From NCBI RefSeq assembly GCF_002355835.1, contig NZ_AP017459.1, positions 434,001 to 498,000 of the forward strand: a DNA stretch of 64,000 nucleotides. Direction: 5' to 3'. This DNA is from Candidatus Endomicrobiellum trichonymphae (GTDB taxonomy: Bacteria; Elusimicrobiota; Endomicrobiia; Endomicrobiales; Endomicrobiaceae). Positions 1-64,000 of the stretch are shown here, piece after piece; the first letter of the stretch is position 1, and every line of letters begins with the position of its first letter. The notes beneath the pieces were generated by a model. The model saw only the letters and a list, made by a program, of their open reading frames with translations, had not been told where the DNA came from and did not search any database. The position numbers were made by a program, and so were the translations under genes.

Positions 1-1
1 T

Positions 2-202
2 GATGAAGCCGTGTCTGAGTTTAAAAAAGTTTTGGAAATAAATCCGGCTAACGCTGAGACTTATTATAATATAGGTCTTATCAGAGAAAGTTCAAATCAA
101 ATGGGCGAAGCAAGAGAAATGTATTCAAAAGCGTTGGCTGTTAAACCCGACTATAAGATAGTCAGAGTCAGGCTTAATAAACTTATAGGTATTAAGAGTT
201 AA
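2..202 (+). CDS. TPR-repeat protein, C-terminal fragment cut by the window edge
   Basis: An open frame runs in from the left edge and stops at position 202, so only about 66 C-terminal residues are visible. They show the tetratricopeptide pattern: a helix pair with the spacing of 'NAETYYNIGLIRESS' and 'GEAREMYSKALAVKPDY', the A/G, Y and P positions falling at the 34-residue period. TPR proteins are scaffolds for protein-protein contacts; nothing here tells the partner. The frame has no internal stop and ends 85 bases before pheS, so this is probably the tail of a live gene. Its true start and any other domains lie outside the window. Confidence 0.6.
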   Translation, partial: DEAVSEFKKVLEINPANAETYYNIGLIRESSNQMGEAREMYSKALAVKPDYKIVRVRLNKLIGIKS

Positions 203-287
203 AATATTTGCTATGTCAGTTTTCGGTGCGGCAAAAAACAGATTTTAAATACTTATATATAACATAAAATAGTATAGAGATTTTGTA

Positions 288-1307
288 ATGGATGATATTA
301 AACAGATTATTGATAGAGCGTTGGCAGAAATAAAAAATGCTGATCTCGCAGTGCTTGAAGACATAAAGACCAGATATTTGGGGAAAAATGGTGTGTTGAC
401 ACAGATTTTAAAATCTCTGTTGCAGTATTCTATTGAGGATAAAAGAATAATCGGCTTGGAAACGAACGGAGCGAAAGATATTATTGTAAGTGAAATTGAG
501 AAGAGAAAGAAAAGTCTTAAAAAAGTTTTACTTGACGAGAAAATGCATAAAGAGAAACTGGATTATTCTCCAAGTTTTTATTTCCCATTTTCAAAAGGGA
601 GTTTTCATCCTGTTGTGCAGACTATAAAGAATATAAGTTCTGTTTTTAAGTTGCTTGGCTTTAGTATTGTGGAAGGGCCTGAAATAGAAACCGATTGGTA
701 CAACTTTGAAGCTTTAAATATACCTGAAAGTCATCCGTCAAGAGATGCGCAGGATACTTTTTATATTGAGGGTATGAAAAATCTGCTCAGAACCCACACT
801 TCTCCGGTACAGATTCATGTTATGGAAAAACAAAATCCTCCAGTAAAGGTTATTGTCCCCGGAAGAGTTTACAGAAATGAAGCTTCTGACGCTTCACATT
901 CGTCAACTTTCCATCAGATTGAAGGATTTGAAGTAGATGAAAATATATCGTTTGTGGATTTAAAAGCTGTACTTATCAATTTTATACACCAATTTTTCGG
1001 TTCTGAATTGGGTGTACGGTTCAGACCATCGCATTTTCAATTTACAGAGCCGTCTGCTGAGGTTGATATTCAGTGTTTTTTCTGTAACTGCGGGGGCTGC
1101 AGAATATGCAAAAATTCGGGATGGATTGAAGTATTGGGTTGCGGAATGGTTCATCCTGATGTTTTAAAAACCGTTAATTACGATTCTGAAAAATATACAG
1201 GCTATGCTTTCGGTATGGGAGTTGAAAGGATTACGATGCTTAAATACGGAATAGATGATATACGGCTTCTGTACGAAAACGATTTAAGATTTTTGAAGCA
1301 GTTTTAA
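288..1307 (+). CDS. pheS: Phenylalanyl-tRNA synthetase alpha subunit
   Basis: This is the catalytic subunit of the alpha2-beta2 enzyme that charges tRNA-Phe in the cytoplasm. The 339 residues match the usual length of bacterial PheS. An N-terminal coiled coil (about residues 1-90, the tRNA-binding arm) precedes the class II core. Motif 2 is seen at 'GRVYRNEASDASHSSTFHQ' (about 192-210), the phenylalanine pocket at 'FRPSHFQFTEPSAEVD' (about 245-260) and motif 3 at 'YAFGMGVERITML' (about 306-318). A cysteine-rich stretch around 263-274 (five Cys) is also found in many bacterial homologues. The partner gene pheT follows after a 309-base gap, longer than usual for an operon pair. Confidence 0.97.
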   Translation: MDDIKQIIDRALAEIKNADLAVLEDIKTRYLGKNGVLTQILKSLLQYSIEDKRIIGLETNGAKDIIVSEIEKRKKSLKKVLLDEKMHKEKLDYSPSFYFPFSKGSFHPVVQTIKNISSVFKLLGFSIVEGPEIETDWYNFEALNIPESHPSRDAQDTFYIEGMKNLLRTHTSPVQIHVMEKQNPPVKVIVPGRVYRNEASDASHSSTFHQIEGFEVDENISFVDLKAVLINFIHQFFGSELGVRFRPSHFQFTEPSAEVDIQCFFCNCGGCRICKNSGWIEVLGCGMVHPDVLKTVNYDSEKYTGYAFGMGVERITMLKYGIDDIRLLYENDLRFLKQF

Positions 1308-1616
1308 AGGTATAATATTATTTTTATCGGTTTCTGTAATTGTGAAAAATTTGCAGAAAAAACAGACACTTCAAAAACTTGTCTTGTTATCTCGGGCACA
1401 ATACCCTTAAAAGATTTGGATTTATTCCGTTTGTAGTGTCTCAAAATTAGAAATTCTTGAAGTAAGTGGGACAACGAAAGACTGGATGCTAAAAGCAATA
1501 GATGACCTCGGCGTGGCAGATTCTGGATCAAGTTCGTAATGGCGGAACTTGCGCATGTGGACTTGGACTTTTTGTGCCGTTGTCCCGAACTGACGGGAAA
1601 AATAAGGAATTGGGGA
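1308..1616. other. Intergenic tract pheS-pheT with a possible decayed dispersed repeat
   Basis: I find no gene here. From about 1490 to 1600 the sequence becomes richer in G+C than its surroundings and contains strings such as 'gattctggatcaagtt' and 'gaactgacgggaa', which resemble the REP/dispersed-repeat strings of many bacterial genomes in which 'ATTCTGGATCAAGTCCAGAATGA'-like blocks recur. No second copy is visible in this window, so the repeat reading rests on resemblance only. The tract presumably holds the promoter or leader of pheT, but no clear -35/-10 pair stands out. Confidence 0.3.
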
Positions 1617-3992
1617 ATGAAGTTATCGTATAAATGGCTTAAAAAGTTTATAGATTTTGAGTTAAGCCCGCAAGAACTTGCCTCAATGCTTATTTCCGTA
1701 GGCATTGAAACTTCTGTTGTTTCAACGGGGTGCGACTGGCACAGTGTCGTTACGGTAAAAGTTTTGGAGGTGCTAAAACATCCCGGAGCAGACAGGCTTT
1801 CTTTGTGTAAGGTCAATGACGGTTCAAAAGATTATTCAATAGTATGCGGTGCAAAAAACATTGCCGCGGGGCAAATTGTTCCTCTTGCAAAGATAGGTGC
1901 CGTATTGCCTGGAAATTTTAAAATAAATAAGTCCAAAATAAGAGGAATAGTGTCTGAAGGTATGATATGTTCTGAAGCTGATCTCGGTCTTAAAAAAGAA
2001 TCCGATGGCATTTTGATGCTTGACAAAAATACAAAGATGGGTGTTGCTCTTGAAAACGTTTTAAGTGGGCTTGATTCTATACTCGAAATAGAAATAACTA
2101 CAAATAGAGGCGATTGTTTAAGTCATTTGGGAGTTGCAAGAGAGATAGGTGCGAAATTGCGTAAAATACTGTCTTTCCCGACGATGATAAAGACTTTTAA
2201 TATCCCGTACTTAAATTGCGTTGAAGTAAAATCTGATTTGTGCCATCGATATATAGGAAGCGTTATATCCGGTGTTAAAATATGTCCGTCGCCCGGCTGG
2301 ATTACAGATGCTTTGGAAAAAAGCGGAATAAGACCCGTCAACAATGTTGTTGACGTAACCAACTACGTTATGATTGAACTAGGGCAGCCTCTGCATACTT
2401 TTGATATAACGAAACTTTCGTCTAGAAAGGTTGTCGTAAGAAAAGCTGTCGATTACGAGAAGATAATTGCTCTCGACGGCAAAGAATATAAACTTGATTC
2501 TGAAATGCTTGTTATAGCGGATAGTGAAAAACCTGTCGCGATTGCCGGAGTGATGGGCGGAGAGTATTCTGCTATTGATGAAAAAACTGAAACCGTATTT
2601 TTAGAAAGCGCAATTTTTGATGCGGTTTCAATAAGAAAAACTTCGAAAAAATTAAATCTTTCGAGTGGTTCTTCTTACAGATTTGAAAGAGGATTGGGAT
2701 GGGATATAACCGAGCTTGCATCGTGGAGAGCCGCTAATCTCATAATTGAAATTGCAGGTGGCAGAATGGATGCAAGGGAAGATTTGCAGATTGTAAAATA
2801 TGAAAGGGCAGATATAGCTTTAAGAGTTGAAAAAGTATCTAAAATTTTGGGCTGTGCTGTCAAAGAAGCCGAAATAACTGAAATTTTAAGATTTTTAGGA
2901 ATAGATTTACGGTCCAGAGGCACAATAATTCTCTGCACTGTTCCGTCATGGCGCAATGATATAAAAAAGGAAGTGGATTTAATTGAAGAAATTGCAAGAA
3001 TTAAAGGATATGATGCCATAACGTCTCCAGGAAAAAGGTGTACTGCTACTGCTGAAGTCTGTGTGCCAGATAATTCACTTCTTCATGCTGTTGTCGAAGA
3101 GTTTAGAGTTAAATTGAACGGATTTAGTTTCAGCGAAGTCCTGAATTACAGTTTTTCGGAGATCACTGAACTAGAAAAATTTGATTTGAAATATTATTAC
3201 AAAATAGCAAACCCTATATCAAAAGAAAACGAAGTTTTAAGACCGTCTTTACTGCCGGCACTATATAAAAATCTGTTGCTTAATATCGAGTGGGGTTCTG
3301 AGACGGTGACTTTATTTGAGTATGGTAAAATTTTTACTGGACTGGGCGAAAGAAAAGCTTTTGCTGTTATAATGTATGGTAAAGTTTGGCAGGAATGGTG
3401 GAAATGGGCGGAACAAAAAAATAGTCCGAAATATGACTTTTATTTCGGCGGCGGAATAGTAAGAAATATTTTGCCGTCAGATGAATTTATAATTGCGGAA
3501 AATTTAAATGCTGAAAGCTATTATCACTCTGGAAAAACAGCGTCTGTTGTTTATAAAGGGAAACCTGTAGGGCAGTTTGGTGTTTTGAAACCGTCAATAA
3601 CTAGCGACATTGCAGGTGACGTATTCTATTTTGAAGTTAATTTAGAGTCGTTTGAGAATGTTTGTGCAGGAAAGAAATCTCTGTATAAAGCATATTCAAA
3701 ATTTCCTGAGGTAAAAAGAGACATCTCAATTACTGCGGATAAAACTTTGCAGTTTTCAGAGATAGAAAAAGTCATTAAAAATGTTATTAAATCCGGCGGT
3801 ATTTTAAAAGAGTATTCGTTGTTTTCAGTGTATTCTGATGAGTCTAAAATAGGTGATGGTAAAATCAGCTACTCGTTCAGATTGTCTTATAAAAACAGCG
3901 AAAAAACGTTGACCAACGAAGAAGTCAATAAAGATATGAATGTTCTGTTACAGAAACTCGATGCTGATTTCGGTGTCAAATTAAGACGTTAA
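1617..3992 (+). CDS. pheT: Phenylalanyl-tRNA synthetase beta subunit
   Basis: PheT is the large structural and editing subunit of phenylalanyl-tRNA synthetase. From the ATG at 1617 the product is 791 residues, the length of full bacterial PheT. An in-frame ATG at 1539 would add 26 residues with no family resemblance, whereas 'MKLSYKWLKKFIDFE' at 1617 is the typical N terminus and has a purine-rich stretch (AAGGA) about 10 bases upstream. Domains in order: N-terminal segment, EMAP/OB tRNA-binding fold (about residues 40-150), B3/B4 editing domain, B5 domains, the catalytic-like core and a C-terminal FDX-ACB domain beginning near 'KFPEVKRDISITADK'. The frame is intact throughout. Confidence 0.96.
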   Translation: MKLSYKWLKKFIDFELSPQELASMLISVGIETSVVSTGCDWHSVVTVKVLEVLKHPGADRLSLCKVNDGSKDYSIVCGAKNIAAGQIVPLAKIGAVLPGNFKINKSKIRGIVSEGMICSEADLGLKKESDGILMLDKNTKMGVALENVLSGLDSILEIEITTNRGDCLSHLGVAREIGAKLRKILSFPTMIKTFNIPYLNCVEVKSDLCHRYIGSVISGVKICPSPGWITDALEKSGIRPVNNVVDVTNYVMIELGQPLHTFDITKLSSRKVVVRKAVDYEKIIALDGKEYKLDSEMLVIADSEKPVAIAGVMGGEYSAIDEKTETVFLESAIFDAVSIRKTSKKLNLSSGSSYRFERGLGWDITELASWRAANLIIEIAGGRMDAREDLQIVKYERADIALRVEKVSKILGCAVKEAEITEILRFLGIDLRSRGTIILCTVPSWRNDIKKEVDLIEEIARIKGYDAITSPGKRCTATAEVCVPDNSLLHAVVEEFRVKLNGFSFSEVLNYSFSEITELEKFDLKYYYKIANPISKENEVLRPSLLPALYKNLLLNIEWGSETVTLFEYGKIFTGLGERKAFAVIMYGKVWQEWWKWAEQKNSPKYDFYFGGGIVRNILPSDEFIIAENLNAESYYHSGKTASVVYKGKPVGQFGVLKPSITSDIAGDVFYFEVNLESFENVCAGKKSLYKAYSKFPEVKRDISITADKTLQFSEIEKVIKNVIKSGGILKEYSLFSVYSDESKIGDGKISYSFRLSYKNSEKTLTNEEVNKDMNVLLQKLDADFGVKLRR

Positions 3993-4025
3993 AAGTAAAA
4001 GTTTCTTTAACAGCTTTATAGAGGA

Positions 4026-4490
4026 ATGAGAAAAAAATAATTTGTATTTTAATAGCTACGCTAATGTTTAGTCCCTCTGCCGGGAAGAATACGGCACAAA
4101 ACCCAACAGATGGGCACTACGGCGGTTTTAGCCATAGATCTCAAAAACGGAAATGGGGGACAGTGATTGTGTTGTGAGGGCGTGTTTGTAGTCAGTGATT
4201 ACAACATTATGAGTGAGATAGCTAGGCAGAGGAGTCTGAGAAATTTGAAAAAGTGGTGCTAAATTCATCCTAGAAGTTACAATGCCGACCCTAAAATGAT
4301 TATTTTGACAGATACAATGGCGGGTGGGGGGCAACCACGACGGTACTATCTAAATAAGTCAATTAAAAGCACTTTGCTATACGCTCTCAATCACGGAATG
4401 ATGATTTTTGGACAGGAGTGGGCGTGCTTACGATTGTTGCTTGTGTTGCCATTGCAAAAAGTTAAAGAGGATGGCGGGTGGGGAAAATAA
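4026..4490 (+). pseudogene. Decayed gene for a small exported protein, family not recognised
   Basis: Readable coding pieces lie in different frames. About 4030-4170 encodes a signal-peptide-like start ('ICILIATLMFSPSAG') followed by a polar stretch to a stop. About 4190-4260 reads 'VSDYNIMSEIARQRSLRNL' in another frame. About 4392-4460 encodes a hydrophobic segment ('GVGVLTIVACVAIA'). The ATG at 4026 is out of frame with the signal peptide by one base, next to an A7 run. A G3-T-G6 run sits at 4322-4331. This looks like one exported or membrane-anchored protein broken by several indels. I do not recognise the family. The remaining bases to 4586 hold nothing else I can name. Confidence 0.4.
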
Positions 4491-4586
4491 ATAAACAAAA
4501 CCAGCGCCAAATACAGTGGATCGGCAGGCGTAAGTATGGTTGGATAGATAACCGATGACGTTGAAACTATATTGCGGTAAAATAAA

Positions 4587-6092
4587 ATGATAATAAAGAG
4601 AGATAAAGATATAATTCAAAATTATTTTGAAGATAATTCGGGTGTCATAGGGTCCAGTGCCGATTTTGTTGCGCTAACGGAAACTGAAGACGATATATCC
4701 GGCTTTCTTGTTGAAATGTCTAAGTCTAAAACACCGGTAACGGTTGTAGGATCGCTTACGGGAAATACTGCCTCTGGACTTGCGTTCGGCGGGAGTGTGT
4801 TATCTTTGGAAAACTTAAATAATATCAGCGAAATAAAAGAGATTGATGATAAAAACGCTCTTATTACTGTTCAGGCTGGAGCAAAAATTCATGATATAAA
4901 ATTGAAAGCTTTCAACGGAGGCTGGATGTATCCGCCGGATCCTACTGAAAAAAATGCGTCTATTGGTGGAAATATTTCAACTAATGCTTCTGGAGGCAGA
5001 GGCTTTAAGTTTGGCGTAACGAGGGATTATATCAAAGCTTTAAAAGTTATTTTTTCAGATGGCTCTCAAAGTTATATCGAAAGGGGTAAATATTTCGCGG
5101 ATAAAAACGGCGGAATAACTTTTGATACGAATAAGGGTAAAAAACATATACTGCTTCCTAAATATCATTTGCCTGCAATAAAAAATGTCACAGGATATTA
5201 CAATTATCCCGCCGCCGATTTAATGGATGTTTTTATAGGTTCAGATGGCACTCTTTGTGTTATCGTCAAGGCCGTGCTTAAACTTATTCCTAGTTTTAAA
5301 GAAGTATTCGGCGGGATAATATTTTTTGAGAGTCGCAATAGCGCGTATGAATTTGTAAATAAAATAAAAATTATTTCTAAAAATACGGAAAAAGAAAATT
5401 TAAAAGATTCAATCAGCGCTATGTCTTTAGAATATTTTGATAAGAATGCATTGCTTATGATAAAAAATTATTATCCTGTCATACCTGAAAATATTGAAGC
5501 TGGTATTATGTTTGAACAGGATATATACGAAGATAATTTTGATATTCTAATGGAAAAATGGGTTGAAGCTATCAGTGACAGCGGCATTGATTTGGAAAAA
5601 GTTTGGTTTGCCTCGAATTTTGCACAGCAGGAAGAATTCAGAGTTTTCAGACACAGAATTCCAGAGTGTGTAAATGCAATTGTAAGAAAAAATAAAATTC
5701 CAAAATCCGGCACGGATTTTGCTGTTCCTGAAGGGAAACTGCCTGAAATTGTTGACTTTTGTGACAGGGAGTTTAAAAAATCTGGCATTTTTAATTTAAC
5801 TTTCGGACATATAGGTGAAAATCATCTGCATGCAAATATTATAGCTTCAAATAAAGAAGAATATGAACGATGCAGACGAATATGTGTAGATATTGCTCAG
5901 AAAGCTGTTGAGCTTGGCGGAACGGTTTCTGCGGAACACGGAATAGGAAAACTTAAACATATTTTATTGGAGAAGATGCTTGGTGAGAAAGGCTTTAAAG
6001 AAATGGCGAAATTTAAAAAAAGCATTGATGAATCCGGGATTTTGGGGCAAGATAATATATTCCCGAAAAATTATATTCAACGGATTCAATGA
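4587..6092 (+). CDS. glcD: FAD-linked oxidase, GlcD / D-lactate dehydrogenase family
   Basis: Cytoplasmic or membrane-associated flavoprotein that oxidises a 2-hydroxy acid such as glycolate or D-lactate; the substrate cannot be read from sequence. The 501 residues carry an N-terminal FAD-binding PCMH domain (about 40-235, with 'VVGSLTGNTASGLAFGG', 'PPDPTEKNASIGGNISTNA' and 'RDYIKALKVIFSDG') and a C-terminal FAD-oxidase domain with 'FGHIGENHLHANI' and 'SAEHGIGKLK', the His-rich signatures of the GlcD family. The gene is intact although decayed DNA flanks it on both sides. No adjacent iron-sulfur subunit (GlcF-like) is present, so it may act as a single-subunit D-lactate-type dehydrogenase; that is inference. 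Confidence 0.85.
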   Translation: MIIKRDKDIIQNYFEDNSGVIGSSADFVALTETEDDISGFLVEMSKSKTPVTVVGSLTGNTASGLAFGGSVLSLENLNNISEIKEIDDKNALITVQAGAKIHDIKLKAFNGGWMYPPDPTEKNASIGGNISTNASGGRGFKFGVTRDYIKALKVIFSDGSQSYIERGKYFADKNGGITFDTNKGKKHILLPKYHLPAIKNVTGYYNYPAADLMDVFIGSDGTLCVIVKAVLKLIPSFKEVFGGIIFFESRNSAYEFVNKIKIISKNTEKENLKDSISAMSLEYFDKNALLMIKNYYPVIPENIEAGIMFEQDIYEDNFDILMEKWVEAISDSGIDLEKVWFASNFAQQEEFRVFRHRIPECVNAIVRKNKIPKSGTDFAVPEGKLPEIVDFCDREFKKSGIFNLTFGHIGENHLHANIIASNKEEYERCRRICVDIAQKAVELGGTVSAEHGIGKLKHILLEKMLGEKGFKEMAKFKKSIDESGILGQDNIFPKNYIQRIQ

Positions 6093-6158
6093 TTAAGTAA
6101 GAAGTCAAAAAGTAGGTTATACACTGCTTGTCCAGTGTTTTTCAAGCAAGTACGATGT

Positions 6159-6171
6159 CCCCCCCCCCCCC
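6159..6171. repeat. Run of 13 consecutive C
   Basis: An uninterrupted C13 tract in A+T-rich DNA, 67 bases after the stop of the GlcD-like gene. It lies in no open frame. It belongs to a group of C/G homopolymers in this window (see also 7826, 14492, 22578, 32843 and 33106). Confidence 0.95.
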
Positions 6172-6229
6172 TGAAGTTCAATGAGTGTGTTGAGATTAGG
6201 AAAGGAAAGCCGGCGCAATCTATCAGAAA

Positions 6230-6250
6230 GATTTAAATCAATCATGAATT
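6230..6250 (+). repeat. 21-bp direct repeat, left copy
   Basis: Identical 21-base sequence to 6329-6349, containing the palindrome GATTTAAATC. The two copies are 99 bases apart (33 codons) and bracket the 90-bp inverted-repeat element. They may be a target-site duplication. Confidence 0.85.
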
Positions 6251-6337
6251 ATGCGAAATTTTCAGAATTGGCATCCTCATTAATTGATGTCGTAATCTTT
6301 GGATATAGTATTTCTTCCTGCTGTGATTGATTTAAAT
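6248..6337 (+). repeat. 90-bp inverted repeat, left copy
   Basis: These 90 bases are perfectly reverse-complementary to 7327-7416, checked base by base from 'attatgcg' to 'gatttaaat'. Identity ends abruptly at both borders. The copies bracket 989 bases containing a decayed coiled-coil lipoprotein gene. The element has no internal gene and no obvious long hairpin of its own. Confidence 0.9.
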
Positions 6338-6349
6338 CAATCATGAATT
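6329..6349 (+). repeat. 21-bp direct repeat, right copy
   Basis: Identical to 6230-6250. Here it overlaps the right end of the 90-bp element, and together with the preceding bases it forms the 16-base perfect palindrome ATTGATTTAAATCAAT at 6326-6341. Confidence 0.85.
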
Positions 6350-6423
6350 TAGGGTACAAATATACATTTGCGGGCATAAAAACTAAAGGATTAAAAAGAC
6401 TGGAAGATAAAAAAACTAATTAA

Positions 6424-7216
6424 TGTTTTACATTTTGATGTGTTTAGGCTTGTTGAGCTTTAGCGGTTGTTGTAACAAGGAAGTAGATGCTAAATCCAGT
6501 GAATAAAGTGTCTGCAGTTGAAGTTAGTCAAGGGAAAACGTTGAGTGAAACGGTATGGAGTGTCGCTAACAATCCGTATGTTCTAGCTATTCTGATGGAC
6601 GGTGTTATCTCTGCTGTTTGGTATTTGGGCTTTTATAAGCCGGTAATGAAAAAGATGTCGGACTTGGCTAGTGTTTCTCCGACAGAGGAAGAGGATGAGC
6701 GGTCTGATAAAAGTGTTCAGAACTTAGAGAAACAACTTGAGGCTTTGAGGTTTAGTAAAAATGGATCTGAGTGGCTTGCAACTGAAAAGACGAAGGAGCT
6801 GAAAAGTCTTGAAAAACCAGTTAGAGGCATTTCGTATCGCTTCACATGGTTTAGTAGGCAAACCGGAAACGGCAGAGGAGTTGCGAGTAGCAATTATCAA
6901 AGTAATTAAATATAGTATGGATTTGCGGAAAGAGAAAAGGGATTTTGATAACGTTAAACTGTGATCACTCAGAGTGGTGTCAGAAACTTCAACAGGAGAT
7001 TGCATAATAGATAAACCAGATTAAGGAATTAAATCAGCAAAAAGCCAGTTTATCAAAAATATCAAACAGTTTTTTAGACTGCTTCCAACTTTTCTTATTT
7101 GCATAAACATATTTCACAATGAACCGACTGCCCATCAACTGGCTATAATGTGGGACGGAATTGACAAAGGCGGAGTCGAGAATGCATAATAAAACAAAAG
7201 AGAAAAGATGAAGCAT
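6424..7216 (+). pseudogene. Decayed lipoprotein / membrane-anchored coiled-coil protein
   Basis: At 6424 a short frame reads 'MFYILMCLGLLSFSGC', a lipoprotein signal peptide with a lipobox, and stops after 27 codons. A second frame from 6487 carries a hydrophobic stretch and then a coiled coil with two similar blocks, 'LEKQLEALRFSKNG' and 'LEKQLEAFRIASHG'. The second block needs a one-base shift near 6820, where an extra C breaks the frame; corrected, the frame runs to TGA 6964. Further heptad-like residues continue to about 7075. This is therefore one multi-hit pseudogene of unknown function. It lies wholly between the two arms of the 90-bp inverted repeat. Confidence 0.5.
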
Positions 7217-7326
7217 ACAGTGTTCAACTATATGCTTCTGTTGTATTTGATAATATCTTAATTTAAAAGTTTTTGAATATCAAAAGTTTATCAATTCAAT
7301 CCAGTATGTCAAATCACGTTTGTAAA

Positions 7327-7416
7327 ATTTAAATCAATCACAGCAGGAAGAAATACTATATCCAAAGATTACGACATCAATTAATGAGGATGCCAATTCT
7401 GAAAATTTCGCATAAT
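7327..7416 (-). repeat. 90-bp inverted repeat, right copy
   Basis: Exact reverse complement of 6248-6337. In this copy the flanks do not show the 21-base direct repeat. A consensus-like promoter begins nine bases downstream (7425). Confidence 0.9.
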
Positions 7417-7424
7417 ACACAAGT

Positions 7425-7452
7425 TTGACAAAGAAATTCAAAAAAATATAAA
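7425..7452 (+). promoter_or_regulatory. Candidate sigma-70 promoter for the M50 protease pseudogene
   Basis: TTGACA at 7425-7430 and TATAAA at 7447-7452 are separated by 16 bases. A Shine-Dalgarno-like AAGGA and the ATG at 7506 follow 45-55 bases downstream. The promoter lies just outside the right 90-bp repeat. Confidence 0.55.
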
Positions 7453-7505
7453 ATTACTTATCAATTTTTGTATGATATTTTAATAAATAATATAAAAGGA
7501 CAGCA

Positions 7506-8135
7506 ATGAAGGTTTTGTATATGTTGTGATTTTGCTTTTTCGGCAATAATTCATGAAGTAGCGCACGGATATGTCGCTTATTTAAGAGGATGATACAGCC
7601 AAAATGGGGCAGGATGTACTACTTTAAGTCCTAACCACACATAGAATTATTTGGGACTATTTTACTTTCAGCAATATTATTGGTTTTGAAAACACCTGTT
7701 CTTTTAGGATAGGCAAATCCCGTTCCTTTAAATCATAGAAATTTAAAAAATCTGAGAGAGGATGTTCCGCTTGTTTGTCTTGCCGGACCTGCCTCCAATA
7801 TATTGCTTGCTTTTCTGTTAGGACTGGGGGAGGGGGGATGCATATTGCGAAATATTTTCCGAATTTTGAGCTTATACGTAACTGATTGATAGAACATTTT
7901 TTATATATGGCGATTTATTTTTGCAGTTGTTATAAATCTTATACCTGTTTCGCCTTTTGACGGTTCAAAAATTATAACATATTTTTTTGCCTGAAAAAAT
8001 TGCGGCAAGATATTTAAATTTAAAGCCATACATTTGTTTAATACTGTTGTGATATTGTCGTCTAAAATAATGTGGAAGTTTATATATTACATAGCAAATT
8101 TTTTTGTAGTGATTTCCAGAATAATTGCTTTTTGA
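7506..8135 (+). pseudogene. Decayed M50 family (site-2 / YwhC-type) membrane metalloprotease
   Basis: The family hallmarks can still be read, in shifted frames: the zinc motif HExxH as 'IIHEVAHGYVAYLRG' near 7545-7592, then 'DVPLVCLAGPASNILLAFL' near 7761-7815, and the NPxPxxPFDG-type motif 'INLIPVSPFDGSKII' near 7932-7976. A hydrophobic C terminus follows to TGA 8133-8135. Stops and shifts occur near 7527, 7590, 7640-7730, 7825 and 7890-7985, including a G5-A-G6 run at 7826-7837. Intact members are intramembrane proteases. In related bacteria this gene sits next to trpS and scpA, as here. It cannot make a working enzyme. Confidence 0.8.
7826..7837. repeat. G5-A-G6 tract inside the M50 pseudogene
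   Basis: A nearly pure G tract lies at the point where the frame of the M50 protease remnant is lost, just after 'ILLAFLLG'. It has the same bipartite form (two G/C runs split by one base) as the tracts at 4322, 27280 and 33106. Confidence 0.85.
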
Positions 8136-8188
8136 TGTTTTTCCGAGTTAAACAAAAAGAAAATTTTAAAATAAACAGAGAAAATTAT

Positions 8189-9160
8189 ATGAGTAAAGTG
8201 TTGTCAGGTATGCGTCCAACAGGCAGGCTCCATTTGGGTCATTATTTCGGCGTTCTGGTGAACTGGGTTAAATTTCAAAATGAATGTGAATGTTATTATA
8301 TGTCAGCAGACTGGCATGTTTTAACTACCAGTTATGTTGATACTTCTGCAGTTAATGAAAATACTTTAGAAATGGTTGCCGATTGGATTACCGCGGGTAT
8401 AGATCCCGAAAAAAGTGTATTTTTTAAACAATCAGGAGTACTTTATCACAGTGAATTGTTTTTAATACTTTCTATGATAACTCCTCTGAGCTGGCTTCAA
8501 AGATGTCCTACGTACAAAGAACAAATAAGTCAAATCAAAAATAAAGATCTCAGCAATTACGGTTTTTTAGGCTATCCTATTTTAATGTCTGCAGATATTC
8601 TTCTGTATAAAGCCGATATTGTTCCTATCGGAGAAGATCAGCTTTCGCATCTGGAGCTTACTCGCAAAATAGCAAGAAGATTTAACAACTTTTACGGTGA
8701 TACTTTCATTGAACCTAAAGAAGAACTTACAAAAACTGCAAGCGTTCCGGGCTTAGACGGAAGGAAAATGTCAAAATCTTACGGCAACTCAATTCTGCTT
8801 GGCGAAAGCGATGATATTTTAAGGGATAAAGTTAAAAGTATGTTTACGGATCCTCTAAAAATAAAAACAGCCGATCCCGGACATCCATGCGGTTGTGTAG
8901 TTTTTGCGTTTCACGAAATATTTGGCATAGAATATAAAAATAGGGAAGAAGAATGCAAAGCAGGTGCAATAGGGTGTATGTCGTGTAAAAAACAGTTAAT
9001 GGAAATGCTTTCTGAATTTATGAAACCTTTGACTGAGAAAAGAAAAGACTTAATTGCCGATAAAGCGTATTTGGAAAAGATAGTTGAAGCGGGATGCCGA
9101 AAAGCCGCGGAAATTGCGCAGCAAACCATGGAAGAGATCCGCAAAGCAATGAAGTTTTAA
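8189..9160 (+). CDS. trpS: Tryptophanyl-tRNA synthetase, possible Fe-S type
   Basis: Class I synthetase that charges tRNA-Trp. From ATG 8189 the product is 323 residues; the frame is open upstream to 8072 but that part does not resemble the family, while 'MSKVLSGMRPTGRLHLGHY' is a classic start. HIGH-like 'HLGH' is at residues 15-18 and 'KMSKS' at 193-197. The C-terminal region has the cysteine pattern C-x21-C-x6-C-x2-C, beginning at 'HPCGC' and ending 'GCMSCKK'. This is close to the C-x22-C-x6-C-x2-C that binds a [4Fe-4S] cluster in the Thermotoga maritima enzyme. scpA follows. Confidence 0.95.
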   Translation: MSKVLSGMRPTGRLHLGHYFGVLVNWVKFQNECECYYMSADWHVLTTSYVDTSAVNENTLEMVADWITAGIDPEKSVFFKQSGVLYHSELFLILSMITPLSWLQRCPTYKEQISQIKNKDLSNYGFLGYPILMSADILLYKADIVPIGEDQLSHLELTRKIARRFNNFYGDTFIEPKEELTKTASVPGLDGRKMSKSYGNSILLGESDDILRDKVKSMFTDPLKIKTADPGHPCGCVVFAFHEIFGIEYKNREEECKAGAIGCMSCKKQLMEMLSEFMKPLTEKRKDLIADKAYLEKIVEAGCRKAAEIAQQTMEEIRKAMKF

Positions 9161-9287
9161 TAGATGTTTGCCGGCTGTTTGATTTCTTTTGAAAAAATTA
9201 GGATTTTAAATATCCTGAAAAGAATGTAAAAATACAGATACTCTAGAGGATAGGCTCTGCTCGTTGTGATAGAAGAATGGGATTGTT

Positions 9288-9992
9288 ATGGTTTATGACA
9301 TACATCTTGATACATTTGAGGGACCTTTAGATATTCTTCTGCATCTTATAAAAAAGAACGATTTGGAAATTAACGAGATAAAAATAGCCGAAATAACAGC
9401 CGAGTACCTTACGTATCTTGATTTGATGCAGGAACTTAATATTGATATAGCAGGTGAATTTCTTGTTATGTCGTCGACTCTTATACAAATAAAGGCGAGA
9501 ACTCTTATTCCGTCAAATAATGAAAAAGATATCTTAGAGGACGATTCTTTAAGTTTTCTTAAAAACAGACTTTTTGAATATCAAAAATATAAGGAACTTG
9601 GAAGACTTTTATCGTATAAAATTATAGAAAATTCGCAGATTTACTATAGACCGGCTCTCCCGATAAATAAACAGGATTTTGTTTTAGATGCTACGATTTT
9701 TGATTTAGTGGGCAGTTTTCGCACAGCTTTAACGAGGCTTCCGGAAAATATAAAAGAAATTATGTACCAGGAAATTCCTATTGAGACAAAAATCAGGGAA
9801 ATTCTTGATGTTTTAGAGGGAAGACAGTATATTTCTTTTAATGATATATTAAGAATGCAAGAGACTAAAACAGCGCTGATAGTGTGTTTTATGGCTGTTT
9901 TGGAACTTGTAAAAAATAAGCAGATTGTCGCTAAACAGTCCGAATTATTTTCGGAAATAAGAATTTATAGGATTTACAATAAAGAAGAATAA
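9288..9992 (+). CDS. scpA: Segregation and condensation protein A (kleisin)
   Basis: ScpA is the kleisin subunit that bridges the SMC ATPase heads and works with ScpB in chromosome organisation. The 234 residues include the typical N terminus 'DTFEGPLDILLHLIKKNDLEINEI' (split here only for reading; residues about 8-31), the amphipathic segment 'EFLVMSSTLIQIKARTLIP' and a C-terminal winged-helix region that contacts the SMC head. The length is typical. The partner scpB lies about 1 kb downstream, separated by decayed DNA, whereas in most genomes the two genes touch. Confidence 0.9.
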   Translation: MVYDIHLDTFEGPLDILLHLIKKNDLEINEIKIAEITAEYLTYLDLMQELNIDIAGEFLVMSSTLIQIKARTLIPSNNEKDILEDDSLSFLKNRLFEYQKYKELGRLLSYKIIENSQIYYRPALPINKQDFVLDATIFDLVGSFRTALTRLPENIKEIMYQEIPIETKIREILDVLEGRQYISFNDILRMQETKTALIVCFMAVLELVKNKQIVAKQSELFSEIRIYRIYNKEE

Positions 9993-10001
9993 GGGAGACT
10001 G

Positions 10002-10915
10002 CTGAAAACTAAATTATTGGTTTTGTTGTTAACAACCACTATTTATGTTATATTGTCTGTCTATCAGAACGTTATCCCGAAACCAACAGATATACCGTTA
10101 AAAAAGACCATAGTTGAAGTCATCTCGGATTCGGATATCGTTTCGAATAAGTAAAGCTCGTTAAATGGATATATTGATGATCGTATGTTCTATGCCGGAA
10201 AAATAAATGTGTTAGAGCAGATGATAATAGGTTAAGTAATATTGGAATAGTACTGTGTGATCTAGAAAGAAAAAGGGACAGAAGAGAAGTCAAAGCTGAT
10301 AAGGATGTTCAATGAGTTAAGGGGTTCTCTTAACGGGCGCAGAGAGATATAGTTATGTGGCTTATAGATATAAACAAACTCGCTAAGATGATAGATGTGT
10401 GGAGCATCAAAATCTTTTTGCTTTGATCGATAAGTCGGAACAGACTACTAAGGCTTCCTTAGTGAACCGTATAACGAGAATGCAGAGTAGAACTCTAGCA
10501 GTGTTGTGACGGAAATAGGTGTAGTAGTGAGGAGAGTAGTTAACCATTTTGATGGTGACAGCATTCCTTTCTCTACTTCAGCTGCACTACCAACGATGGG
10601 CTGTGAACGATGCCCAATTGAATCCGATGAATCAGTCGCCGGAATAGAGCGATTAAAGTTAAAAAAGGAGAAAACAAAATGGACATTTAAAGGAAGTAAA
10701 AGATATTTATTTCGCAGCAATTTTGAAGCTCTTTACATGGAATATAACGCACCCAAAACACGTAGAATTGGCTATATATCAAGTACAAGCTAAATATCTT
10801 ACGAGGGACTTTGAAAGAGCAAGTGTCTGAAATTATATTGAGTCTGAATCGAGAGAATATAATAAATATATTTTTAAATTTATGAAAAAAGAAGATAAAC
10901 AAAAATAGCTTTTGC
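10002..10915 (+). pseudogene. Decayed DNA between scpA and scpB, remnant of an unrecognised membrane protein
   Basis: From about 10012 a frame encodes a hydrophobic N terminus ('TKLLVLLLTTTIYVILSVY') and a polar stretch to a TAA near 10153. Later pieces with coding character read 'IGVVVRRVVNHFDGDSIPF' (about 10515-10570) and, in another frame, 'DIYFAAILKLFTWNITHPKHV' as two overlapping blocks (about 10700-10765), then 'AIYQVQAKYLTRDFERASV'. The pieces could be one anchored protein broken many times or two neighbours. No motif identifies a family. The break-up of the normally adjacent scpA-scpB pair shows that this material was inserted or retained between them. Confidence 0.3.
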
Positions 10916-10978
10916 AGGAATCTGTTAACTCCGGTTTGAAATTGGTTTCTGAAACCGACACAATACGAGAGGAAGATG

Positions 10979-11650
10979 ATGGAAATATCTGAAGTCAGAC
11001 AAATTTTGGAGGCACTGCTTTTTGTTTCTGAAAAACCTTTAAGTTTAAGAGAATTAAAAGAATTGATAAAAACGGATTACGCCGATATTGATAATATTGA
11101 AAATATTTTAAACGAACTCAAAGAAAAATATGCAAATTTAAATAAACCTTATGAAATTAAATTTGTCGCAGATGGCTGGACTTTTGCTACAAAACCGCAG
11201 TATTCTCTGTGGATAAAAAAACTTTTCAAAGAAAAGTCTGTTTTGAAATTGTCTCCGGCAGCTCTTGAAACTCTGGCAATTATTGCCTATAAACAGCCCA
11301 TAACGCGAGCTGAAATTGATGAAATCAGAGGCATTGAATCTTCAGGGGTTATTGACACTCTTCTTGATAGGAAATTGGTAAAAGTGGCAGGCAGAAAAGA
11401 AGCTTTGGGAAAACCTTTGCTTTACGATACAACGCAGGATTTTTTAAAACATTTAGGGCTTGCGCATCTAAGCGAGCTTCCCCTTATTGAAGATATGCCT
11501 AAAGATGTGCAGCAGTCCGATAATGAGCCTGAACCAGAACTGCCTTTTGACGGTGGAAATTTCGGCGGCGATGTTTCGATTGATGTTATCAAAAAAGAGT
11601 TGGCTGGTGCTGCTGAAAATCCGGCTGGAAGTGAAAGAGAAAATACTTAA
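10979..11650 (+). CDS. scpB: Segregation and condensation protein B
   Basis: ScpB is a dimeric winged-helix protein that binds the ScpA kleisin in the SMC complex. The two ATGs at 10976 and 10979 are adjacent; the second has better spacing from GAGAGG (10967-10972), giving 223 residues. The family core is clear: 'QILEALLFVSEKPLSLREL' near the N terminus and 'LSPAALETLAIIAYKQPITR', 'EIDEIRGIESSGVIDTLL' and 'GRKEALGKPLLYDTT' across about 90-160. The C terminus after about residue 175 is acidic and not conserved, as is common. The gene is intact. Confidence 0.93.
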   Translation: MEISEVRQILEALLFVSEKPLSLRELKELIKTDYADIDNIENILNELKEKYANLNKPYEIKFVADGWTFATKPQYSLWIKKLFKEKSVLKLSPAALETLAIIAYKQPITRAEIDEIRGIESSGVIDTLLDRKLVKVAGRKEALGKPLLYDTTQDFLKHLGLAHLSELPLIEDMPKDVQQSDNEPEPELPFDGGNFGGDVSIDVIKKELAGAAENPAGSERENT

Positions 11651-11776
11651 AACTGAAAATTTAATCAGGCACAGGTATTTGATAATAGCGGACGCGTGCC
11701 GAAATTTGTATCATAGAATTAGTTTTTGATGTGTTGCGTATGGCGGAAATGTATAATATTTTTTTATGGAGTCGAT

Positions 11777-12514
11777 ATGAAAATCTGTAAGTTTACAATA
11801 AAAACAGCCTCTGAGTCGCTGAAACTTATTACTGTTGCGTCTTTGTGCGCATTTTGTATTTTGGTTTCAGGACATTATTATCGGATTAAAAACTATGCTA
11901 AAACATTGTCGGAAACCCTCAATATAGTCGTCTTTTTTGACAAAAATTCCGTAGATGACACAGTTATAAGTAGAGAGATCGAAGCTACGGGTTTGGTGTC
12001 GGTAAAAGAGTATGTAAACGCAGTCGAAGCTTACTCAAAAGCCGTTGAAAGAAACCCATTTTTAAAAGATATTTCCGTGCCGGATGCCGCAAAATCAGTT
12101 CAGGCGTATGTGCTAGTTACTCCAAAATCCATACCATATGAAAATTTTCTTTCGAAGATGAAAAATGTTTTAGAGAGAATTTCCGGCATTGATGAAATAG
12201 TGTTTGATATGACGGTTTTTAAGCATTATATAGAAATTGAAAATTTATTGTCGTTTTGCCGGAAAATATTTTTTGTTTTTGCGGTTATTATTTTTATTTT
12301 ATTTGTTTTCAAATGCATATTTTTCGTTTTGGAACAGGAGTTGGATACAAGAAAGATTGTTGCAAACATTTTCTCGTATTTACTGTCTTCGATGTCCGGT
12401 TTTCTTATTTTGTGGACTATCTGCATTTGTGCGCGGTATCCTTTGTTAATCGATAAGATAGCGATATTTTCAATAGTACCTTTTATTGCTGTTTTAGGAG
12501 CCGTATTGGACTAA
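11777..12514 (+). CDS. ftsX: FtsX-like cell-division permease
   Basis: FtsX is the membrane subunit of the FtsEX complex, which transmits ATP hydrolysis to periplasmic amidase activators such as EnvC. From ATG 11777, with GGAG just upstream, the product is 245 residues, shorter than the usual 290-300. There is one N-terminal membrane segment (about 19-36), an extracytoplasmic domain (about 40-155, including 'LNIVVFFDKNSVDDTVI') and three C-terminal membrane segments. An EnvC-like gene begins two bases after its stop codon, which fits the known FtsX-EnvC partnership. No ftsE ATPase gene is adjacent, contrary to the usual ftsE-ftsX order. Confidence 0.75.
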   Translation: MKICKFTIKTASESLKLITVASLCAFCILVSGHYYRIKNYAKTLSETLNIVVFFDKNSVDDTVISREIEATGLVSVKEYVNAVEAYSKAVERNPFLKDISVPDAAKSVQAYVLVTPKSIPYENFLSKMKNVLERISGIDEIVFDMTVFKHYIEIENLLSFCRKIFFVFAVIIFILFVFKCIFFVLEQELDTRKIVANIFSYLLSSMSGFLILWTICICARYPLLIDKIAIFSIVPFIAVLGAVLD

Positions 12515-12515
12515 T

Positions 12516-13640
12516 ATGAAAAAAATATTTATTTTAATTGTTTTGTTGTTATTTTGTTCTTTTGTATCGTTATCAGGACAGAGCGAAGATATAAAAGTGC
12601 AGTCAAAAAAGCTTTCCGAAATTAAAAAATCAATAAAAGAAAAGGAACGGGAAAAAAATAAACTTATCCGCCAGGAAAGAATTTTTAAAGAAGAGCTGAC
12701 GTCTATTAACGATAGTATAGGAAAAACCGAAAAAAAACTTGCAAAGATCTTGGTAAATATAAAAACCACTCAATATAATCTTGATAACTTTTCAAAAGTA
12801 TACAATGCTTCTTCTTCAAGAAGCGCCGTTTGGAATCATGTTTTGCTTGACGATATCAAACTTTTCAATAAAATGACTTTTTCTTATGAGCAAAATCCTG
12901 TGGAGTATAAGATAAGGCGAAAATCTTTGGAATATAAGAAGGAGAATTTTGAAAAAGAAAAAAAATTGGCGATGATTTCTGCAGCAAGCATGAAAAGATG
13001 TGAAAGATCAAAAAAAGATCTTTTAAATCTGCAGCTTAAAGAAAGCAAACTTGTGGAACGTTATAAAAATATGCTCAAAGAAAAAAAAGAACTTTCGGAT
13101 ATTATATTAAATAGAAGATTTACCGCTGAACGGGAAATAAGAACTTTAAGTGAAAGCGCAAAAGCGTTGCAGAGGCTGATAGATAAAATAAATGAGGTAA
13201 ACAAAAGGAAACGGACAGCCGCAGTGCGTCCTCCTGCTGTACGGTCGGGAAGAAAAAAATCTCTTCCGTGGCCTGTAGGCGGGAAAGTTGTCTTAGGTTT
13301 CGGCAGGAATAAACATCCTGACCTTGATACTTATGTAATAAGCAACGGAATAAAAATAGAGGCCGCTGATTTCAGTCAGGTAAAAAGCGTTGAATCTGGG
13401 ATTGTAGTTTTTGCCGGGCAGTTCCGTTCTTACGGGAAAGTTATTATAATAGATCACAGTGATTTAAATTTTAGCATTTACGGTCTTTTAGGCAAAATGT
13501 TTGTTAAACTAGAACAAAAAGTTTCAAAAGGTGCTGTTATTGCAGAGCTTGGCAGCGGAGAAGAGAACAACGTTTTGTATTTTGAAATAAGACATAATAA
13601 TACTCCTGTTGATCCGATACTGTGGCTTCAGGCTAAATGA
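12516..13640 (+). CDS. envC: EnvC-like murein hydrolase activator with degenerate M23/LytM domain
   Basis: The 374-residue product has a signal peptide (about residues 1-21), a long charged coiled coil (about 25-225) and a C-terminal LytM/peptidase M23 domain (from 'SLPWPVGGKVVLGFG', about 250-374). In active M23 peptidases zinc is held by H, D and an HxH motif. Here the position of the usual 'YAHL' HxH reads 'IYGLLGK', and the first His region has 'GIKIEAADF'. Only a late His in 'YFEIRHNN' remains. This matches EnvC/NlpD-type activators, which turn on amidases without being peptidases. The gene is coupled to ftsX and followed by a dead ctpA. Confidence 0.82.
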   Translation: MKKIFILIVLLLFCSFVSLSGQSEDIKVQSKKLSEIKKSIKEKEREKNKLIRQERIFKEELTSINDSIGKTEKKLAKILVNIKTTQYNLDNFSKVYNASSSRSAVWNHVLLDDIKLFNKMTFSYEQNPVEYKIRRKSLEYKKENFEKEKKLAMISAASMKRCERSKKDLLNLQLKESKLVERYKNMLKEKKELSDIILNRRFTAEREIRTLSESAKALQRLIDKINEVNKRKRTAAVRPPAVRSGRKKSLPWPVGGKVVLGFGRNKHPDLDTYVISNGIKIEAADFSQVKSVESGIVVFAGQFRSYGKVIIIDHSDLNFSIYGLLGKMFVKLEQKVSKGAVIAELGSGEENNVLYFEIRHNNTPVDPILWLQAK

Positions 13641-13775
13641 AGACCGTCTTCCTTCTGTCAGTCTCGCTAAAAGTCCAACAACATTTATAAGCTGTTATGG
13701 GGGCATGTGTAATCCGAAACCTGTCTTTTTGCCGTCAGTTTTTAATAACGGACTTCCATACCAGTGGAGATAAGA

Positions 13776-14878
13776 ATGAAATTGAGAAAAAATTGTGTTT
13801 ACCAATGTATTTTTATTTTTTTACAGGGTGAATACTTTTGATGTAGTCGATAACGATAAAACCTATGGTAAGCTTAAACTGATGATAAACGTTATGGAAT
13901 TAATAAATGCAAAATACATTTTCGAGACAGATTCTGAAGATTTGGTCGCCGGCACTATTAAAGGCATTCTCGCTTGATTCGTTTTCGTAGTATATGGGGA
14001 AAAAGCATATAAAAAAATGAAAAATAAAATCGAAGGGATTTAGCGCGGGCAGCACGGGGCTTCGCATTATGGCTAAAAACAATTCATATCAACCGTACAT
14101 TGATGATAAATCTACGGCAGATATGTTGGGCGATGAAGCCTTAAGCTTAATGTCGGGGCAAAGCTGGGAAAAAGGTTAAAATTATGGTTTCAAGAAACGA
14201 TGTTTTAAGTGAAATTGAGTTTAATCTTGCAAGAAAAGAGATAAAAATTAAAATAATAGAAACAACTCTGTTTGATGACAGCATGACTTACCGATTTAGT
14301 AGTCAAAGTGCAGGCAATATCAAAAACGTGCTTGCCGGTTACAAAAAACAGGATATTCATGTTTTAATTTTAGATTTGAGTAACAATTCTGACGGACTTC
14401 TTTCTGGATTCTGCCGTAATGTTTATGAAGGATAAAATGTTTATTCTTACCGTAAAAAGCAGAGTTGAGGAAATGAAAAAAGAATATTTTACCCCCCCCC
14501 CCCTGTGACGGAGAGTTTTTTGATATTCCTCTTGCTATACTTGTAAACATAGGTTCGGCTTCGGCGGAGCAATGTAGGATTAATAGTAGGGAACAATGGG
14601 TTTGGAAAGAGAAACCTTCAGTTTGTTGTGCCTTTGGTCTAATGGTGTGGCTTTAAGACTTACGGTTGCAGAGCATTATCTTCCGCCAGGTCGTTTTATA
14701 AACTGTTCTGATAATAAAAATGTAAAGAAAGTTATAATATAGAAATTAAAGTTAGCGAAGAGGAAATCAGAATTTATATGCGAAGGGACAGAATTGAAGA
14801 CAGTGCCTTAAATTAAGTTTTGGAAATCATAAAAGAAAATAAAATTGCCGAAATGATAAAATACAACGGTTCTAAGTG
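13776..14878 (+). pseudogene. ctpA: Decayed C-terminal processing protease (S41 family)
   Basis: A Shine-Dalgarno TGGAGA and ATG 13776 begin a hydrophobic signal segment that shifts frame near 13840. Recognisable blocks follow: 'INVMELINAKYIFETD' and 'DLVAGTIKGILA' (about 13887-13975), 'YMGKKAYKKMKNKIEGI', PDZ-like 'YIDDKSTADMLGDEALSLM', then 'HVLILDLSNNSDGLLSG' and 'DIPLAILVNIGSASAEQ', the S41 motif that carries the catalytic Ser. Stops occur near 13976 and 14041, and a C12 run (14492-14503) sits between two blocks in different frames. Intact CtpA trims exported proteins and sits after envC in many genomes, as here. No active enzyme can be made. Confidence 0.82.
14492..14503. repeat. Run of 12 consecutive C inside the ctpA pseudogene
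   Basis: A C12 tract lies between the 'ILDLSNNSDGLLSG' and 'IPLAILVNIGSASAEQ' blocks of dead ctpA. The frame differs on its two sides. S41 proteases have no proline-rich segment here, so the tract is an expansion or insertion, not ancestral coding sequence. Confidence 0.95.
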
Positions 14879-14997
14879 AGGCAAAAATGGCAAAGAAAAT
14901 AAAACGGATAAAAAGAAAAAAATGATTGACTTGTACATCTTATTGTCATCCTAAAAAACTAAACTTTTTCAGGATGAGATTTGGTCAGGAGAATACT

Positions 14998-15435
14998 GTG
15001 CCGCACAAAGTTAGAAAAGAAAGTATATGGGTTAAAATGTATGTAATAGTATTATTTTTTTGCGGGGTAGGAATATGGTTTTCCATACAGCTTGCGCATA
15101 ATCGGAAAATATATACGAATGCGACGCTTAACAGAAAGATAGAGAGCGTTTTGGTTAAAAATGGTATTGTTGAAAATGACATCTTAAGTCAGTATATAAG
15201 AGAGCGGAATAAAAAAACAGCTGCATGGAATGAATTTTATAAAATAATAAAACTTAAATCTGGTAAAACCGCTCGAACTTTTGAAAAGAGTTTTAGAAGT
15301 GTTGCCAGCTCCATGAAAGTAGGTTTGAGCAGAGCGGATAATGCCGACGGTTCGGTAACGTATAAGTTTTATTCGTCTGAGAAAAATTATTTCAATATAA
15401 CTTTTATGAGTCTCAAAAAATCTTCAAAAGGCTAA
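14998..15435 (+). CDS. Single-pass membrane protein, function unknown
   Basis: GTG 14998 has an AGGAG six bases upstream and gives 145 residues; the frame extends back to 14926 but without a ribosome site. The product has a basic cytoplasmic start, one membrane helix (about residues 14-36, 'YVIVLFFCGVGIWFSIQ') and a soluble outer part with 'NGIVENDILSQYIRERNKK'. Its place between ctpA and tsaD is where some bacteria carry a YibQ-like divergent polysaccharide deacetylase, and the outer part could be the N-terminal region of such a protein that lost its catalytic domain. No deacetylase motif is present, so that is only a suggestion. Confidence 0.5.
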   Translation: MPHKVRKESIWVKMYVIVLFFCGVGIWFSIQLAHNRKIYTNATLNRKIESVLVKNGIVENDILSQYIRERNKKTAAWNEFYKIIKLKSGKTARTFEKSFRSVASSMKVGLSRADNADGSVTYKFYSSEKNYFNITFMSLKKSSKG

Positions 15436-15444
15436 TTGTGGAAT

Positions 15445-16473
15445 ATGAATATATTTGCAATAGAAACTTCATGTGACGAAACTTCGGCATCGGTAGTTTT
15501 GAATGGTTTGAAAGTAAAGTCGGTCGTAATTTATTCCCAGATAAAAATACACGCCGGATTTTTTGGCGTTGTTCCGGAGCTTGCGAGTCGCTCTCATATA
15601 GAAAATATCAATCTCGTAATATGGCGGGCTTTAAGTGATGCTGGTATAAATTTTACTGATTTTTCTCAAAAAATAGACGCTCTTGCTTTTACCTCTGGTC
15701 CCGGTCTTGCAGGTGCCTTACTTGTCGGAGCAATTGCCGCAAAATCGCTTGCCTGCGTTTATAAAAAACCTTTAATACCGGTAAATCATTTAGATGGACA
15801 TCTCTATTCTTCACTTATTGAAAATAGGTCCGTAAAACTGCCGTTTTTAAGCTTAATAATATCAGGTGGACATACGGAATTAGTCGTGGTGGAAGATTTT
15901 GGAAAATATAAAGTACTCGGAAGCACAAGAGACGATGCCGCGGGTGAGGCGTTTGACAAAGCCGCTAAAATGCTCGGGCTGTCTTATCCGGGTGGTCCTA
16001 TCATAGATAAAATAGCGGAAAGCGGAAATCCTGAAGCGGTCAGGTTTACAAGACCTTACTTGAAAGGGAGCTGGGATTTTTCTTTTTCTGGAATTAAAAC
16101 GGCTCTTTTAAATTATCTTAAAACAAATCCGGTTAGAAATGAGAAACAGTTAAATGACATCTGTGCTTCTTTTAGACAGGCTGTTGCGGAGACACTTTGC
16201 TTTAAATCTTTTGAGGCTGCGAAAAAATTTAATTTAAAACGGATTGTGCTTGGCGGCGGAGTGAGCGCAAATTCTCTTATAAGAAAAATCTTTTTGGAAA
16301 CCGGTCAAAAAAATAATACAAAGGTTTTTATTCCGTCTCTTATTTATTCTACAGATAATGCCGCGATGATAGGCTGTGCTGCGTATTTTAAACAAAAAAA
16401 ATGTGGTTTGAAATACGACAACATTCAACTCAAACCCAATCCGTCTCTTCCATTGGAAAACTGGCGGTTATAA
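15445..16473 (+). CDS. tsaD: tRNA N6-adenosine threonylcarbamoyltransferase
   Basis: TsaD transfers threonylcarbamoyl to A37 of ANN-decoding tRNAs, with TsaB and TsaE. The ATG at 15445 gives 342 residues starting 'MNIFAIETSCDETSASVV', the invariant family start; a TTG nine bases earlier is possible but unneeded. The metal-binding HxxxH motif appears as 'NHLDGHLYS' (about residues 115-123). The ASKHA nucleotide-binding signatures 'LSLIISGGHTELV' and 'RIVLGGGVSANSLIR' are present. It begins 10 bases after the preceding stop and is probably co-transcribed. The gene is essential in most bacteria, and it is intact here. Confidence 0.97.
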   Translation: MNIFAIETSCDETSASVVLNGLKVKSVVIYSQIKIHAGFFGVVPELASRSHIENINLVIWRALSDAGINFTDFSQKIDALAFTSGPGLAGALLVGAIAAKSLACVYKKPLIPVNHLDGHLYSSLIENRSVKLPFLSLIISGGHTELVVVEDFGKYKVLGSTRDDAAGEAFDKAAKMLGLSYPGGPIIDKIAESGNPEAVRFTRPYLKGSWDFSFSGIKTALLNYLKTNPVRNEKQLNDICASFRQAVAETLCFKSFEAAKKFNLKRIVLGGGVSANSLIRKIFLETGQKNNTKVFIPSLIYSTDNAAMIGCAAYFKQKKCGLKYDNIQLKPNPSLPLENWRL

Positions 16474-16619
16474 GAGGATAATATTTCGTATATAGCTTTG
16501 AAAAGCATAAGCTTATGTGCCATTTGCTTTGTGCTTTTGTTTTTTCATTTTGCATTTCTAAACTGCTGTAAAATAGTTGGTAAATACGGCGTAAAAACGA
16601 TGTCTTTTGCGAGGTGAAA

Positions 16620-17582
16620 GTGAAGAAGTTAAGTTTAGGAAATATTGAATTTGACAATAATATCATTCTTGCCCCTATGGCTGGGATAACGGATTTACCT
16701 TTGCGTCGTCTTGCAAAAAGCGGTGGAGCCGGACTTGTATATACGGGGATGCTGTCTGCTAGAGCGCTTGTCCGTAGTGATGAAAAAACAGAAAAACTTT
16801 TAAAAACAACAGAGGATGAAAGACCTGTTGCGGCGCAGATTTTCGGCAGTGTTGCTCATATTATGGCGGAAGCGGCAAAAATTGTCAGAAACAGTGGCGT
16901 TGACATCATAGATGTCAATCTTGGATGTCCTGTGAAGAAAGTAGCGAAAGCCGGCGCTGGAGCTAAACTTCTCGCCGATGAAAAGCTTGTTTCGGAAATT
17001 TTAGAATCTGTTGTAAAAAGTGTTGATGTCCCCGTTACGGTTAAAATTCGCACTGGTCTTTTGCCGGAACATAATGCGGCAACAGAAATTATCAAAGTAG
17101 CGTATAATTGCGGGATAAAAATGGTTGCGGTGCATGCAAGACCTGCTTCGCAGGGACACTCCGGATTCCCTGATTTAAAATTATTCGCTGCTTCCTGTGC
17201 CGGCGCAAAAATTCCCGTTATTGCAAACGGCGGTGTTGTAGATGAAAAAACTGCGGCTGATTTTTTACGAGTGCCAAACTGCGCTGGAATTATGATAGGA
17301 CGCGGTGCCTTAGGCAATTATTCGATATTTAAAAGACTTGAAGCATTTTTTAGTAGCGGTAAAAAACTGCCATTGCCGTCAAAAAAAGAAAAAGTGGAAT
17401 GGTTAAAGAAACACGTCCAATATTCAGTGGAATATTATGGTGAAAAAAAAGGATTTGTCGTTATGAAGAAAGTTTTCCATTACTATGTTAAGGATCTGCC
17501 AAATGCCGCAAAAATACGGGATATATTTAATAAAAAAATAGTTACATTGTCGGACTTTAATGAGTTAATAAAGCTTTTTTAA
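16620..17582 (+). CDS. dusB: tRNA-dihydrouridine synthase, DusB type
   Basis: FMN- and NADPH-dependent enzyme that reduces uridines in the tRNA D-loop. GTG codons at 16614 and 16620 are both possible; 16620 is preceded by GAGGTG and gives about 320 residues, the family length. The TIM-barrel signatures are clear: 'NIILAPMAGITDLPLRRL' (about residues 13-30), 'VDIIDVNLGCPVKKVAKAG' with the catalytic Cys, 'VTVKIRTGL', 'VHARPASQGHSG' and 'IPVIANGGVVDEKT'. A C-terminal helical tRNA-binding domain follows. The gene is intact and about 140 bases downstream of tsaD. Confidence 0.93.
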   Translation: MKKLSLGNIEFDNNIILAPMAGITDLPLRRLAKSGGAGLVYTGMLSARALVRSDEKTEKLLKTTEDERPVAAQIFGSVAHIMAEAAKIVRNSGVDIIDVNLGCPVKKVAKAGAGAKLLADEKLVSEILESVVKSVDVPVTVKIRTGLLPEHNAATEIIKVAYNCGIKMVAVHARPASQGHSGFPDLKLFAASCAGAKIPVIANGGVVDEKTAADFLRVPNCAGIMIGRGALGNYSIFKRLEAFFSSGKKLPLPSKKEKVEWLKKHVQYSVEYYGEKKGFVVMKKVFHYYVKDLPNAAKIRDIFNKKIVTLSDFNELIKLF

Positions 17583-17908
17583 GGTTTGTTGCCGCAGGTT
17601 TTTCTCATCGCTGTTATGGCAGAAGTGTAAGTGTAAAAAAAATAAATATTTCCTCAGGCTCAATATCAGGATGGGAAAAATTAAAAAAACAAAAAGGCTT
17701 TCACGTCTACGTCATAGAAAAAGAAAAACTGTTAAAACCCGTTATTACTGTATCGAAAACCTTATGAGCGCAATATTCTTTTATGTTTATTGCAGCCGAC
17801 AGAAGTGTCTTTCGCACATTTGGAGTTGAGCTACTTTCTGTTGACAGAAAAGTATAATAATGTATAGAATAGTTGAGAAGCGGAAAATAAAAGCAGATGA
17901 ATTTTTAA
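17583..17908 (+). other. Gap with an unidentified coding remnant
   Basis: About 17590-17760 can be read without stops as a stretch containing 'INISSGSISGWEKLKKQKGF' and 'VYVIEKEKLLKPVITVSKT', and about 17778-17858 as 'SFMFIAADRSVFRTFGVELL' in a shifted frame. This has the look of a broken gene, but I cannot assign a family. The last 50 bases probably carry the leader of pal. Confidence 0.3.
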
Positions 17909-18414
17909 ATGAAAAAGTTTTTATTGCTGGTGCTGGCTACCACGTTTATTTTTACAGCAGGCTGTAAGAAACAAGACATAAAGCATGACAATATAGACAG
18001 TACAGACAGCGTAGAAACAATTGTTTTTACTGACGAACCGTCGATAAGAGGTAATCATTTCGATAGAGATATAAATCTTAAGAGCATATATTTTGATTTT
18101 GATAAAAATGATTTCAGAAAAGATTCTATGGAAATATTAAAAGAAAATGTGGATTATTTAAAAAGCAATCCTGATATAAAGGTTGTTCTTGAAGGTCATA
18201 CCGCAATGAGAGAGGTATGGCCGAATACAATTTGTCTTTAGGACAGTGCAGAGCTTTAAAAGTTAAGGAGTATTATACGCTGCTTGGAGTTGCTGCCAAC
18301 AGGATTGCAACAACTTCGTACGGACATGAAAAGCCTGTTGATTTTAGAAAGAATGAATTAGGGTGGGCAAAGAACAGGAGAGTGGAAACGAAACTGCTGG
18401 TGAGACAAAGATAG
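17909..18414 (+). pseudogene. pal: Frameshifted peptidoglycan-associated lipoprotein Pal
   Basis: ATG 17909 opens a lipoprotein signal peptide with lipobox 'FTAGC' (about residues 17-21). The OmpA/Pal peptidoglycan-binding domain follows: 'IYFDFDKNDFRKDS', 'IKVVLEGHT', then, after a frame change near 18205-18215, 'AEYNLSLGQCRALKVKEY', 'LGVAANRIATTSYGHEKP' and 'KNRRVETKLLVRQR'. Joined, the two frames give a Pal of about 168 residues with every expected block, so a single small indel inactivated a complete gene. Intact Pal ties the outer membrane to the cell wall as part of the Tol-Pal system. Every other Tol gene downstream is also broken. Confidence 0.9.
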
Positions 18415-18454
18415 ATTAAACATTACAGATTTATATCGGTATATTTTATATTTA

Positions 18455-19119
18455 TTATGGTTTTTACCACTCTGGATGATGCATCACGTTAAATTCAAGT
18501 GCAATTACAGATTTGAAAGGCGAGCTATCGCGGTTGCAGATACAGAATAAAGAACTCCGGGAAAATCAGTTCGATTTATATACAAAAGCTGATTCGACTT
18601 ATGTGATGCTTGACGTTCTTAGTGCTTCGCTGCAGGATTTGCAGAATAAGATTTCTGTATTAAGCCAGGCGATACATGATTTGAAAGTTGTTACAGATAA
18701 AAGATCAAAAAGCAACGACCAATCTGTTCTGCCTTCATTTATTTTACCAGAACGCTTACGGCGATTACTTAATGGCAAAATTTGACCTTGCGTATTCGGG
18801 ATTTCAGTCGTTTGCAGATAAATATCCTAATGCTGAACTTGTGCCACAAGCTCAGTTTTATATGGGTGAATGTTTTTATTCTATGAGTATGTGGGACAAA
18901 GCTCTTGAAGAATACAAAAAAGTAGAGCAGCGTTATAAAAAAAGATCAGATTTGGTGTCGTCTGCAAGGCTTAAAATAGCTTTATGCTGCCAAAAGCTTG
19001 ATAAAAATGAGGAAGCGATAAGAATGTTTTCGTCAATAATAAAAGATTTTCCGCAAAGTCCGGAATCTTTAACGGCAAAAGAGAGTATCGAAATATATAA
19101 TAATGCTCAAAAGAGGTAA
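18455..19119 (+). pseudogene. cpoB: Frameshifted CpoB/YbgF, Tol-Pal associated TPR protein
   Basis: A coiled-coil segment ('LKGELSRLQIQNKELRENQ' and 'VLSASLQDLQNKISVLSQAI', about 18513-18680) matches the N-terminal trimerisation helix of YbgF. After a frame change near 18740 the C-terminal TPR domain is complete: 'NAYGDYLMAKFDLAYSGFQ', 'PQAQFYMGECFYSMSMWDKA' and 'KIALCCQKLDKNEEAIRMF', ending at TAA 19119. The signal-peptide region before 18513 is also out of frame. CpoB coordinates Tol with peptidoglycan synthesis in E. coli. The order pal-cpoB fits, but the gene cannot give a full-length exported product. Confidence 0.85.
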
Positions 19120-19841
19120 TTTATTTCCTTATTTAATAGTTTCAGTATTTTTTGCATGTGGCGATTTATTTTCTGTTTCACCGTGAGGAAAATCCTGTTT
19201 TTTTGTCTTCGACTATAGAAGTTTCTTTTTATTCTCCATCCAGTCAGAGAGCAGAACAATCACCGGCTGCAGTTTCTTCAAAAAAACCGGAGCGGTAGCG
19301 GCATGGGAACAGATAAAAAGCAAAGAAGATATAATCGTAAAGAAAAAAAAGCTCCGGAAAAAAACGGACGGACTAAAATTCGAAGAGAAGCCGAAATTTC
19401 AAATTGAAACTGACACAAAAAAATCAGATAAGCAGTCCGCAAAATCTGTTGGAGAAAAAAACTGAAAATAGTTGAGTTTTCAGGCAATAGCAGCAATGTT
19501 GAAACTTTTCAAGCACCGGATTCCGATAAACTGCTTGCCGGAACAGACTCGCAGTATGAGGGACTTTCTTTTGATGCTAAGAGTTTCAAGTATTCTTACT
19601 ATAGTGAGCAGATAATAAGGAAAATATGGAAACAGTGGATGTGGGGTGAGAATTACGGAAAGCTTAAAGTGCTTGTATATTTTAAAATCCGCAGAGACGG
19701 AACAGCATATGATTAGAATCTTCGGGAAACGGCGAATACGATAAATATGCTTTAGATGCAATCCGCAGAGTGGTGCCTTTTAATTATTTGCCTGACGGTT
19801 ATGAATACGATTCGCTGGGAGTTTTCTTTGAATTCAAATAA
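19104..19841 (+). pseudogene. tolA: Decayed TonB/TolA family protein
   Basis: ATG 19104 overlaps the end of cpoB and starts 'MLKRGNLFPYLIVSVFF', a membrane anchor of the TonB/TolA type, followed in a shifted frame by 'STIEVSFYSPSSQRAEQ'. A long lysine-rich spacer (about 19290-19460) is broken by stops. The TonB-like C-terminal domain is readable at about 19555-19838: 'YYSEQIIRKIWKQWMWG', 'KLKVLVYFKIRRDGTAYD', an in-frame TAG, then 'YALDAIRRVVPFNYLPDG' and 'LGVFFEFK'. The protein would link the inner-membrane motor to TolB and Pal. At least four lesions are visible. Confidence 0.8.
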
Positions 19842-19862
19842 AGGAATTAAAATATCAAAATA

Positions 19863-21163
19863 ATAATAAAAATCTTATTTATTTTTACGGTTTTGTTTTT
19901 TGTGGTGACTATCTATGCGCAGAGCAATGTTTGTCTTTCTCTTTCCGCGACTGGAAAAAGATCTGATATTGCTGTAGAATATTTTATTGCTGCGGATAAA
20001 AAAGATGATTCCGTAAAATATGCAAAACTTTTAAAAGAGATAATAGAAAATGATCTCATTCTTTCCAGACATTTCAATGTAATACAAAACGCATTTGAAG
20101 ACGGTGAGAAGACCGTTTTTAAGTAAAAGTTGCCTTTATGGGAAAAAAGAGGAGGAGCATCAGTTCTTCTTACAGGTTCTGTGTCTATTAACGGTGATAA
20201 ACTCGTTCTTGAGATAAAAATGGTTGACGTTATCAGCGGAGAAACAATATGGAAGTGTAATTATAAAAACGAATCTTTAAACTACAGATATATGGCTCAC
20301 GAAGCAAGCGACGAAATTGTGAGAAAGTTTACGGGTGAAATGGGCATAGCGCGTTCAAAAATAGTTTTTGTAAATGACAGTACGAGATTTAAAGAGTTAT
20401 ACATTATTGATTATGACGGGTATAATCTTCACAGACTTACAAAAGACAATAAAATAAATATTATTCCTAAGTGGTCACCGGATGGGGAACAGATAATTTA
20501 TACAAGTTATCTCTACAATAATCCCGATTTATTTGTATTAGATCTTGTTAAAAACAGACGCAGCATTATTTCAAAATATCAGGGATTGAATACCGCCGGT
20601 TCGTTTTCTCTGGATGGAAAAAAATACTTCTGACTTTATCGCGTGGCAGATATCCGAATTTGTATTTGATCAATACATCCGGTGAAATACTGCAGCGGCT
20701 GACTAACAGTTCGTACATTGATACAAGTCCTTTGCTCCTAATGAACGGGAGATAGTATTTATTTCAGACAGACCCGGCTATCCCGCAGCTTTATATAATG
20801 AATGTCAACGGCGGAAATATAAGAAGGCTTACGACAAGCGGTTTCTGCGGTTCTCCGTCATGGCCTCCGCGCGGCGATAAAATTGTTTTTACAATGAGGC
20901 AGCCAAAAGGGAATTATGACTTATATGTCTATGATTTGCCTACTGCAAAGATAACAAAACTTACAAATAATCAGCGAAATAATGAAAATCCGACATGGTC
21001 GCCAGACGGAAGATTTGTAACATTTTATTCAAACAGATCCGGTAAAGGCGAAATTTATGTAATGGCTATCGACGGTTCGGGAACAAGAAAATTTGCGGAA
21101 ATCTTGGGTCCCATCATGGTCCCCTGTTTTAACAAGATAAAAAGTTTTTGTGTAAGAGGATAA
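19863..21163 (+). pseudogene. tolB: Decayed TolB beta-propeller protein
   Basis: The signal peptide is readable from about 19866 ('KILFIFTVLFFVVTIYAQS'), but the expected ATG is ATA, so even the start is lost. An in-frame TAA lies at 20124. The N-terminal TolB domain continues ('GASVLLTGSVSINGDKLVL'), then beta-propeller blades with the TolB repeat: 'PKWSPDGEQIIYTSY', 'PTWSPDGRFVTFYSNRSGKG' and 'GSPSWPPRGDKIVFTMR'. Frames change near 20630, 20740 and 21105. TolB is the periplasmic partner of Pal and TolA. It sits between the TonB/TolA and TolQ remnants, so the operon order of the lost system can still be read. Confidence 0.88.
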
Positions 21164-21164
21164 A

Positions 21165-21545
21165 ATGTTTGAGGGGAAAAGTTTTATAGATATACTCAAT
21201 ATGGGCGGTTGGACGCTTTTCGTTCTTTTCTTTTGGGAGCTTCAGTCCTTTCAGTAGCAATAATTTGTCTTAAGCTGGTTGAATTTTGGATAAAATCAAA
21301 AACAACAAGGTCTCAGTTTGTGTGTAAACTGATGAAAAAAATTAAAAAAGACAAGCTTGACGAAAAGGATAATGTCTATCCTTGTTAAAAAAGAAGCGCA
21401 TTCAAAAATCGTAATATATGTGTTCAAAAATTTACTTAATATAATGTCGAAATTGTGTTGTCGGGAATGGATAAATAAAGTGAAGAACCGCAAGAAGAAC
21501 TGAGAAAATTGCGGAGAGAACGCTGATATTGTGTCTGAACCATGC
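21165..21545 (+). pseudogene. tolQ: Decayed TolQ/ExbB proton-channel protein
   Basis: Starting at ATG 21165 with AGAGGA upstream, the text reads 'MFEGKSFIDILNMGGWTLF', then after a shift 'LGASVLSVAIICLKLVEFWI', the first membrane helix of the MotA/TolQ/ExbB family, then 'SQFVCKLMKKIKKDKLDEKD'. The remainder to about 21545 is broken and far shorter than the roughly 220 residues of TolQ; the two C-terminal membrane helices are missing. No tolR/exbD remnant is seen. This closes the dead Tol-Pal cluster. Confidence 0.7.
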
Positions 21546-21614
21546 AGTAAATAGATGGTATGTTGCGTGTGTTTTTCCGGGCAATTCTATTCCGGTGTTA
21601 TACAGGAGAATTTA

Positions 21615-22577
21615 ATGGCAAAAAGAGTAGGTATTATAACTTCAGGTGGGGATGCCCCGGGAATGAATGCGGCTATCAGAGCCGTCGCAAGACGCGGGAT
21701 TTTTTGGGGATACCAGATGATAGGTATAAAAAGAGGATTTAAAGGACTTCTTGACTATGAATTTATGACGCTTACTTTGCGATCGGTAAGCGGTATAATA
21801 AATACTGGCGGAACAGTGTTACACACGGGAAGATGTCCTGAAATGAAAACAAAAATCGGAATGGGCAGAGCTGTTAAGGCTATAAAAGACCTTGGATTGA
21901 GTGCTGTGATAATTATAGGAGGAGACGGTTCTCTGGCTGCTGGTAATTCCTTGTCAAAACACGGAATAAAGGTTATAAATATTGCAGCATCTATTGATAA
22001 CGACATATACGGCACAGATGAAACTATAGGTTATGACACGGCTTTAAATACTGCTGTAGAAGCTATAGACAAAATAAGGGATACTGCAAAAAGCCACGAC
22101 AGGGTTTTTGTAGTTGAAATTATGGGCAGGGAACACGGATTTTTAACTGTTGACGTCGGACTTGCAGCGGGTTGCGAATATATAGTGGTACCGGAAATGA
22201 AAGTTGATATGCAAAAACTTACTGCAGAGCTCAAGAAAGGAAAAGAAAGAGGAAAAACTTCTGAAATTATAGCTTTTGCCGAAGGATGTGGTTGTTCAGC
22301 TGAGTTTGCAAAAAAAGTGGAAAAACTTACTGGTCTTGACGTAAGAGTAAGCAATCTCGGATATATACAGCGTGGCGGAAGACCAACTGCCAGGACAAGA
22401 ATACTTGCTTCAAAATTCGGACATGCCGCGATGGATCTTTTCCATAAAGGAAAAGCGAATCTTTTTGTAGGAATAACTAACGGCAATGTATCTGCAGTAT
22501 CGATTTGTGAGGCTATAAAATGTGAAAAGAAATTTGATGTAAAGACCGCTAAAATAGTGAAAAATTTGTCAGTTTAA
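21615..22577 (+). CDS. pfkA: 6-phosphofructokinase
   Basis: Commits fructose 6-phosphate to glycolysis. ATG 21615 with AGGAG eight bases upstream gives 320 residues; the frame is open further back to 21555 but lacks family resemblance there. The N terminus 'RVGIITSGGDAPGMNAAI' is typical. The 'IIGGDGSLAAG' motif has the Gly found in ATP-dependent enzymes, where pyrophosphate-dependent ones usually have Asp. The catalytic 'SIDNDIYGTDETIGYDTA' is present, although the usual P-G-T before IDND reads A-A-S, so the phosphate donor should be tested. A C10-AT-C5 tract begins directly after its stop. Confidence 0.93.
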   Translation: MAKRVGIITSGGDAPGMNAAIRAVARRGIFWGYQMIGIKRGFKGLLDYEFMTLTLRSVSGIINTGGTVLHTGRCPEMKTKIGMGRAVKAIKDLGLSAVIIIGGDGSLAAGNSLSKHGIKVINIAASIDNDIYGTDETIGYDTALNTAVEAIDKIRDTAKSHDRVFVVEIMGREHGFLTVDVGLAAGCEYIVVPEMKVDMQKLTAELKKGKERGKTSEIIAFAEGCGCSAEFAKKVEKLTGLDVRVSNLGYIQRGGRPTARTRILASKFGHAAMDLFHKGKANLFVGITNGNVSAVSICEAIKCEKKFDVKTAKIVKNLSV

Positions 22578-22594
22578 CCCCCCCCCCATCCCCC
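22578..22594. repeat. C10-AT-C5 tract directly after the pfkA stop codon
   Basis: Ten C, then AT, then five C, starting at the base after the TAA of pfkA and ending 45 bases before tyrS. It is intergenic, so it breaks no gene. It shares the bipartite form of the other C/G tracts in the window. Confidence 0.95.
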
Positions 22595-22639
22595 GTGTCT
22601 GCCAAGATATAGCAAAGCTGTAAAAAAGAAGGGAAAGAG

Positions 22640-23806
22640 ATGAACGAAGCGTTGGAAAAAATTAAGCGCGGAGCAAATGAAATTATTTCTTTTGAAGAAC
22701 TTAAAAAGAAACTCGCTTCTGGTAAAAAATTAAGGATAAAACTGGGAATTGATCCCACCACTTCGGATTTGCATTTGGGGCATACTGTTATTATAAATAA
22801 ATTAAAAACTTTTCAAGATTTAGGTCATCAGATAGTATTTTTAATCGGTGATTTTACGGCAAGAATAGGTGATCCGTCTGGCAGATCAGAAATGCGTCCC
22901 GTTATGACGGATGAACAGATAAAGAATAATGCGCGAACTTACGCCGATCAGATATTTAAAATTCTCAATAGAGATAAAACAGAGATTGTATATAACAGTA
23001 AGTGGCTGAGTGAACTTGGCGTAAAGGGACTTTTAAATCTTGCTGCAAAAAGTACGGTAGCTCAGATGCTTGTGAGAGATGATTTTAAAAAGAGATATAA
23101 AGAAGACAGTCCGTTAAGTATAGTTGAATTTCTCTATCCTTTGCTTCAGGCTTATGATTCTGTGGTTTTAAATGCTGACGTTGAACTTGGCGGTAGTGAT
23201 CAGAAATTTAATCTGCTTCTCGGAAGAGAAATACAAAGAGATTACGGAATTAAAGACGTACAGGTTGTGATTACTATGCCTCTTTTAGAGGGGACTGACG
23301 GCACTAAAAAAATGTCGAAATCGTATAAAAACTGCATAGCTTTAAATGATTCGCCTGAAGATATGTTTGGAAAGATAATGTCAATTTCCGACGAACTTAT
23401 GTGCAGATATCACGAGCTTCTTACCCAGATAGACTTAAATGTCGTTAAGAATATGCATCCTAAAGAGGCAAAATCTGCGCTAGCCAAGGAGCTTGTGGAA
23501 AGATATTACGGAAAAGAAGAAGCTTTAAAGGCGGAAGAAGAATTTGATAGAATTTTTTCAAAGAAAAACATTCCAAATGACATCGGAGAATATAGGATAA
23601 AGGACGAAGAAATAAAACTGTCCGATTTGCTTGTTAAAAGCGGTATGGTTTCAAGCCGGAACGAAGCAAGACGTATTATAGAGCAGGGCGGCGTAAGAAT
23701 AGATTCGCGGAAAACAGTCAGGGATTTCGTGGTTAAATCTGGAAACACGTTTGTTCTTCAGGTGGGTAAAAGAAAATTTAACAGGATAATAAGAGAGGAA
23801 AATTGA
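22640..23806 (+). CDS. tyrS: Tyrosyl-tRNA synthetase
   Basis: Class I synthetase for tRNA-Tyr. ATG 22640 is preceded by a purine-rich GGGAAAGAG and gives 388 residues. 'DPTTSDLHLGHTV' carries the HIGH-like motif (about residues 40-52) and 'GTKKMSKSYKN' the KMSKS loop (about 220-231). The C-terminal S4 RNA-binding domain reads 'VSSRNEARRIIEQGGVRID' (about 340-358). The domain order and length fit the TyrRS subgroup with an S4 tail. The gene is intact. Confidence 0.96.
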   Translation: MNEALEKIKRGANEIISFEELKKKLASGKKLRIKLGIDPTTSDLHLGHTVIINKLKTFQDLGHQIVFLIGDFTARIGDPSGRSEMRPVMTDEQIKNNARTYADQIFKILNRDKTEIVYNSKWLSELGVKGLLNLAAKSTVAQMLVRDDFKKRYKEDSPLSIVEFLYPLLQAYDSVVLNADVELGGSDQKFNLLLGREIQRDYGIKDVQVVITMPLLEGTDGTKKMSKSYKNCIALNDSPEDMFGKIMSISDELMCRYHELLTQIDLNVVKNMHPKEAKSALAKELVERYYGKEEALKAEEEFDRIFSKKNIPNDIGEYRIKDEEIKLSDLLVKSGMVSSRNEARRIIEQGGVRIDSRKTVRDFVVKSGNTFVLQVGKRKFNRIIREEN

Positions 23807-23969
23807 AATCGCTAAAAACCGTGGCGCATTTTTTTACTACTGGTTTATCTGTAGCGAAATTTTTGTTCCTTTCCGCAGGTTAGGGCAATAATAGAAGGAA
23901 TTTTGTTATGGTCTGAGTTATAGTTAAAATATGAAAAAACTTTTTATTTATATTTTTTGAGGATAAAAA

Positions 23970-24815
23970 ATGTATAAAATTATAAGCAAAAAAGAAATTG
24001 GGCCGAAAGTGCGAACTTATGAAATTTGTGCTCCTGAAATTGCAAGAAACGCAAAAGCCGGACAGTTTGTCATATTCAGAATTGATGATAAAGGAGAGCG
24101 CGTTCCTTTAACCGTAGCTGGAACAGACCCTCAAAAAGGCTTAGTGAGGATAATTTTTCAGGAGGTGGGGAAAAGCACAATGCAGCTTGCCTCTCTTTGC
24201 GAAGGTGATTGTATAAAAGATTTTGCAGGTCCTTTAGGACGTCCTACGGAAATTAAAAAATACGGCACTGTTGTTGCCGTTGCCGGCGGCGTAGGCACTG
24301 CTGAGGTTTTGCCGGTTATAAAGGAACTTAAACAAGCTGGCAATAGAATTATTACTGTGGTTGGAGCGAGATGTAAAGATTTAATAATACTTGAGGATGA
24401 ATTAAAACGTGAAAGCGATTTGCTTCTTTTTGCCACAAATGACGGAACATTAGGTATAAAAGGATTTGTCACAGCTGTTTTGAAAGATGTGATAAGCAGA
24501 GAAAAAATAGATATAGTGTATGCCATAGGTCCGGTACCTATGATGAAAGCCGTTGCGGAACTTACCATGTTGAAACGTATAAAAACTTTAGTTTCTTTAA
24601 GTCCTATAATGCTTGACGGTACCGGAATGTGCGGAGCGTGCAGGGTCAGCATCGGAGGGAAAATGAAGTTTGTCTGTGTTGACGGTCCGGAATTTGATGC
24701 CCATTACGTAAATTGGGAAGAACTTGCTTCAAGACTTGAACTTTTTAAAAATCTTGAAAAAATATCGGTTGATAAATTTAAATATAGTCAGGAGTGCAAA
24801 TGTCACAAAAAGTAA
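23970..24815 (+). CDS. nfnA: NfnA-type ferredoxin:NADP oxidoreductase subunit (sulfide dehydrogenase beta-like)
   Basis: The 281-residue flavoprotein belongs to the ferredoxin-NADP reductase-like family found as the small subunit of NfnAB / SudB. An FAD-binding beta-barrel (about 1-100, with 'NAKAGQFVIFRI') precedes an NAD(P)-binding fold ('VVAVAGGVGTAEVLPVIK', about 104-121) and a [2Fe-2S] cysteine cluster 'GTGMCGACRVSIGGK' with a later Cys in 'FVCVDGPEFD'. It overlaps the next gene by 16 bases, the usual arrangement of the two-subunit enzyme. In characterised anaerobes NfnAB couples NADH and reduced ferredoxin to NADP+ by electron bifurcation; activity here is inferred from the pair. Confidence 0.85.
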   Translation: MYKIISKKEIGPKVRTYEICAPEIARNAKAGQFVIFRIDDKGERVPLTVAGTDPQKGLVRIIFQEVGKSTMQLASLCEGDCIKDFAGPLGRPTEIKKYGTVVAVAGGVGTAEVLPVIKELKQAGNRIITVVGARCKDLIILEDELKRESDLLLFATNDGTLGIKGFVTAVLKDVISREKIDIVYAIGPVPMMKAVAELTMLKRIKTLVSLSPIMLDGTGMCGACRVSIGGKMKFVCVDGPEFDAHYVNWEELASRLELFKNLEKISVDKFKYSQECKCHKK

Positions 24816-26170
24816 AAATGCCTGAAAGGGATCCGAAAATAAGAAAAAAAGATTTTAAGCAGGTAAATACAGGCTATACACGCGATGAAATGCTTAAAGA
24901 GGCAAAAAGGTGTCTGCAGTGTAAGAACCCGTCTTGTAGTCGCGGTTGTCCCGTTGAAGTTAATATTCCTGGATTTATAAAATATCTTGCTGGCGATAAT
25001 CCCTCTCAAGCCGTAAAAGTTTTAAAACAAAAAAATAATCTTCCCGCCGTGTGCGGCAGGGTTTGCCCTCAGGAAAACCAGTGTGAAAGATTGTGTATTT
25101 TGGGGAAAAAAGGCGAAAGCATTTGTATCGGAAATTTGGAAAGATACGCAACTGACATCGCGTTTGAAAATAACGATAGCATTGCGGTGGCTGAAAAGAG
25201 TGGTGTAAAAGTTGCTGTTGTCGGTTCGGGGCCGGCAGGACTTACTTGCGGCGGCGATCTGTTAAAAATGGGATATGATGTTACCGTTTACGAATCTCTT
25301 CACAGTGCCGGGGGTGTTTTGCGTTACGGTATACCTGAATTCAGACTTCCGAAGGAGGTTTTAGATAAAGAAATAAACAATTTGAAAAAACTTGGGATGA
25401 AAATAATTCTAAATACTCTTATAGGAAGAACGAGAACGGTGAAAGAATTATTTAATGAAAGCTACAAAGCTATATTTATTTCAGTGGGTGCAGGACTTCC
25501 CGTATTTCCGGGAATAGAAGGCGAGAATTTGAACCACGTTTATTGTTCAAATGAATTTTTGGTGCGCGTAAATCTGATGCGTTCTTTTGATTTCCCTAAT
25601 TATGATACGCCCGTATATAGAGGTAAAAATGTTGTAGTGATCGGTGGCGGAAATACTGCTATGGATTCAGCAAGGACGGCTCTGCGGCTCGGAGCAGAAA
25701 GTGTCAAGCTCATTTATAGAAGAACCGAAAAAGAAATGCCGGCAAGAGAAGAAGAGCGTTTGCATGCCAGAAAAGAAGGTATAGAATTTATAGTTCTAAC
25801 AAATCCGATAAAGTTTATAGGAGACGAAAAGAAATTCGTTAAAGCTGTTGAGTGTATAAAGATGGAACTTGGTGGCTATGACGATTCCGGAAGAAGACAC
25901 CCTCAAGAAATCAAGGAATCGAATTACGCGATAGAAACAGATATGGTTATTTTGGCTTTGGGGCTGCATCCCAATCCGGTTTTAACGCTGCTTACCGAAG
26001 GTTTAAATACTGATAGGCATGGTTATATTATAATTGATGATAACTATATGACTTCAGTACCAGGCGTTTTTGCGGGTGGTGATATTGTCGGTGGAGATAC
26101 TGTTATAGAAGCAATGGGAATGGGTAAAAAAGCAGCAAGCTCTATAGCGTGTTATCTCAATCAAAAATAA
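24800..26170 (+). CDS. gltA: NfnB / glutamate synthase small-subunit-like NADPH oxidoreductase
   Basis: This 456-residue protein is the partner of the preceding subunit. ATG 24800 has CAGGAG just upstream; an in-frame GTG at 24794 is within that ribosome site and is unlikely. N-terminal cysteine sets 'CLQCKNPSCSRGCPVEVN' and 'VCGRVCPQENQCERLC' match the two [4Fe-4S] clusters of GltD/NfnB proteins. Two Rossmann folds follow: 'VAVVGSGPAGLTCGGDLLK' for FAD and 'NVVVIGGGNTAMDSARTAL' for NADPH. A C-terminal 'PGVFAGGDIVGGDTVIEAM' closes the FAD site. Without a large glutamate synthase subunit nearby, a bifurcating transhydrogenase role is more likely than glutamate synthesis. Confidence 0.87.
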   Translation: MSQKVKMPERDPKIRKKDFKQVNTGYTRDEMLKEAKRCLQCKNPSCSRGCPVEVNIPGFIKYLAGDNPSQAVKVLKQKNNLPAVCGRVCPQENQCERLCILGKKGESICIGNLERYATDIAFENNDSIAVAEKSGVKVAVVGSGPAGLTCGGDLLKMGYDVTVYESLHSAGGVLRYGIPEFRLPKEVLDKEINNLKKLGMKIILNTLIGRTRTVKELFNESYKAIFISVGAGLPVFPGIEGENLNHVYCSNEFLVRVNLMRSFDFPNYDTPVYRGKNVVVIGGGNTAMDSARTALRLGAESVKLIYRRTEKEMPAREEERLHARKEGIEFIVLTNPIKFIGDEKKFVKAVECIKMELGGYDDSGRRHPQEIKESNYAIETDMVILALGLHPNPVLTLLTEGLNTDRHGYIIIDDNYMTSVPGVFAGGDIVGGDTVIEAMGMGKKAASSIACYLNQK

Positions 26171-26394
26171 CCGGGGTGGCAGGGCTGTTTTAGATTTTCA
26201 TTTGATAATAGCAACAGTCCGGCTTTATAATATCATTTGCTTATTCTGAAAAATAATGGGCTTATTATTTGAAAAGGCTTTTAAACAGTACGGTATTTTG
26301 CAAAAATTTTATTGTAGAAATTATATTCTTAGCAACGTTATTTTTATATATGAGCCGGATTATGCTTGTGACGACAAATAAAAATTCATGAAAT

Positions 26395-27196
26395 GCTCTA
26401 TAAAATACTTCTGAGGATGAGATTTATAAACAAATAGAACTCAATCCTTTGGTGCCCTGTAACGCGCTGGGATTGATGATACGTCTGTCCTGTGGGAAGT
26501 TCGGTAGCTTTGAATAAAATATTATTAGGAAAGCAGAAAAAGGAAAAATGCTGTATTTGATTGTTGTAAGCAAAACCGATTGATTAGATGTTTTTAAAAT
26601 TTTTTTTGGAATTGCTTCCTAATAATTACATTGAGAATTATTCGGTTTTAAGGAACATAGTAAAAAAGGTGATACGGGCGTTTGGGTTATACCAATAGAT
26701 TAGGTGCTCCACGCGGAAAGATAATAAACTGTAAGGCATATTTTGGATTTAAATGCCGCTTCATGTACGGTGCAGGATAGTGAATATGAAATTACCTTGC
26801 AAAATTTAAAAAAGCTTTCCGTTATAGTTAAAATGGCTAAGGGCGTTGCTGTTCTTAACAATCTTCAGGATGGCGATAAGATGTTGATTTCCAAAGCGTG
26901 TACGCACCATGGATGTCGGAAGAATAAAACTTCCGAGGTGGATTAGAGAATATATTCAAATAAGAGTTTAGAAATTAAATGTGTGTATTAGGAGAGGATT
27001 ATCCTAAAGATGTTGCAAATTGTAAAATTATAATGCAATAGCGGTGGTTGTACTTTAAACAGAAAAGATATGTTTTCAAGACTTAATAAAGCTGTTAAAA
27101 TCGGAGCGCCGATAATGAATTACGGTATTGCAATATCGGTTACACGACATTATAGAAAAAGTGCTTGAAGTTTTTCCGGAAGTATTATCAGCTTAA
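26395..27196 (+). pseudogene. hydF: Decayed [FeFe]-hydrogenase maturation GTPase HydF
   Basis: Blocks typical of HydF can be read across several frames: part of the GTPase domain ('RKAEKGKMLYLIVVSKTD' and a degraded switch region near 26430-26520), the middle domain ('DLNAASCTVQDSEYEIT', 'DGDKMLISKACTHHG' with the conserved Cys-Thr-His-His), and C-terminal 'NRKDMFSRLNKAVKIGAPIM' followed by 'NYGIAIS'. The P-loop region is missing. Intact HydF is the scaffold on which the hydrogenase 2Fe subcluster is assembled. Loss here implies loss of [FeFe]-hydrogenase maturation unless another copy exists. The bases 26171-26394 hold nothing I recognise beyond a weak hairpin after gltA. Confidence 0.75.
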
Positions 27197-27290
27197 GCTT
27201 ATAAAAAAAGCATGAATTTTCATAATTTTTGAAATTGATTGCTGGTTTTGAGTGTGTTTTTATATTATTTTTTTGTTAAGGGTGGGGCAA

Positions 27291-27914
27291 ATGAAAATAA
27301 AAATATTGATATTTGTCTTGATTGTTTTGTCCGGATGCAACAAAAAGATTGCGTGACTGCCTACGAGCTAGTCCGCGGAAAACGGACAAACTAGTTCGCA
27401 ATCGTGCAGTGTAGTCGCGGTACAAAAAGAGGAAGAGTGTGAAAAAAAGAAGAGAAAAAAAGACGATGAAGTAAAGTCGCCTCCGCCAACACCAACGCCT
27501 CTGTTCCGCAAACGGTAACAAAATATAAAAAGGCAAACGGGATACGAAGCGAGAGTTAGGCATTTTACAGGTCGGAGGCTGGATTGAGCATTGGACGGAG
27601 AAGGACGGCGTAAAGATTGCTGCTGTATATTCTGATACCGGCTATTATTTTGAACAAGTGTCCATTGCTGGCGGGAAAACCAATTTATTGCTAATCTTAG
27701 AACTTATTATGATCCGTACGGCAAAGAAATACCCGAAGAGAATTTATTCGCCGTATTGTCCGAAGATGAGATTATATACATCTTTGCATTAGGATAGAGT
27801 ATTCTGCGTTTGGCAGAAGCTGGGATATAACATGTGGTTTTGGCAAGACTCACTCTCTGTGTGGGAAAAAGCAGAGTACGAGAAAATAAAAGCGACTCAG
27901 GATCAGAAATGATA
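27291..27914 (+). pseudogene. Decayed lipoprotein gene, family not recognised
   Basis: ATG 27291 opens 'MKIKILIFVLIVLSGC', a short lipoprotein signal peptide with lipobox LSGC, ending at a TGA after 21 codons. A hairpin-like stretch follows (GATTGCG at about 27347 pairs with CGCAATC at about 27397). Then come Lys/Glu-rich and Pro/Thr-rich pieces ('SPPPTPTP'). From about 27558 'LQVGGWIEHWTEKDGVKIA' and 'YSDTGYYFEQVSIAGGK' are readable, and in another frame 'NLRTYYDPYGKEIPEENLF' and 'AVLSEDEIIYIFALG'. This is a surface lipoprotein broken at several places. A G3-T-G4 run precedes the start. Confidence 0.45.
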
Positions 27915-28505
27915 AAGATAAAAAATGAAAAAATGACTTATAATGATTGGATAGTAAAGCGATAGTTGTATAATGATATCATTTTAAAAAATTTTAATTT
28001 TTACTGGAGATTCTTTAATCTTTAAATAAATGATAATTCAGGTTTTAGGAATTTGTGCGCTCTTTTCAAATAGTCAAGAAAATCAGTTACATTAATTTTA
28101 CTGGACGCAAGAATTGTTGGTACAATAAGTTATGTTATATAATAATTTCGATAAAATATGGCTTGTTGTTCTCAAACTATAAAATGTCTTTCTATTCACT
28201 AAATTGTATTTTAATAATAGTATTTGCTGATAATCAACTAAAGGTATAATGGTTGCCAGTTTAACTTTTTTTATTATACAGATATTATGCTAATTTTTTC
28301 AGTTGACGTCACAAGAAAAATTGCTATAACTTCCGTCAGAATTGTAAGAACTCATCTGTACCTCTATAGTATAGTTCTCATAACATTTAATATGTTGCTA
28401 ACTCTATTTACGCTGTTTTTTAATTATTTAGATTAAAGAATATATTGACATCTCGTATGCGGACAAAAGCGTTCCTTGTGTTAAATTATTAAAATCAAAA
28501 AAGTG
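27915..28505. other. A+T-rich gap, no gene seen
   Basis: About 590 bases with frequent stops in all frames and no protein block that I recognise on either strand. Promoter-like strings occur (for example TTGACA near 28445 and TTGACG near 28302 with TATAAC 16 bases on). I see no RNA gene. Confidence 0.4.
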
Positions 28506-28535
28506 TTGAAAAGACAATGTTAAATCTGATACAAT
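28506..28535 (+). promoter_or_regulatory. Candidate sigma-70 promoter of tpiA
   Basis: TTGAAA at 28506-28511 and TACAAT at 28530-28535 with an 18-base spacer. The AAGGAG ribosome site and ATG 28574 follow about 25-40 bases later. Confidence 0.6.
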
Positions 28536-28573
28536 TATTCGACAAATTTGTTTAAGAGAAAAGGAGCTGTTCT

Positions 28574-29326
28574 ATGAGGAAACCCTTGATGGCAGGAAAT
28601 TGGAAGATGAATAAAACTGTTTCAGAGGCTGTGAGTTTTGTAAAAGCACTTAAAGGCGCGGTTACCGGCGTATCAAATGTTGAGATTTTGGTTTGCCCTG
28701 CCTTTACGGTGCTTTATGAGGTGAATAATGAAATTAAAGGTTCAAATATTAATTTAGGAGCGCAGAATCTTTTTTGGGAGGCAAAAGGAGCATTTACCGG
28801 TGAGATTTCTACAGCGATGATAAGAGATACCGGATGCTCTTACGTTATAGTAGGTCATTCTGAGCGCAGACAATATTTCGGCGAGACTGATGAAGCTGTA
28901 AACAAAAAAACAAAAGCAGCACTTGCAGCGGATATTACTCCCATAGTTTGTGTAGGCGAAACTCTTAAAGAAAGAGAAAATAATGTAACTTTTAGTGTTA
29001 TAGAAAAACAGGTGCGGAACGGCTTGGCGGATCTTACTTTGCAGCAGGCGTCTTTAACGGTTATAGCTTATGAACCCGTATGGGCTATAGGAACGGGAAA
29101 GACTGCAACTCCCGATCAGGCTCAGGAAGTCCACTCTTTTATAAGAAAAATATATGCGCAGATGTACGAGGAATCTGCCGAGAAAGTAAGAATTCTTTAC
29201 GGCGGTTCCGTAAATCCGGGCAATGTGTCGGATCTTATGAAAAAATCTGATATTGATGGCGGTTTAGTAGGCGGAGCAAGTTTAGAAGCCGAATCTTTTA
29301 CAAAACTTGTCAAATATTCTAAGTAA
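28574..29326 (+). CDS. tpiA: Triosephosphate isomerase
   Basis: Interconverts dihydroxyacetone phosphate and glyceraldehyde 3-phosphate. The 250 residues have the standard length and all catalytic parts: Lys in 'GNWKMNKT' (residue 11), His in 'IVGHSERRQYFGE' (about residue 95), the catalytic Glu in 'AYEPVWAIGTGKTATP' (about 160-175) and phosphate-binding 'ILYGGSVNPGN'. The start is supported by AAGGAG nine bases upstream. In many genomes secG follows tpiA; here only a short broken hydrophobic frame does. Confidence 0.97.
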   Translation: MRKPLMAGNWKMNKTVSEAVSFVKALKGAVTGVSNVEILVCPAFTVLYEVNNEIKGSNINLGAQNLFWEAKGAFTGEISTAMIRDTGCSYVIVGHSERRQYFGETDEAVNKKTKAALAADITPIVCVGETLKERENNVTFSVIEKQVRNGLADLTLQQASLTVIAYEPVWAIGTGKTATPDQAQEVHSFIRKIYAQMYEESAEKVRILYGGSVNPGNVSDLMKKSDIDGGLVGGASLEAESFTKLVKYSK

Positions 29327-29688
29327 GTAAAAGCAAAGCATATTCTTCCCCTGCGAAAGAAAGCAGCGTACGGCGCGGATTGAGTAAAGCGTGGATTAAA
29401 AAAATGAAAGAGATAATTCTAAGTTGTTTGATGTTTATTTTTCTTTTGTTGTGTGTGTGAATCGGATGTAGATGTCGAAAAATACTGTTCTTAAAAGAAG
29501 AATATTATAAAGTATGCTATTTCAGCGAACTCAACGACACGGATACTGGCAAGTTATTTTAAACCCGAAAATAAAAATAGACCCAAAAACTGAACTGTTC
29601 CTTTTTGAAATAGCAAGTAAGTTCAGTCCGCAGTCTCAGAATGGATTAGCCCAGCTTTGGGCAGAGTAAGTATAGGGTGGAAAGATGT
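29327..29688 (+). other. Gap with a broken hydrophobic frame
   Basis: At 29404 a short frame reads 'MKEIILSCLMFIFLLLCV' and stops, followed after one shift by a Cys. This could be a dead lipoprotein or membrane protein start; position after tpiA would suit secG but the residues do not show it. About 29545-29665 holds another open piece ('KIDPKTELFLFEIASKFS') of unknown origin. Confidence 0.3.
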
Positions 29689-30150
29689 ATGGATAAAATT
29701 ATGAAGTTGGCTTTTGGTACGGATCATGCTGCCGCTGAAGTGAGAAATAAAGTAAAAGAGTATTTTCAAAGTGCTGGTTATGAAATCGAAGATTTCGGTT
29801 TCTGCGGAGATGGAAGTTGTGATTATCCGGATTATGCTGTTAAAGTTGCGGAAGCTGTTATAAGCAAAAAAGCGGATAGAGGCATTCTTATATGCGGAAC
29901 TGGAATAGGTATGTCTATTGCGGCAAATAAGATGAAAGGTATTATCGCGGCAGTTTGCTGGAATGAAGACACTGCAAAACTTGCGGTGCGACATAACGGC
30001 GCAAATGTTTTATGTCTGGGTTCAAGAACTGCTACCTTAAGCGAATTGTGCCAAAGAATAAAAATATTTCTTGGAACTCCGTTTGAAGAAAGGCATTTGC
30101 AGAGAATAAGAAAAATTGAAGAAATTGAAAAACAACAGTGTCAGAAATAA
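29689..30150 (+). CDS. rpiB: Ribose 5-phosphate isomerase B
   Basis: Interconverts ribose 5-phosphate and ribulose 5-phosphate, joining the non-oxidative pentose phosphate route with nucleotide synthesis. ATG 29689 has a purine-rich TGGAAAG upstream and gives 153 residues; an in-frame GTG at 29677 lies within that site. The RpiB/LacAB core is clear: 'AFGTDHAAAEVRNKVKEY', 'SCDYPDYAVKVAEAV', active-site 'RGILICGTGIGMSIAANK' and 'CWNEDTAKLAVRHNGANVL'. The gene is intact and lies just upstream of the transketolase pair. Confidence 0.94.
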   Translation: MDKIMKLAFGTDHAAAEVRNKVKEYFQSAGYEIEDFGFCGDGSCDYPDYAVKVAEAVISKKADRGILICGTGIGMSIAANKMKGIIAAVCWNEDTAKLAVRHNGANVLCLGSRTATLSELCQRIKIFLGTPFEERHLQRIRKIEEIEKQQCQK

Positions 30151-30650
30151 TAAGTAAAAGATTAATTTTCACTGCTGTTTTTTCTATTTTTTATAGTGTC
30201 TGCGTTGCGTCTTAAATAGAGTCGTTATAAAGACGAGTTATGATTTTTCTGCAGTTAAGACCGGTACGGAATGATAGAGAAGTTTTCTTCCGGCAAAATA
30301 TACGAAAAAGTTGACAAGATAGCGCAAGATACTTTTATTCGATGCTTTTTAGCTGAATATTATGTGTATAGCTGCTTTTCGATCGAAAAGGAATATACTT
30401 TTGCTCGTAAGTACTTGTGGATACCGCTCAATATTTTTTGACGATTATTACGGTTGGATAAATGATGATTTACTGGAATGCCGGTTAAGTTCTGTATTTG
30501 GAATTTATGCGTGCCTGCCGTTGGTTTATGGGCAGGAGATTCGTCTCCTATGATATGTTTTGTGCTTAACAGAGCAGTGAGGATCGTTTTGAAAACTCTC
30601 CCGCACGGATATAGAGTAAAATAGTTTTTTTACAAAGTTTAAAAAGGAGC
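30151..30650 (+). pseudogene. Unidentified decayed gene before transketolase
   Basis: A discontinuous coding stretch reads 'MIEKFSSGKIYEKVDKIAQD' (about 30272-30331), 'CFLAEYYVYSCFSIEKEY' and, near the end, 'GDSSPMICFVLNRAV' and 'RIVLKTLPHGYRVK' to a TAG near 30623. Several stops interrupt it near 30450-30470. The consistent reading frame over most of its length argues for a real former gene of about 120 residues or more, but I recognise no family. Confidence 0.3.
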
Positions 30651-30659
30651 TGTTATATT

Positions 30660-31484
30660 ATGGAGACTTCAGACTTAAAAATAATATCTGCTGATGTCAG
30701 AAAAGATATTATTAAAATGCTTAGTCTTGCGGGTACGGGACACCCAGGTGGCAGTCTATCTTCGGTTGAGCTTTTGGTATCGTTGTATTTTAAACATATG
30801 AAATTTAATCCCAAAGACGCAAATGACCAGAGTAGAGATTATTTTATATTGTCAAAAGGACACGTTTGTCCCATACTTTATGCGGTTTTAGCGCGGCTTG
30901 GATATTTTAATCCTGATGAATTGTGTACCTTAAGAAAAACCGGAAGCAGACTTCAGGGACATCCGGCAAAAGACAAAGAACTTCCGGGAATAGAGATATC
31001 CACCGGTTCTTTAGGATACGGTTTATCTATAGGAGCGGGAATTGCTGCAGGAATGAAACAATCAAAGAAAAATAATAGAATTTATGTTCTTATGGGCGAC
31101 GGCGAGCAGCAGGAGGGAAGTATATGGGAAGCTGCAATGTCTGCGGCTCACTTTAAATTTGATAATCTCTGCGCTATTGTTGACGATAACGGTTTGCAGA
31201 TAGACGGTGCTACAAAAGATGTAATGAATGTCAATCCTTTAGCTGATAAATACAGAGCTTTTGGGTGGAATGTTATAGAGATAGACGGGCACAATCTTGA
31301 AGCGGTTGACAAAGCGTATTTGCAGTTTAAAACAGAAAAAGGAAGACCTACGGCGATAATAGCGAAAACTGTTAAAGGCAAAGGAGTTTCTTATATGGAA
31401 AATCTTGTCGAATGGCACGGAAAGATTCCGTCAAAAGAATTGGTTGAAAAAGCGTTGGCAGAAATTGACAGATCATTGCGATAG
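30660..31484 (+). CDS. tktA: Transketolase, N-terminal (thiamine diphosphate) subunit
   Basis: This is the TPP-binding half of a split transketolase, which moves two-carbon units between pentose and hexose phosphates. The 274 residues match the usual N-terminal subunit. The TPP/Mg motif is 'VLMGDGEQQEGSIWEAA' (about 142-158) with the downstream Asn in 'CAIVDDNGLQIDG'. The His-containing 'GHPGGSLSSVELLV' and 'LSKGHVCPILYAVL' are also typical. The start has AAAGGAG upstream. Split transketolases occur in many anaerobes. The C-terminal half follows after 119 bases. Confidence 0.94.
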   Translation: METSDLKIISADVRKDIIKMLSLAGTGHPGGSLSSVELLVSLYFKHMKFNPKDANDQSRDYFILSKGHVCPILYAVLARLGYFNPDELCTLRKTGSRLQGHPAKDKELPGIEISTGSLGYGLSIGAGIAAGMKQSKKNNRIYVLMGDGEQQEGSIWEAAMSAAHFKFDNLCAIVDDNGLQIDGATKDVMNVNPLADKYRAFGWNVIEIDGHNLEAVDKAYLQFKTEKGRPTAIIAKTVKGKGVSYMENLVEWHGKIPSKELVEKALAEIDRSLR

Positions 31485-31603
31485 AGATGGCGGACTATAT
31501 AGTTGTCTTTTGAGAAAACGTCGCGGAAAAAGTTGGAGAAATGAGGATAATAGTGGCGATGCGGCATAACGATTAAAAGTATATATTCGATCAGGAGAAA
31601 AAT

Positions 31604-32551
31604 ATGGTAGAAGTTTTTGGAAAAAGGGCTACAAGGTTTGGTTTTGGCGAAGGTATTATTGAGCTTGGAAAAGAAAACCCTAAAATTTTTGTTTTAGGCG
31701 CAGACACCATTTCTTCAGTTCTAATAGATGGTTTTAAAAAGATATTTCCCGACAGATTTATCAATGTCGGTATCGCGGAAACTAATTTAATAGGTATGGC
31801 TGCGGGGCTTGCCGTAGCGGGATTTATTCCGTTTGTGTCAACTTATGGAGTTTTTGCGTCCGGAAGACCGTGGGAACATATAAGGACAACGGTGTGTTAT
31901 TCAAATTTAAACGTGAAAATAGGCGGTTCACATTCGGGAATTATGGTAGGACCTGACGGTGCAACCCATCAGGCTTTAGAAGATATTGCTATAATGAGAT
32001 GTCTTCCCAGAATGAAAGTTATAGTGCCATGTGATTTAGTTGAGACGAAAAAGGCGGTAGTAGCAAGCGCATATTCGGACGGACCCGTATACATAAGATA
32101 CGGAAGAGAAAATATACCGGTGTTTACAAAAGACGACGCTCCTTTTGAGATAGGTAAAGCAAATATTTTAAGAGACGGAAATGATGTTGCGATTGTATCC
32201 TGCGGAACGATGGTTTACGAATCTTTAATGAGTGCTGAGATTTTAGAAAAAAAAGGTATTAAAGCAAGAGTTATAAATATCCACACGATTAAACCTATAG
32301 ATGAAAAAGCGATCATTAACGCCGCGAGAAAATGCGGAGCGATAGTAACCGCGGAAGAACATCAGGTTTACGGCGGGTTTGGCTCTGCAGTCGCTGAAGT
32401 GCTTGTCAAAAATTATCCGGTTCCTGTTGAAATGGTAGGAGTTGCCGACAGATTCGGCGAGTCCGGTGAGCCTATGAATTTAATGAGCAGGTTCGGGTTA
32501 AGAGACGTAAATATTGCGGACGCAGTTTTAAAAGTTTTAAAAAGAAAATGA
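31604..32551 (+). CDS. tktB: Transketolase, C-terminal subunit
   Basis: The second half of the split transketolase: 315 residues with the pyrimidine-binding domain and the C-terminal transketolase domain. Characteristic blocks are 'DRFINVGIAETNLIGMAAGL' (glutamate that activates TPP), 'GGSHSGIMVGPDGATHQALE' and 'VTAEEHQVYGGFGSAVAEV'. AGGAG precedes ATG 31604. The deoB pseudogene begins one base after the stop codon, suggesting one transcript for pentose phosphate and nucleoside salvage functions. Confidence 0.94.
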   Translation: MVEVFGKRATRFGFGEGIIELGKENPKIFVLGADTISSVLIDGFKKIFPDRFINVGIAETNLIGMAAGLAVAGFIPFVSTYGVFASGRPWEHIRTTVCYSNLNVKIGGSHSGIMVGPDGATHQALEDIAIMRCLPRMKVIVPCDLVETKKAVVASAYSDGPVYIRYGRENIPVFTKDDAPFEIGKANILRDGNDVAIVSCGTMVYESLMSAEILEKKGIKARVINIHTIKPIDEKAIINAARKCGAIVTAEEHQVYGGFGSAVAEVLVKNYPVPVEMVGVADRFGESGEPMNLMSRFGLRDVNIADAVLKVLKRK

Positions 32552-32842
32552 TATGACGGAAAGAATCGTATTAATCGTTTTGGATAGTGTTGGTGTCGGA
32601 GAACTCTCTGATGCTGTTTCTTATAATGATGCGGGCACGGACACAATCGGACATATTTTTGATAGGTCTGAAAAATCTTTTTCTCTGCCAAATATGGCAA
32701 AACTCGGATTGTATAAACTTTTAAATAGAAGAAATTCTCTGCCATGTGCAGACGTTACGGGTTGTTACGGCAAAATGATGACAAAATCGCCGGCAAAAGA
32801 TACTATGTGGCAGGACACTGGGAAATGTCAGGTATAATTTTG

Positions 32843-32849
32843 CCCCCCC
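32843..32849. repeat. C7 run at a frameshift in deoB
   Basis: Removing one C restores the frame from 'GIILPP' into 'FPVYPRGFP'. The tract is thus the exact site of one of the four shifts in deoB. Confidence 0.85.
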
Positions 32850-33105
32850 TTTCCTGTGTATCCGAGAGGGTTTCCTAAAAAAGTAATAGAAGAATTTGAG
32901 AAGCAAATAGGTGCGAAAATAATAGGCAACTGCAGTGCTTCCGGAACTGAAATAATAAAACGGTTCGGATCAGAGCATTTGAAAACAGACTGTCCCATTA
33001 TTTATACTTCAGCCGATTCGGTTTTTCAGATAGCGGTTCACGAAGAAACTTTCGGATTGGACAGACTGTATAAAATATGCGAAATTGCACGAAATATTTT
33101 GTGCG

Positions 33106-33118
33106 GGGTGGGGGGGGG
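33106..33118. repeat. G4-T-G8 tract at a frameshift in deoB
   Basis: The tract separates '[11 protein letters not shown]' from '[13 protein letters not shown]', which are in different frames. DeoB proteins normally have only one or two residues between these blocks, so the tract is an expansion. Confidence 0.88.
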
Positions 33119-33791
33119 ATGCTGTAGGAAGAGTCACTGCGAGACCTTTTATAGGCACAGACGGTAGTTACAGAAGGACGGTAACCATGAGAGATTATTC
33201 TTTAACTCCGGTTGAAAGTACGGTTTTAGATAAAATAAAAAATTCCGGTGGCAGCGTTATTGCAATAGGAAAGATAGAAGATATTTTTAACGCTAAAGGA
33301 ATAACCGAAGCCGTTCATACCGAAGGGAATTTAAACGGTATGAAAATAACTTTAGATAAAGTAAAACATCCTTTTGAAAAACAAACATTGATTTTTAACA
33401 ATCTTGTTGATTTTGACATGCTTTGGGGACACAGGCGAGATAGTTTCAACTTATGCGGAAGGACTTAAAGATTTTGATGATTTTTTGCCTGTGTTGATCG
33501 AAGAATTAAAAGACGATGATATACTTATTATTACGGCGGATCACGGCTGTGATCCGATATATGAGTTGCATACGGATCATACGAGAGAATATGTTCCGCT
33601 TCTGCTGTGCGGAAAAAAATTAAAGAAAAATATTGACTTGGAAATAAGAGAAACGCTGTCAGATATCGCGCAAACCATCGCTGATATTTTCGGACTTCCG
33701 GCTATGAAAAACGGAAAAAGCTTTAAAAATATCCTGTGTTGCATAAGCTGAAAAAATTGTCTATTTATCTTGCTTATTTATAGGTGGGAAC

Positions 33792-34637
33792 GTGAAATTA
33801 AACATATTTAAAAAAATTCAGGAAACAAAAAAGACAATCTTGTCTTTACACGACTTTAATCCCACAACGGCAGTTATTGCCGGATCAGGACTCGGCGAAA
33901 TAAGCAAACAATTTACAATACGCAAAACAATAAAATATTCAGACATTCCTTACTTTCTTAAGACTGCGGTTCAGGGACATGCCGGAGATTTGCTTCTTTG
34001 CTCTTACGGCAGCGCCGATCTGCTGATTTTTAATGGACGGTTTCACTATTATGAAGGGCATCATCCTCAGGAAGTTGTCTATCCTGTGAGAGTTATGAAA
34101 TTTTTAGGGATTAAAACTCTTATAATTACCGCTGCAACCGGTGGATTGAATAAAAAATATTCTGTCGGTGATATTATCGTTTTAAAGGATCATATAGATT
34201 GCACTGGAAATAATCCTTTAATAGGTGTTCATTATGACGAGTTCGGCGAACGTTTCCCAAATATGGAAAATGTGTATGATGCCGTTTTAAGAAAAAAAGC
34301 ATTGAGTTTAGCAAAAAAATTTAAAATTAAAGCCTGCGAAGGAATTTATTTCGGAGTTTCCGGTCCATCTTATGAAACTCCCGCATCCGTAAAAGCATAT
34401 CAAATTCTTGGAGGTGATGTAGTGGGAATGTCGGTGGTTTATGAAGCGACTGTTGCGGCTCAAATGAAAATGAGAGTTTTAGGTTTGGCATATGTTTCAA
34501 ATATGGCTGCAGGTATTCATAATAGACCGTTAAGTCATGCCGAAGTTATTGAGAATGGGGAAAAAGTAAGTCTCAGTATGTCAAAAATAGCAAAAAATAT
34601 TATTAGTTTTACTGATAATCAGGTGAAGTTGTTATAA
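33792..34637 (+). CDS. punA: Purine nucleoside phosphorylase
   Basis: Splits purine nucleosides with phosphate to base plus ribose 1-phosphate. GTG 33792 with AGGTGGG upstream gives 281 residues. The trimeric PNP family is recognised by 'AVIAGSGLGEISKQ', phosphate-site 'NGRFHYYEGHHPQEV', 'YFGVSGPSYETPAS' and 'VSNMAAGIHNRPLSHAEV' with the catalytic Asn. In the 'GDVVGMSVVYEATVAAQ' region the usual S-T-V-P-E and VARH read S-V-V-Y-E and VAAQ, unusual changes near the active site. Ribose 1-phosphate would normally go to DeoB, which is broken just upstream. Confidence 0.9.
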   Translation: MKLNIFKKIQETKKTILSLHDFNPTTAVIAGSGLGEISKQFTIRKTIKYSDIPYFLKTAVQGHAGDLLLCSYGSADLLIFNGRFHYYEGHHPQEVVYPVRVMKFLGIKTLIITAATGGLNKKYSVGDIIVLKDHIDCTGNNPLIGVHYDEFGERFPNMENVYDAVLRKKALSLAKKFKIKACEGIYFGVSGPSYETPASVKAYQILGGDVVGMSVVYEATVAAQMKMRVLGLAYVSNMAAGIHNRPLSHAEVIENGEKVSLSMSKIAKNIISFTDNQVKLL

Positions 34638-34846
34638 TAATAACGAAATTTATTGTGTAATTTATTATAATGAGAAAAAATAAACATGATCTCTAAATAA
34701 AAATAAGATTCCTCAAAATCGGTTATATTTTATTTCATGTATGAAACAAGACATATTGCTGTTGGAGCAGATTATTATTTCGCCGAGGTTTTATTTAATG
34801 ATTATATTGAAAGATTGTTACTACAAACAAATAAGATTACGTCGAA

Positions 34847-35728
34847 ATGGAAATGAGTGATAATCCGATAAAAATTGCATTTATAGGTGGTAGCGGGCTA
34901 TATCAAATTGACGGTATTGAAAATATTGTTGAGAAAGATATTGATACGCCCTTTGGTAGACCTTCCGATAAAATAATTACGGGGGTGATAAACAGAATAA
35001 ACTGTGCTTTTTTGCCTAGGCACGGCAGAGGGCATATTTTAAATCCGTCAGAAATTAACCAGAGAGCAAATATATATGCGTTGAAATCTCTAGGTACGGA
35101 GCAAATAGTTTCATTTACAGCATGCGGTTCTTTAAAAGAGGAAATAAAACCCAAAGATTTTGTTATTCCGGATCAGGTTTTTGATAGAACAAAAAACAGA
35201 TCGCTGACTTTTTTTGAAAAAGGTATAGTCGCTCATGTCTCAATGGCATATCCTTTCTGTAATGAGATAAGAAGTTTAATTCGTCAGACTGTTTATGAGA
35301 TAGGAATAAAATATCATTTCTGCGGAACTTATGTATGTATTGAGGGGCCGCAATTTTCTACAAAAGCTGAATCGCAAATTAACAGACAGTCTGGATTTTC
35401 AGTAGTCGGAATGACGCTTTTTCCAGAAGCAAAACTTGCCAGAGAAGCTGAAATCTGTTATGCGAATATCTCTCTTGTAACTGATTTTGACGTATGGAAA
35501 GAAAGGGAAGAAGTGACAAACGATGCCGTTGTAGCAAACGTTGCGGCAAACGTTGCAAACAGCAGGAGAGTTATTAAAAGCCTGATATTAAAACTTTCAA
35601 GGAGAGAAATAAAATGTTCCTGCGGCAGTTCACTAAAGAAATCGCTTATGACCTCTTCTGATAGAGTGACAGTAAGTCCACATTATAAAAATGTGTCTTT
35701 GTTAATTGATAAGTATTTTAAAAAATGA
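34847..35728 (+). CDS. mtnP: 5'-methylthioadenosine phosphorylase
   Basis: MTAP-family enzyme that cleaves methylthioadenosine (or a related purine nucleoside) phosphorolytically. The product is 293 residues from ATG 34847, with a second possible Met two codons later; no strong ribosome site separates them. Signatures include 'AFIGGSGLYQIDGIE', 'FLPRHGRGHILNPSEINQRA' (phosphate and ribose contacts), 'GTYVCIEGPQFSTKAES' and 'VGMTLFPEAKLAREAEICYA' with 'TDFDVWKE'. The gap 34638-34846 holds only A+T-rich sequence with a short broken frame. Confidence 0.9.
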   Translation: MEMSDNPIKIAFIGGSGLYQIDGIENIVEKDIDTPFGRPSDKIITGVINRINCAFLPRHGRGHILNPSEINQRANIYALKSLGTEQIVSFTACGSLKEEIKPKDFVIPDQVFDRTKNRSLTFFEKGIVAHVSMAYPFCNEIRSLIRQTVYEIGIKYHFCGTYVCIEGPQFSTKAESQINRQSGFSVVGMTLFPEAKLAREAEICYANISLVTDFDVWKEREEVTNDAVVANVAANVANSRRVIKSLILKLSRREIKCSCGSSLKKSLMTSSDRVTVSPHYKNVSLLIDKYFKK

Positions 35729-35867
35729 AAGCTGTCCCTACAATTTTTTTCTATTAATGTTGGAGTACTAACGAGCTGAACGTCAGTAAGAAAACATTTT
35801 TTTGTTTATGTTATCATAGAAAAATAATCTTAGTTTGAGATTTTCAAAGTGAAAATGTAAGATATCT

Positions 35868-36374
35868 TTATTCAAGAGATTTTAAGATGGCTTTACCGAA
35901 ATCTTCTGCAACGTCAGGACCCTTTGCAGTAATAATATTTCCGTCAATTTCCAAAGGATTGCCGGTATATATAGCGCCGCCTTTTATCAATGCTTCTTTT
36001 CCGTCAATGAAAACCGTTGCTTTTTTTCCTTTTAAAATACCTGCATTTGCAAGAATCACGCCCGCTATGCATATTGAAGACACAGGTTTACGCTGTTTAA
36101 AAAAATCATTTGCAAGCTTTAATGCATAGTGGTTATCAAAAAATATGACCGATCCGTTGCCACCTATATATACTATTGCATCAAAATCATTTGGATTGAT
36201 CTCTTGAATTAAAAGCATGCTTGTTGTTTTAAACCCGAATCTGCCTCTAAGTTCTCCGGTTTTTACGCTTGCAGTTATGACTTCAATGCCTGTATCCTCA
36301 AGAACTTTTTTAGGTTTATAATATTCTTCATCTCTGAATATTTCGGGGGCGGTTATAAATACGACCCTATTCAT
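35868..36374 (-). CDS. DJ-1/PfpI family protein
   Basis: One of two intact minus-strand genes. The 168-residue product has the class I glutamine amidotransferase-like fold of DJ-1/PfpI proteins: 'RVVFITAPEIFRDEEYYKP' at the start, 'DFDAIVYIGGNGSVIFFDN' with the oxyanion Gly-Gly, and the nucleophile elbow 'PVSSICIAGVILANAG' with the Cys. 'NIITAKGPDVAEDFGKAI' closes the domain. Members act as protein or glyoxal deglycases, chaperones or proteases; the sequence does not decide. A minus-strand remnant and ackA lie upstream of it in transcription order. Confidence 0.87.
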   Translation of the reverse strand: MNRVVFITAPEIFRDEEYYKPKKVLEDTGIEVITASVKTGELRGRFGFKTTSMLLIQEINPNDFDAIVYIGGNGSVIFFDNHYALKLANDFFKQRKPVSSICIAGVILANAGILKGKKATVFIDGKEALIKGGAIYTGNPLEIDGNIITAKGPDVAEDFGKAILKSLE

Positions 36375-36857
36375 AATTATCTCTATTGACTAATCTCGAT
36401 CTTTTTTAGCTGTTCTGCTGGCTCTGCTTTCCCAGATTGCTTGTACTATGTGGATTGTTGTTGCGTCGAAGTCTTTCATAATATTAATATCAAGTCTCCG
36501 TAAGTCACACTATATTGACGTATGTGTCTATAGCTTTCAACGCCTTCCTTTCAGGTGTCAATGGGCGCCATCTCCTTTTTATGCTTTCCAGTGTATATAT
36601 TGTCTAAGAAGTCTACTGTGTCCTTGAAACCAACTTGTCCTTGCCGCCCCTTTAAAGAATTTTTGCATTTCTTTGTCGAACAAGTTTATATGTGTCATTG
36701 TATTGTCGACCTCTTGAGCTTTACACGCCGCCCACCCTTCTTTATTCCCTGCGCTCTTATAGAACTAATATATTCCAGTTTTTTCATTTGCTTCCTTCCT
36801 GTGCAGGCTCTGCCTGTATATAGATATCGCGATAGTTTCAGATTGGACTTACAGAAT
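36375..36857 (-). pseudogene. Unidentified remnant between the DJ-1 gene and ackA
   Basis: On the minus strand pieces with coding character are readable: 'MTHINLFDKEMQKFFKGAAR' (about 36640-36698), 'TLESIKRRWRPLTPERKAL' followed by 'KAIDTYVNI' (about 36505-36600) and 'MKDFDATTIHIVQAIWESR' (about 36425-36482), each in its own frame. The parts differ in tone from the flanking metabolic genes and could come from a mobile or phage-related gene, but I recognise no family. Confidence 0.28.
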
Positions 36858-38060
36858 TTATGTCCGCAGGCAGTCTCTTGACTCCCTTGCAATCATCAGC
36901 TCCTCGTTAGTAGGAATTATCATAATTTTTACTCTAGAATACGCAGTTGAGACAAACCTTTCTTTGCTTGAGGGTTCGTTATTCTTTTCCGTATCTATCT
37001 CAATTCCTATGGCATGCAGATTTACACATATTTTTTCTCTTACCACCGGAGAATTTTCCCCTATGCCTGCCGTAAAAACCAAACCGTCAATGCCATTTAA
37101 TATTCCATAATAAGAGCTTATATACTTTTTTATGCTGTAACAAAGCGTTTCAAAAGCGAGTTTTGCTTTTTTGTTGCTTTCCGCAGCTGCTTTAACAATG
37201 CTCCTCATATCGCCTGAAATTCCCGATATGCCGAGCAGTCCGCTTTCTTTATTCATTAGAGCATTTAACGCCTCGCTGTTTCTATATTTAGGATGTATTT
37301 TTATAATATAAGCTATAATTGCAGGGTCTATATCTCCGCATCTAGTTCCCATTACAACTCCTTGAAGCGGAGTAAAACCCATAGAAGTATCTATAACTTT
37401 CCCTTTTTCAATTGCTGTTATGCTACTGCCGTTGCCTAAATGAGCCGTAATTAATTTTAGTTCGTTTAAAGATTTTCCAAGCATTATAGCCGCTCTCTGT
37501 GAAACATAATTATGCGAAGTTCCGTGAAACCCATATTTTCTTATATGATACTTCTCATAATATTCAAAAGGAAGAGCGTACATATATGCGTAATCGGGCA
37601 TTGTCTGATGGAAAGCGGTATCAAAAACTAAAACTGACGGAACTCCGGGAAGCATTTTTTCTACGGCAAGAATACCGGCATAGTGTGCCGGGGTATGTAA
37701 AGGTGCTATTGAAAAACATTCTTTTAATCCTTTTTTTACTTCTTTTGTTACTAAAACCGACCTTGAAAATCTATCGCCGCCATGCACTATTCTATGTCCT
37801 ATTACGTCAATTTCATCTATATTTACAATGCTTCCGATTTCTTTATCTAAAAGATCGTTTATTATAAGTTCAACGGCTTCCGTGTGGCTGGTGACTTTTA
37901 CGGAATTTTTTTTCTCTTCACTGACGGCTGTTTGTCTTTTATAATATGATTTGGAAGGACCACACTCAACTATTCCCCAGGCAATCTTTTTTTCGTTTTC
38001 CATTTCAAAAAGAGTGTACTTAACAGACGATGACCCGCAATTAACCACTAATACTTTCAT
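36858..38060 (-). CDS. ackA: Acetate kinase
   Basis: Makes ATP from acetyl phosphate, the last step of acetate fermentation. The 400 residues have the standard length and all signature blocks: '[18 protein letters not shown]' at the start, '[13 protein letters not shown]', '[18 protein letters not shown]', '[17 protein letters not shown]', '[15 protein letters not shown]' and '[13 protein letters not shown]'. GAGGAGG lies just upstream of the ATG. The usual partner pta is not adjacent; the upstream region instead holds a decayed DNA methyltransferase. Confidence 0.97.
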
Positions 38061-38093
38061 TTGATGTAAAGCCTCCTCTTTTATAAAGTTTGT

Positions 38094-38560
38094 TTATTTG
38101 TTAAAGTCTGCGGGGAGAGGGAATCTGTAAAAAAATAAATTGATTTTATTGTCTTGTTCAAATTTTTTAGTGATTTTAGTATTAGTATTACAATGCGTTT
38201 CGTCAAGTTTTATGCCGATATATTTTCTCTTTAATTTTGCGGCGGCGGCGTACCTCTACTGCAAAAAAGATCTAAAACAATCATTTTCTTTTGTTAATTT
38301 CAACGACTTTTGAGTCTGATGCGAATCTGTATCAAAACATAATATTGTCAGGTTTATAAGTATCACTGCACCTGTTTATGAGGTTTTGCTGATATATGTA
38401 AATTGTTTTCCAGCCGCTTCATGTATTTGCTGGTAAAATATATCTCATCATCTTTAATAAACAACGCTGAGTTTTTATGCCATACGACTTGGCCCTGTGG
38501 ATATATTCACAAAGCGACGTCTAGCGATATGCAAGTTTTCTACTGGTAATGCAAGCTAAT
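38094..38560 (-). pseudogene. Decayed DNA methyltransferase (N6-adenine / N4-cytosine type)
   Basis: Read on the minus strand, the end of a site-specific DNA methyltransferase is visible: 'VVWHKNSALFIKDDEIYF' (about 38440-38495), the 'HQTQKSLKL' block that corresponds to the conserved HPTQKP motif (about 38293-38319), 'IVLDLFCSRG', the AdoMet-binding DPFxGSGT-type motif (about 38249-38281), and in a shifted frame 'AAAAKLKRKYIGIKLDETHC' to a TAA at 38094. The order of motifs is right for the Pfam N6_N4_Mtase family. Frames change at least three times. No restriction endonuclease remnant is recognised beside it. Confidence 0.65.
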
Positions 38561-39154
38561 ACGTTTGATTTTAAAATTCTAAACTAATCTTTTGCCAGTG
38601 TTAAAGAGCACTAATACTGCCGGAAAAATATTTTATTATGCTGTGATTTAGGGTGTATTTGGAAACACAATGTACAATTCTTTCCTTACCGAAAATAGGT
38701 TTTATTGGCGTTTAAAAAGTGTTCTTTTATCTTTATTACTGGTAAGTTAAATTAGTTTCCTGTGACTCTCTTAAATTTTTAGGAGTTAGGAGTATTTAAT
38801 AACAACTACCTCTGATATTTTACATTTAATTTTATACTATTTTCAACTTGTTGTCAATTAATACGACCGCCGTATGGATGGATTAAAACAAATGTGTATG
38901 CGGAAAAGCTGAAAGTAAAATACTAAGGAAAAAAGACAGCAGAAAAAGATGCAAGCAAGGATCCTTCTAATAAATGATGCGACTGTCTTAAGATTGAACG
39001 CTTCATATTAAATAGCTGTCGCATATTTCTTCTTTTCATTTTTATTGTCGGATGACGGGTGTTTAACAGACATTTTAATTTGCTCTTTGGTAAGGAATAT
39101 CTCTACTTGCTAAGTGATAGCAAAGTTGGAGGTTTTCAATAACATACATAAATA
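38561..39154. other. A+T-rich gap, no gene recognised
   Basis: The stretch next to the methyltransferase remnant may hold more of its N-terminal half ('GKELYIVFPNTP' on the minus strand near 38645-38685), but no motif is clear. The rest is A+T-rich with stops in all frames. ATGCGAC near 38977 and GTCGCAT near 39018 are complementary and may form a weak hairpin. Confidence 0.3.
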
Positions 39155-39183
39155 TTGACAGGGATTATCATATTATTTATAAA
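39155..39183 (+). promoter_or_regulatory. Candidate consensus promoter upstream of the ZapA-like pair
   Basis: TTGACA at 39155-39160 and TATAAA at 39178-39183 with a 17-base spacer, close to the sigma-70 consensus. It lies about 160 bases before the first gene of the pair. Confidence 0.6.
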
Positions 39184-39304
39184 ATCCTGTTTTTTCTATA
39201 AAATAATAGAAAAGCTTTTTCGTAATTATTATAGATGTTTATTGAAAACTAATAAAGTTGTTATTTTTTTATATTAATGTACTGAACAATACTCTATATT
39301 GACA

Positions 39305-39333
39305 TTGACAATTCTAAGAGCAAATTATAAAAT
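39305..39333 (+). promoter_or_regulatory. Candidate proximal promoter, possibly giving a leaderless transcript
   Basis: TTGACA at 39305-39310 (a second copy directly precedes it at 39299-39304) and TAAAAT at 39328-39333, 17 bases apart. A start site about seven bases after the -10 box would fall on the ATG at 39340, leaving no 5' leader. Confidence 0.45.
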
Positions 39334-39339
39334 GTTGAC

Positions 39340-39570
39340 ATGAAAAATATTGAAATTTTAGCTGTAAAAGTTAAAAAAGCGACGGAGAGATTAAAAAGAC
39401 TTACTGATGAGAACCTCAAACTTAAACTGGAAGTGGAATATTTAAGAAAAGAGAGCGCATGTGGTAGGAAACAGACGAGCGAATATGTGGTGTTGAGAAA
39501 AAATACTGAAGAAGCCGCTGCTAAAATTGAAAGAATTATAAAAAAAATTGATACGGCAAAGGTTTCGTAA
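39340..39570 (+). CDS. Small coiled-coil protein upstream of zapA
   Basis: A 76-residue acidic/basic protein, nearly all of it predicted heptad coiled coil ('VKKATERLKRLTDENLKLKL' and 'YVVLRKNTEEAAAKIERII'). It ends three bases before the ZapA-like gene, so the two are translationally linked. Short coiled-coil proteins next to zapA occur in several phyla and resemble ZapB-like division proteins in form; the specific role here is not known. No Shine-Dalgarno sequence is visible before the ATG. Confidence 0.65.
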   Translation: MKNIEILAVKVKKATERLKRLTDENLKLKLEVEYLRKESACGRKQTSEYVVLRKNTEEAAAKIERIIKKIDTAKVS

Positions 39571-39572
39571 TT

Positions 39573-39863
39573 ATGGCAGTTACCCGCGAGAGAATTATGG
39601 GAAGAGAGATAGATCTAAATATAGACAATATAGATGAATTGAGTTTTAACAAAGCAGTGAATTTTGTAAATGAGCAGTGGTTGGAAATAAAAAGAGAAAA
39701 TGCTAATGTTGCCGATACTCAGAAAATAGCGGCTTTGACGGCTGTAAAAATTGCAGCAGAATTGCTTAAATTAAAATATTTGCATGAAAGCATTTCAAAT
39801 AGTTATGAGAATAAAATCAAAGAATTTATAAGGCAGTTAGACGAAGCTAATCATATAAATTGA
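39573..39863 (+). CDS. zapA: ZapA-like cell-division protein
   Basis: ZapA binds and bundles FtsZ at the division site. The 96-residue product has the family layout: an N-terminal beta strand region ('RIMGREIDLNIDNIDEL') followed by two long helices ('NKAVNFVNEQWLEIKRE' and 'TQKIAALTAVKIAAELLKL') and a coiled-coil end. Length and order fit, although single-residue identity with well-studied ZapA is low. As in E. coli, a 5-formyltetrahydrofolate cyclo-ligase gene lies close downstream, here after rarA. Confidence 0.65.
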   Translation: MAVTRERIMGREIDLNIDNIDELSFNKAVNFVNEQWLEIKRENANVADTQKIAALTAVKIAAELLKLKYLHESISNSYENKIKEFIRQLDEANHIN

Positions 39864-39990
39864 AATATTTTTAAACTTAATCTGTAGTGTTGATAGTATT
39901 TAAATTAATTAAAATTTACGGCATTACAGTTTTTTTATTTAGAGTTGAAGAGGGTATTAAAATTAACGACAAAAAGTAACGACGGTAGCA

Positions 39991-41310
39991 ATGAAACAGA
40001 CAAATTTCCTTGAAAATGCTGCAAATCGAAAGAATAAACCGCTGGCGGCAAGGATGGCGCCTAGTAGTTTTGAAGAATTTACGGGACAAGACAATATTGT
40101 GGGAGACGGCAAGCTTTTGCGTCGTTCAATAGAAGCTGATAATCTCGGTTCTGTAATTTTTTTCGGTCCGCCTGGAACGGGCAAAAGCGCATTGGCAAGA
40201 ATTATTGCCTTAAAAACGAAAGCATACTTTGAAGAAGTAAATGCAGTAACGACCAGCACAGCCGATATAAGAAAAATAATAGCGGCTGCAGAAGCGAGAA
40301 CGGAGATGTCAGGTAGGAAAACTATTCTTATGCTTGATGAAATTCATCATTTCAACCGTTCGCAACAGGATGCATTGCTTCTAGATGTTGAGAAAGGAAT
40401 AATAACGTTAATCGGTATAACGACGGAAAATCCTTTTTTTTATATCAATGCCGCTATTATTTCAAGAAGCACGGTTTTTGAATTTCAACCTTTGTCGAAA
40501 AAAGCGCTTTTATATGTTATGGAATCGGCTTTAAAAGATAAAGAAAACGGACTTGGAAGCTACAAAGTTAAAATGTCGGAAGAAGCAAGAGAACATTTGC
40601 TTGTTAATGCGTGCGGTGATGCCAGAAAACTTCTTAATGCTCTTGAAATAGGCGTTCTTTCTGCAGAAGTTGACGGAGAAGGCATAAGAATTTTTGATAT
40701 CAGAGCGGCTCAGGAATCAATGCAGAAAAGAGCAGTTTTATACGATCGATCAGGAGACGCTCATTATGATCATATTTCCGCATTCATTAAATCAATGCGG
40801 GGAACAGATCCCGATGCGGCTGTTTACTGGATGGCAAAAATGCTTGCAGCTGGAGAAGATCCTCGCTTTATTGCAAGAAGGATAATAATTTGTGCTTCTG
40901 AAGATGTTGGTATGGCAGATCCCGGAGCTTTAACGCTTGCGGTTTCTGCGCTTAATGCGGTTCAATTTGTCGGCATGCCTGAAGCGAGGATAATTTTAGC
41001 TCAGGTGGCTATTTACGTAGCTTGTGCCCCGAAATCCAACGCTTCTTATATGGCTGTCGAACAAGCTTTGTCGGAAGTTAAAGACGGTAAAGCTAGAAAT
41101 GTTCCAAGTCATTTAAAAGATGCAAATCTTGATAGCGAAAAACTGGGGCACGGACGTGGATACAAATATCCGCATGATTTTGAAGGACATTATACGCAGC
41201 AGGAATATTGGACTGATCCTGTGGAATTTTATGTACCTACAAAAGAAGGCTGTGAGGAGAAAATTCGTGAGCGGTTACTTGGAATCAGAAAAAAGAAAAA
41301 TAAGGCATGA
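39991..41310 (+). CDS. rarA: Replication-associated recombination protein A (AAA+ ATPase)
   Basis: RarA/MgsA acts at stalled replication forks. The 439 residues contain the AAA+ core: Walker A 'FFGPPGTGKSALARIIA' (about 53-69), Walker B 'KTILMLDEIHHFNRSQQDA' (about 108-126), sensor 1 'IGITTENPFF' and a C-terminal tetramerisation domain with 'YDRSGDAHYDHISAFIKSMR' and 'EDPRFIARRIIICASEDVG'. The gene is intact. Its last 44 bases overlap the next gene. Confidence 0.94.
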   Translation: MKQTNFLENAANRKNKPLAARMAPSSFEEFTGQDNIVGDGKLLRRSIEADNLGSVIFFGPPGTGKSALARIIALKTKAYFEEVNAVTTSTADIRKIIAAAEARTEMSGRKTILMLDEIHHFNRSQQDALLLDVEKGIITLIGITTENPFFYINAAIISRSTVFEFQPLSKKALLYVMESALKDKENGLGSYKVKMSEEAREHLLVNACGDARKLLNALEIGVLSAEVDGEGIRIFDIRAAQESMQKRAVLYDRSGDAHYDHISAFIKSMRGTDPDAAVYWMAKMLAAGEDPRFIARRIIICASEDVGMADPGALTLAVSALNAVQFVGMPEARIILAQVAIYVACAPKSNASYMAVEQALSEVKDGKARNVPSHLKDANLDSEKLGHGRGYKYPHDFEGHYTQQEYWTDPVEFYVPTKEGCEEKIRERLLGIRKKKNKA

Positions 41311-41866
41311 GTTTTTGGCTTTAAGAAACAGAATGGATGCGGATTCGGCAGCAGTCTGCAGCGCTGGTATTTTTGCCGGAATTAAAAAACTTTCTGCATA
41401 CGAAAAAGCGAAAACTGTGATGTTTTATTTATCTTACGATTCTGAAGTTGTTACTGATTTTATGATAAATTCAGCTTTTGGCAGTGGAAAGATCGTTGTT
41501 ATTCCGCTAATAAAAAATTTCATAGATGAAGAGATGTACGCCGTGAAAATTTCAAGGCTTGAAGATGCCTGTCTGTCTGTTTACGGCATAAGGCAGCCTG
41601 ACATAAATTCCGTCAATATAAATATAGTAGAAAAAGACAATATCGATTTGGTTTTTGTTCCGGGACTTGCTTTTGATATCAAAGGACACAGGACAGGTTA
41701 CGGTAAAGGCTGCTATGACAGATGGCTTAAAAGTGTGCCGTTTGAAAAAATCGTGGGGCTTGCTTATGATTTTCAAGTTACGAAACAACTTCCGATAGGG
41801 GAATATGATATACCAGTTAGTATTATTGTTACTGAAAAAAGAGTTATACAAATTAAAGAAAATTAA
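41267..41866 (+). CDS. ygfA: 5-formyltetrahydrofolate cyclo-ligase
   Basis: Converts 5-formyl-THF to 5,10-methenyl-THF with ATP. The best start is GTG 41267, which overlaps rarA and has GGAG eight bases upstream, giving 199 residues; TTG 41279 is also possible. Basic N-terminal 'SEKRKIRHEFLALRNRMD' and the signature 'FVPGLAFDIKGHRTGYGKG' with 'CYDRWL' (about 120-145) identify the family. The RNase Y gene follows 11 bases after the stop, so rarA, this gene and rny form one likely operon. Confidence 0.88.
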   Translation: MSGYLESEKRKIRHEFLALRNRMDADSAAVCSAGIFAGIKKLSAYEKAKTVMFYLSYDSEVVTDFMINSAFGSGKIVVIPLIKNFIDEEMYAVKISRLEDACLSVYGIRQPDINSVNINIVEKDNIDLVFVPGLAFDIKGHRTGYGKGCYDRWLKSVPFEKIVGLAYDFQVTKQLPIGEYDIPVSIIVTEKRVIQIKEN

Positions 41867-41877
41867 GGGGCGGATAA

Positions 41878-43434
41878 ATGGGAAACATTACAGTGATTGT
41901 TATAACCGCTTTTGTAGCTTCTATTGTAGGATATATTTTACGTCTTATTTATGCAAAATTAAATATTAGATCGGCAGAACAGACTTCGAAAAGAGTTATA
42001 GAAGAAATGAAACTTATAGCGGAAACAAAGGCAAAAGAAATTATTTTAGATGCGAGATTGATTGTTGACAGAGAGAGAAAAGAGTTTGAACATAAGATAA
42101 AAGAGAGAAGGCAGTTTATCCAGAATATGGAAAACAAGCTTAATCAGCGTGAGGAAAGTTTAGATCGCAAGATGGACGCGGTCGACAAAAAGGAAAAGAA
42201 TTTAAGCGAGAGAGAAAAAGATTTTTCCTCAAAAGAACATCTACTTTCTGTAAAATTTTCAGAAGTCGATAAGGTAAAAGAAGAACAGAAAAAATTTCTT
42301 GAAAGAATTTCAGGGATGACAAGAGAAGAGGCAAAGAAAATTCTTATAAGTGGAATGGAAGAGGATGCAAAACAATGCGCCGCAGTTTTATTGCAGAAAC
42401 TTGAACAGGAAATGCGCGAAAACGCTGATAAAAAATCAAAAGAGATTCTTTCTATTGCAATACAGCGCGTAGCCGCAGACCATACGGCGGATATAACTAC
42501 TTCTACGATTCAAATTTCAAATGACGAAATAAAGGGTAGAATTATAGGAAGAGAGGGTAGAAATATCAAAGCATTTGAACATGCGACAGGCGTTGATTTG
42601 ATAGTTGATGATACACCAGAGTCGATAACTATTTCGGCTTTTGATGGCATAAGAAGACAAATAGCAAAGATTGCTTTGGAAAGACTGATTGCCGACGGCA
42701 GAATTCATCCTGCAAGAATTGAGGAAGTTGTCAAAAAAGTAAAGAAAGATATGGAACAGCACCTTAAAGAAACCGGAGAACAAGCTGTAATCGAGGCGGG
42801 AGTTCCTTGTTCCAATCTTGAAATTATTAAATTGCTCGGAAAATTAAAATACAGGACTTCTTATGGACAAAGTCAGCTTCAGCATACATTGGAAGTTACA
42901 TGGCTTGCAGGCGCCATAGCGGGTGAGCTGGGGCTTGACGTGATGTTTTGTAAAAAAGCAGCGTTGCTGCATGATATAGGCAAAGCCGTTGATCATGAAG
43001 TTGAGGGAACTCATCATCAAATTTCCGCCAATATAGCTAAAAAATACGGCGAATCTCATAAAATGATAAATGCAATTTTATCGCACCATGAAGGTTTTGA
43101 AGTTCCGTCAAGTCCCGAAGCTTTTGTTATAGCAACGGCAGACGCGATTTCAGCAGCGAGACCCGGCGCAAGAAAAGAGTCAGTGGAGCGATATCTTAAA
43201 CGTCTTGAGAAACTTGAAAAAGTCGTAAAAGAATTTCGCGGTGTTTCAATAGCTTATGCAATGCAGGCCGGAAGAGAAGTAAGAATACTTGTAGAACCCG
43301 AAAAAATTAACGATAATCAAACACAAATTTTAGCGCACGATATAGCTAAGAAAATTGAACAAGAACTGGAATATCCTGGACAGATTAAGATTACTGTTGT
43401 TCGAGAAACAAGGGTGCAGGAAATAGCAAAATGA
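41878..43434 (+). CDS. rny: Ribonuclease Y
   Basis: Membrane-anchored endoribonuclease that initiates mRNA decay. The 518 residues show an N-terminal membrane helix ('[20 protein letters not shown]', about 5-24), a long charged coiled coil (about 30-170), a KH RNA-binding domain ('[20 protein letters not shown]') and an HD domain with '[20 protein letters not shown]' as metal site. AAGGGGCGG precedes the ATG. The domain order and length match RNase Y of many phyla. Confidence 0.96.
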
Positions 43435-43936
43435 ATTTTTTGTTTTGTGCCTTTTGAGTTATAACGGCAGAGTTTATATGCCTGCGCGGCAGATGTCGGT
43501 TTTAGCGTAGAAGGATCTTGAATTTTTCAAGATGTGCGGAGAAGAAAAGTGATATCTTAGACGGTTGAAGTATTCCAAGCGGAATGTAGGGAAAGTCGGA
43601 GAGTAAAAACAGAGATAGCAATTGCTCGCTTAGATTTTTGTGATGAAAAAATGGGGTTTGCAGTATTTGATAATAACAATCTTTATAAGTTTGTACCGAG
43701 AGTTCAGATACTTGGCAGACTCAGACTGTGTTCCCGTAAAAGTTTAAGCTGAAACAAATCTCTAAATTAGGGAAATGAAAACAAACGATGAGTGACTATT
43801 GCACAAAATGCTCTTGCAGTGTCTTATCTGTTTGGAAAGTTTGACACTGCAAACAATTTGGTGTTTGAAAAAAGTTATAAGAAAACTGCAGGTCTTCTTA
43901 ATTTTTATTCTATTTTTCATTTTTAAGGATACATAA
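43435..43936 (+). other. Gap with an unidentified coding remnant
   Basis: About 43562-43750 is open in one frame and reads 'VKTEIAIARLDFCDEKMG', 'FAVFDNNNLYKFVPRVQIL'. About 43797-43925 reads 'TIAQNALAVSYLFGKFDTAN'. The pieces look like parts of one or two dead genes. I recognise no family. The final bases carry the AAGGA ribosome site of xseA. Confidence 0.3.
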
Positions 43937-45175
43937 ATGTCTGAGGATTTAGAGTTTAATTGCGGCGGCAACAGCGGCGATGGCCGGCTTATATATACTG
44001 TTACGCAGATAAGTGACGAGATAAAACTTATTCTTGAAGATTCTTATCCCACAGTATGGATACGGGGAGAAATTTCAAATTTTAAACTCTATAATTTCGG
44101 GCACATATATTTCAATATCAGAGATAAAAATGCGCAGATAAGAGCGGTGGTATTTCGAAACACAGGTATAAGTTTAAGTTTTTCACCTGAAGACGGGATG
44201 AAAGTTTTGGTTTACGGCAGAGTGAGTTCTTATCCTAAACGTGGCGATTATCAGGTAATTGTAAGCCGTATAGAACGGTATGGTAGAGGTGAGCTGTACG
44301 AAGCGTATGAGAAATTAAAGGAAAAATTGAAAGCGGAAGGATTTTTTGATGAAAGCGCAAAAAAACCGATACCGGATATTGTAAGTAGAATAGGAATTGT
44401 TACTTCGCAAGATGGTGCCGCGCTGTGCGATATTTTAAAAGTAATAGATAGCTTAAATGCAAACATTGAAATTTTAATATATCCTGTGAGAGTTCAGGGA
44501 AAGGAAGCAGAAAAAGAAATTCCGCAGGCGATAGAATATTTAAATTCCCGTCATAAAGATTTGGATGTTTTACTTGTAGGCAGAGGCGGTGGTGCGGTGG
44601 AAGATTTGTGGGCTTTCAATACGGAGTCTGTGGCAAGAGCAATTTTTGCTTCAGAAATACCGATAGTGTCGTGTGTAGGACATGAAGTTGATTTTACTAT
44701 AGCAGACTTCGTTGCAGATATGAGGGCTCCGACACCGTCTGCAGCGGCCGAAATGGTTTTAAGAAGTAGAAATTATATTAAAACCCGCATAGAACTTTTA
44801 GGAGAATCTCTTAGCAGGGCAATAAATTTTATATTGGGCGATCGTAGCGCAGAACTTGACAGACTGATATCGTCAAGAGCATTGACAAAACCGCGTCTGA
44901 TATATGAATATAAGATATCTTATTTGGACGAACTGGGTAGCCGTCTTTTAAAAAGTATCGGCAGATTGTTTGAATCAAAATCTGAAAATTTAGAAAACGT
45001 TTCGCGCAGATTGGATATTGTGTCTCCGCTGTCTGTTTTGAAAAGAGGTTTTTCCATTTGCTTTGACAGCAATAATGAAATTATTAAAGATTCAAAAAAC
45101 GTTAATGTCGGCGATGATATTAGTATAAAGTTTGCGTCATGTAGTTTGAATGCACAGGTGAAAAGCTATGAATAA
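43937..45175 (+). CDS. xseA: Exodeoxyribonuclease VII large subunit
   Basis: Catalytic subunit of ExoVII, which degrades single-stranded DNA. The 412 residues include an N-terminal OB fold ('PTVWIRGEISNFKLYNFGHI') and the catalytic domain with 'RIGIVTSQDGAALCDIL', 'DVLLVGRGGGAVEDLWAFN' and 'PIVSCVGHEVDFTIADFVAD' followed by 'RAPTPSAAAEMV'. A coiled-coil arm and a C-terminal 'VLKRGFSICFD' follow. It overlaps xseB by 8 bases, the usual coupling of the two subunits. Confidence 0.96.
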   Translation: MSEDLEFNCGGNSGDGRLIYTVTQISDEIKLILEDSYPTVWIRGEISNFKLYNFGHIYFNIRDKNAQIRAVVFRNTGISLSFSPEDGMKVLVYGRVSSYPKRGDYQVIVSRIERYGRGELYEAYEKLKEKLKAEGFFDESAKKPIPDIVSRIGIVTSQDGAALCDILKVIDSLNANIEILIYPVRVQGKEAEKEIPQAIEYLNSRHKDLDVLLVGRGGGAVEDLWAFNTESVARAIFASEIPIVSCVGHEVDFTIADFVADMRAPTPSAAAEMVLRSRNYIKTRIELLGESLSRAINFILGDRSAELDRLISSRALTKPRLIYEYKISYLDELGSRLLKSIGRLFESKSENLENVSRRLDIVSPLSVLKRGFSICFDSNNEIIKDSKNVNVGDDISIKFASCSLNAQVKSYE

Positions 45176-45383
45176 AAAACAGTTAAATTTTGAGAAATCG
45201 CTTAAAAAACTTGAAGAAATAGTTTCTGAAATAGAAAATGCCGATCCTGATTTGGATAAAGCGCTGGCTTTGTTTGCAGAGGGCGCTGAACTTATAAAAT
45301 CTTGTTTGGCAAAATTGAATGAGACAAAGAAGAAAATTGAAGTTATAATTTCTTCGGGGAAAACAGAGTTTTTTAAAGAGTAA
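45168..45383 (+). CDS. xseB: Exodeoxyribonuclease VII small subunit
   Basis: A 71-residue helical hairpin protein that coats the coiled-coil arm of XseA. 'FEKSLKKLEEIVSEIENADP' and 'LDKALALFAEGAELIKSC' are the conserved family segments. The start overlaps the end of xseA and ispA follows 11 bases after the stop, a widespread xseA-xseB-ispA order. Confidence 0.93.
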   Translation: MNKKQLNFEKSLKKLEEIVSEIENADPDLDKALALFAEGAELIKSCLAKLNETKKKIEVIISSGKTEFFKE

Positions 45384-45394
45384 AAATTTTAATA

Positions 45395-46288
45395 ATGAAA
45401 AACATTGATTTTAAAAAATATATTTTACAGAAAGTGGAATATATAAATTTAGTGTTAAAAAAGTTTCTGCCTAAGGATAATTCCGTTGTTTCTCAAGGTA
45501 TGCGTTATAGCGTTTTGGCCGGCGGCAAAAGACTTCGTCCCGTATTGGTTATTTTGGCGGCTGAACTTTTTGGCGTAAAAGCGGAGAACGTAATTCCAGC
45601 TGCCTGTGCCATTGAATATCTGCATACTTATTCTTTGATACATGACGATTTGCCTGCGATGGATAATGATGATTTGCGCAGAGGAATATCCGCAAATCAT
45701 AAGAAATTTGGCGAAGCTGCAGCTATTTTGTGCGGTGATGCGCTTCTTACGGAATCTTTTAGTCTTATAACAAAATCAAAAAGCAGCGAAAAAAATATAA
45801 ATGAGGCTGTAAGAATTCTTGCGTATTACGGCGGTTATAAAGGGATGATTGCAGGACAGACTGAAGATATTCTTGAAACCGGAAAGTGGAGCAAAAAAAA
45901 TAAAATTCTGCTGGGGAAAAAAATAAAATTTATACAAATCCAAAAAACTGCGGCTTTAATGATCGCAAGTTTGAAAATAGGTGCGGTTTTAGCCGGTGCA
46001 GATAAAGAAGGTTTAAAAGCCCTTGAAGTTTATGGTAAAAATGCGGGTATAGCTTTTCAGATAGTTGATGATATTTTAGATGTATATGCTGATAAAAAAC
46101 TGCTGGGTAAAGAAGGCAGTGATGCAGAAAACGGTAAACTTACGGTCCTTTCCTTATGTGGAAAGCGGGAAGCAGAAAAGAAAGCATACGAACATATCAA
46201 GAAAGCAAAAAAGGCAGTGTCGGTATTTGGGAATAAATCAGAAATATTTGTTTACCTTGTGGATTATATAGCGGACAGAACATATTAG
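45395..46288 (+). CDS. ispA: Farnesyl/geranylgeranyl diphosphate synthase
   Basis: Chain-elongating prenyl transferase for quinone and undecaprenyl precursors. The 297 residues contain the first Asp-rich motif 'SLIHDDLPAMDNDDLRRG' (about 81-98) with the two extra residues of bacterial type II farnesyl synthases, and the second at 'QIVDDILDVYAD' (about 222-233). 'GKRLRPVLVILAAELFG' marks the diphosphate-binding Lys/Arg site. The dxs gene lies 444 bases downstream. Confidence 0.94.
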   Translation: MKNIDFKKYILQKVEYINLVLKKFLPKDNSVVSQGMRYSVLAGGKRLRPVLVILAAELFGVKAENVIPAACAIEYLHTYSLIHDDLPAMDNDDLRRGISANHKKFGEAAAILCGDALLTESFSLITKSKSSEKNINEAVRILAYYGGYKGMIAGQTEDILETGKWSKKNKILLGKKIKFIQIQKTAALMIASLKIGAVLAGADKEGLKALEVYGKNAGIAFQIVDDILDVYADKKLLGKEGSDAENGKLTVLSLCGKREAEKKAYEHIKKAKKAVSVFGNKSEIFVYLVDYIADRTY

Positions 46289-46732
46289 ATTATCGTTGTT
46301 GCGGACGAACTTATAAAAAGGTTTTTGTCAGTAAGGTTGTTTAACTGTTTAAAAAACTCAGATAAAAAAGGTTTTTATTTTAGTGTCATTTAGCCCGTTA
46401 GGGCTTAAATATTAATAGAGAAGAAAGAATAAAAATAAAATTTTCCGGCAGGGGATTAATAAGTTGTAGTGTTGAGGATGCAGTCGATTTTTGTCATTTT
46501 TGGATGTTTTTTTAATCATTTTGTGAACGCCATTGTCGGGGGTTTTATCGGAGCAGGAGTTATATTAACTTTTAACATACTTTTGTAGATATTTTGGTAT
46601 GATGGGCGAACTTAATCAAATAATTTCAGACACAAAAGATTTCAATAAGTATAAGCAATAAGAACGCTGTTGCTGACAAAGTTCCAAGATTCTAAACAAA
46701 GTTTGTTTTAGGATAACAAATTGGAGTAATAG
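46289..46732 (+). other. Gap with a small membrane-protein remnant
   Basis: Near 46515-46590 a frame reads 'NHFVNAIVGGFIGAGVILTF', a glycine-rich membrane segment, and stops shortly after. It may be a small dead membrane protein. AGCCCGTTAGGGCT near 46390 can form a short hairpin but has no T run after it. No other feature is seen. Confidence 0.3.
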
Positions 46733-48577
46733 TTGAAAGTATTAGACAGTATAAGCAATCCTCAGGATTTAAAAAAATTAAAAAAAGAAAATCTCATTGA
46801 TCTTGCAAAAGAAATAAGAGAAGAAATAATAAATACAGTCTCAAAAAATGGTGGACATTTAGCCTCAAGCCTCGGTGTTGTTGATCTGTCCATTGCGATA
46901 CATTACGTATTTGATTCTCCTCATGATAAAATAATCTGGGATGTTGGACATCAGTCTTATGCACATAAAATTCTTACCGGAAGAAAAAGTAAATTCAAAA
47001 CTATAAGAACGCATAGCGGCTTAAGCGGCTTTCCGAAAAGATCCGAATCGGAATACGATGCTTTCAGCGTAGGACATTCTTCAACTTCAATTTCAGCGGC
47101 ATTAGGGTTTGCCGCAGCGAGAGATTTAAAAAATGAAGATTATAAAATAGTTGCTGTTATAGGCGATGGTTCTATGACGTGCGGACTTGCTTTTGAAGGT
47201 TTACAAAACGCGGGACATTTAAAAAAGAATATGCTTGTTATATTAAATGATAATGAAATGTTTATTTCGCAGAAAGTCGGTGCTGTTGCCGGATATCTTG
47301 CAAAACTTTTAACTGCGGGCATGGCGCGGAAATTTGAAGAAAAAGTTATGAAGACCGTAAGCAGGTTTCACGGTTTTGGGTCGCCGGTTGGAAAATTTAT
47401 AAAAAGAGTAAAAGTTATGCTTTTCCCCGGCATGTTTTTTGAAGAAATGGGTTTTACATATATAGGTCCCGTGCAGGGGCATAACATAAATAATTTGATC
47501 GTGATTCTTGAAAACCTGAAAGATGTAAAAACCCCGGTGCTGTTGCACGTTATTACAAAAAAAGGAAAAGGGTATGCCCCGGCTGAAGAAGATCCCGTAA
47601 AATTTCACAGCGTTGGAAAATTTGATATTAAAAGTGGCAGAATTGCAAAAGGAGAAGCTATTACTTATACAAAGGTTTTTTCTGATACTCTTATAGAATT
47701 AGCTCAATCTGATGATAAAATAGTCGCAGTAACAGCAGCCATGCCTGAAGGGACCGGTCTTGATAAATTTTCTGAAAAATTTCCTGACAGATATTTTGAT
47801 GTCGGTATTGCCGAAGGACATGCTGTAACTTTTGCAGCTGCAATGGCGGCAGGCGGTATGCATCCGGTGTGCGCAATATACTCGACTTTTATGCAGAGAG
47901 CGATTGACAATATTATACATGACGTAGCTTTACAGAATCTTCCGGTTGTTTTTGCTGTAGACAGAGCGGGGCTTGTTGGAGAAGACGGCGGAACTCATCA
48001 CGGCGCTTTTGATTTATCCTATTTAAATTATATTCCAAACCTCGTTATCATGTCCCCGTCTGATGAAAACGAATTGCGGAATATGCTTAAAACGGCTTTA
48101 AATTCAAATACGCCCTGCGTAATAAGATACCCCAAAGGCACCGGTATAGGTGCAGCATTGTATAAATTGCCGTGCTGCATACTGCAGATAGGAAAAGCTA
48201 CGGTTTTAAGACAAGGAAGAGATATTTGTTTTCTTGCAATCGGGAATCATGTAGAGACATGCTTAAAGGCCTCAGATTTGCTTTTAGAAAGAAATGTAAA
48301 TGCTTCCGTTGTAAACATGAGATTTTTGAAACCGCTTGATATTAATACCTTAAAAGAAATGCTTTTAAAAACAAGGAAGTTTATTACGGTTGAAGAAAAC
48401 GCTTTGACAGGTGGGTTTGGCGAAACTGTAAAAGCTTTTTTATGCAGCAGTGGAGCTGTCGTTGAGTGCATAGGTTTGCCCGATAAGTTTATAGAGCACG
48501 GAAGTTTGAGATTTTTAAGGGGAAAATACGGTTTTACGCCGGAAAGCATAGTGGAGAAGGCATTACAAATGCTGTGA
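46733..48577 (+). CDS. dxs: 1-deoxy-D-xylulose 5-phosphate synthase
   Basis: First enzyme of the MEP isoprenoid pathway, joining pyruvate and glyceraldehyde 3-phosphate with TPP. TTG 46733 is the start, supported by GGAG six bases upstream, and gives 614 residues. Key parts: 'NGGHLASSLGVVDLSIAIHY', TPP motif 'VIGDGSMTCGLAFEGLQNAG' with 'NDNEMFIS', 'FDVGIAEGHAVTFAAAMAAG' with the activating Glu, and 'VDRAGLVGEDGGTHHGAFD'. The product feeds the ispA synthase encoded upstream. Confidence 0.95.
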   Translation: MKVLDSISNPQDLKKLKKENLIDLAKEIREEIINTVSKNGGHLASSLGVVDLSIAIHYVFDSPHDKIIWDVGHQSYAHKILTGRKSKFKTIRTHSGLSGFPKRSESEYDAFSVGHSSTSISAALGFAAARDLKNEDYKIVAVIGDGSMTCGLAFEGLQNAGHLKKNMLVILNDNEMFISQKVGAVAGYLAKLLTAGMARKFEEKVMKTVSRFHGFGSPVGKFIKRVKVMLFPGMFFEEMGFTYIGPVQGHNINNLIVILENLKDVKTPVLLHVITKKGKGYAPAEEDPVKFHSVGKFDIKSGRIAKGEAITYTKVFSDTLIELAQSDDKIVAVTAAMPEGTGLDKFSEKFPDRYFDVGIAEGHAVTFAAAMAAGGMHPVCAIYSTFMQRAIDNIIHDVALQNLPVVFAVDRAGLVGEDGGTHHGAFDLSYLNYIPNLVIMSPSDENELRNMLKTALNSNTPCVIRYPKGTGIGAALYKLPCCILQIGKATVLRQGRDICFLAIGNHVETCLKASDLLLERNVNASVVNMRFLKPLDINTLKEMLLKTRKFITVEENALTGGFGETVKAFLCSSGAVVECIGLPDKFIEHGSLRFLRGKYGFTPESIVEKALQML

Positions 48578-48628
48578 CTATATCCATGCCTTTCCCGGCC
48601 AATCTATTTAGAAATCAATTTTTGGAGT

Positions 48629-49355
48629 ATGATATTGCGTATTATATGTTGTATTTTAATTTTTAGTTTGATATTTTCTGGTTGCGGAAAACATCCGCCG
48701 TACCAGATTATTCGGGGCAATCATAAGGTTGTGGTTGCGCGTGAAAACAAAAAAGAAGAACCTGAAATTAAAAATAAAATTATATATGTTGGCAAAGAAC
48801 GATGTTATCCTCGAGGACATTTTTGCGCAAGTTTTTATAGCGCCTGGGGCTTAACCGCGTGGCGGGAATTAATAACCATAATTTACCGCAAGCAAACGTA
48901 AAAAAACAAAAATAACAATGAGGACGATTGATTGGACGTACGAGCTGCCAAAAGACGAAAACAATGTGAACAACAAAAACAACGAGGAATAGAGTTCGTC
49001 GAGCAGCTCAACAAGTTTTGAGTACAATTTCCCGACGGGCGACGAGGACTTAACGTCCTCAACGGACGTAGCAAATTTGCACGGACAACAAGAAAATGCA
49101 GAAAACAATACCTAACGCAAACAGACAGATGCCGATTGGACAGCCCTCGATGGGAGGACAAATGAGACCTCCGATGAGACAGTCGCTGATACAGCCTAAC
49201 GTCGTTCCTCCGCAGGGGAAAATCCTGCAGGCGACGTAACCGACACAGGAACAATGTCCGATAGGGGCCTGGCGGGCAGCCTTCCGATGGGCGGAGGACA
49301 GTCAGCATTTGGTATGGCTAACGCACTAAGGGCAAGACGGAACAGTTTAGGATAT
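48629..49355 (+). pseudogene. Decayed lipoprotein with low-complexity Pro/Gly/Gln/Met-rich tail
   Basis: ATG 48629, with TTGGAG upstream, opens a lipoprotein signal peptide with lipobox 'IFSGC' (about residues 15-19), followed by about 70 residues to a TAA at 48899. Beyond it, readable pieces in other frames have unusual composition: 'TIDWTYELPKDENNVNNKNN', a serine run, 'FPTGDEDLTSSTDVANLHGQ', 'MPIGQPSMGGQMRPPMRQ' and a last 'GSLPMGGGQSAFGMANALR' ending at 49355. This looks like a large, repeat-rich surface lipoprotein broken by stops and shifts. The region is richer in G+C than its neighbours. I recognise no family. Confidence 0.5.
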
Positions 49356-49357
49356 TA

Positions 49358-50110
49358 ATGAAAAAAAAGAAAAATAAAAAACGTCTTGATGTTTTGCTTT
49401 TTGAAAAAGGGTTTGCTGAAACTCGTACAAAAGCGCAGGCTTTTATAATGAGCGGAAACATTTTTGTAAATAATCAGATTCAGTATAGACCTGGAACTTT
49501 AGTGGGAAAAGAAGATTCGATTGAAGTGAGAAATGCAAATCCGTACGTTTCGCGCGGTGGATTAAAACTGGAATCTGTTTTGGAAACTCTTGCTATTGAT
49601 TTAGAAGGATATATTTGTTTAGATATAGGGGCGTCGACAGGCGGTTTTACGGATTGTATGCTTCAAAAAGGCGCAATTAAAGTTTATGCGGTAGATGTCG
49701 GAGCAGGTCAGCTACATTATAAGTTGAGACAAGACAAACGTGTTGTCAATATTGAAAATGTTAATTTCAGGTATTTTGACAACTCTTTTTTAAAAGACAA
49801 TATAGATTTTACGACGATAGATGTTTCTTTTATATCTCTTGATAAAATTTTGCCTGTAGCATACAGAAGTATTTCGAAAAATGGTTTCGTTTTAGCTATG
49901 ATAAAGCCGCAGTTTGAGCTTGAAGCGTCGGAAATAAAAAAAGGCGTTGTAAGAGATAAAAAATTAAGACAAAAAGCCATAAATAAAATTAAAAAAGTCG
50001 CATTGGATCTGGGATTTAAAATAATTTCCGAAGCCGATTCCTGTCTAAAGGGACTCAGAGGAAATCTAGAACATTTTATTTTTTTGAGTAAAAAGCATAT
50101 TTTCTTTTGA
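49358..50110 (+). CDS. tlyA: TlyA family rRNA methyltransferase / hemolysin A
   Basis: TlyA proteins 2'-O-methylate rRNA. The 250 residues have an N-terminal S4 RNA-binding domain ('KRLDVLLFEKGFAETRTKAQ') and an RrmJ-like AdoMet-binding fold: 'YVSRGGLKLESVLETL', 'CLDIGASTGGFTDCMLQKGA' and 'DFTTIDVSFISLDKILP' with the catalytic Asp/Lys set ('LAMIKPQFELEA'). The ATG lies two bases after the preceding remnant. The gene is intact. Confidence 0.93.
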   Translation: MKKKKNKKRLDVLLFEKGFAETRTKAQAFIMSGNIFVNNQIQYRPGTLVGKEDSIEVRNANPYVSRGGLKLESVLETLAIDLEGYICLDIGASTGGFTDCMLQKGAIKVYAVDVGAGQLHYKLRQDKRVVNIENVNFRYFDNSFLKDNIDFTTIDVSFISLDKILPVAYRSISKNGFVLAMIKPQFELEASEIKKGVVRDKKLRQKAINKIKKVALDLGFKIISEADSCLKGLRGNLEHFIFLSKKHIFF

Positions 50111-50448
50111 ATTTGTATTTTATTGCCGCAGGGCGCTTTTCTCAAAGTTTTATTGCGGGTTTTAGAGAACCTACGTCTCTAAAAATACTGTCTGAATCTG
50201 ATAGACGACTGATCTGTAACGTCAAGAAATGTTTTAAAAAGAGAATTGCTGAAAAATATAACCGGAGTTTAGCTTGAGGCAGTAGTGATTGCAATTGAAA
50301 TTGTAGGAGAAGCTTCAATACAATTTTTTAAGCATTTGTTTTAAATATTTGTTTGAGTCGATATTAAAGTCTCATTAAAGACAGCTGAGTATGATATTGT
50401 GGTTGCGTTATAGGAAAGTTTAGAGAAACAGCATTTAATTGAGGAAAA
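50111..50448 (+). other. Gap, one short unexplained open stretch
   Basis: About 50120-50276 is open in one frame ('FIAAGRFSQSFIAGFREPTS' and 'LKILSESDRRLICNVKKC'), with no family that I recognise and no start codon. The rest is A+T-rich and should hold the leuS promoter or leader. Nothing else is seen. Confidence 0.3.
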
Positions 50449-52902
50449 ATGACAGACTACAATCATTCTGAAATTGAGAAAAAATGGCAGAAAAAATGGA
50501 AAGGAGATAGAGTTTTTGAAACTAAAGAGCAGCAAGGAAAAGAAAAATATTATTGTCTTGTTATGCTTCCTTACCCTTCGGGTAATTTACACATGGGACA
50601 TGTGAGGAATTACAGTATCGGAGATGTTTTTGCGCGTTTTCACAAAATGACAGGAAAAAATGTTTTACATCCCATGGGCTGGGATGCCTTTGGACTTCCC
50701 GCGGAGAATGCGGCCATAAAAAATAAAATTCATCCCGCAAAATGGACAAAACAAAATATTGCCCATATGAGAGAGCAGTTAAAAGTTCTTGGTATCTCTT
50801 ACGACTGGAACAGAGAATTTGCAACATGTACTCCCGAATACTATAGATGGAATCAATGGTTTTTTATAAAAATGTGGGAAAGAGGTTTGATTTTTAGAAA
50901 AAGTGCGAATGTCAATTGGTGTCCGTCATGCAATACTGTTCTTGCAAATGAACAAGTTTCAAAGGGATTGTGCTGGAGATGCGATAGCCATACGCAGCAA
51001 AGGGATTTAGAGCAGTGGTTTATAAAAATTACAGATTATGCTGATGAGCTTTTAGAAGGACATAAACAGCTGTGCGGCTGGCCTGAGCAGGTTTTGTCGA
51101 TGCAGAAAGACTGGATAGGCAAATCCTTTGGAATGGAAATTGAGTTCGCAGTGACGGGAACCGGCAAAAAATTAAAGATATTTACAACAAGACCCGACAC
51201 GCTTTTCGGAGCAACTTTTATAGTTGTAGCGCCGGAGCATAAAATTATAGACGAGATGAAATCTCAAATTACAAATTATAATGAAATTGCAAAATATGTG
51301 ATTGAAAGCGGCGGAAAATCAAATATAGAAAGATCTTCATGTAAAGAAAAAACCGGAATAAGACTTGAAGGTATTAATGCATTAAACCCTGCTATCGGAG
51401 AAGAAATTCCGATTTTTACGGCGGATTATGTTTTAGCGGGTTACGGTACCGGCGCAATTATGGCAGTGCCGGCTCATGATCAAAGAGATTGGGAATTTGC
51501 AAAGAAATATAATATCCCTGTTATAGAAGTTATAAAAAGCAGTAATTCTTGTGACGGGAATCAATCTGTTGATAAAGATATTTACGAAGACAAAGGCGTG
51601 CTTGTAAATTCTAGACAGTTTAACGGAATAAAATCTTCTGAAGCTTTTGACATAATTTCAGAGTGGGTTGAAAAACAGGATTTCGGGAAAAAAATAATAA
51701 ATTTCAAACTTAAAGACTGGCTTATATCAAGGCGGAGATATTGGGGAACTCCGATACCTATGATTCATTGCAAAATATGCGGTACTGTTCCCGTGCCTGA
51801 AAAAGATTTGCCGGTAATGCTTCCTGAAGACGCTGAATTTACCGGAGAGGGAGAGTCGCCATTAAAATCAAGCAAGACTTTTGTGAATGTAAAATGTCCT
51901 AAATGCGGTATGGACGCTAAAAGAGAGACTGATACAATGGACACTTTTGTGGATTCTTCATGGTATTATGCAAGATACTGCGATAATCGCAATGACAATG
52001 CGGCTTTTGACAGCGCGAAAGTGAATTATTGGATGCCAGTAAATCAATACGTAGGCGGGATAGAGCATGCGTGCATGCATTTGATATATTCAAGGTTCTG
52101 GTATAAAGTTATGAGAGATTTGGGGATTGTAAAGCATGGCGAACCCTTTGAGAATCTTTTAACTCAAGGGATGGTGACTCTAGCCGGTAGCGTTATGTCT
52201 AAATCAAAAGGGAATATTGTAAGCCCCGATGAAATAATTGAAAAGTACGGCGCGGATACGGCTAGGCTTTTTACTCTTTTTGCCGCGCCGCCGCAGAAAC
52301 AACTCGATTGGTCAATGGAAGGCGTTGAAGGATGCTGGAGATTTATAAATAGAATATGGCGTCTTTTTGATATAGTTCATACTAAGACCGAGTTTTCGGC
52401 GACTGAAAAAGACAAAAATGATATTTTAAGAATAATGCATAGGACAATTAAAAAAGTTACTGTTGACATTGAAAAAGAGTTTCAATTTAATACGGCGATT
52501 TCTTCTGTTATGGAACTTGTAAATGCTTTATATACTTATAAATATCATTCAAATGATGACGGAATATCTGCAGAAGTATATAAAACTGTTATACTTTTAA
52601 TGACTCCGTTTACGCCTCATCTCTGTGAGGAAATATGGGATAGGTTAGGATATAAAGAGTATGTGTCGGTTTATCCGTGGCCTTCTTTTGACGAAAGTAC
52701 GATAAAACAGTCTTCTGTTGAACTTCCCGTGCAGATAAACGGAAAGTTGAGAGGCAAAATAATAGTTTCTGCAGAAGACAGCGAAGATGAAGTTAAAAAG
52801 ATTATAGAAAAAGACAAAAAAATTGCGGTGCAGTTAAAAGGTAGACAGATAGCAAAATTTATATATGTTAAAGGCAGGATCGTCACAATATTTGTTAGAT
52901 AG
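50449..52902 (+). CDS. leuS: Leucyl-tRNA synthetase
   Basis: Class I synthetase for tRNA-Leu with editing activity. The 817 residues match the bacterial enzyme. HIGH-like 'PYPSGNLHMGHVRNYSIGD' (about 42-60), the zinc-ribbon Cys pairs ('NWCPSCNTVL' and 'GLCWRCDSH'), the CP1 editing domain ('TTRPDTLFGATFIVVAPEH' and 'MAVPAHDQRDWEFA'), KMSKS as 'VMSKSKGNIVSPDE' and a C-terminal anticodon-binding domain are all present. The frame is intact. An LptE-like lipoprotein gene follows after 19 bases. Confidence 0.97.
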   Translation: MTDYNHSEIEKKWQKKWKGDRVFETKEQQGKEKYYCLVMLPYPSGNLHMGHVRNYSIGDVFARFHKMTGKNVLHPMGWDAFGLPAENAAIKNKIHPAKWTKQNIAHMREQLKVLGISYDWNREFATCTPEYYRWNQWFFIKMWERGLIFRKSANVNWCPSCNTVLANEQVSKGLCWRCDSHTQQRDLEQWFIKITDYADELLEGHKQLCGWPEQVLSMQKDWIGKSFGMEIEFAVTGTGKKLKIFTTRPDTLFGATFIVVAPEHKIIDEMKSQITNYNEIAKYVIESGGKSNIERSSCKEKTGIRLEGINALNPAIGEEIPIFTADYVLAGYGTGAIMAVPAHDQRDWEFAKKYNIPVIEVIKSSNSCDGNQSVDKDIYEDKGVLVNSRQFNGIKSSEAFDIISEWVEKQDFGKKIINFKLKDWLISRRRYWGTPIPMIHCKICGTVPVPEKDLPVMLPEDAEFTGEGESPLKSSKTFVNVKCPKCGMDAKRETDTMDTFVDSSWYYARYCDNRNDNAAFDSAKVNYWMPVNQYVGGIEHACMHLIYSRFWYKVMRDLGIVKHGEPFENLLTQGMVTLAGSVMSKSKGNIVSPDEIIEKYGADTARLFTLFAAPPQKQLDWSMEGVEGCWRFINRIWRLFDIVHTKTEFSATEKDKNDILRIMHRTIKKVTVDIEKEFQFNTAISSVMELVNALYTYKYHSNDDGISAEVYKTVILLMTPFTPHLCEEIWDRLGYKEYVSVYPWPSFDESTIKQSSVELPVQINGKLRGKIIVSAEDSEDEVKKIIEKDKKIAVQLKGRQIAKFIYVKGRIVTIFVR

Positions 52903-52921
52903 CTGATGCTTTGGAGAATTA

Positions 52922-53455
52922 ATGAAAAAATTTATGCTGATTTTGGCTTTATTTATTTTGCTTTCAGCATATTTAATATCATGTTCTTATTTACGCAGTC
53001 CTGCTGCCGTTAAGATATTGCCGGAGTATATTAAGAAAGTTTATGTAAAGTCTTTTAATAGTACCAAACAGTTTGATATTGAAATAGAATTTACAGATGT
53101 TATTAAAAAAGAAATAATAATGGACGGGCGCCTTTCTTTGGCAGATACCGAAGAAGAGGCTGACGTCGTTTTTATCGCTATAATTGAAAAATATAGTTTG
53201 CAGCCGCTCACTTATGATGAAAATAGGATGAGTCTTAGATATAAACTTTCTATTAAAGCGAATATTTTGCTTAGTGACAAAAATAAAAGCGTAATTTGGA
53301 AGAATACGAACATAGAAAGAGTGCATATTTACAGGGATTGTATACGTGATCTATACAATGGAATAATATTTTATGACGGAATGAGTGAAAGAAAGGCCAG
53401 AAGCGTTGTCTTTAATAAGTTTTCAAAGTATATTGTAAGACAAATGGCAAGATGA
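52922..53455 (+). CDS. lptE: LptE-like outer-membrane lipoprotein
   Basis: A 177-residue lipoprotein with signal peptide and lipobox 'AYLISC' (about residues 16-21). The rest has the alternating strand pattern of the LptE/RlpB family ('IKKVYVKSFNSTKQFDIEIE', 'VIKKEIIMDGRLSLADTEEE', 'ADVVFIAIIEKYSLQPLTY'), which supports LptD in placing lipopolysaccharide in the outer membrane. lptE directly after leuS is the order in many Gram-negative bacteria. Assignment rests on position and general form because the family is poorly conserved. Confidence 0.68.
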   Translation: MKKFMLILALFILLSAYLISCSYLRSPAAVKILPEYIKKVYVKSFNSTKQFDIEIEFTDVIKKEIIMDGRLSLADTEEEADVVFIAIIEKYSLQPLTYDENRMSLRYKLSIKANILLSDKNKSVIWKNTNIERVHIYRDCIRDLYNGIIFYDGMSERKARSVVFNKFSKYIVRQMAR

Positions 53456-53616
53456 AAAGTTTTGCTCGTTTGCAGGCAGAAAGAAAAAATATAAAATACT
53501 AAGAAGTAAAAAGAAGAGAATACAGCTCTGGGCAAGTAAAGGAGCAGGACGGAAATGCTACATAAACAGACAGAGTTGTGTGTTATGTGCCAGCACGGAC
53601 GTAAAAGGAGTTAAAA

Positions 53617-54703
53617 TTGCTTAAACAGCAGAAAGATAGAATAGATGTTTTAAGGGGGGCTCTTTGATATTGATTCAAAACTGAATCGAATCAAAAACCT
53701 TGAGCTTGAAATATTGGAACCGGATTTTTGGAATGATCAAAATAAAGCCAAAAAAACTATGGCAGAACTCGATGATTTAAAAAATGTATGCCGGTTATGG
53801 TATGATATGAGCAGAGAGGTTAAAGATTTAATCGATTTGAGCATGCTTGCGGCGGACGAAAACGATGAAAAACTTTTAAAAGATGTTGAAGATGGTAGTA
53901 AAAAACTTGAAAAAGAACTTTCGGTTTTTGAAGTCAGAACAAAACTCGGTGGAGAACACGACAAAAACAATGCAATTATCTCTATACACGCCGGTGCTGG
54001 GGGAACGGAATCATGCGATTGGGCTCAGATTTTATTAAGGATGTATTCAAGATGGGCTGAAGATAAGGGTTTTAAAACAGAAGTTGTTGACAGTCTGGAC
54101 GGTGACGAAGCCGGAATAAAAAATATAACTATGATAATAAGGGGTGAATATGCTTACGGATTTTTACAGTCAGAAATAGGCGTCCATAGACTGGTTAGAA
54201 TTTCTCCGTTTGATTCAAACAAAAGAAGACATACATCTTTCAGCTCGGTTGATGTTATACCAGAAGTGGAAGATAGTATTGATATAATTATTGAAGATAA
54301 AGACATAAGAATTGACACTTATAGAGCTTCTGGAGCCGGAGGGCAGCATATAAATAAAACCGATTCCGCAGTGAGAGTAACTCATTTGGCAACTGAAATA
54401 ACAGTCCAATCTCAAAATGACCGTTCACAGATAAAAAACAGAACGACTGCAATGAAACTTTTAAAAGCCAGACTATATGAGCTTGAGCAGGAAAAGCAAA
54501 GGGCTTCTTATGAGAAGCACTATAATGAAAAAGGTGCTATAGAATGGAGTAGCCAGATACGTTCTTATGTTTTTATGCCGTATCAGCTTGTGAAAGATCA
54601 CAGAACAGGATATAAAACGTTGCGGATGGATTTAGTTATGGATGGAGATATTGACGATTTTATAAGTGCGTATTTATCATGGAAACTTGAGAAAAAGAAA
54701 TAA
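53617..54703 (+). CDS. prfB: Peptide chain release factor 2, made by programmed +1 frameshift
   Basis: RF2 releases proteins at UGA and UAA. TTG 53617, with AAAGGAG seven bases upstream, starts 16 codons ending CTT TGA at 53662-53667. A +1 shift at CTT continues as 'DIDSKLNRIKNLELEILEP' and runs to 54703. The RF2 recognition motif 'SPF' is in 'RLVRISPFDSNKRRH' and the catalytic GGQ in 'RASGAGGQHINKTDSAVR'. The product is about 361 residues, the normal length. This is the classic autoregulated prfB arrangement and not a pseudogene. Confidence 0.95.
53651..53667 (+). promoter_or_regulatory. prfB programmed +1 frameshift signal
   Basis: The internal Shine-Dalgarno-like AGGGGGG (53653-53659) precedes the slippery CTT TGA (53662-53667), in the arrangement known from E. 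coli prfB. When RF2 is scarce the ribosome pauses at UGA and slips by one base, so RF2 controls its own synthesis. Confidence 0.93.
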
Positions 54704-54837
54704 TAGGGCAGACTGTCGCGGTTTTAGCATTTAAAAAGTGCCTTATTTTTAATAATTTTTTTTGCATGAAATTGTGCTTTTTTATAAAGTTTATGTTAGA
54801 GGTGTATAAAAATCGGCTGTATAGAGGGGATGCTGGT

Positions 54838-55458
54838 ATGCGAATTGTAAAAGAAGGGTATCAGTTCATTATAGTTCCGCTTATTTTAGGTTTGGTATTT
54901 CTGATTGCGGGTCGGGGCATAATTTTAATTGCGATGGTAACTTTGTGCGTTTTGGTTTCGTTGTTCTGCCTATATTTTTTTAGAGATCCCGAAATAGAGA
55001 TAACAAGAGGAGATAATTTAATTCTTTCTCCGTGCAACGGAATGGTTTTGGAAGTGAGCGAAAATGAAACAGAAAAAGTTATAAGAGTATTTTTATCGGT
55101 TTTGGATGTGCATTTGCAACGTTCGCCAGTTCCGGGAAAAGTTAAAAGTGTTGAATATAAGTCCGGGAAGTTTTTAAAAGCTATTGAACCTCAGGCTCAC
55201 ATAGTTAACGAACAAAACATTATAACTATAGAAAATGAAAGCGGTAAATATCTTGTCAAACAGATTGCTGGTATACTTGCAAGAAGATGCGTTTCATGGG
55301 TAAAGCCCGGCGATGTTTTAAAGCCTGGCGATAAAATAGGCATGATAAAGTTCAGTTCTCAAGTGGATTTGCATATTCCCAGGAACACTGATATTAAAGT
55401 AAGTCGGGGCGATAAGGTTGTGTCGGGCGTGACAATTTTTGCAACTTTAAATAAATAG
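54838..55458 (+). CDS. psd: Phosphatidylserine decarboxylase proenzyme
   Basis: Makes phosphatidylethanolamine from phosphatidylserine. ATG 54838 gives 206 residues, the length of the short bacterial/archaeal form; the frame is open upstream to 54766 but without resemblance. Two N-terminal membrane segments precede 'LYFFRDPEIEI', 'ILSPCNGMVLEVSE' and 'LSVLDVHLQRSPVPGKVKS'. The proenzyme is normally cleaved at Gly-Ser to form the pyruvoyl group. Here the site reads 'MIKFSSQVDLHIP', with Ser in place of the usual Gly. pssA follows after nine bases. Confidence 0.9.
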   Translation: MRIVKEGYQFIIVPLILGLVFLIAGRGIILIAMVTLCVLVSLFCLYFFRDPEIEITRGDNLILSPCNGMVLEVSENETEKVIRVFLSVLDVHLQRSPVPGKVKSVEYKSGKFLKAIEPQAHIVNEQNIITIENESGKYLVKQIAGILARRCVSWVKPGDVLKPGDKIGMIKFSSQVDLHIPRNTDIKVSRGDKVVSGVTIFATLNK

Positions 55459-55467
55459 GGAACCGTT

Positions 55468-56271
55468 ATGAGCGAAAACTTGAAAAAGGGCATTTATATA
55501 ATACCGAGTCTTTTTACATGCGGAAATATAAGCTGCGGCTGTTTATCTATAATATCGTCTATAAACGGAAATTTTACAAAATCGTCGTGGCTTCTTATAT
55601 TTGCCATAGCTTTTGATATGATGGACGGAAGAATTGCAAGGCTGACAAAAACGACAAGCGAGTTTGGCGTTCAGCTGGATTCTTTAAGCGATTTAACGTC
55701 GTTCGGAATTGCACCGGCGGTAATGATGTATCAACTTGTTTTAACTTCTATGGGAAAGATTGGCAAGTCAATTTTTGTATTGTTTATTTTATGCAGCGCT
55801 TTAAGACTTGCAAAGTTTAATGTTAAAGCAAATGCCAAAAAGGTGCATAGTTCTTTTATGGGACTGCCGACGCCAGCGTCGGCGGGACTGTTAATATCTT
55901 TTGTATTAAGTTACGAATTATTTATTGTAGATCCGGGTCAGTCTTTGACATTTAATACAATACCGATTTTGATGAAAAACATGCCGGCATTTTTTAAAAC
56001 AATGCCTGTCATAATGGTGCTTTTGTCTTTACTTATGGTTTCAAATATTCCTTATGTTTCGTTTAAAAAAATGGAATTTTCAAGTCCTAAAGTGTTCAGA
56101 CTTTTGATTTTGACGGTGTTTTTTGTATGGCTTATAGCTACCTTCCCGCAAAATATTATTTTTATATTGTTTACTTTATATGCTTTTTCTGGTATATTTG
56201 CCTATGCGGCTAAGTATTGGAAAATTTTAAAAAGAATTTATTCGTCAAAGGTAGAAAATAATGGAAATTGA
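55468..56271 (+). CDS. pssA: CDP-diacylglycerol-serine O-phosphatidyltransferase
   Basis: Inner-membrane enzyme that makes phosphatidylserine, the substrate of Psd encoded upstream. The 267 residues contain the CDP-alcohol phosphotransferase motif D-G-x2-A-R-x8-G-x3-D-x3-D, read as 'DGRIARLTKTTSEFGVQLD' with 'SLSD' following, and about six to eight hydrophobic segments. Its end overlaps the start of ndk by 11 bases, so psd, pssA and ndk form one operon. Confidence 0.94.
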   Translation: MSENLKKGIYIIPSLFTCGNISCGCLSIISSINGNFTKSSWLLIFAIAFDMMDGRIARLTKTTSEFGVQLDSLSDLTSFGIAPAVMMYQLVLTSMGKIGKSIFVLFILCSALRLAKFNVKANAKKVHSSFMGLPTPASAGLLISFVLSYELFIVDPGQSLTFNTIPILMKNMPAFFKTMPVIMVLLSLLMVSNIPYVSFKKMEFSSPKVFRLLILTVFFVWLIATFPQNIIFILFTLYAFSGIFAYAAKYWKILKRIYSSKVENNGN

Positions 56272-56773
56272 ACAGCTCTTAATTTTAGTTAAACCAGATG
56301 GAATTAAGAAGTCTTTGACAGGAAATATTTTAACTAAACTTTCAGAGTCCAGAATGATTATTATAGGAGCAAAAACAGTTAAGGTAAGCAGAGATTTGGC
56401 AGAAGCGCATTATTGTCATCTTAAAGATAAGCTTTTTTTCAACGAACTTCTAGATTATATTCGGGGTAAAATATACGGAGAACCTTGGGACAGAGTACTG
56501 GCATTTGTCTATCAAGGCGAGGATGCTGTTTCAAGGATGAGAAAAATTGCTGGAGCGACAAATCCCGAGGAAGCAGATCACGTTTCAATCAGAGGATCGT
56601 ATGGAAGAATAACAACTAAAGGTGTGTATGAAAATGTCATACACTGTTCTTCAGATCCTTCGGAAGCCGCGAGAGAAATTAAACTGTGGTTTAAGCCTGA
56701 AGAAATAGTGAAAGAAATATATCCGGTGAAAAAAATTGTGGTCGAGAAAGAAGAGAAAATAGTTTGGGCATAG
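56261..56773 (+). CDS. ndk: Nucleoside diphosphate kinase with C-terminal extension
   Basis: Balances nucleoside triphosphate pools through a phospho-His intermediate. 'LLILVKPDGIKKSLTGNIL' is the N-terminal ATP-binding signature and the active His lies in 'YENVIHCSSDPSEAAREIKL' (about residue 128). The product is 170 residues against about 140 in most bacteria; the extra part after 'WFKPEEIV' is charged ('KKIVVEKEEKIVW'). 'MRKIAGATNPEEADHVSIRG' is typical. The start overlaps pssA. Confidence 0.93.
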   Translation: MEIEQLLILVKPDGIKKSLTGNILTKLSESRMIIIGAKTVKVSRDLAEAHYCHLKDKLFFNELLDYIRGKIYGEPWDRVLAFVYQGEDAVSRMRKIAGATNPEEADHVSIRGSYGRITTKGVYENVIHCSSDPSEAAREIKLWFKPEEIVKEIYPVKKIVVEKEEKIVWA

Positions 56774-56897
56774 TTTTGACGTAGAATAAAAAGTTGAAAA
56801 AACTATATTTTCCCTGTAGTGACAAAATCAAGAGTTTTATGTTATTTATAAACAAACGCTAAAATGAAGTTAACAGTAAAAGGAGTGTTAAAAAGAA

Positions 56898-58667
56898 ATG
56901 GCAACGCCAATAGAATTATTTATTGAAGAAATGCAGAAGCTTTTTCAGCCCGATGAAGTTTATATAATGGACGGATCCCAGGAAGAAGCGGAGAAACTGG
57001 CAAACATTGCTCAGAAGTCAAAAGTGGATGGAAAAATTGTTTTAGAAAAATTAAATGAAAAAGAATATCCGAATTCATACTATCACCGTTCAAATACTAA
57101 TGACGTTGCACGTACCGAACATTTAACTTTTGTCTGCACTCCTTCAAAAACAGAGGCGGGACCGAACAATAACTGGATGGATCCCGTAGAAGCAAAAGAA
57201 AAAATGATGGGATTTTTTAAAGGTGCGATGAAAGGAAGAACTATGTATGTTATTCCTTTTGTTATGGGTCCCCCAAAATCAAAATATGCGAAAAACTGTA
57301 TTCAGGTGACAGATTCTGTTTATGTTGCTTTAAGTATGAGAATTATGGCCAGAGTCGGAAAACAGGCTGTTGAAAGAATAGGCAGTTCTTCTGATTTTTT
57401 CAGGGGGGTTCATTCAATCGGCGATGTAAATCCCGACAGAAGATTTATTATGCATTTTCCACAGGAAAATCTTGTTATGAGTTTTGGTTCGGGATATGGC
57501 GGAAATGCTTTACTCGGTAAGAAATGTTATTCTCTGAGGATTGGCTCTTATTTGGGTTATCAGGAGGGTTGGCTTGCTGAACACATGATTATCATAGGCG
57601 TAGAAGTTCCTGACGGAAAAGTAATATATTTTCTCGGGGCTTTCCCGTCTGCATGCGGAAAAACAAATCTCGCTCTTTTAGAACCTGTGCTTAAAGGATA
57701 TAAAGTCTGGACTTTGGGAGACGATATTGCATGGATTAACGTCGGAGAAGACGGACGGCTTTATGCGATTAATCCTGAAGCCGGATTTTTCGGAGTTGCC
57801 CCGGGAACAGGGTTAAAGACAAATCCCATTATGATAAAAACTCTCAAAAACGATAAATTTTTTCCTACGTTGTTTACAAATACCGCTGTTGACAACAGCG
57901 ACAATACTCCATGGTGGGAGGGAGCTTCTGATGAAATTCCATCGGACTTGACCAATTGGCAGGGACAAAAATATGACAAAAATTTAGACAAAGCTGCAGC
58001 TCATCCGAATTCAAGATTTACTGTCTCGATTTATAACTGTCCTACGCTTTCGCCTGAATATAATAATCCTAAAGGTGTTCCTATTTCTGGAATAATTTTT
58101 GGCGGACGTAGGAAAGATACGATTCCGCTTGTATATGAGGCAAAAGACTGGAACAGTGGTGTATTTACGGCTTCAATAATAGGGTCTGAAACAACCGCGG
58201 CTTCAAGTGGACAGGTGGGAAATGTCAGACGTGACCCGATGGCTATGCTTCCTTTCTGCGGATATAATATGGGAGAATATTTTCAGCACTGGATTAATAT
58301 CGGTAAAAAAGTAAAAAAGTTGCCTAAAATTTTTATGGTGAATTGGTTTAGAAAAGACGAAAATGGCAAATTTATGTGGCCGGGATTTAGGGATAATTCA
58401 AGAATTATAAAATGGATGATATATAGAATTGAAGGAAAAACTGGAGCTAAAGAATCTGAAATAGGTTTATTTCCTGAAGAAAACGCCATAGATTTGAGCG
58501 GTTTGGATATTAAAAAAGAAACTATGGAAAAACTATTAAAAGTTGATAAGCAAGATTGGAAAAGAGAAGTGGCAATGATAGAGGAATTCTATGCTAAATT
58601 TGGCGACAAAATACCTCAGGATTTGAGAAAACATCTGACAGAACTTAAGAAAAAGCTTGGGCTGTAG
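56898..58667 (+). CDS. pckG: Phosphoenolpyruvate carboxykinase (GTP)
   Basis: Interconverts oxaloacetate and PEP with GTP/GDP. The 589 residues match the GTP-dependent family. The P-loop with its reactive Cys is 'LGAFPSACGKTNLALLEP' (about 249-266) and the metal and substrate sites are 'WTLGDDIAWINVGEDG', 'DNSDNTPWWEGASDEIP' and 'HPNSRFTVSIYNCPTLSPE'. AAAGGAG lies 12 bases before the ATG. In fermenting symbionts the enzyme often runs toward oxaloacetate; direction cannot be read here. A strong terminator follows. Confidence 0.96.
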   Translation: MATPIELFIEEMQKLFQPDEVYIMDGSQEEAEKLANIAQKSKVDGKIVLEKLNEKEYPNSYYHRSNTNDVARTEHLTFVCTPSKTEAGPNNNWMDPVEAKEKMMGFFKGAMKGRTMYVIPFVMGPPKSKYAKNCIQVTDSVYVALSMRIMARVGKQAVERIGSSSDFFRGVHSIGDVNPDRRFIMHFPQENLVMSFGSGYGGNALLGKKCYSLRIGSYLGYQEGWLAEHMIIIGVEVPDGKVIYFLGAFPSACGKTNLALLEPVLKGYKVWTLGDDIAWINVGEDGRLYAINPEAGFFGVAPGTGLKTNPIMIKTLKNDKFFPTLFTNTAVDNSDNTPWWEGASDEIPSDLTNWQGQKYDKNLDKAAAHPNSRFTVSIYNCPTLSPEYNNPKGVPISGIIFGGRRKDTIPLVYEAKDWNSGVFTASIIGSETTAASSGQVGNVRRDPMAMLPFCGYNMGEYFQHWINIGKKVKKLPKIFMVNWFRKDENGKFMWPGFRDNSRIIKWMIYRIEGKTGAKESEIGLFPEENAIDLSGLDIKKETMEKLLKVDKQDWKREVAMIEEFYAKFGDKIPQDLRKHLTELKKKLGL

Positions 58668-58682
58668 ATATTAGGTATAAAT

Positions 58683-58730
58683 AAAATAAAGAGAGGCTGA
58701 AAAAAATTCTTTTCAGCCTCTCTTTATTTT
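58683..58730. terminator. Strong intrinsic terminator after pckG
   Basis: Two perfectly complementary 21-base arms (58683-58703 and 58710-58730) with a six-base loop. The G+C-rich core GAGAGGCTG is flanked by A-rich and T-rich ends, so the structure could end transcription from either direction. It starts 16 bases after the pckG stop. Confidence 0.93.
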
Positions 58731-58767
58731 ATTTGCGTTTAAAAAATGGTAAAATAATAAAGTTAAT

Positions 58768-59006
58768 ATGATTGAAAAACTGACAAAAAAGAATAAATAT
58801 ATAGCAAAAATACTATATATTTTATATTGTTTTGGTAAAACAATACAGTTACTTTTTCAAACGAGATTATCTATATTTTTGTAGCTTTCGAGATTAAAGG
58901 CGGAAAACAAAATCCGGATGAAGCTGAGTTTATTTCAAAAGAGATCGTAAGTTTTAAGGAAGCTGTTAGAATGCTGAGAACGGGCAAAATAAGAGATTCA
59001 CTTTGA
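58768..59006 (+). pseudogene. Decayed NUDIX hydrolase, probable ADP-ribose pyrophosphatase
   Basis: ATG 58768 opens 'MIEKLTKKNKYIAKILYI', and after a stop or shift near 58870 the C-terminal part of a NUDIX protein is readable: 'FVAFEIKGGKQNPDEAEFIS' and 'FKEAVRMLRTGKIRDSL' to TGA 59004. The NUDIX box itself (GX5EX7REUXEEXGU) is missing, so a central piece of about 80-100 residues has been deleted. The positions 59007-59094 hold only the leader of aspS. Confidence 0.6.
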
Positions 59007-59094
59007 AGACATTTTAAGATAGTGTCTGAATATACTTATGTTAGAATAAGAATAGAGTATTTTTGTTGGTTCCCCGCAGAAAAAAGAGGATTTT

Positions 59095-60849
59095 ATGAAG
59101 AGAAGCGGTTATTGCGGTGATATAAGAGAAAGCAGTATAGGAAAAGAAATTGCTGTATGCGGATGGGTTCATTCGCGAAGAGATCACGGCGGTGTAATTT
59201 TCATTGATTTGAGAGATAGAGAAGGCATTTTGCAGATTGTCTTTCAACCTGAAAATAAAGAGATATTTGAAGCGGCGGAAAAACTTCGCAGCGAATACGT
59301 AATTGCTGTTAAGGGTTGGGTGAGAAACAGACCTTTCGGGACGCTGAATACGAATATGTCTACGGGAAATGTCGAGCTTGTAGCCGTAGAACTCAAAATT
59401 CTCAATACTTCTCCGGGACTTCCTTTTGAAATTTCAGATTATATCGATACTTCAGAAGAATTGAGATTGAAATATAGATATTTAGATTTGCGTCGTCCTA
59501 ATTTACAGAAAAATTTTGTAATGCGCCATAAAATTTCAAAAGAAATAAGGAATTTTTTAAACGAAGAAGGGTTTTTAGAAATTGAAACGCCTTTTTTAAC
59601 GAAATCCACTCCCGAAGGAGCAAGAGACTTTTTAGTACCGTCAAGACTTCATCACGGAAATTTTTTTGCCTTGCCGCAGTCTCCGCAGCTTTTTAAGCAG
59701 ATTTTAATGTCCGCAGGTTTTGATAAGTATTATCAGATTGTAAGATGTTTCAGAGATGAAGATTTGCGTGCGGACAGACAGCCTGAATTTACACAGGTTG
59801 ATGTTGAGATGTCATTTGTAGATGAAGAAGACGTAATGGTCGTTATAGAGAGAATGCTTGCAAGAGTTTTCAAAATGGCGTTAAATCTCGATATAAAAAT
59901 GCCGTTTGAAAGAATGCCTTACTCGGAAGCGATGTTGAGATTTGGTTCTGACAAACCCGATACAAGATTTGAAGTGGAAATAAAAGATTTTTCGCGTGAG
60001 CTTAAAAACAGCGGGTTTAGCGTATTTTCATCTGTGATTTCAAAAGGTGGAATTGTACGGGGACTGTGTATTCCCAAAGGTGCAAGTTTTTCCCGCTCTG
60101 AAATCGCCGGACTTACAAAATTTGTAGGCGAATACGGAGCTAAAGGTTTGGCATGGATGAAAATTACAGATACTGGCGCGGACTCAAATATAGTGAAGTA
60201 TTTCAAAGAATATGAAATAAGAGTTTTTATATCTAAACTTAATGCCAAGTCCGGTGATTTAATTGTTTTTCTTGCAGATGAAGAAAAAACAGTTGCTCAG
60301 GGATTGGGGGCGCTGAGGCTTAAAGTAGGCAGAGAATCCGGACTTATTGATAAAAATAAATTTAACTTTTTATGGGTTGTTGATTTTCCTCTTATGGAGT
60401 GGGATAAAGAAGAACAGAGATGGCAGGCGCTTCACCATCCTTTTACGTTGCCCAAAGACGCAGATTCTCTTACAAAAGAAAATGCAGGCAGAGCAAAGGC
60501 AAAAGCCTATGATGTTGTTTTAAACGGCATAGAGCTTGGTGGCGGTTCCATAAGAATACATAAAAGCGGCATTCAGAAAAAGATTTTTAATATTTTAGAT
60601 ATTTCAGATGAATCCGCAGAAAAAAAGTTTGGATTCTTGCTTAAAGCTTTAACTTACGGCGCTCCGCCGCACGGTGGTGCGGCATTGGGTTTTGACAGGC
60701 TTTGTGCTTTGATATCAGGGGAAGATTCAATAAGAGAGGTTATAGCTTTTCCTAAAACTCAAAAAGCGGTTGATCCTCTTTCAAATGCCCCAGCTGCAGT
60801 AAGCGATAACCACTTAAAAGAGCTTGGACTGCAACAGATTGAAAACTGA
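59095..60849 (+). CDS. aspS: Aspartyl-tRNA synthetase, bacterial type
   Basis: Class IIb synthetase for tRNA-Asp. The 584 residues contain an N-terminal OB anticodon-binding domain ('GWVHSRRDHGGVIFIDLRD'), motif 1 and 2 ('PQSPQLFKQILMSAGFDKYY' and 'RCFRDEDLRADRQPEFTQVD'), the bacterial GAD insertion (about 280-420) and motif 3 'GAPPHGGAALGFDRLCALI'. AAGAGGA stands just before the ATG. Length and insertion mark it as the bacterial form. Confidence 0.97.
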   Translation: MKRSGYCGDIRESSIGKEIAVCGWVHSRRDHGGVIFIDLRDREGILQIVFQPENKEIFEAAEKLRSEYVIAVKGWVRNRPFGTLNTNMSTGNVELVAVELKILNTSPGLPFEISDYIDTSEELRLKYRYLDLRRPNLQKNFVMRHKISKEIRNFLNEEGFLEIETPFLTKSTPEGARDFLVPSRLHHGNFFALPQSPQLFKQILMSAGFDKYYQIVRCFRDEDLRADRQPEFTQVDVEMSFVDEEDVMVVIERMLARVFKMALNLDIKMPFERMPYSEAMLRFGSDKPDTRFEVEIKDFSRELKNSGFSVFSSVISKGGIVRGLCIPKGASFSRSEIAGLTKFVGEYGAKGLAWMKITDTGADSNIVKYFKEYEIRVFISKLNAKSGDLIVFLADEEKTVAQGLGALRLKVGRESGLIDKNKFNFLWVVDFPLMEWDKEEQRWQALHHPFTLPKDADSLTKENAGRAKAKAYDVVLNGIELGGGSIRIHKSGIQKKIFNILDISDESAEKKFGFLLKALTYGAPPHGGAALGFDRLCALISGEDSIREVIAFPKTQKAVDPLSNAPAAVSDNHLKELGLQQIEN

Positions 60850-60882
60850 ATAAAGAAAAGAACATTATACTCTCAGACAGTT

Positions 60883-62454
60883 TTGTTGCCGGAGTATCCG
60901 GTTTTTACGGATTCTTTAAAGCTTAATAACTTTGCTGTTCCTCTTTTCGGAGTAACGGCAAAAAAAAGAAAACTGCAAAAAAATAAAAAAACTATGAATA
61001 ATCCACTTGAAAAAATAAGGTTTTGGATAATAGACATTCTTATTAAGTCTGCAAGAAAACTTGAAGCAAAGCGACCTAAAAATCCAGTTGTAAGGAATCC
61101 CAAAAGTTTATTTTCAAAAGAAATTAAAATACCTGTCTTCATCTCGTCGGGTTTTACCATTATTGCAATTTATTGTATGTTTGTTATGGGTTTTGCAGTA
61201 AACTGTAAAACAATGCTTGCAACTTCCATTTTTATAACAGGAAGTGCAGTTTTCTTTATTATCTATGTTAAAAATAGGGAAAAAATAATATTAAAAGATA
61301 GGGATACTGTTGTTTTAATATGTCTGCTTTTTATCATTGCAGTGTTAATATTTCAAATTTTGATAGAATACATCTCGCCTTTTGTATCTCCAGTATCTGC
61401 ATTTGCTCTTATGTCAGCAATGCTTTTATCTCCTAGATTCGGAACTATGCATGCGGTGTTTTTAAGTTTGTTCATGGGCTTTTTAAACTTTATGAGGTTT
61501 GATATTTTCTTTTTAATGCTTTGTGGCAGCATTATTGCTTTGGCGGATTTGCATAATATACGCAGAAGGTCGGATTTTATAAGCACGGGTATTAAAATTG
61601 CGGTTGTAAATACGGCAATAATATCAATGTTTTATTTTTTTGGAAGTTACAACATTTTAGAGTTTGAGCGTAATATTTTTTACGGATTATTAAACAGCGC
61701 ATTTGCAGTTATTATTCTTCTCGTTTTTATGCCTCTGTTTGAAAAACTGTTTTCCAGAACTACAAGCATGAAATTAATTGAGCTTTCAGACTTTGACAAC
61801 CCTTTGCTTAAAAGACTTATGCTTGAAGCTCCAGGCACATATCACCATTCAGTTATGACGGCAGATATTGCAGAACAGGCTGCTAATGTTATAAACGACA
61901 ATTCTCTGCTTGCAAGGGTAGGCGCTTATTACCACGACATAGGAAAACTTAAAAACCCACAATATTTTATAGAAAATCAGACTTCTGGTTATAATCCGCA
62001 CGATGAGTTGACTCCGGCGATGTCAAATTTGATTTTAGTTTCGCATGTCAAAGATGGCGTTACTTTGGCAAAAAAATATAACGTTGATAACGAAATTATT
62101 AACATTATCGGGCAGCATCACGGAACGACGTTGATACATACTTTTTATCACAGAGCGTTGGAAGAAAGCCCTGATATTGATATAGAGAATTTCAAATATC
62201 CGGGGCCGAAACCAGCTACAAAAATCGCCGCGATAGTGATGATATCCGATTCTTCAGAAGCTGCCTGCCGCAGCATCGAAGAACCGACTGCCGCAAGAAT
62301 AAAAGATACCGTCGAAAAAATAATAAACAACAAATTTATTGACGGACAATTTTCAAACTGTCCCATAACTTTAAAAGATTTAGAAACTATAAGAGACAGT
62401 ATAATTTCTACAATTATAGGCATTTACCATATAAGAATTGAATACAAAGAATGA
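60883..62454 (+). CDS. 7TM-HD phosphohydrolase, PgpH/YqfF family, lacking the sensor domain
   Basis: The 523-residue product (TTG 60883; ATG 60994 is the alternative start) has a basic N terminus, seven or eight membrane helices (about 85-330) and a cytoplasmic HD domain: 'LEAPGTYHHSVMTADIAEQA', 'ARVGAYYHDIGKLKNPQYF' and 'NIIGQHHGTTLIHTFYHRA'. PgpH proteins degrade cyclic di-AMP. Typical members are about 700 residues with a large extracytoplasmic domain before the helices; here it is absent. ybeY overlaps its end by four bases, an order (pgpH-ybeY) common in bacteria. Confidence 0.8.
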   Translation: MLPEYPVFTDSLKLNNFAVPLFGVTAKKRKLQKNKKTMNNPLEKIRFWIIDILIKSARKLEAKRPKNPVVRNPKSLFSKEIKIPVFISSGFTIIAIYCMFVMGFAVNCKTMLATSIFITGSAVFFIIYVKNREKIILKDRDTVVLICLLFIIAVLIFQILIEYISPFVSPVSAFALMSAMLLSPRFGTMHAVFLSLFMGFLNFMRFDIFFLMLCGSIIALADLHNIRRRSDFISTGIKIAVVNTAIISMFYFFGSYNILEFERNIFYGLLNSAFAVIILLVFMPLFEKLFSRTTSMKLIELSDFDNPLLKRLMLEAPGTYHHSVMTADIAEQAANVINDNSLLARVGAYYHDIGKLKNPQYFIENQTSGYNPHDELTPAMSNLILVSHVKDGVTLAKKYNVDNEIINIIGQHHGTTLIHTFYHRALEESPDIDIENFKYPGPKPATKIAAIVMISDSSEAACRSIEEPTAARIKDTVEKIINNKFIDGQFSNCPITLKDLETIRDSIISTIIGIYHIRIEYKE

Positions 62455-62876
62455 AGAAAGATAATAATATTATAAATTTTGTCAATTTCCCTAAACAGCA
62501 TGTGCCGCTGCTTAAAATAGCCGCTGCAACTGTTTTAAAATCGGAGAAAATAAAAAGATATCAGGTAAATTTTATAATGGTAGATGACAAAGAGATAAGG
62601 AAACTGAATACAAAGTATAGGAAAATAAAACGCATAACTGATGTCATATCTTTTTTGGTAGTTCCGGAGTTTTTTATGGGTGACATTTATATTTCAAAAA
62701 CTCGTTCGCAAGAACAAGCGAAAGAATACTCTAATACCTGGCAGCAGGAGCTTGCGTATCTGGTAATACACGGGCTGCTACATCTTTGCGGATATACGGA
62801 TTATGATGCCGTAAATAAGATAAAAATGTTTGCCAAACAGGATAAAATATTTAAATGTTTGTTTTATCGACTTTAA
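62451..62876 (+). CDS. ybeY: YbeY endoribonuclease / rRNA maturation factor
   Basis: YbeY is a metalloprotein needed for 16S rRNA 3'-end processing. The 141 residues have the family layout: 'INFIMVDDKEIRKLNTKYRK' style N-terminal half ('VNFIMVDDKEIRKLNTKYR' in this sequence), 'RITDVISFLVVPEFFMGDIY' and the metal motif 'LVIHGLLHLCGYTDYD'. The family consensus is HGxLHLxGYDH; here the third His position reads Asp. The ATG overlaps the previous gene. The frame is intact to 62876. Confidence 0.87.
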   Translation: MKKDNNIINFVNFPKQHVPLLKIAAATVLKSEKIKRYQVNFIMVDDKEIRKLNTKYRKIKRITDVISFLVVPEFFMGDIYISKTRSQEQAKEYSNTWQQELAYLVIHGLLHLCGYTDYDAVNKIKMFAKQDKIFKCLFYRL

Positions 62877-63240
62877 TTGCTTTTTACTTTTATAAGCTTG
62901 GATTTCTGCGGCTGAAATAGGAATTACAAGCTTGTCAAACTACAGTGTAAAAAGCTTATATTTCAAACTCCAAAAATTTGAATATCCTTATTATATCACG
63001 ATTATTTTAACTGTCAACGTTATCGCCGATGTTTTGCATCTCTTATGACGTCTGTTTTCTATATCGTAACAAATATGTTGTGGAAAGCGGTCGCATGGAT
63101 TATAACATCTTTTACTCTTAAATTATATCTAAATTTTATGCAAAGGCAAACTCGGATATCGGTGCCTATTCCTGTAAAATGGAATTTTTTTTAAACCCTT
63201 TTATATCCTTATTATAAAACTCACTGAGTTTTTATCGTTT
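62877..63240. other. Gap after ybeY, no gene seen
   Basis: About 360 A+T-rich bases. AAGCTT strings near 62897, 62931 and 62953 make short self-complementary sites (for example TATAAGCTT against AAGCTTATA). I see no gene or RNA. It may hold the lost start of the following CorC-like gene. Confidence 0.4.
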
Positions 63241-63575
63241 AAAATAAAACTTCAAGTGTCAATTCTTATGAGCTGAGCAAAGAAGAAATTGAAAGTCTGC
63301 TTCCTGAATGTAATTGCCAACGACGAAATAGATAAAGAGACAAGTATTATACTTAAACGTATACTTAATTTCTGAGATTTGTCTGTAAAGAGAATAATGA
63401 TGCCGTTTAAATATATCGAATCCGCGGATTTGTCTTTTGAGGAAGAATGCTTTTTAGACATAGTCGTTGAAATTTCAAGAAATGATTACGCTTGAATATA
63501 TACTGAAAGAAGTTGTCGGCGAAATTCTTGACGAGTACGAGTTTAAAAAATGATGATTTTAATTGCGTGTAAAGT
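63241..63575 (+). pseudogene. Decayed CorC/HlyC-type CBS-domain protein, first module
   Basis: 'SSVNSYELSKEEIESLLPE' (about 63253-63309), then, one base out of frame, 'NVIANDEIDKETSIILKRIL' and after a TGA 'DLSVKRIMMPFKYIESADLS' match the start of the paired CBS region of CorC/HlyC proteins ('..DRTVREIMTPR..'). 'LKEVVGEILDEYEFKK' (about 63505-63550) corresponds to the linker after the CBS pair, but the CBS domains between them are almost wholly deleted. In many genomes such a gene follows ybeY, as here. Confidence 0.65.
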
Positions 63576-63639
63576 TATCATCAGATTCCTGTCGGACATT
63601 TAAACAGAATTATTAAATTGTTTAATGTGTAGCATATAG

Positions 63640-64000
63640 AGAGCCAGTATATCAAAGCCGATGAAATAGACTTTTTACTTTTAAACGAAAACACCTCACC
63701 TATTCCAGATGGTTCGAGAAAACTTGTAAGCAATATAATGGATTTTGCTGAAAGAAAAATATTGCAGATAATGATGCCGCTTTCTGATATCTTTGCAGTA
63801 GATCTTGATTTGCCGAAAGAAAAACCAAAATATTCAAGAGTTTCGGTTTACAGAGGAAATATAAATAATATTGTCGGAATAATATATACTAAAAATCTTG
63901 CTGTTGCATGTCGCAATTTCGGAATTATAGTGCTTGAAGATTTAATATCCGGTCTATTGTGTGTCTAAGAACGCAAAAATAAGTAAAATACTTAAAGAGT
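63640..64000 (+). pseudogene. Decayed CorC/HlyC-type CBS-domain protein, second module, running off the window
   Basis: 'SQYIKADEIDFLLLNENTSP' begins at about 63643 and 'NIMDFAERKILQIMMPLSDI' at about 63732, again the entry to a CBS pair, followed by 'FAVDLDLPKEKPKYSRVSVY' and 'NNIVGIIYTKNLAVACRNF'. The frame ends in a TAA at 63966-63968, but a shifted frame continues 'CVSKNAKISKILKE' to the edge, which fits the start of the second CBS motif. The arrangement suggests a second CorC-like gene in tandem with the first, also frameshifted. Confidence 0.62.

Follow-up and report, generated by a model that had tools for sequence, protein, structure and literature searches.

Layout of the tol-pal locus

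We examined a window of 64,000 nucleotides (positions 434,001 to 498,000) on the chromosome contig of Candidatus Endomicrobiellum trichonymphae (NZ_AP017459.1, 1,114,532 bp), an inhabitant of protists in the termite gut; the genome comprises 1,130,840 bp in four contigs. A whole Tol-Pal cluster is dying in place between window positions 17909 and 21364, where pal, cpoB, tolA, tolB and the beginning of tolQ can still be read and tolR is gone. Tol-Pal, which links the outer membrane with the cell wall, draws on the proton gradient to gather Pal where the cell divides; its mutants form blebs and leak. Lesions are given relative to genome G056, the sister of the studied genome in a tree of TyrS proteins (26 rows, support 100/97). 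The features are as follows, in window coordinates:

16614..17582, + strand: dusB, intact upstream anchor, no indels relative to the sister
17841..17870, + strand: promoter-like site of sigma-70 type ahead of pal (TTGACA-18 bp-TAGAAT), retained, compared by eye
17909..18414, + strand: pal pseudogene, start codon and lipobox retained, +2 frameshift at 18204
18415..19119, + strand: cpoB (ybgF) pseudogene, start ATG to ATT at 18415, +5 at 18472, +1 at 18742
19103..19844, + strand: tolA pseudogene, +1 at 19148, -7 at 19290/19291, -1 at 19455, -10 at 19713
19863..21140, + strand (approximate start): tolB pseudogene, start ATG to ATA, nonsense TAA at 20124
21165..21364, + strand: tolQ stump, about the first 65 codons, +5 insertion at 21223, remainder deleted
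21364..21365, no strand: deletion junction, 4,235 bp missing relative to the sister
21365..21479, + strand: 115-bp stretch with 84% identity to the spacer that separates the AI-2E transporter gene from pfk in the sister
21618..22577, + strand: pfk, intact downstream anchor, no indels relative to the sister
22640..23806, + strand: tyrS, intact downstream anchor, no indels relative to the sister, source of the genus tree

The -35 element and spacing of the promoter-like site appear, by eye, to be the same in the sister and in G007, and the persistence of this site is a counterpoint to the operon being dead. The spacer between dusB and pal also holds a 228-bp stretch that is absent from the sister.

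The pal pseudogene is 92.9% identical to the intact pal of the sister. Besides its frameshifts, tolA has in-frame losses of 9 and 3 bases, and the C-terminal TPR part of cpoB remains open (18688-19119, 143 aa). Four frame-shifting indels lie in tolB, at 20615-20617 (-1), 20730 (-4), 20782 (+1) and 21108 (-11). The initial annotation of this stretch had described a single shift in pal and a lost start with several shifts in tolB, and both descriptions hold. It was also right that tolQ is truncated, but it let the remnant run to 21545: tolQ ends at 21364, and the next 115 bp match intergenic DNA. The deletion begins near codon 66 of tolQ and extends into the DNA preceding pfk. Besides most of tolQ and the whole of tolR, it removed the genes for a 456-aa membrane protein, for a Crp-like cNMP-binding protein and for an AI-2E-family transporter. 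The deleted tolR had gone unmentioned in that annotation.

The genes were identified through the proteins encoded at the same place in the sister, where Pal (TIGR02802) and TolB (TIGR02800) matched above cut-off, and tolQ (128 bits, versus 91 for exbB), tolR (113, versus 76 for ExbD), tolA (41) and ybgF/cpoB (79) scored below the curated cut-offs. A TonB-ExbB-ExbD naming was rejected because the TolQ and TolR models outscore those of ExbB and ExbD, and because tolB and pal adjoin. With orthologues of pal, tolB, tolA, tolQ and tolR together in the sister, the ancestral locus was a Tol-Pal operon. The pseudogene fragments of the studied genome retain OmpA, TPR_6 and PD40 matches, and the pal pieces cover positions 1-41 and 46-98 of the OmpA profile in two different frames.

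The operon is intact in the sister genome

The sister carries the same operon at the same place (locus L048), intact and 88-95% identical to the broken copy. Its genes, all open, run in the order tsaD, dusB, pal, cpoB, tolA, tolB, tolQ, tolR, membrane protein, Crp-like gene, AI-2E-family transporter, pfk and tyrS; the 456-aa membrane protein after tolR had no Pfam match. The tol gene order is common to the sister, its next relatives G007 and G074, and G010, a single-contig genome of another genus (1,588,979 bp).

Comparison with this intact syntenic operon confirmed that the whole system is eroding in place, each gene being broken by different small lesions, as first annotated. Across the tol genes we counted 12 frame-shifting indels (pal 1, cpoB 2, tolA 4, tolB 4, tolQ 1), two lost starts (cpoB and tolB) and one clear nonsense codon (tolB, 20124), in addition to the 4,235-bp deletion. 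Two extra stop codons are not independent lesions, as one adjoins the +5 in cpoB and the other sits one codon before the natural end of tolA. All 12 frameshifts were polarised to the branch of the studied genome, the outgroups G007 and G074 sharing the sister's state, with a loose alignment around the cpoB +5 site in the outgroup comparison.

Lesions of this kind could be artefacts of sequencing or assembly, such as amplified single-cell DNA can produce, in an operon that is truly intact, and some shifts do adjoin homopolymer runs (tolB -1 near 20616, tolA +1 at 19148). However, the 12 frameshifts fall in 3,455 bp of tol sequence, versus none in the 3,096 bp of dusB, pfk and tyrS in the same comparison, and most of them are not single-base homopolymer slips (+2, +5, -7, -10, -4, -11, +5). 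The deletion, the lost starts and the raised nonsynonymous change described below are likewise atypical of such errors, and the LPS pathways of the related strain Rs-D17 have been published as interrupted by pseudogenes, according to the available text of that report (PMC4505116). Error is thus an extremely improbable explanation. We also rejected programmed frameshifting: the lesions are too many and too varied, starts are lost, and there is a deletion.

No difference in frameshift density was seen from gene to gene (Monte Carlo p 0.91). Lesion density was also used to look for an order in which the genes died, and none emerged; with lesions spread this evenly, there are no grounds for claiming such an order or a better condition of Pal. 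The suggestion that Pal is the best preserved gene is thus without statistical support, and the initial wording of a loss 'gene by gene' gives way to data that fit simultaneous decay.

Selection is relaxed on the tol genes

Substitutions were polarised with G007, with tsaD, dusB, pfk and tyrS (its first 320 codons only) as the flank. On the branch of the studied genome, the tol genes had 96 nonsynonymous and 44 synonymous substitutions, versus 56 and 45 on the sister's branch; this between-branch contrast inside the tol genes alone is barely significant (Fisher p 0.043). Flanking genes had 57 and 65 versus 46 and 53 (p 1.0). The tol genes differed from the flank on the branch of the studied genome (p 0.0004) and not on the sister's (p 0.26). 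Crude omega for the tol genes was 0.57 on the studied branch and 0.33 on the sister's, with 0.25 in the flanks on both. Selection is relaxed on the tol genes of the studied branch, and not on their neighbours. If dead genes evolve with an omega of 1, neutral decay since inactivation would, very roughly, account for one third to two fifths of the branch since the split. An intact syntenic orthologue in a close relative, derived disabling lesions and relaxed selection together mark the operon as pseudogenised.

No replacement found in the same genome

Searches of the studied genome returned no MotA/TolQ/ExbB and no ExbD family match, only the two pal pieces for the OmpA domain, and only pseudogene pieces for TolB; control genomes gave matches in the family searches. 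Intact paralogues were thereby rejected for TolB, OmpA-domain, ExbB and ExbD genes, which answers, for these genes, the check on intact copies elsewhere that had been proposed with the initial annotation. TolQ, TolR, TolA, TolB and Pal, whose open frames a working system would need, are all broken or absent, and Tol-Pal is most probably non-functional in this genome.

Fragments such as the N-terminal Pal lipoprotein of 110 aa or CpoB's C-terminal TPR part might still work if expressed from the retained promoter. The start, lipobox and promoter-like TTGACA-18-TAGAAT of pal are in place and the 143-aa TPR part is open, but the Pal frame breaks within the OmpA domain, the TolQ and TolR motor is gone, and nonsynonymous change is raised across the tol genes. 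We regard working fragments as very improbable.

Tol-Pal across the genus

Among 41 genomes, a TolB match was found in 30 (including the broken copy of the studied genome), an ExbB match in 30 and an ExbD match in 29. The primary operon has tolQR in, for example, G056, G007, G074, G049, G051, G052, G053, G067 and G075. Others (for example, G018, G024, G038, G040, G042, G046 and G065) have tolB without tolQR after it and tolQR at a second locus elsewhere, in most cases together with a tolA-like gene (not matched in G065). In a short tree search, the second-locus TolQ proteins mostly clustered together within the genus.

G060, G061 and G063 had no match for any Tol-Pal component and no tol gene around their tyrS. 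Where contigs end beside the expected place, apparent absence (TolB and Pal in G034 and G047, ExbB in G036) was not called loss, and absence was not scored as loss in the low-completeness assemblies G059, G064, G066, G068, G069 and G071. The comparison with relatives proposed at the outset thus found the operon intact in the sister, kept in several others and absent in three. Judged from gene content, loss of Tol-Pal is recurrent in the genus but not the rule.

In five same-genus assemblies of only 0.6-0.8 Mb (G048, G049, G051, G052 and G053), the operon still has open tolB, tolQ and tolR genes; pal is also retained there in the four with contigs that extend to it (G049, G051, G052 and G053). 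The initial annotation had ascribed the loss to life protected inside a host cell. The endosymbiotic setting stands, but because these smaller assemblies keep the operon, intracellular life is insufficient to explain the loss. In line with this, all six Blochmannia, members of an old lineage of obligate symbionts likewise examined for Tol-Pal, are reported to conserve six of the seven Tol-Pal operon genes (PMC4389277, available text), so that intracellular life alone does not entail loss.

Lipid A genes and the wider envelope

The lpx operon of the studied genome is also ruined, with lpxD, lpxC, both lpxA copies, lpxI, an aminotransferase, an oxidoreductase and lpxB broken or truncated; fabZ in its midst and the adjacent bamA are open (BamA over 760 aa). 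Only fragments of LpxC remain, which is open in the sister. The sister's lpx operon is entirely open, with its lpxB reaching the limit of the stretch examined. In the studied genome MlaE is split into three pieces; the sister, whose assembly is 81% complete, had no MlaE match, and the loss of MlaE may thus predate the split between the two.

We surveyed 20 lpx loci in 19 genomes, some read in part where contigs end. Three of them, G062, G052 and G063, likewise have a missing or ruined lipid A pathway. G052 and G062 have lost lpxC and kept their Tol genes, G060 keeps lpxD, lpxC, lpxA, lpxI and lpxB with no Tol match, and G063 is without both lpxC and Tol. Strict coupling of Tol-Pal and LPS across the genus was therefore rejected, with G052, G062 and G060 as exceptions in this survey, and the two losses do not appear to be tightly linked.

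Interpretation

The reading that we favour, with a probability of roughly 0.85, is a dead pal-cpoB-tolA-tolB-tolQ-tolR operon in recent neutral decay, in a cell whose outer membrane was already simplified. After the split from the sister, no remaining gene escaped a disabling frameshift, and a single deletion took the bulk of tolQ, the whole of tolR and three more genes. The pull on Pal at the division site, driven by the proton motive force, would be gone from this cell. Such a loss may be tolerable to a bacterium in protist cytoplasm, where an outer membrane without LPS would have less lipid asymmetry and barrier function to defend. Because barrier and lipid-balance roles would matter less there, the first disabling hit could have been fixed by drift, and the remaining genes would then have decayed together. 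The decay can be read from the lesions themselves, and its permissive cause is what we infer. On gene content, loss of Tol-Pal appears to fit further outer-membrane simplification (broken lipid A genes and MlaE) better than it fits host-cell life alone.

Loss might instead have been selected, and not just tolerated, if a leaky, vesiculating envelope releases amino acids and cofactors to the protist. Mutants in tol-pal of model bacteria are reported to have a compromised outer-membrane barrier (PMC7391070, in the text available), and Mies et al. argue, in the accessible part of their paper, that metabolites may be exchanged more easily after other wall losses (PMC11257099). The even lesion density and intermediate omega form a neutral-decay pattern, though, and most relatives expected to share the same trade keep the operon, which makes selected loss quite improbable.

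A causal refinement of the favoured explanation, and not a full alternative to it, is that LPS was lost first and that this directly made Tol-Pal dispensable, Tol-Pal and Mla having mainly served the asymmetry of LPS and phospholipid. Lipid A, Tol-Pal and Mla genes are all broken in the studied genome while BamA and FabZ stand, and G063 is also without lpxC and Tol. Outer-membrane phospholipid, which is reported to build up in tol-pal mutants, is disturbed in Tol-Pal and Mla mutants alike, according to the available text of PMC7391070. Set against this, G052 and G062 lost lpxC and yet keep Tol, and G060 is without Tol although most of its lipid A genes remain; we consider the refinement unlikely, with an appreciable chance of being right.

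Beyond the favoured reading of neutral decay, we tentatively propose, while leaning against it ourselves, that this lineage, after parting from a sister that has LPS and Tol-Pal, may have dismantled its whole outer-membrane lipid-homeostasis apparatus (lipid A, Tol-Pal and, at some point, MlaE), keeping BamA and fabZ. If so, this would be a diderm with an outer membrane free of LPS, OmpA domains and Tol, and a natural test of the role of Tol-Pal without lipid asymmetry.

Relation to earlier work

No paper treating Endomicrobium and Tol-Pal together turned up in a literature search whose reach did not include the original publications on Rs-D17 and the genomovars. Interruption of LPS biosynthesis by pseudogenes, reported for 'Ca. 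Endomicrobium trichonymphae' Rs-D17 (PMC4505116, available text), is shared by the studied genome. According to the available text of Mies et al. 2024 (PMC11257099), many Endomicrobiellum lack key LPS genes, OmpA and TolB, which most other genera have. That account works at the level of presence and absence, whereas ours proceeds lesion by lesion, with a sister comparison and a selection test; the same text has the genus retaining LPS and an intact envelope, which the studied genome contradicts for itself. The decay of Tol-Pal here is real but is ordinary genome decay; broken LPS genes and missing TolB had already been reported for the group.

Joint loss of Tol-Pal and LPS core functions is also described for the reduced symbionts CLEAA (tick Coxiella-like) and BGSS (Baumannia) in the accessible portion of PMC4494066; those live in tick and insect hosts and belong to another phylum, and the genes here are still readable in place. 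At the present locus the loss of Tol-Pal can be read lesion by lesion through comparison with an intact sister of about 90% identity, and the genus includes smaller genomes that keep the system. This separates living in a cell from being able to do without Tol-Pal, with outer-membrane simplification as a possible permissive step, and gains interest from the broken outer-membrane sugar-lipid genes of the same genome.

Two of the three small contigs of the studied genome were compared with plasmids of 'Ca. Endomicrobium trichonymphae' (NC_020420-NC_020422) and both match the three of them at 89-94% identity, a similarity that points to the same species, with no record covering 80% of either contig in one place. 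The genome most likely represents another strain than Rs-D17, with a chromosome of 1,114,532 bp versus the 1,125,857 bp given for Rs-D17 in the available text of PMC4505116.

Decay of lipid A genes and MlaE outside the window

In the genome that contains the window (G000), a ruined lipid A operon lies outside the window, on the chromosome contig C1. The genes lpxD, lpxC, both copies of lpxA, lpxI, lpxB, an aminotransferase gene and an oxidoreductase gene are broken, while fabZ in their midst and the adjoining bamA are intact. In the sister genome G056, all of these genes are open, fabZ and bamA among them. MlaE of G000 is likewise broken, with its frames disrupted into three pieces between intact flanking genes.

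L252 ~4634-9779 (G000:C1 ~878,600-883,800): ruined lipid A operon
L289 4321-4883 (G000:C1 ~538,300-538,900): broken MlaE

In many relatives lpxC and fabZ form a fusion; they are two separate frames in G056, the outgroup G007, G060, G049 and G034.

L253 9294-10645 (also L254, L257, L261 and L262): split lpxC-fabZ

Neighbours of the tol operon

A gene for a 456-aa membrane protein with no Pfam match adjoins the tol operon across much of the genus, as well as in the E. proavitum-like genome G010. The gene is deleted in the window genome and decaying in G007. This protein may be an unrecognised partner.

L048 5661-7031; L162 6811-8082; L138 7373-8692: 456-aa membrane protein gene

The 228 bp between dusB and pal (window 17593-17820) are absent from G056; the same interval in G007 holds DNA of comparable length with little similarity.

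Motor genes away from the main operon

A second locus, with a tolA-like gene and tolQR, occurs at L031, L032, L034, L035, L036, L037, L039 and L040. In genomes carrying it, the main operon lacks tolQR wherever that operon is seen, and the motor may have been either relocated or replaced by a paralogue. In G062 and G058, tolR directly follows tolB and tolQ is absent there, with a separate tolQR pair elsewhere in each genome.

L144 7124-7519 (G062); L146 7335-7742 (G058): tolR without adjacent tolQ

Other observations

In G007, tyrS is apparently split, with residues 306-384 encoded ~470 bp beyond residues 1-320, which was surprising given that the synthetase is essential. In G045, the 3' part of pfk seemingly occurs four times in alternating orientation, probably through amplification or an assembly artefact.

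L128 12068-13747 (G007): apparently split tyrS
L150 563-1788 (G045:C3): repeated pfk 3' part

G000 also has three small contigs of 5.0-5.8 kb (C2-C4; L291-L293). The two compared, L291 and L292, match plasmids of Ca. Endomicrobium trichonymphae piecewise, a resemblance suggesting that they are probably rearranged relatives of those plasmids.
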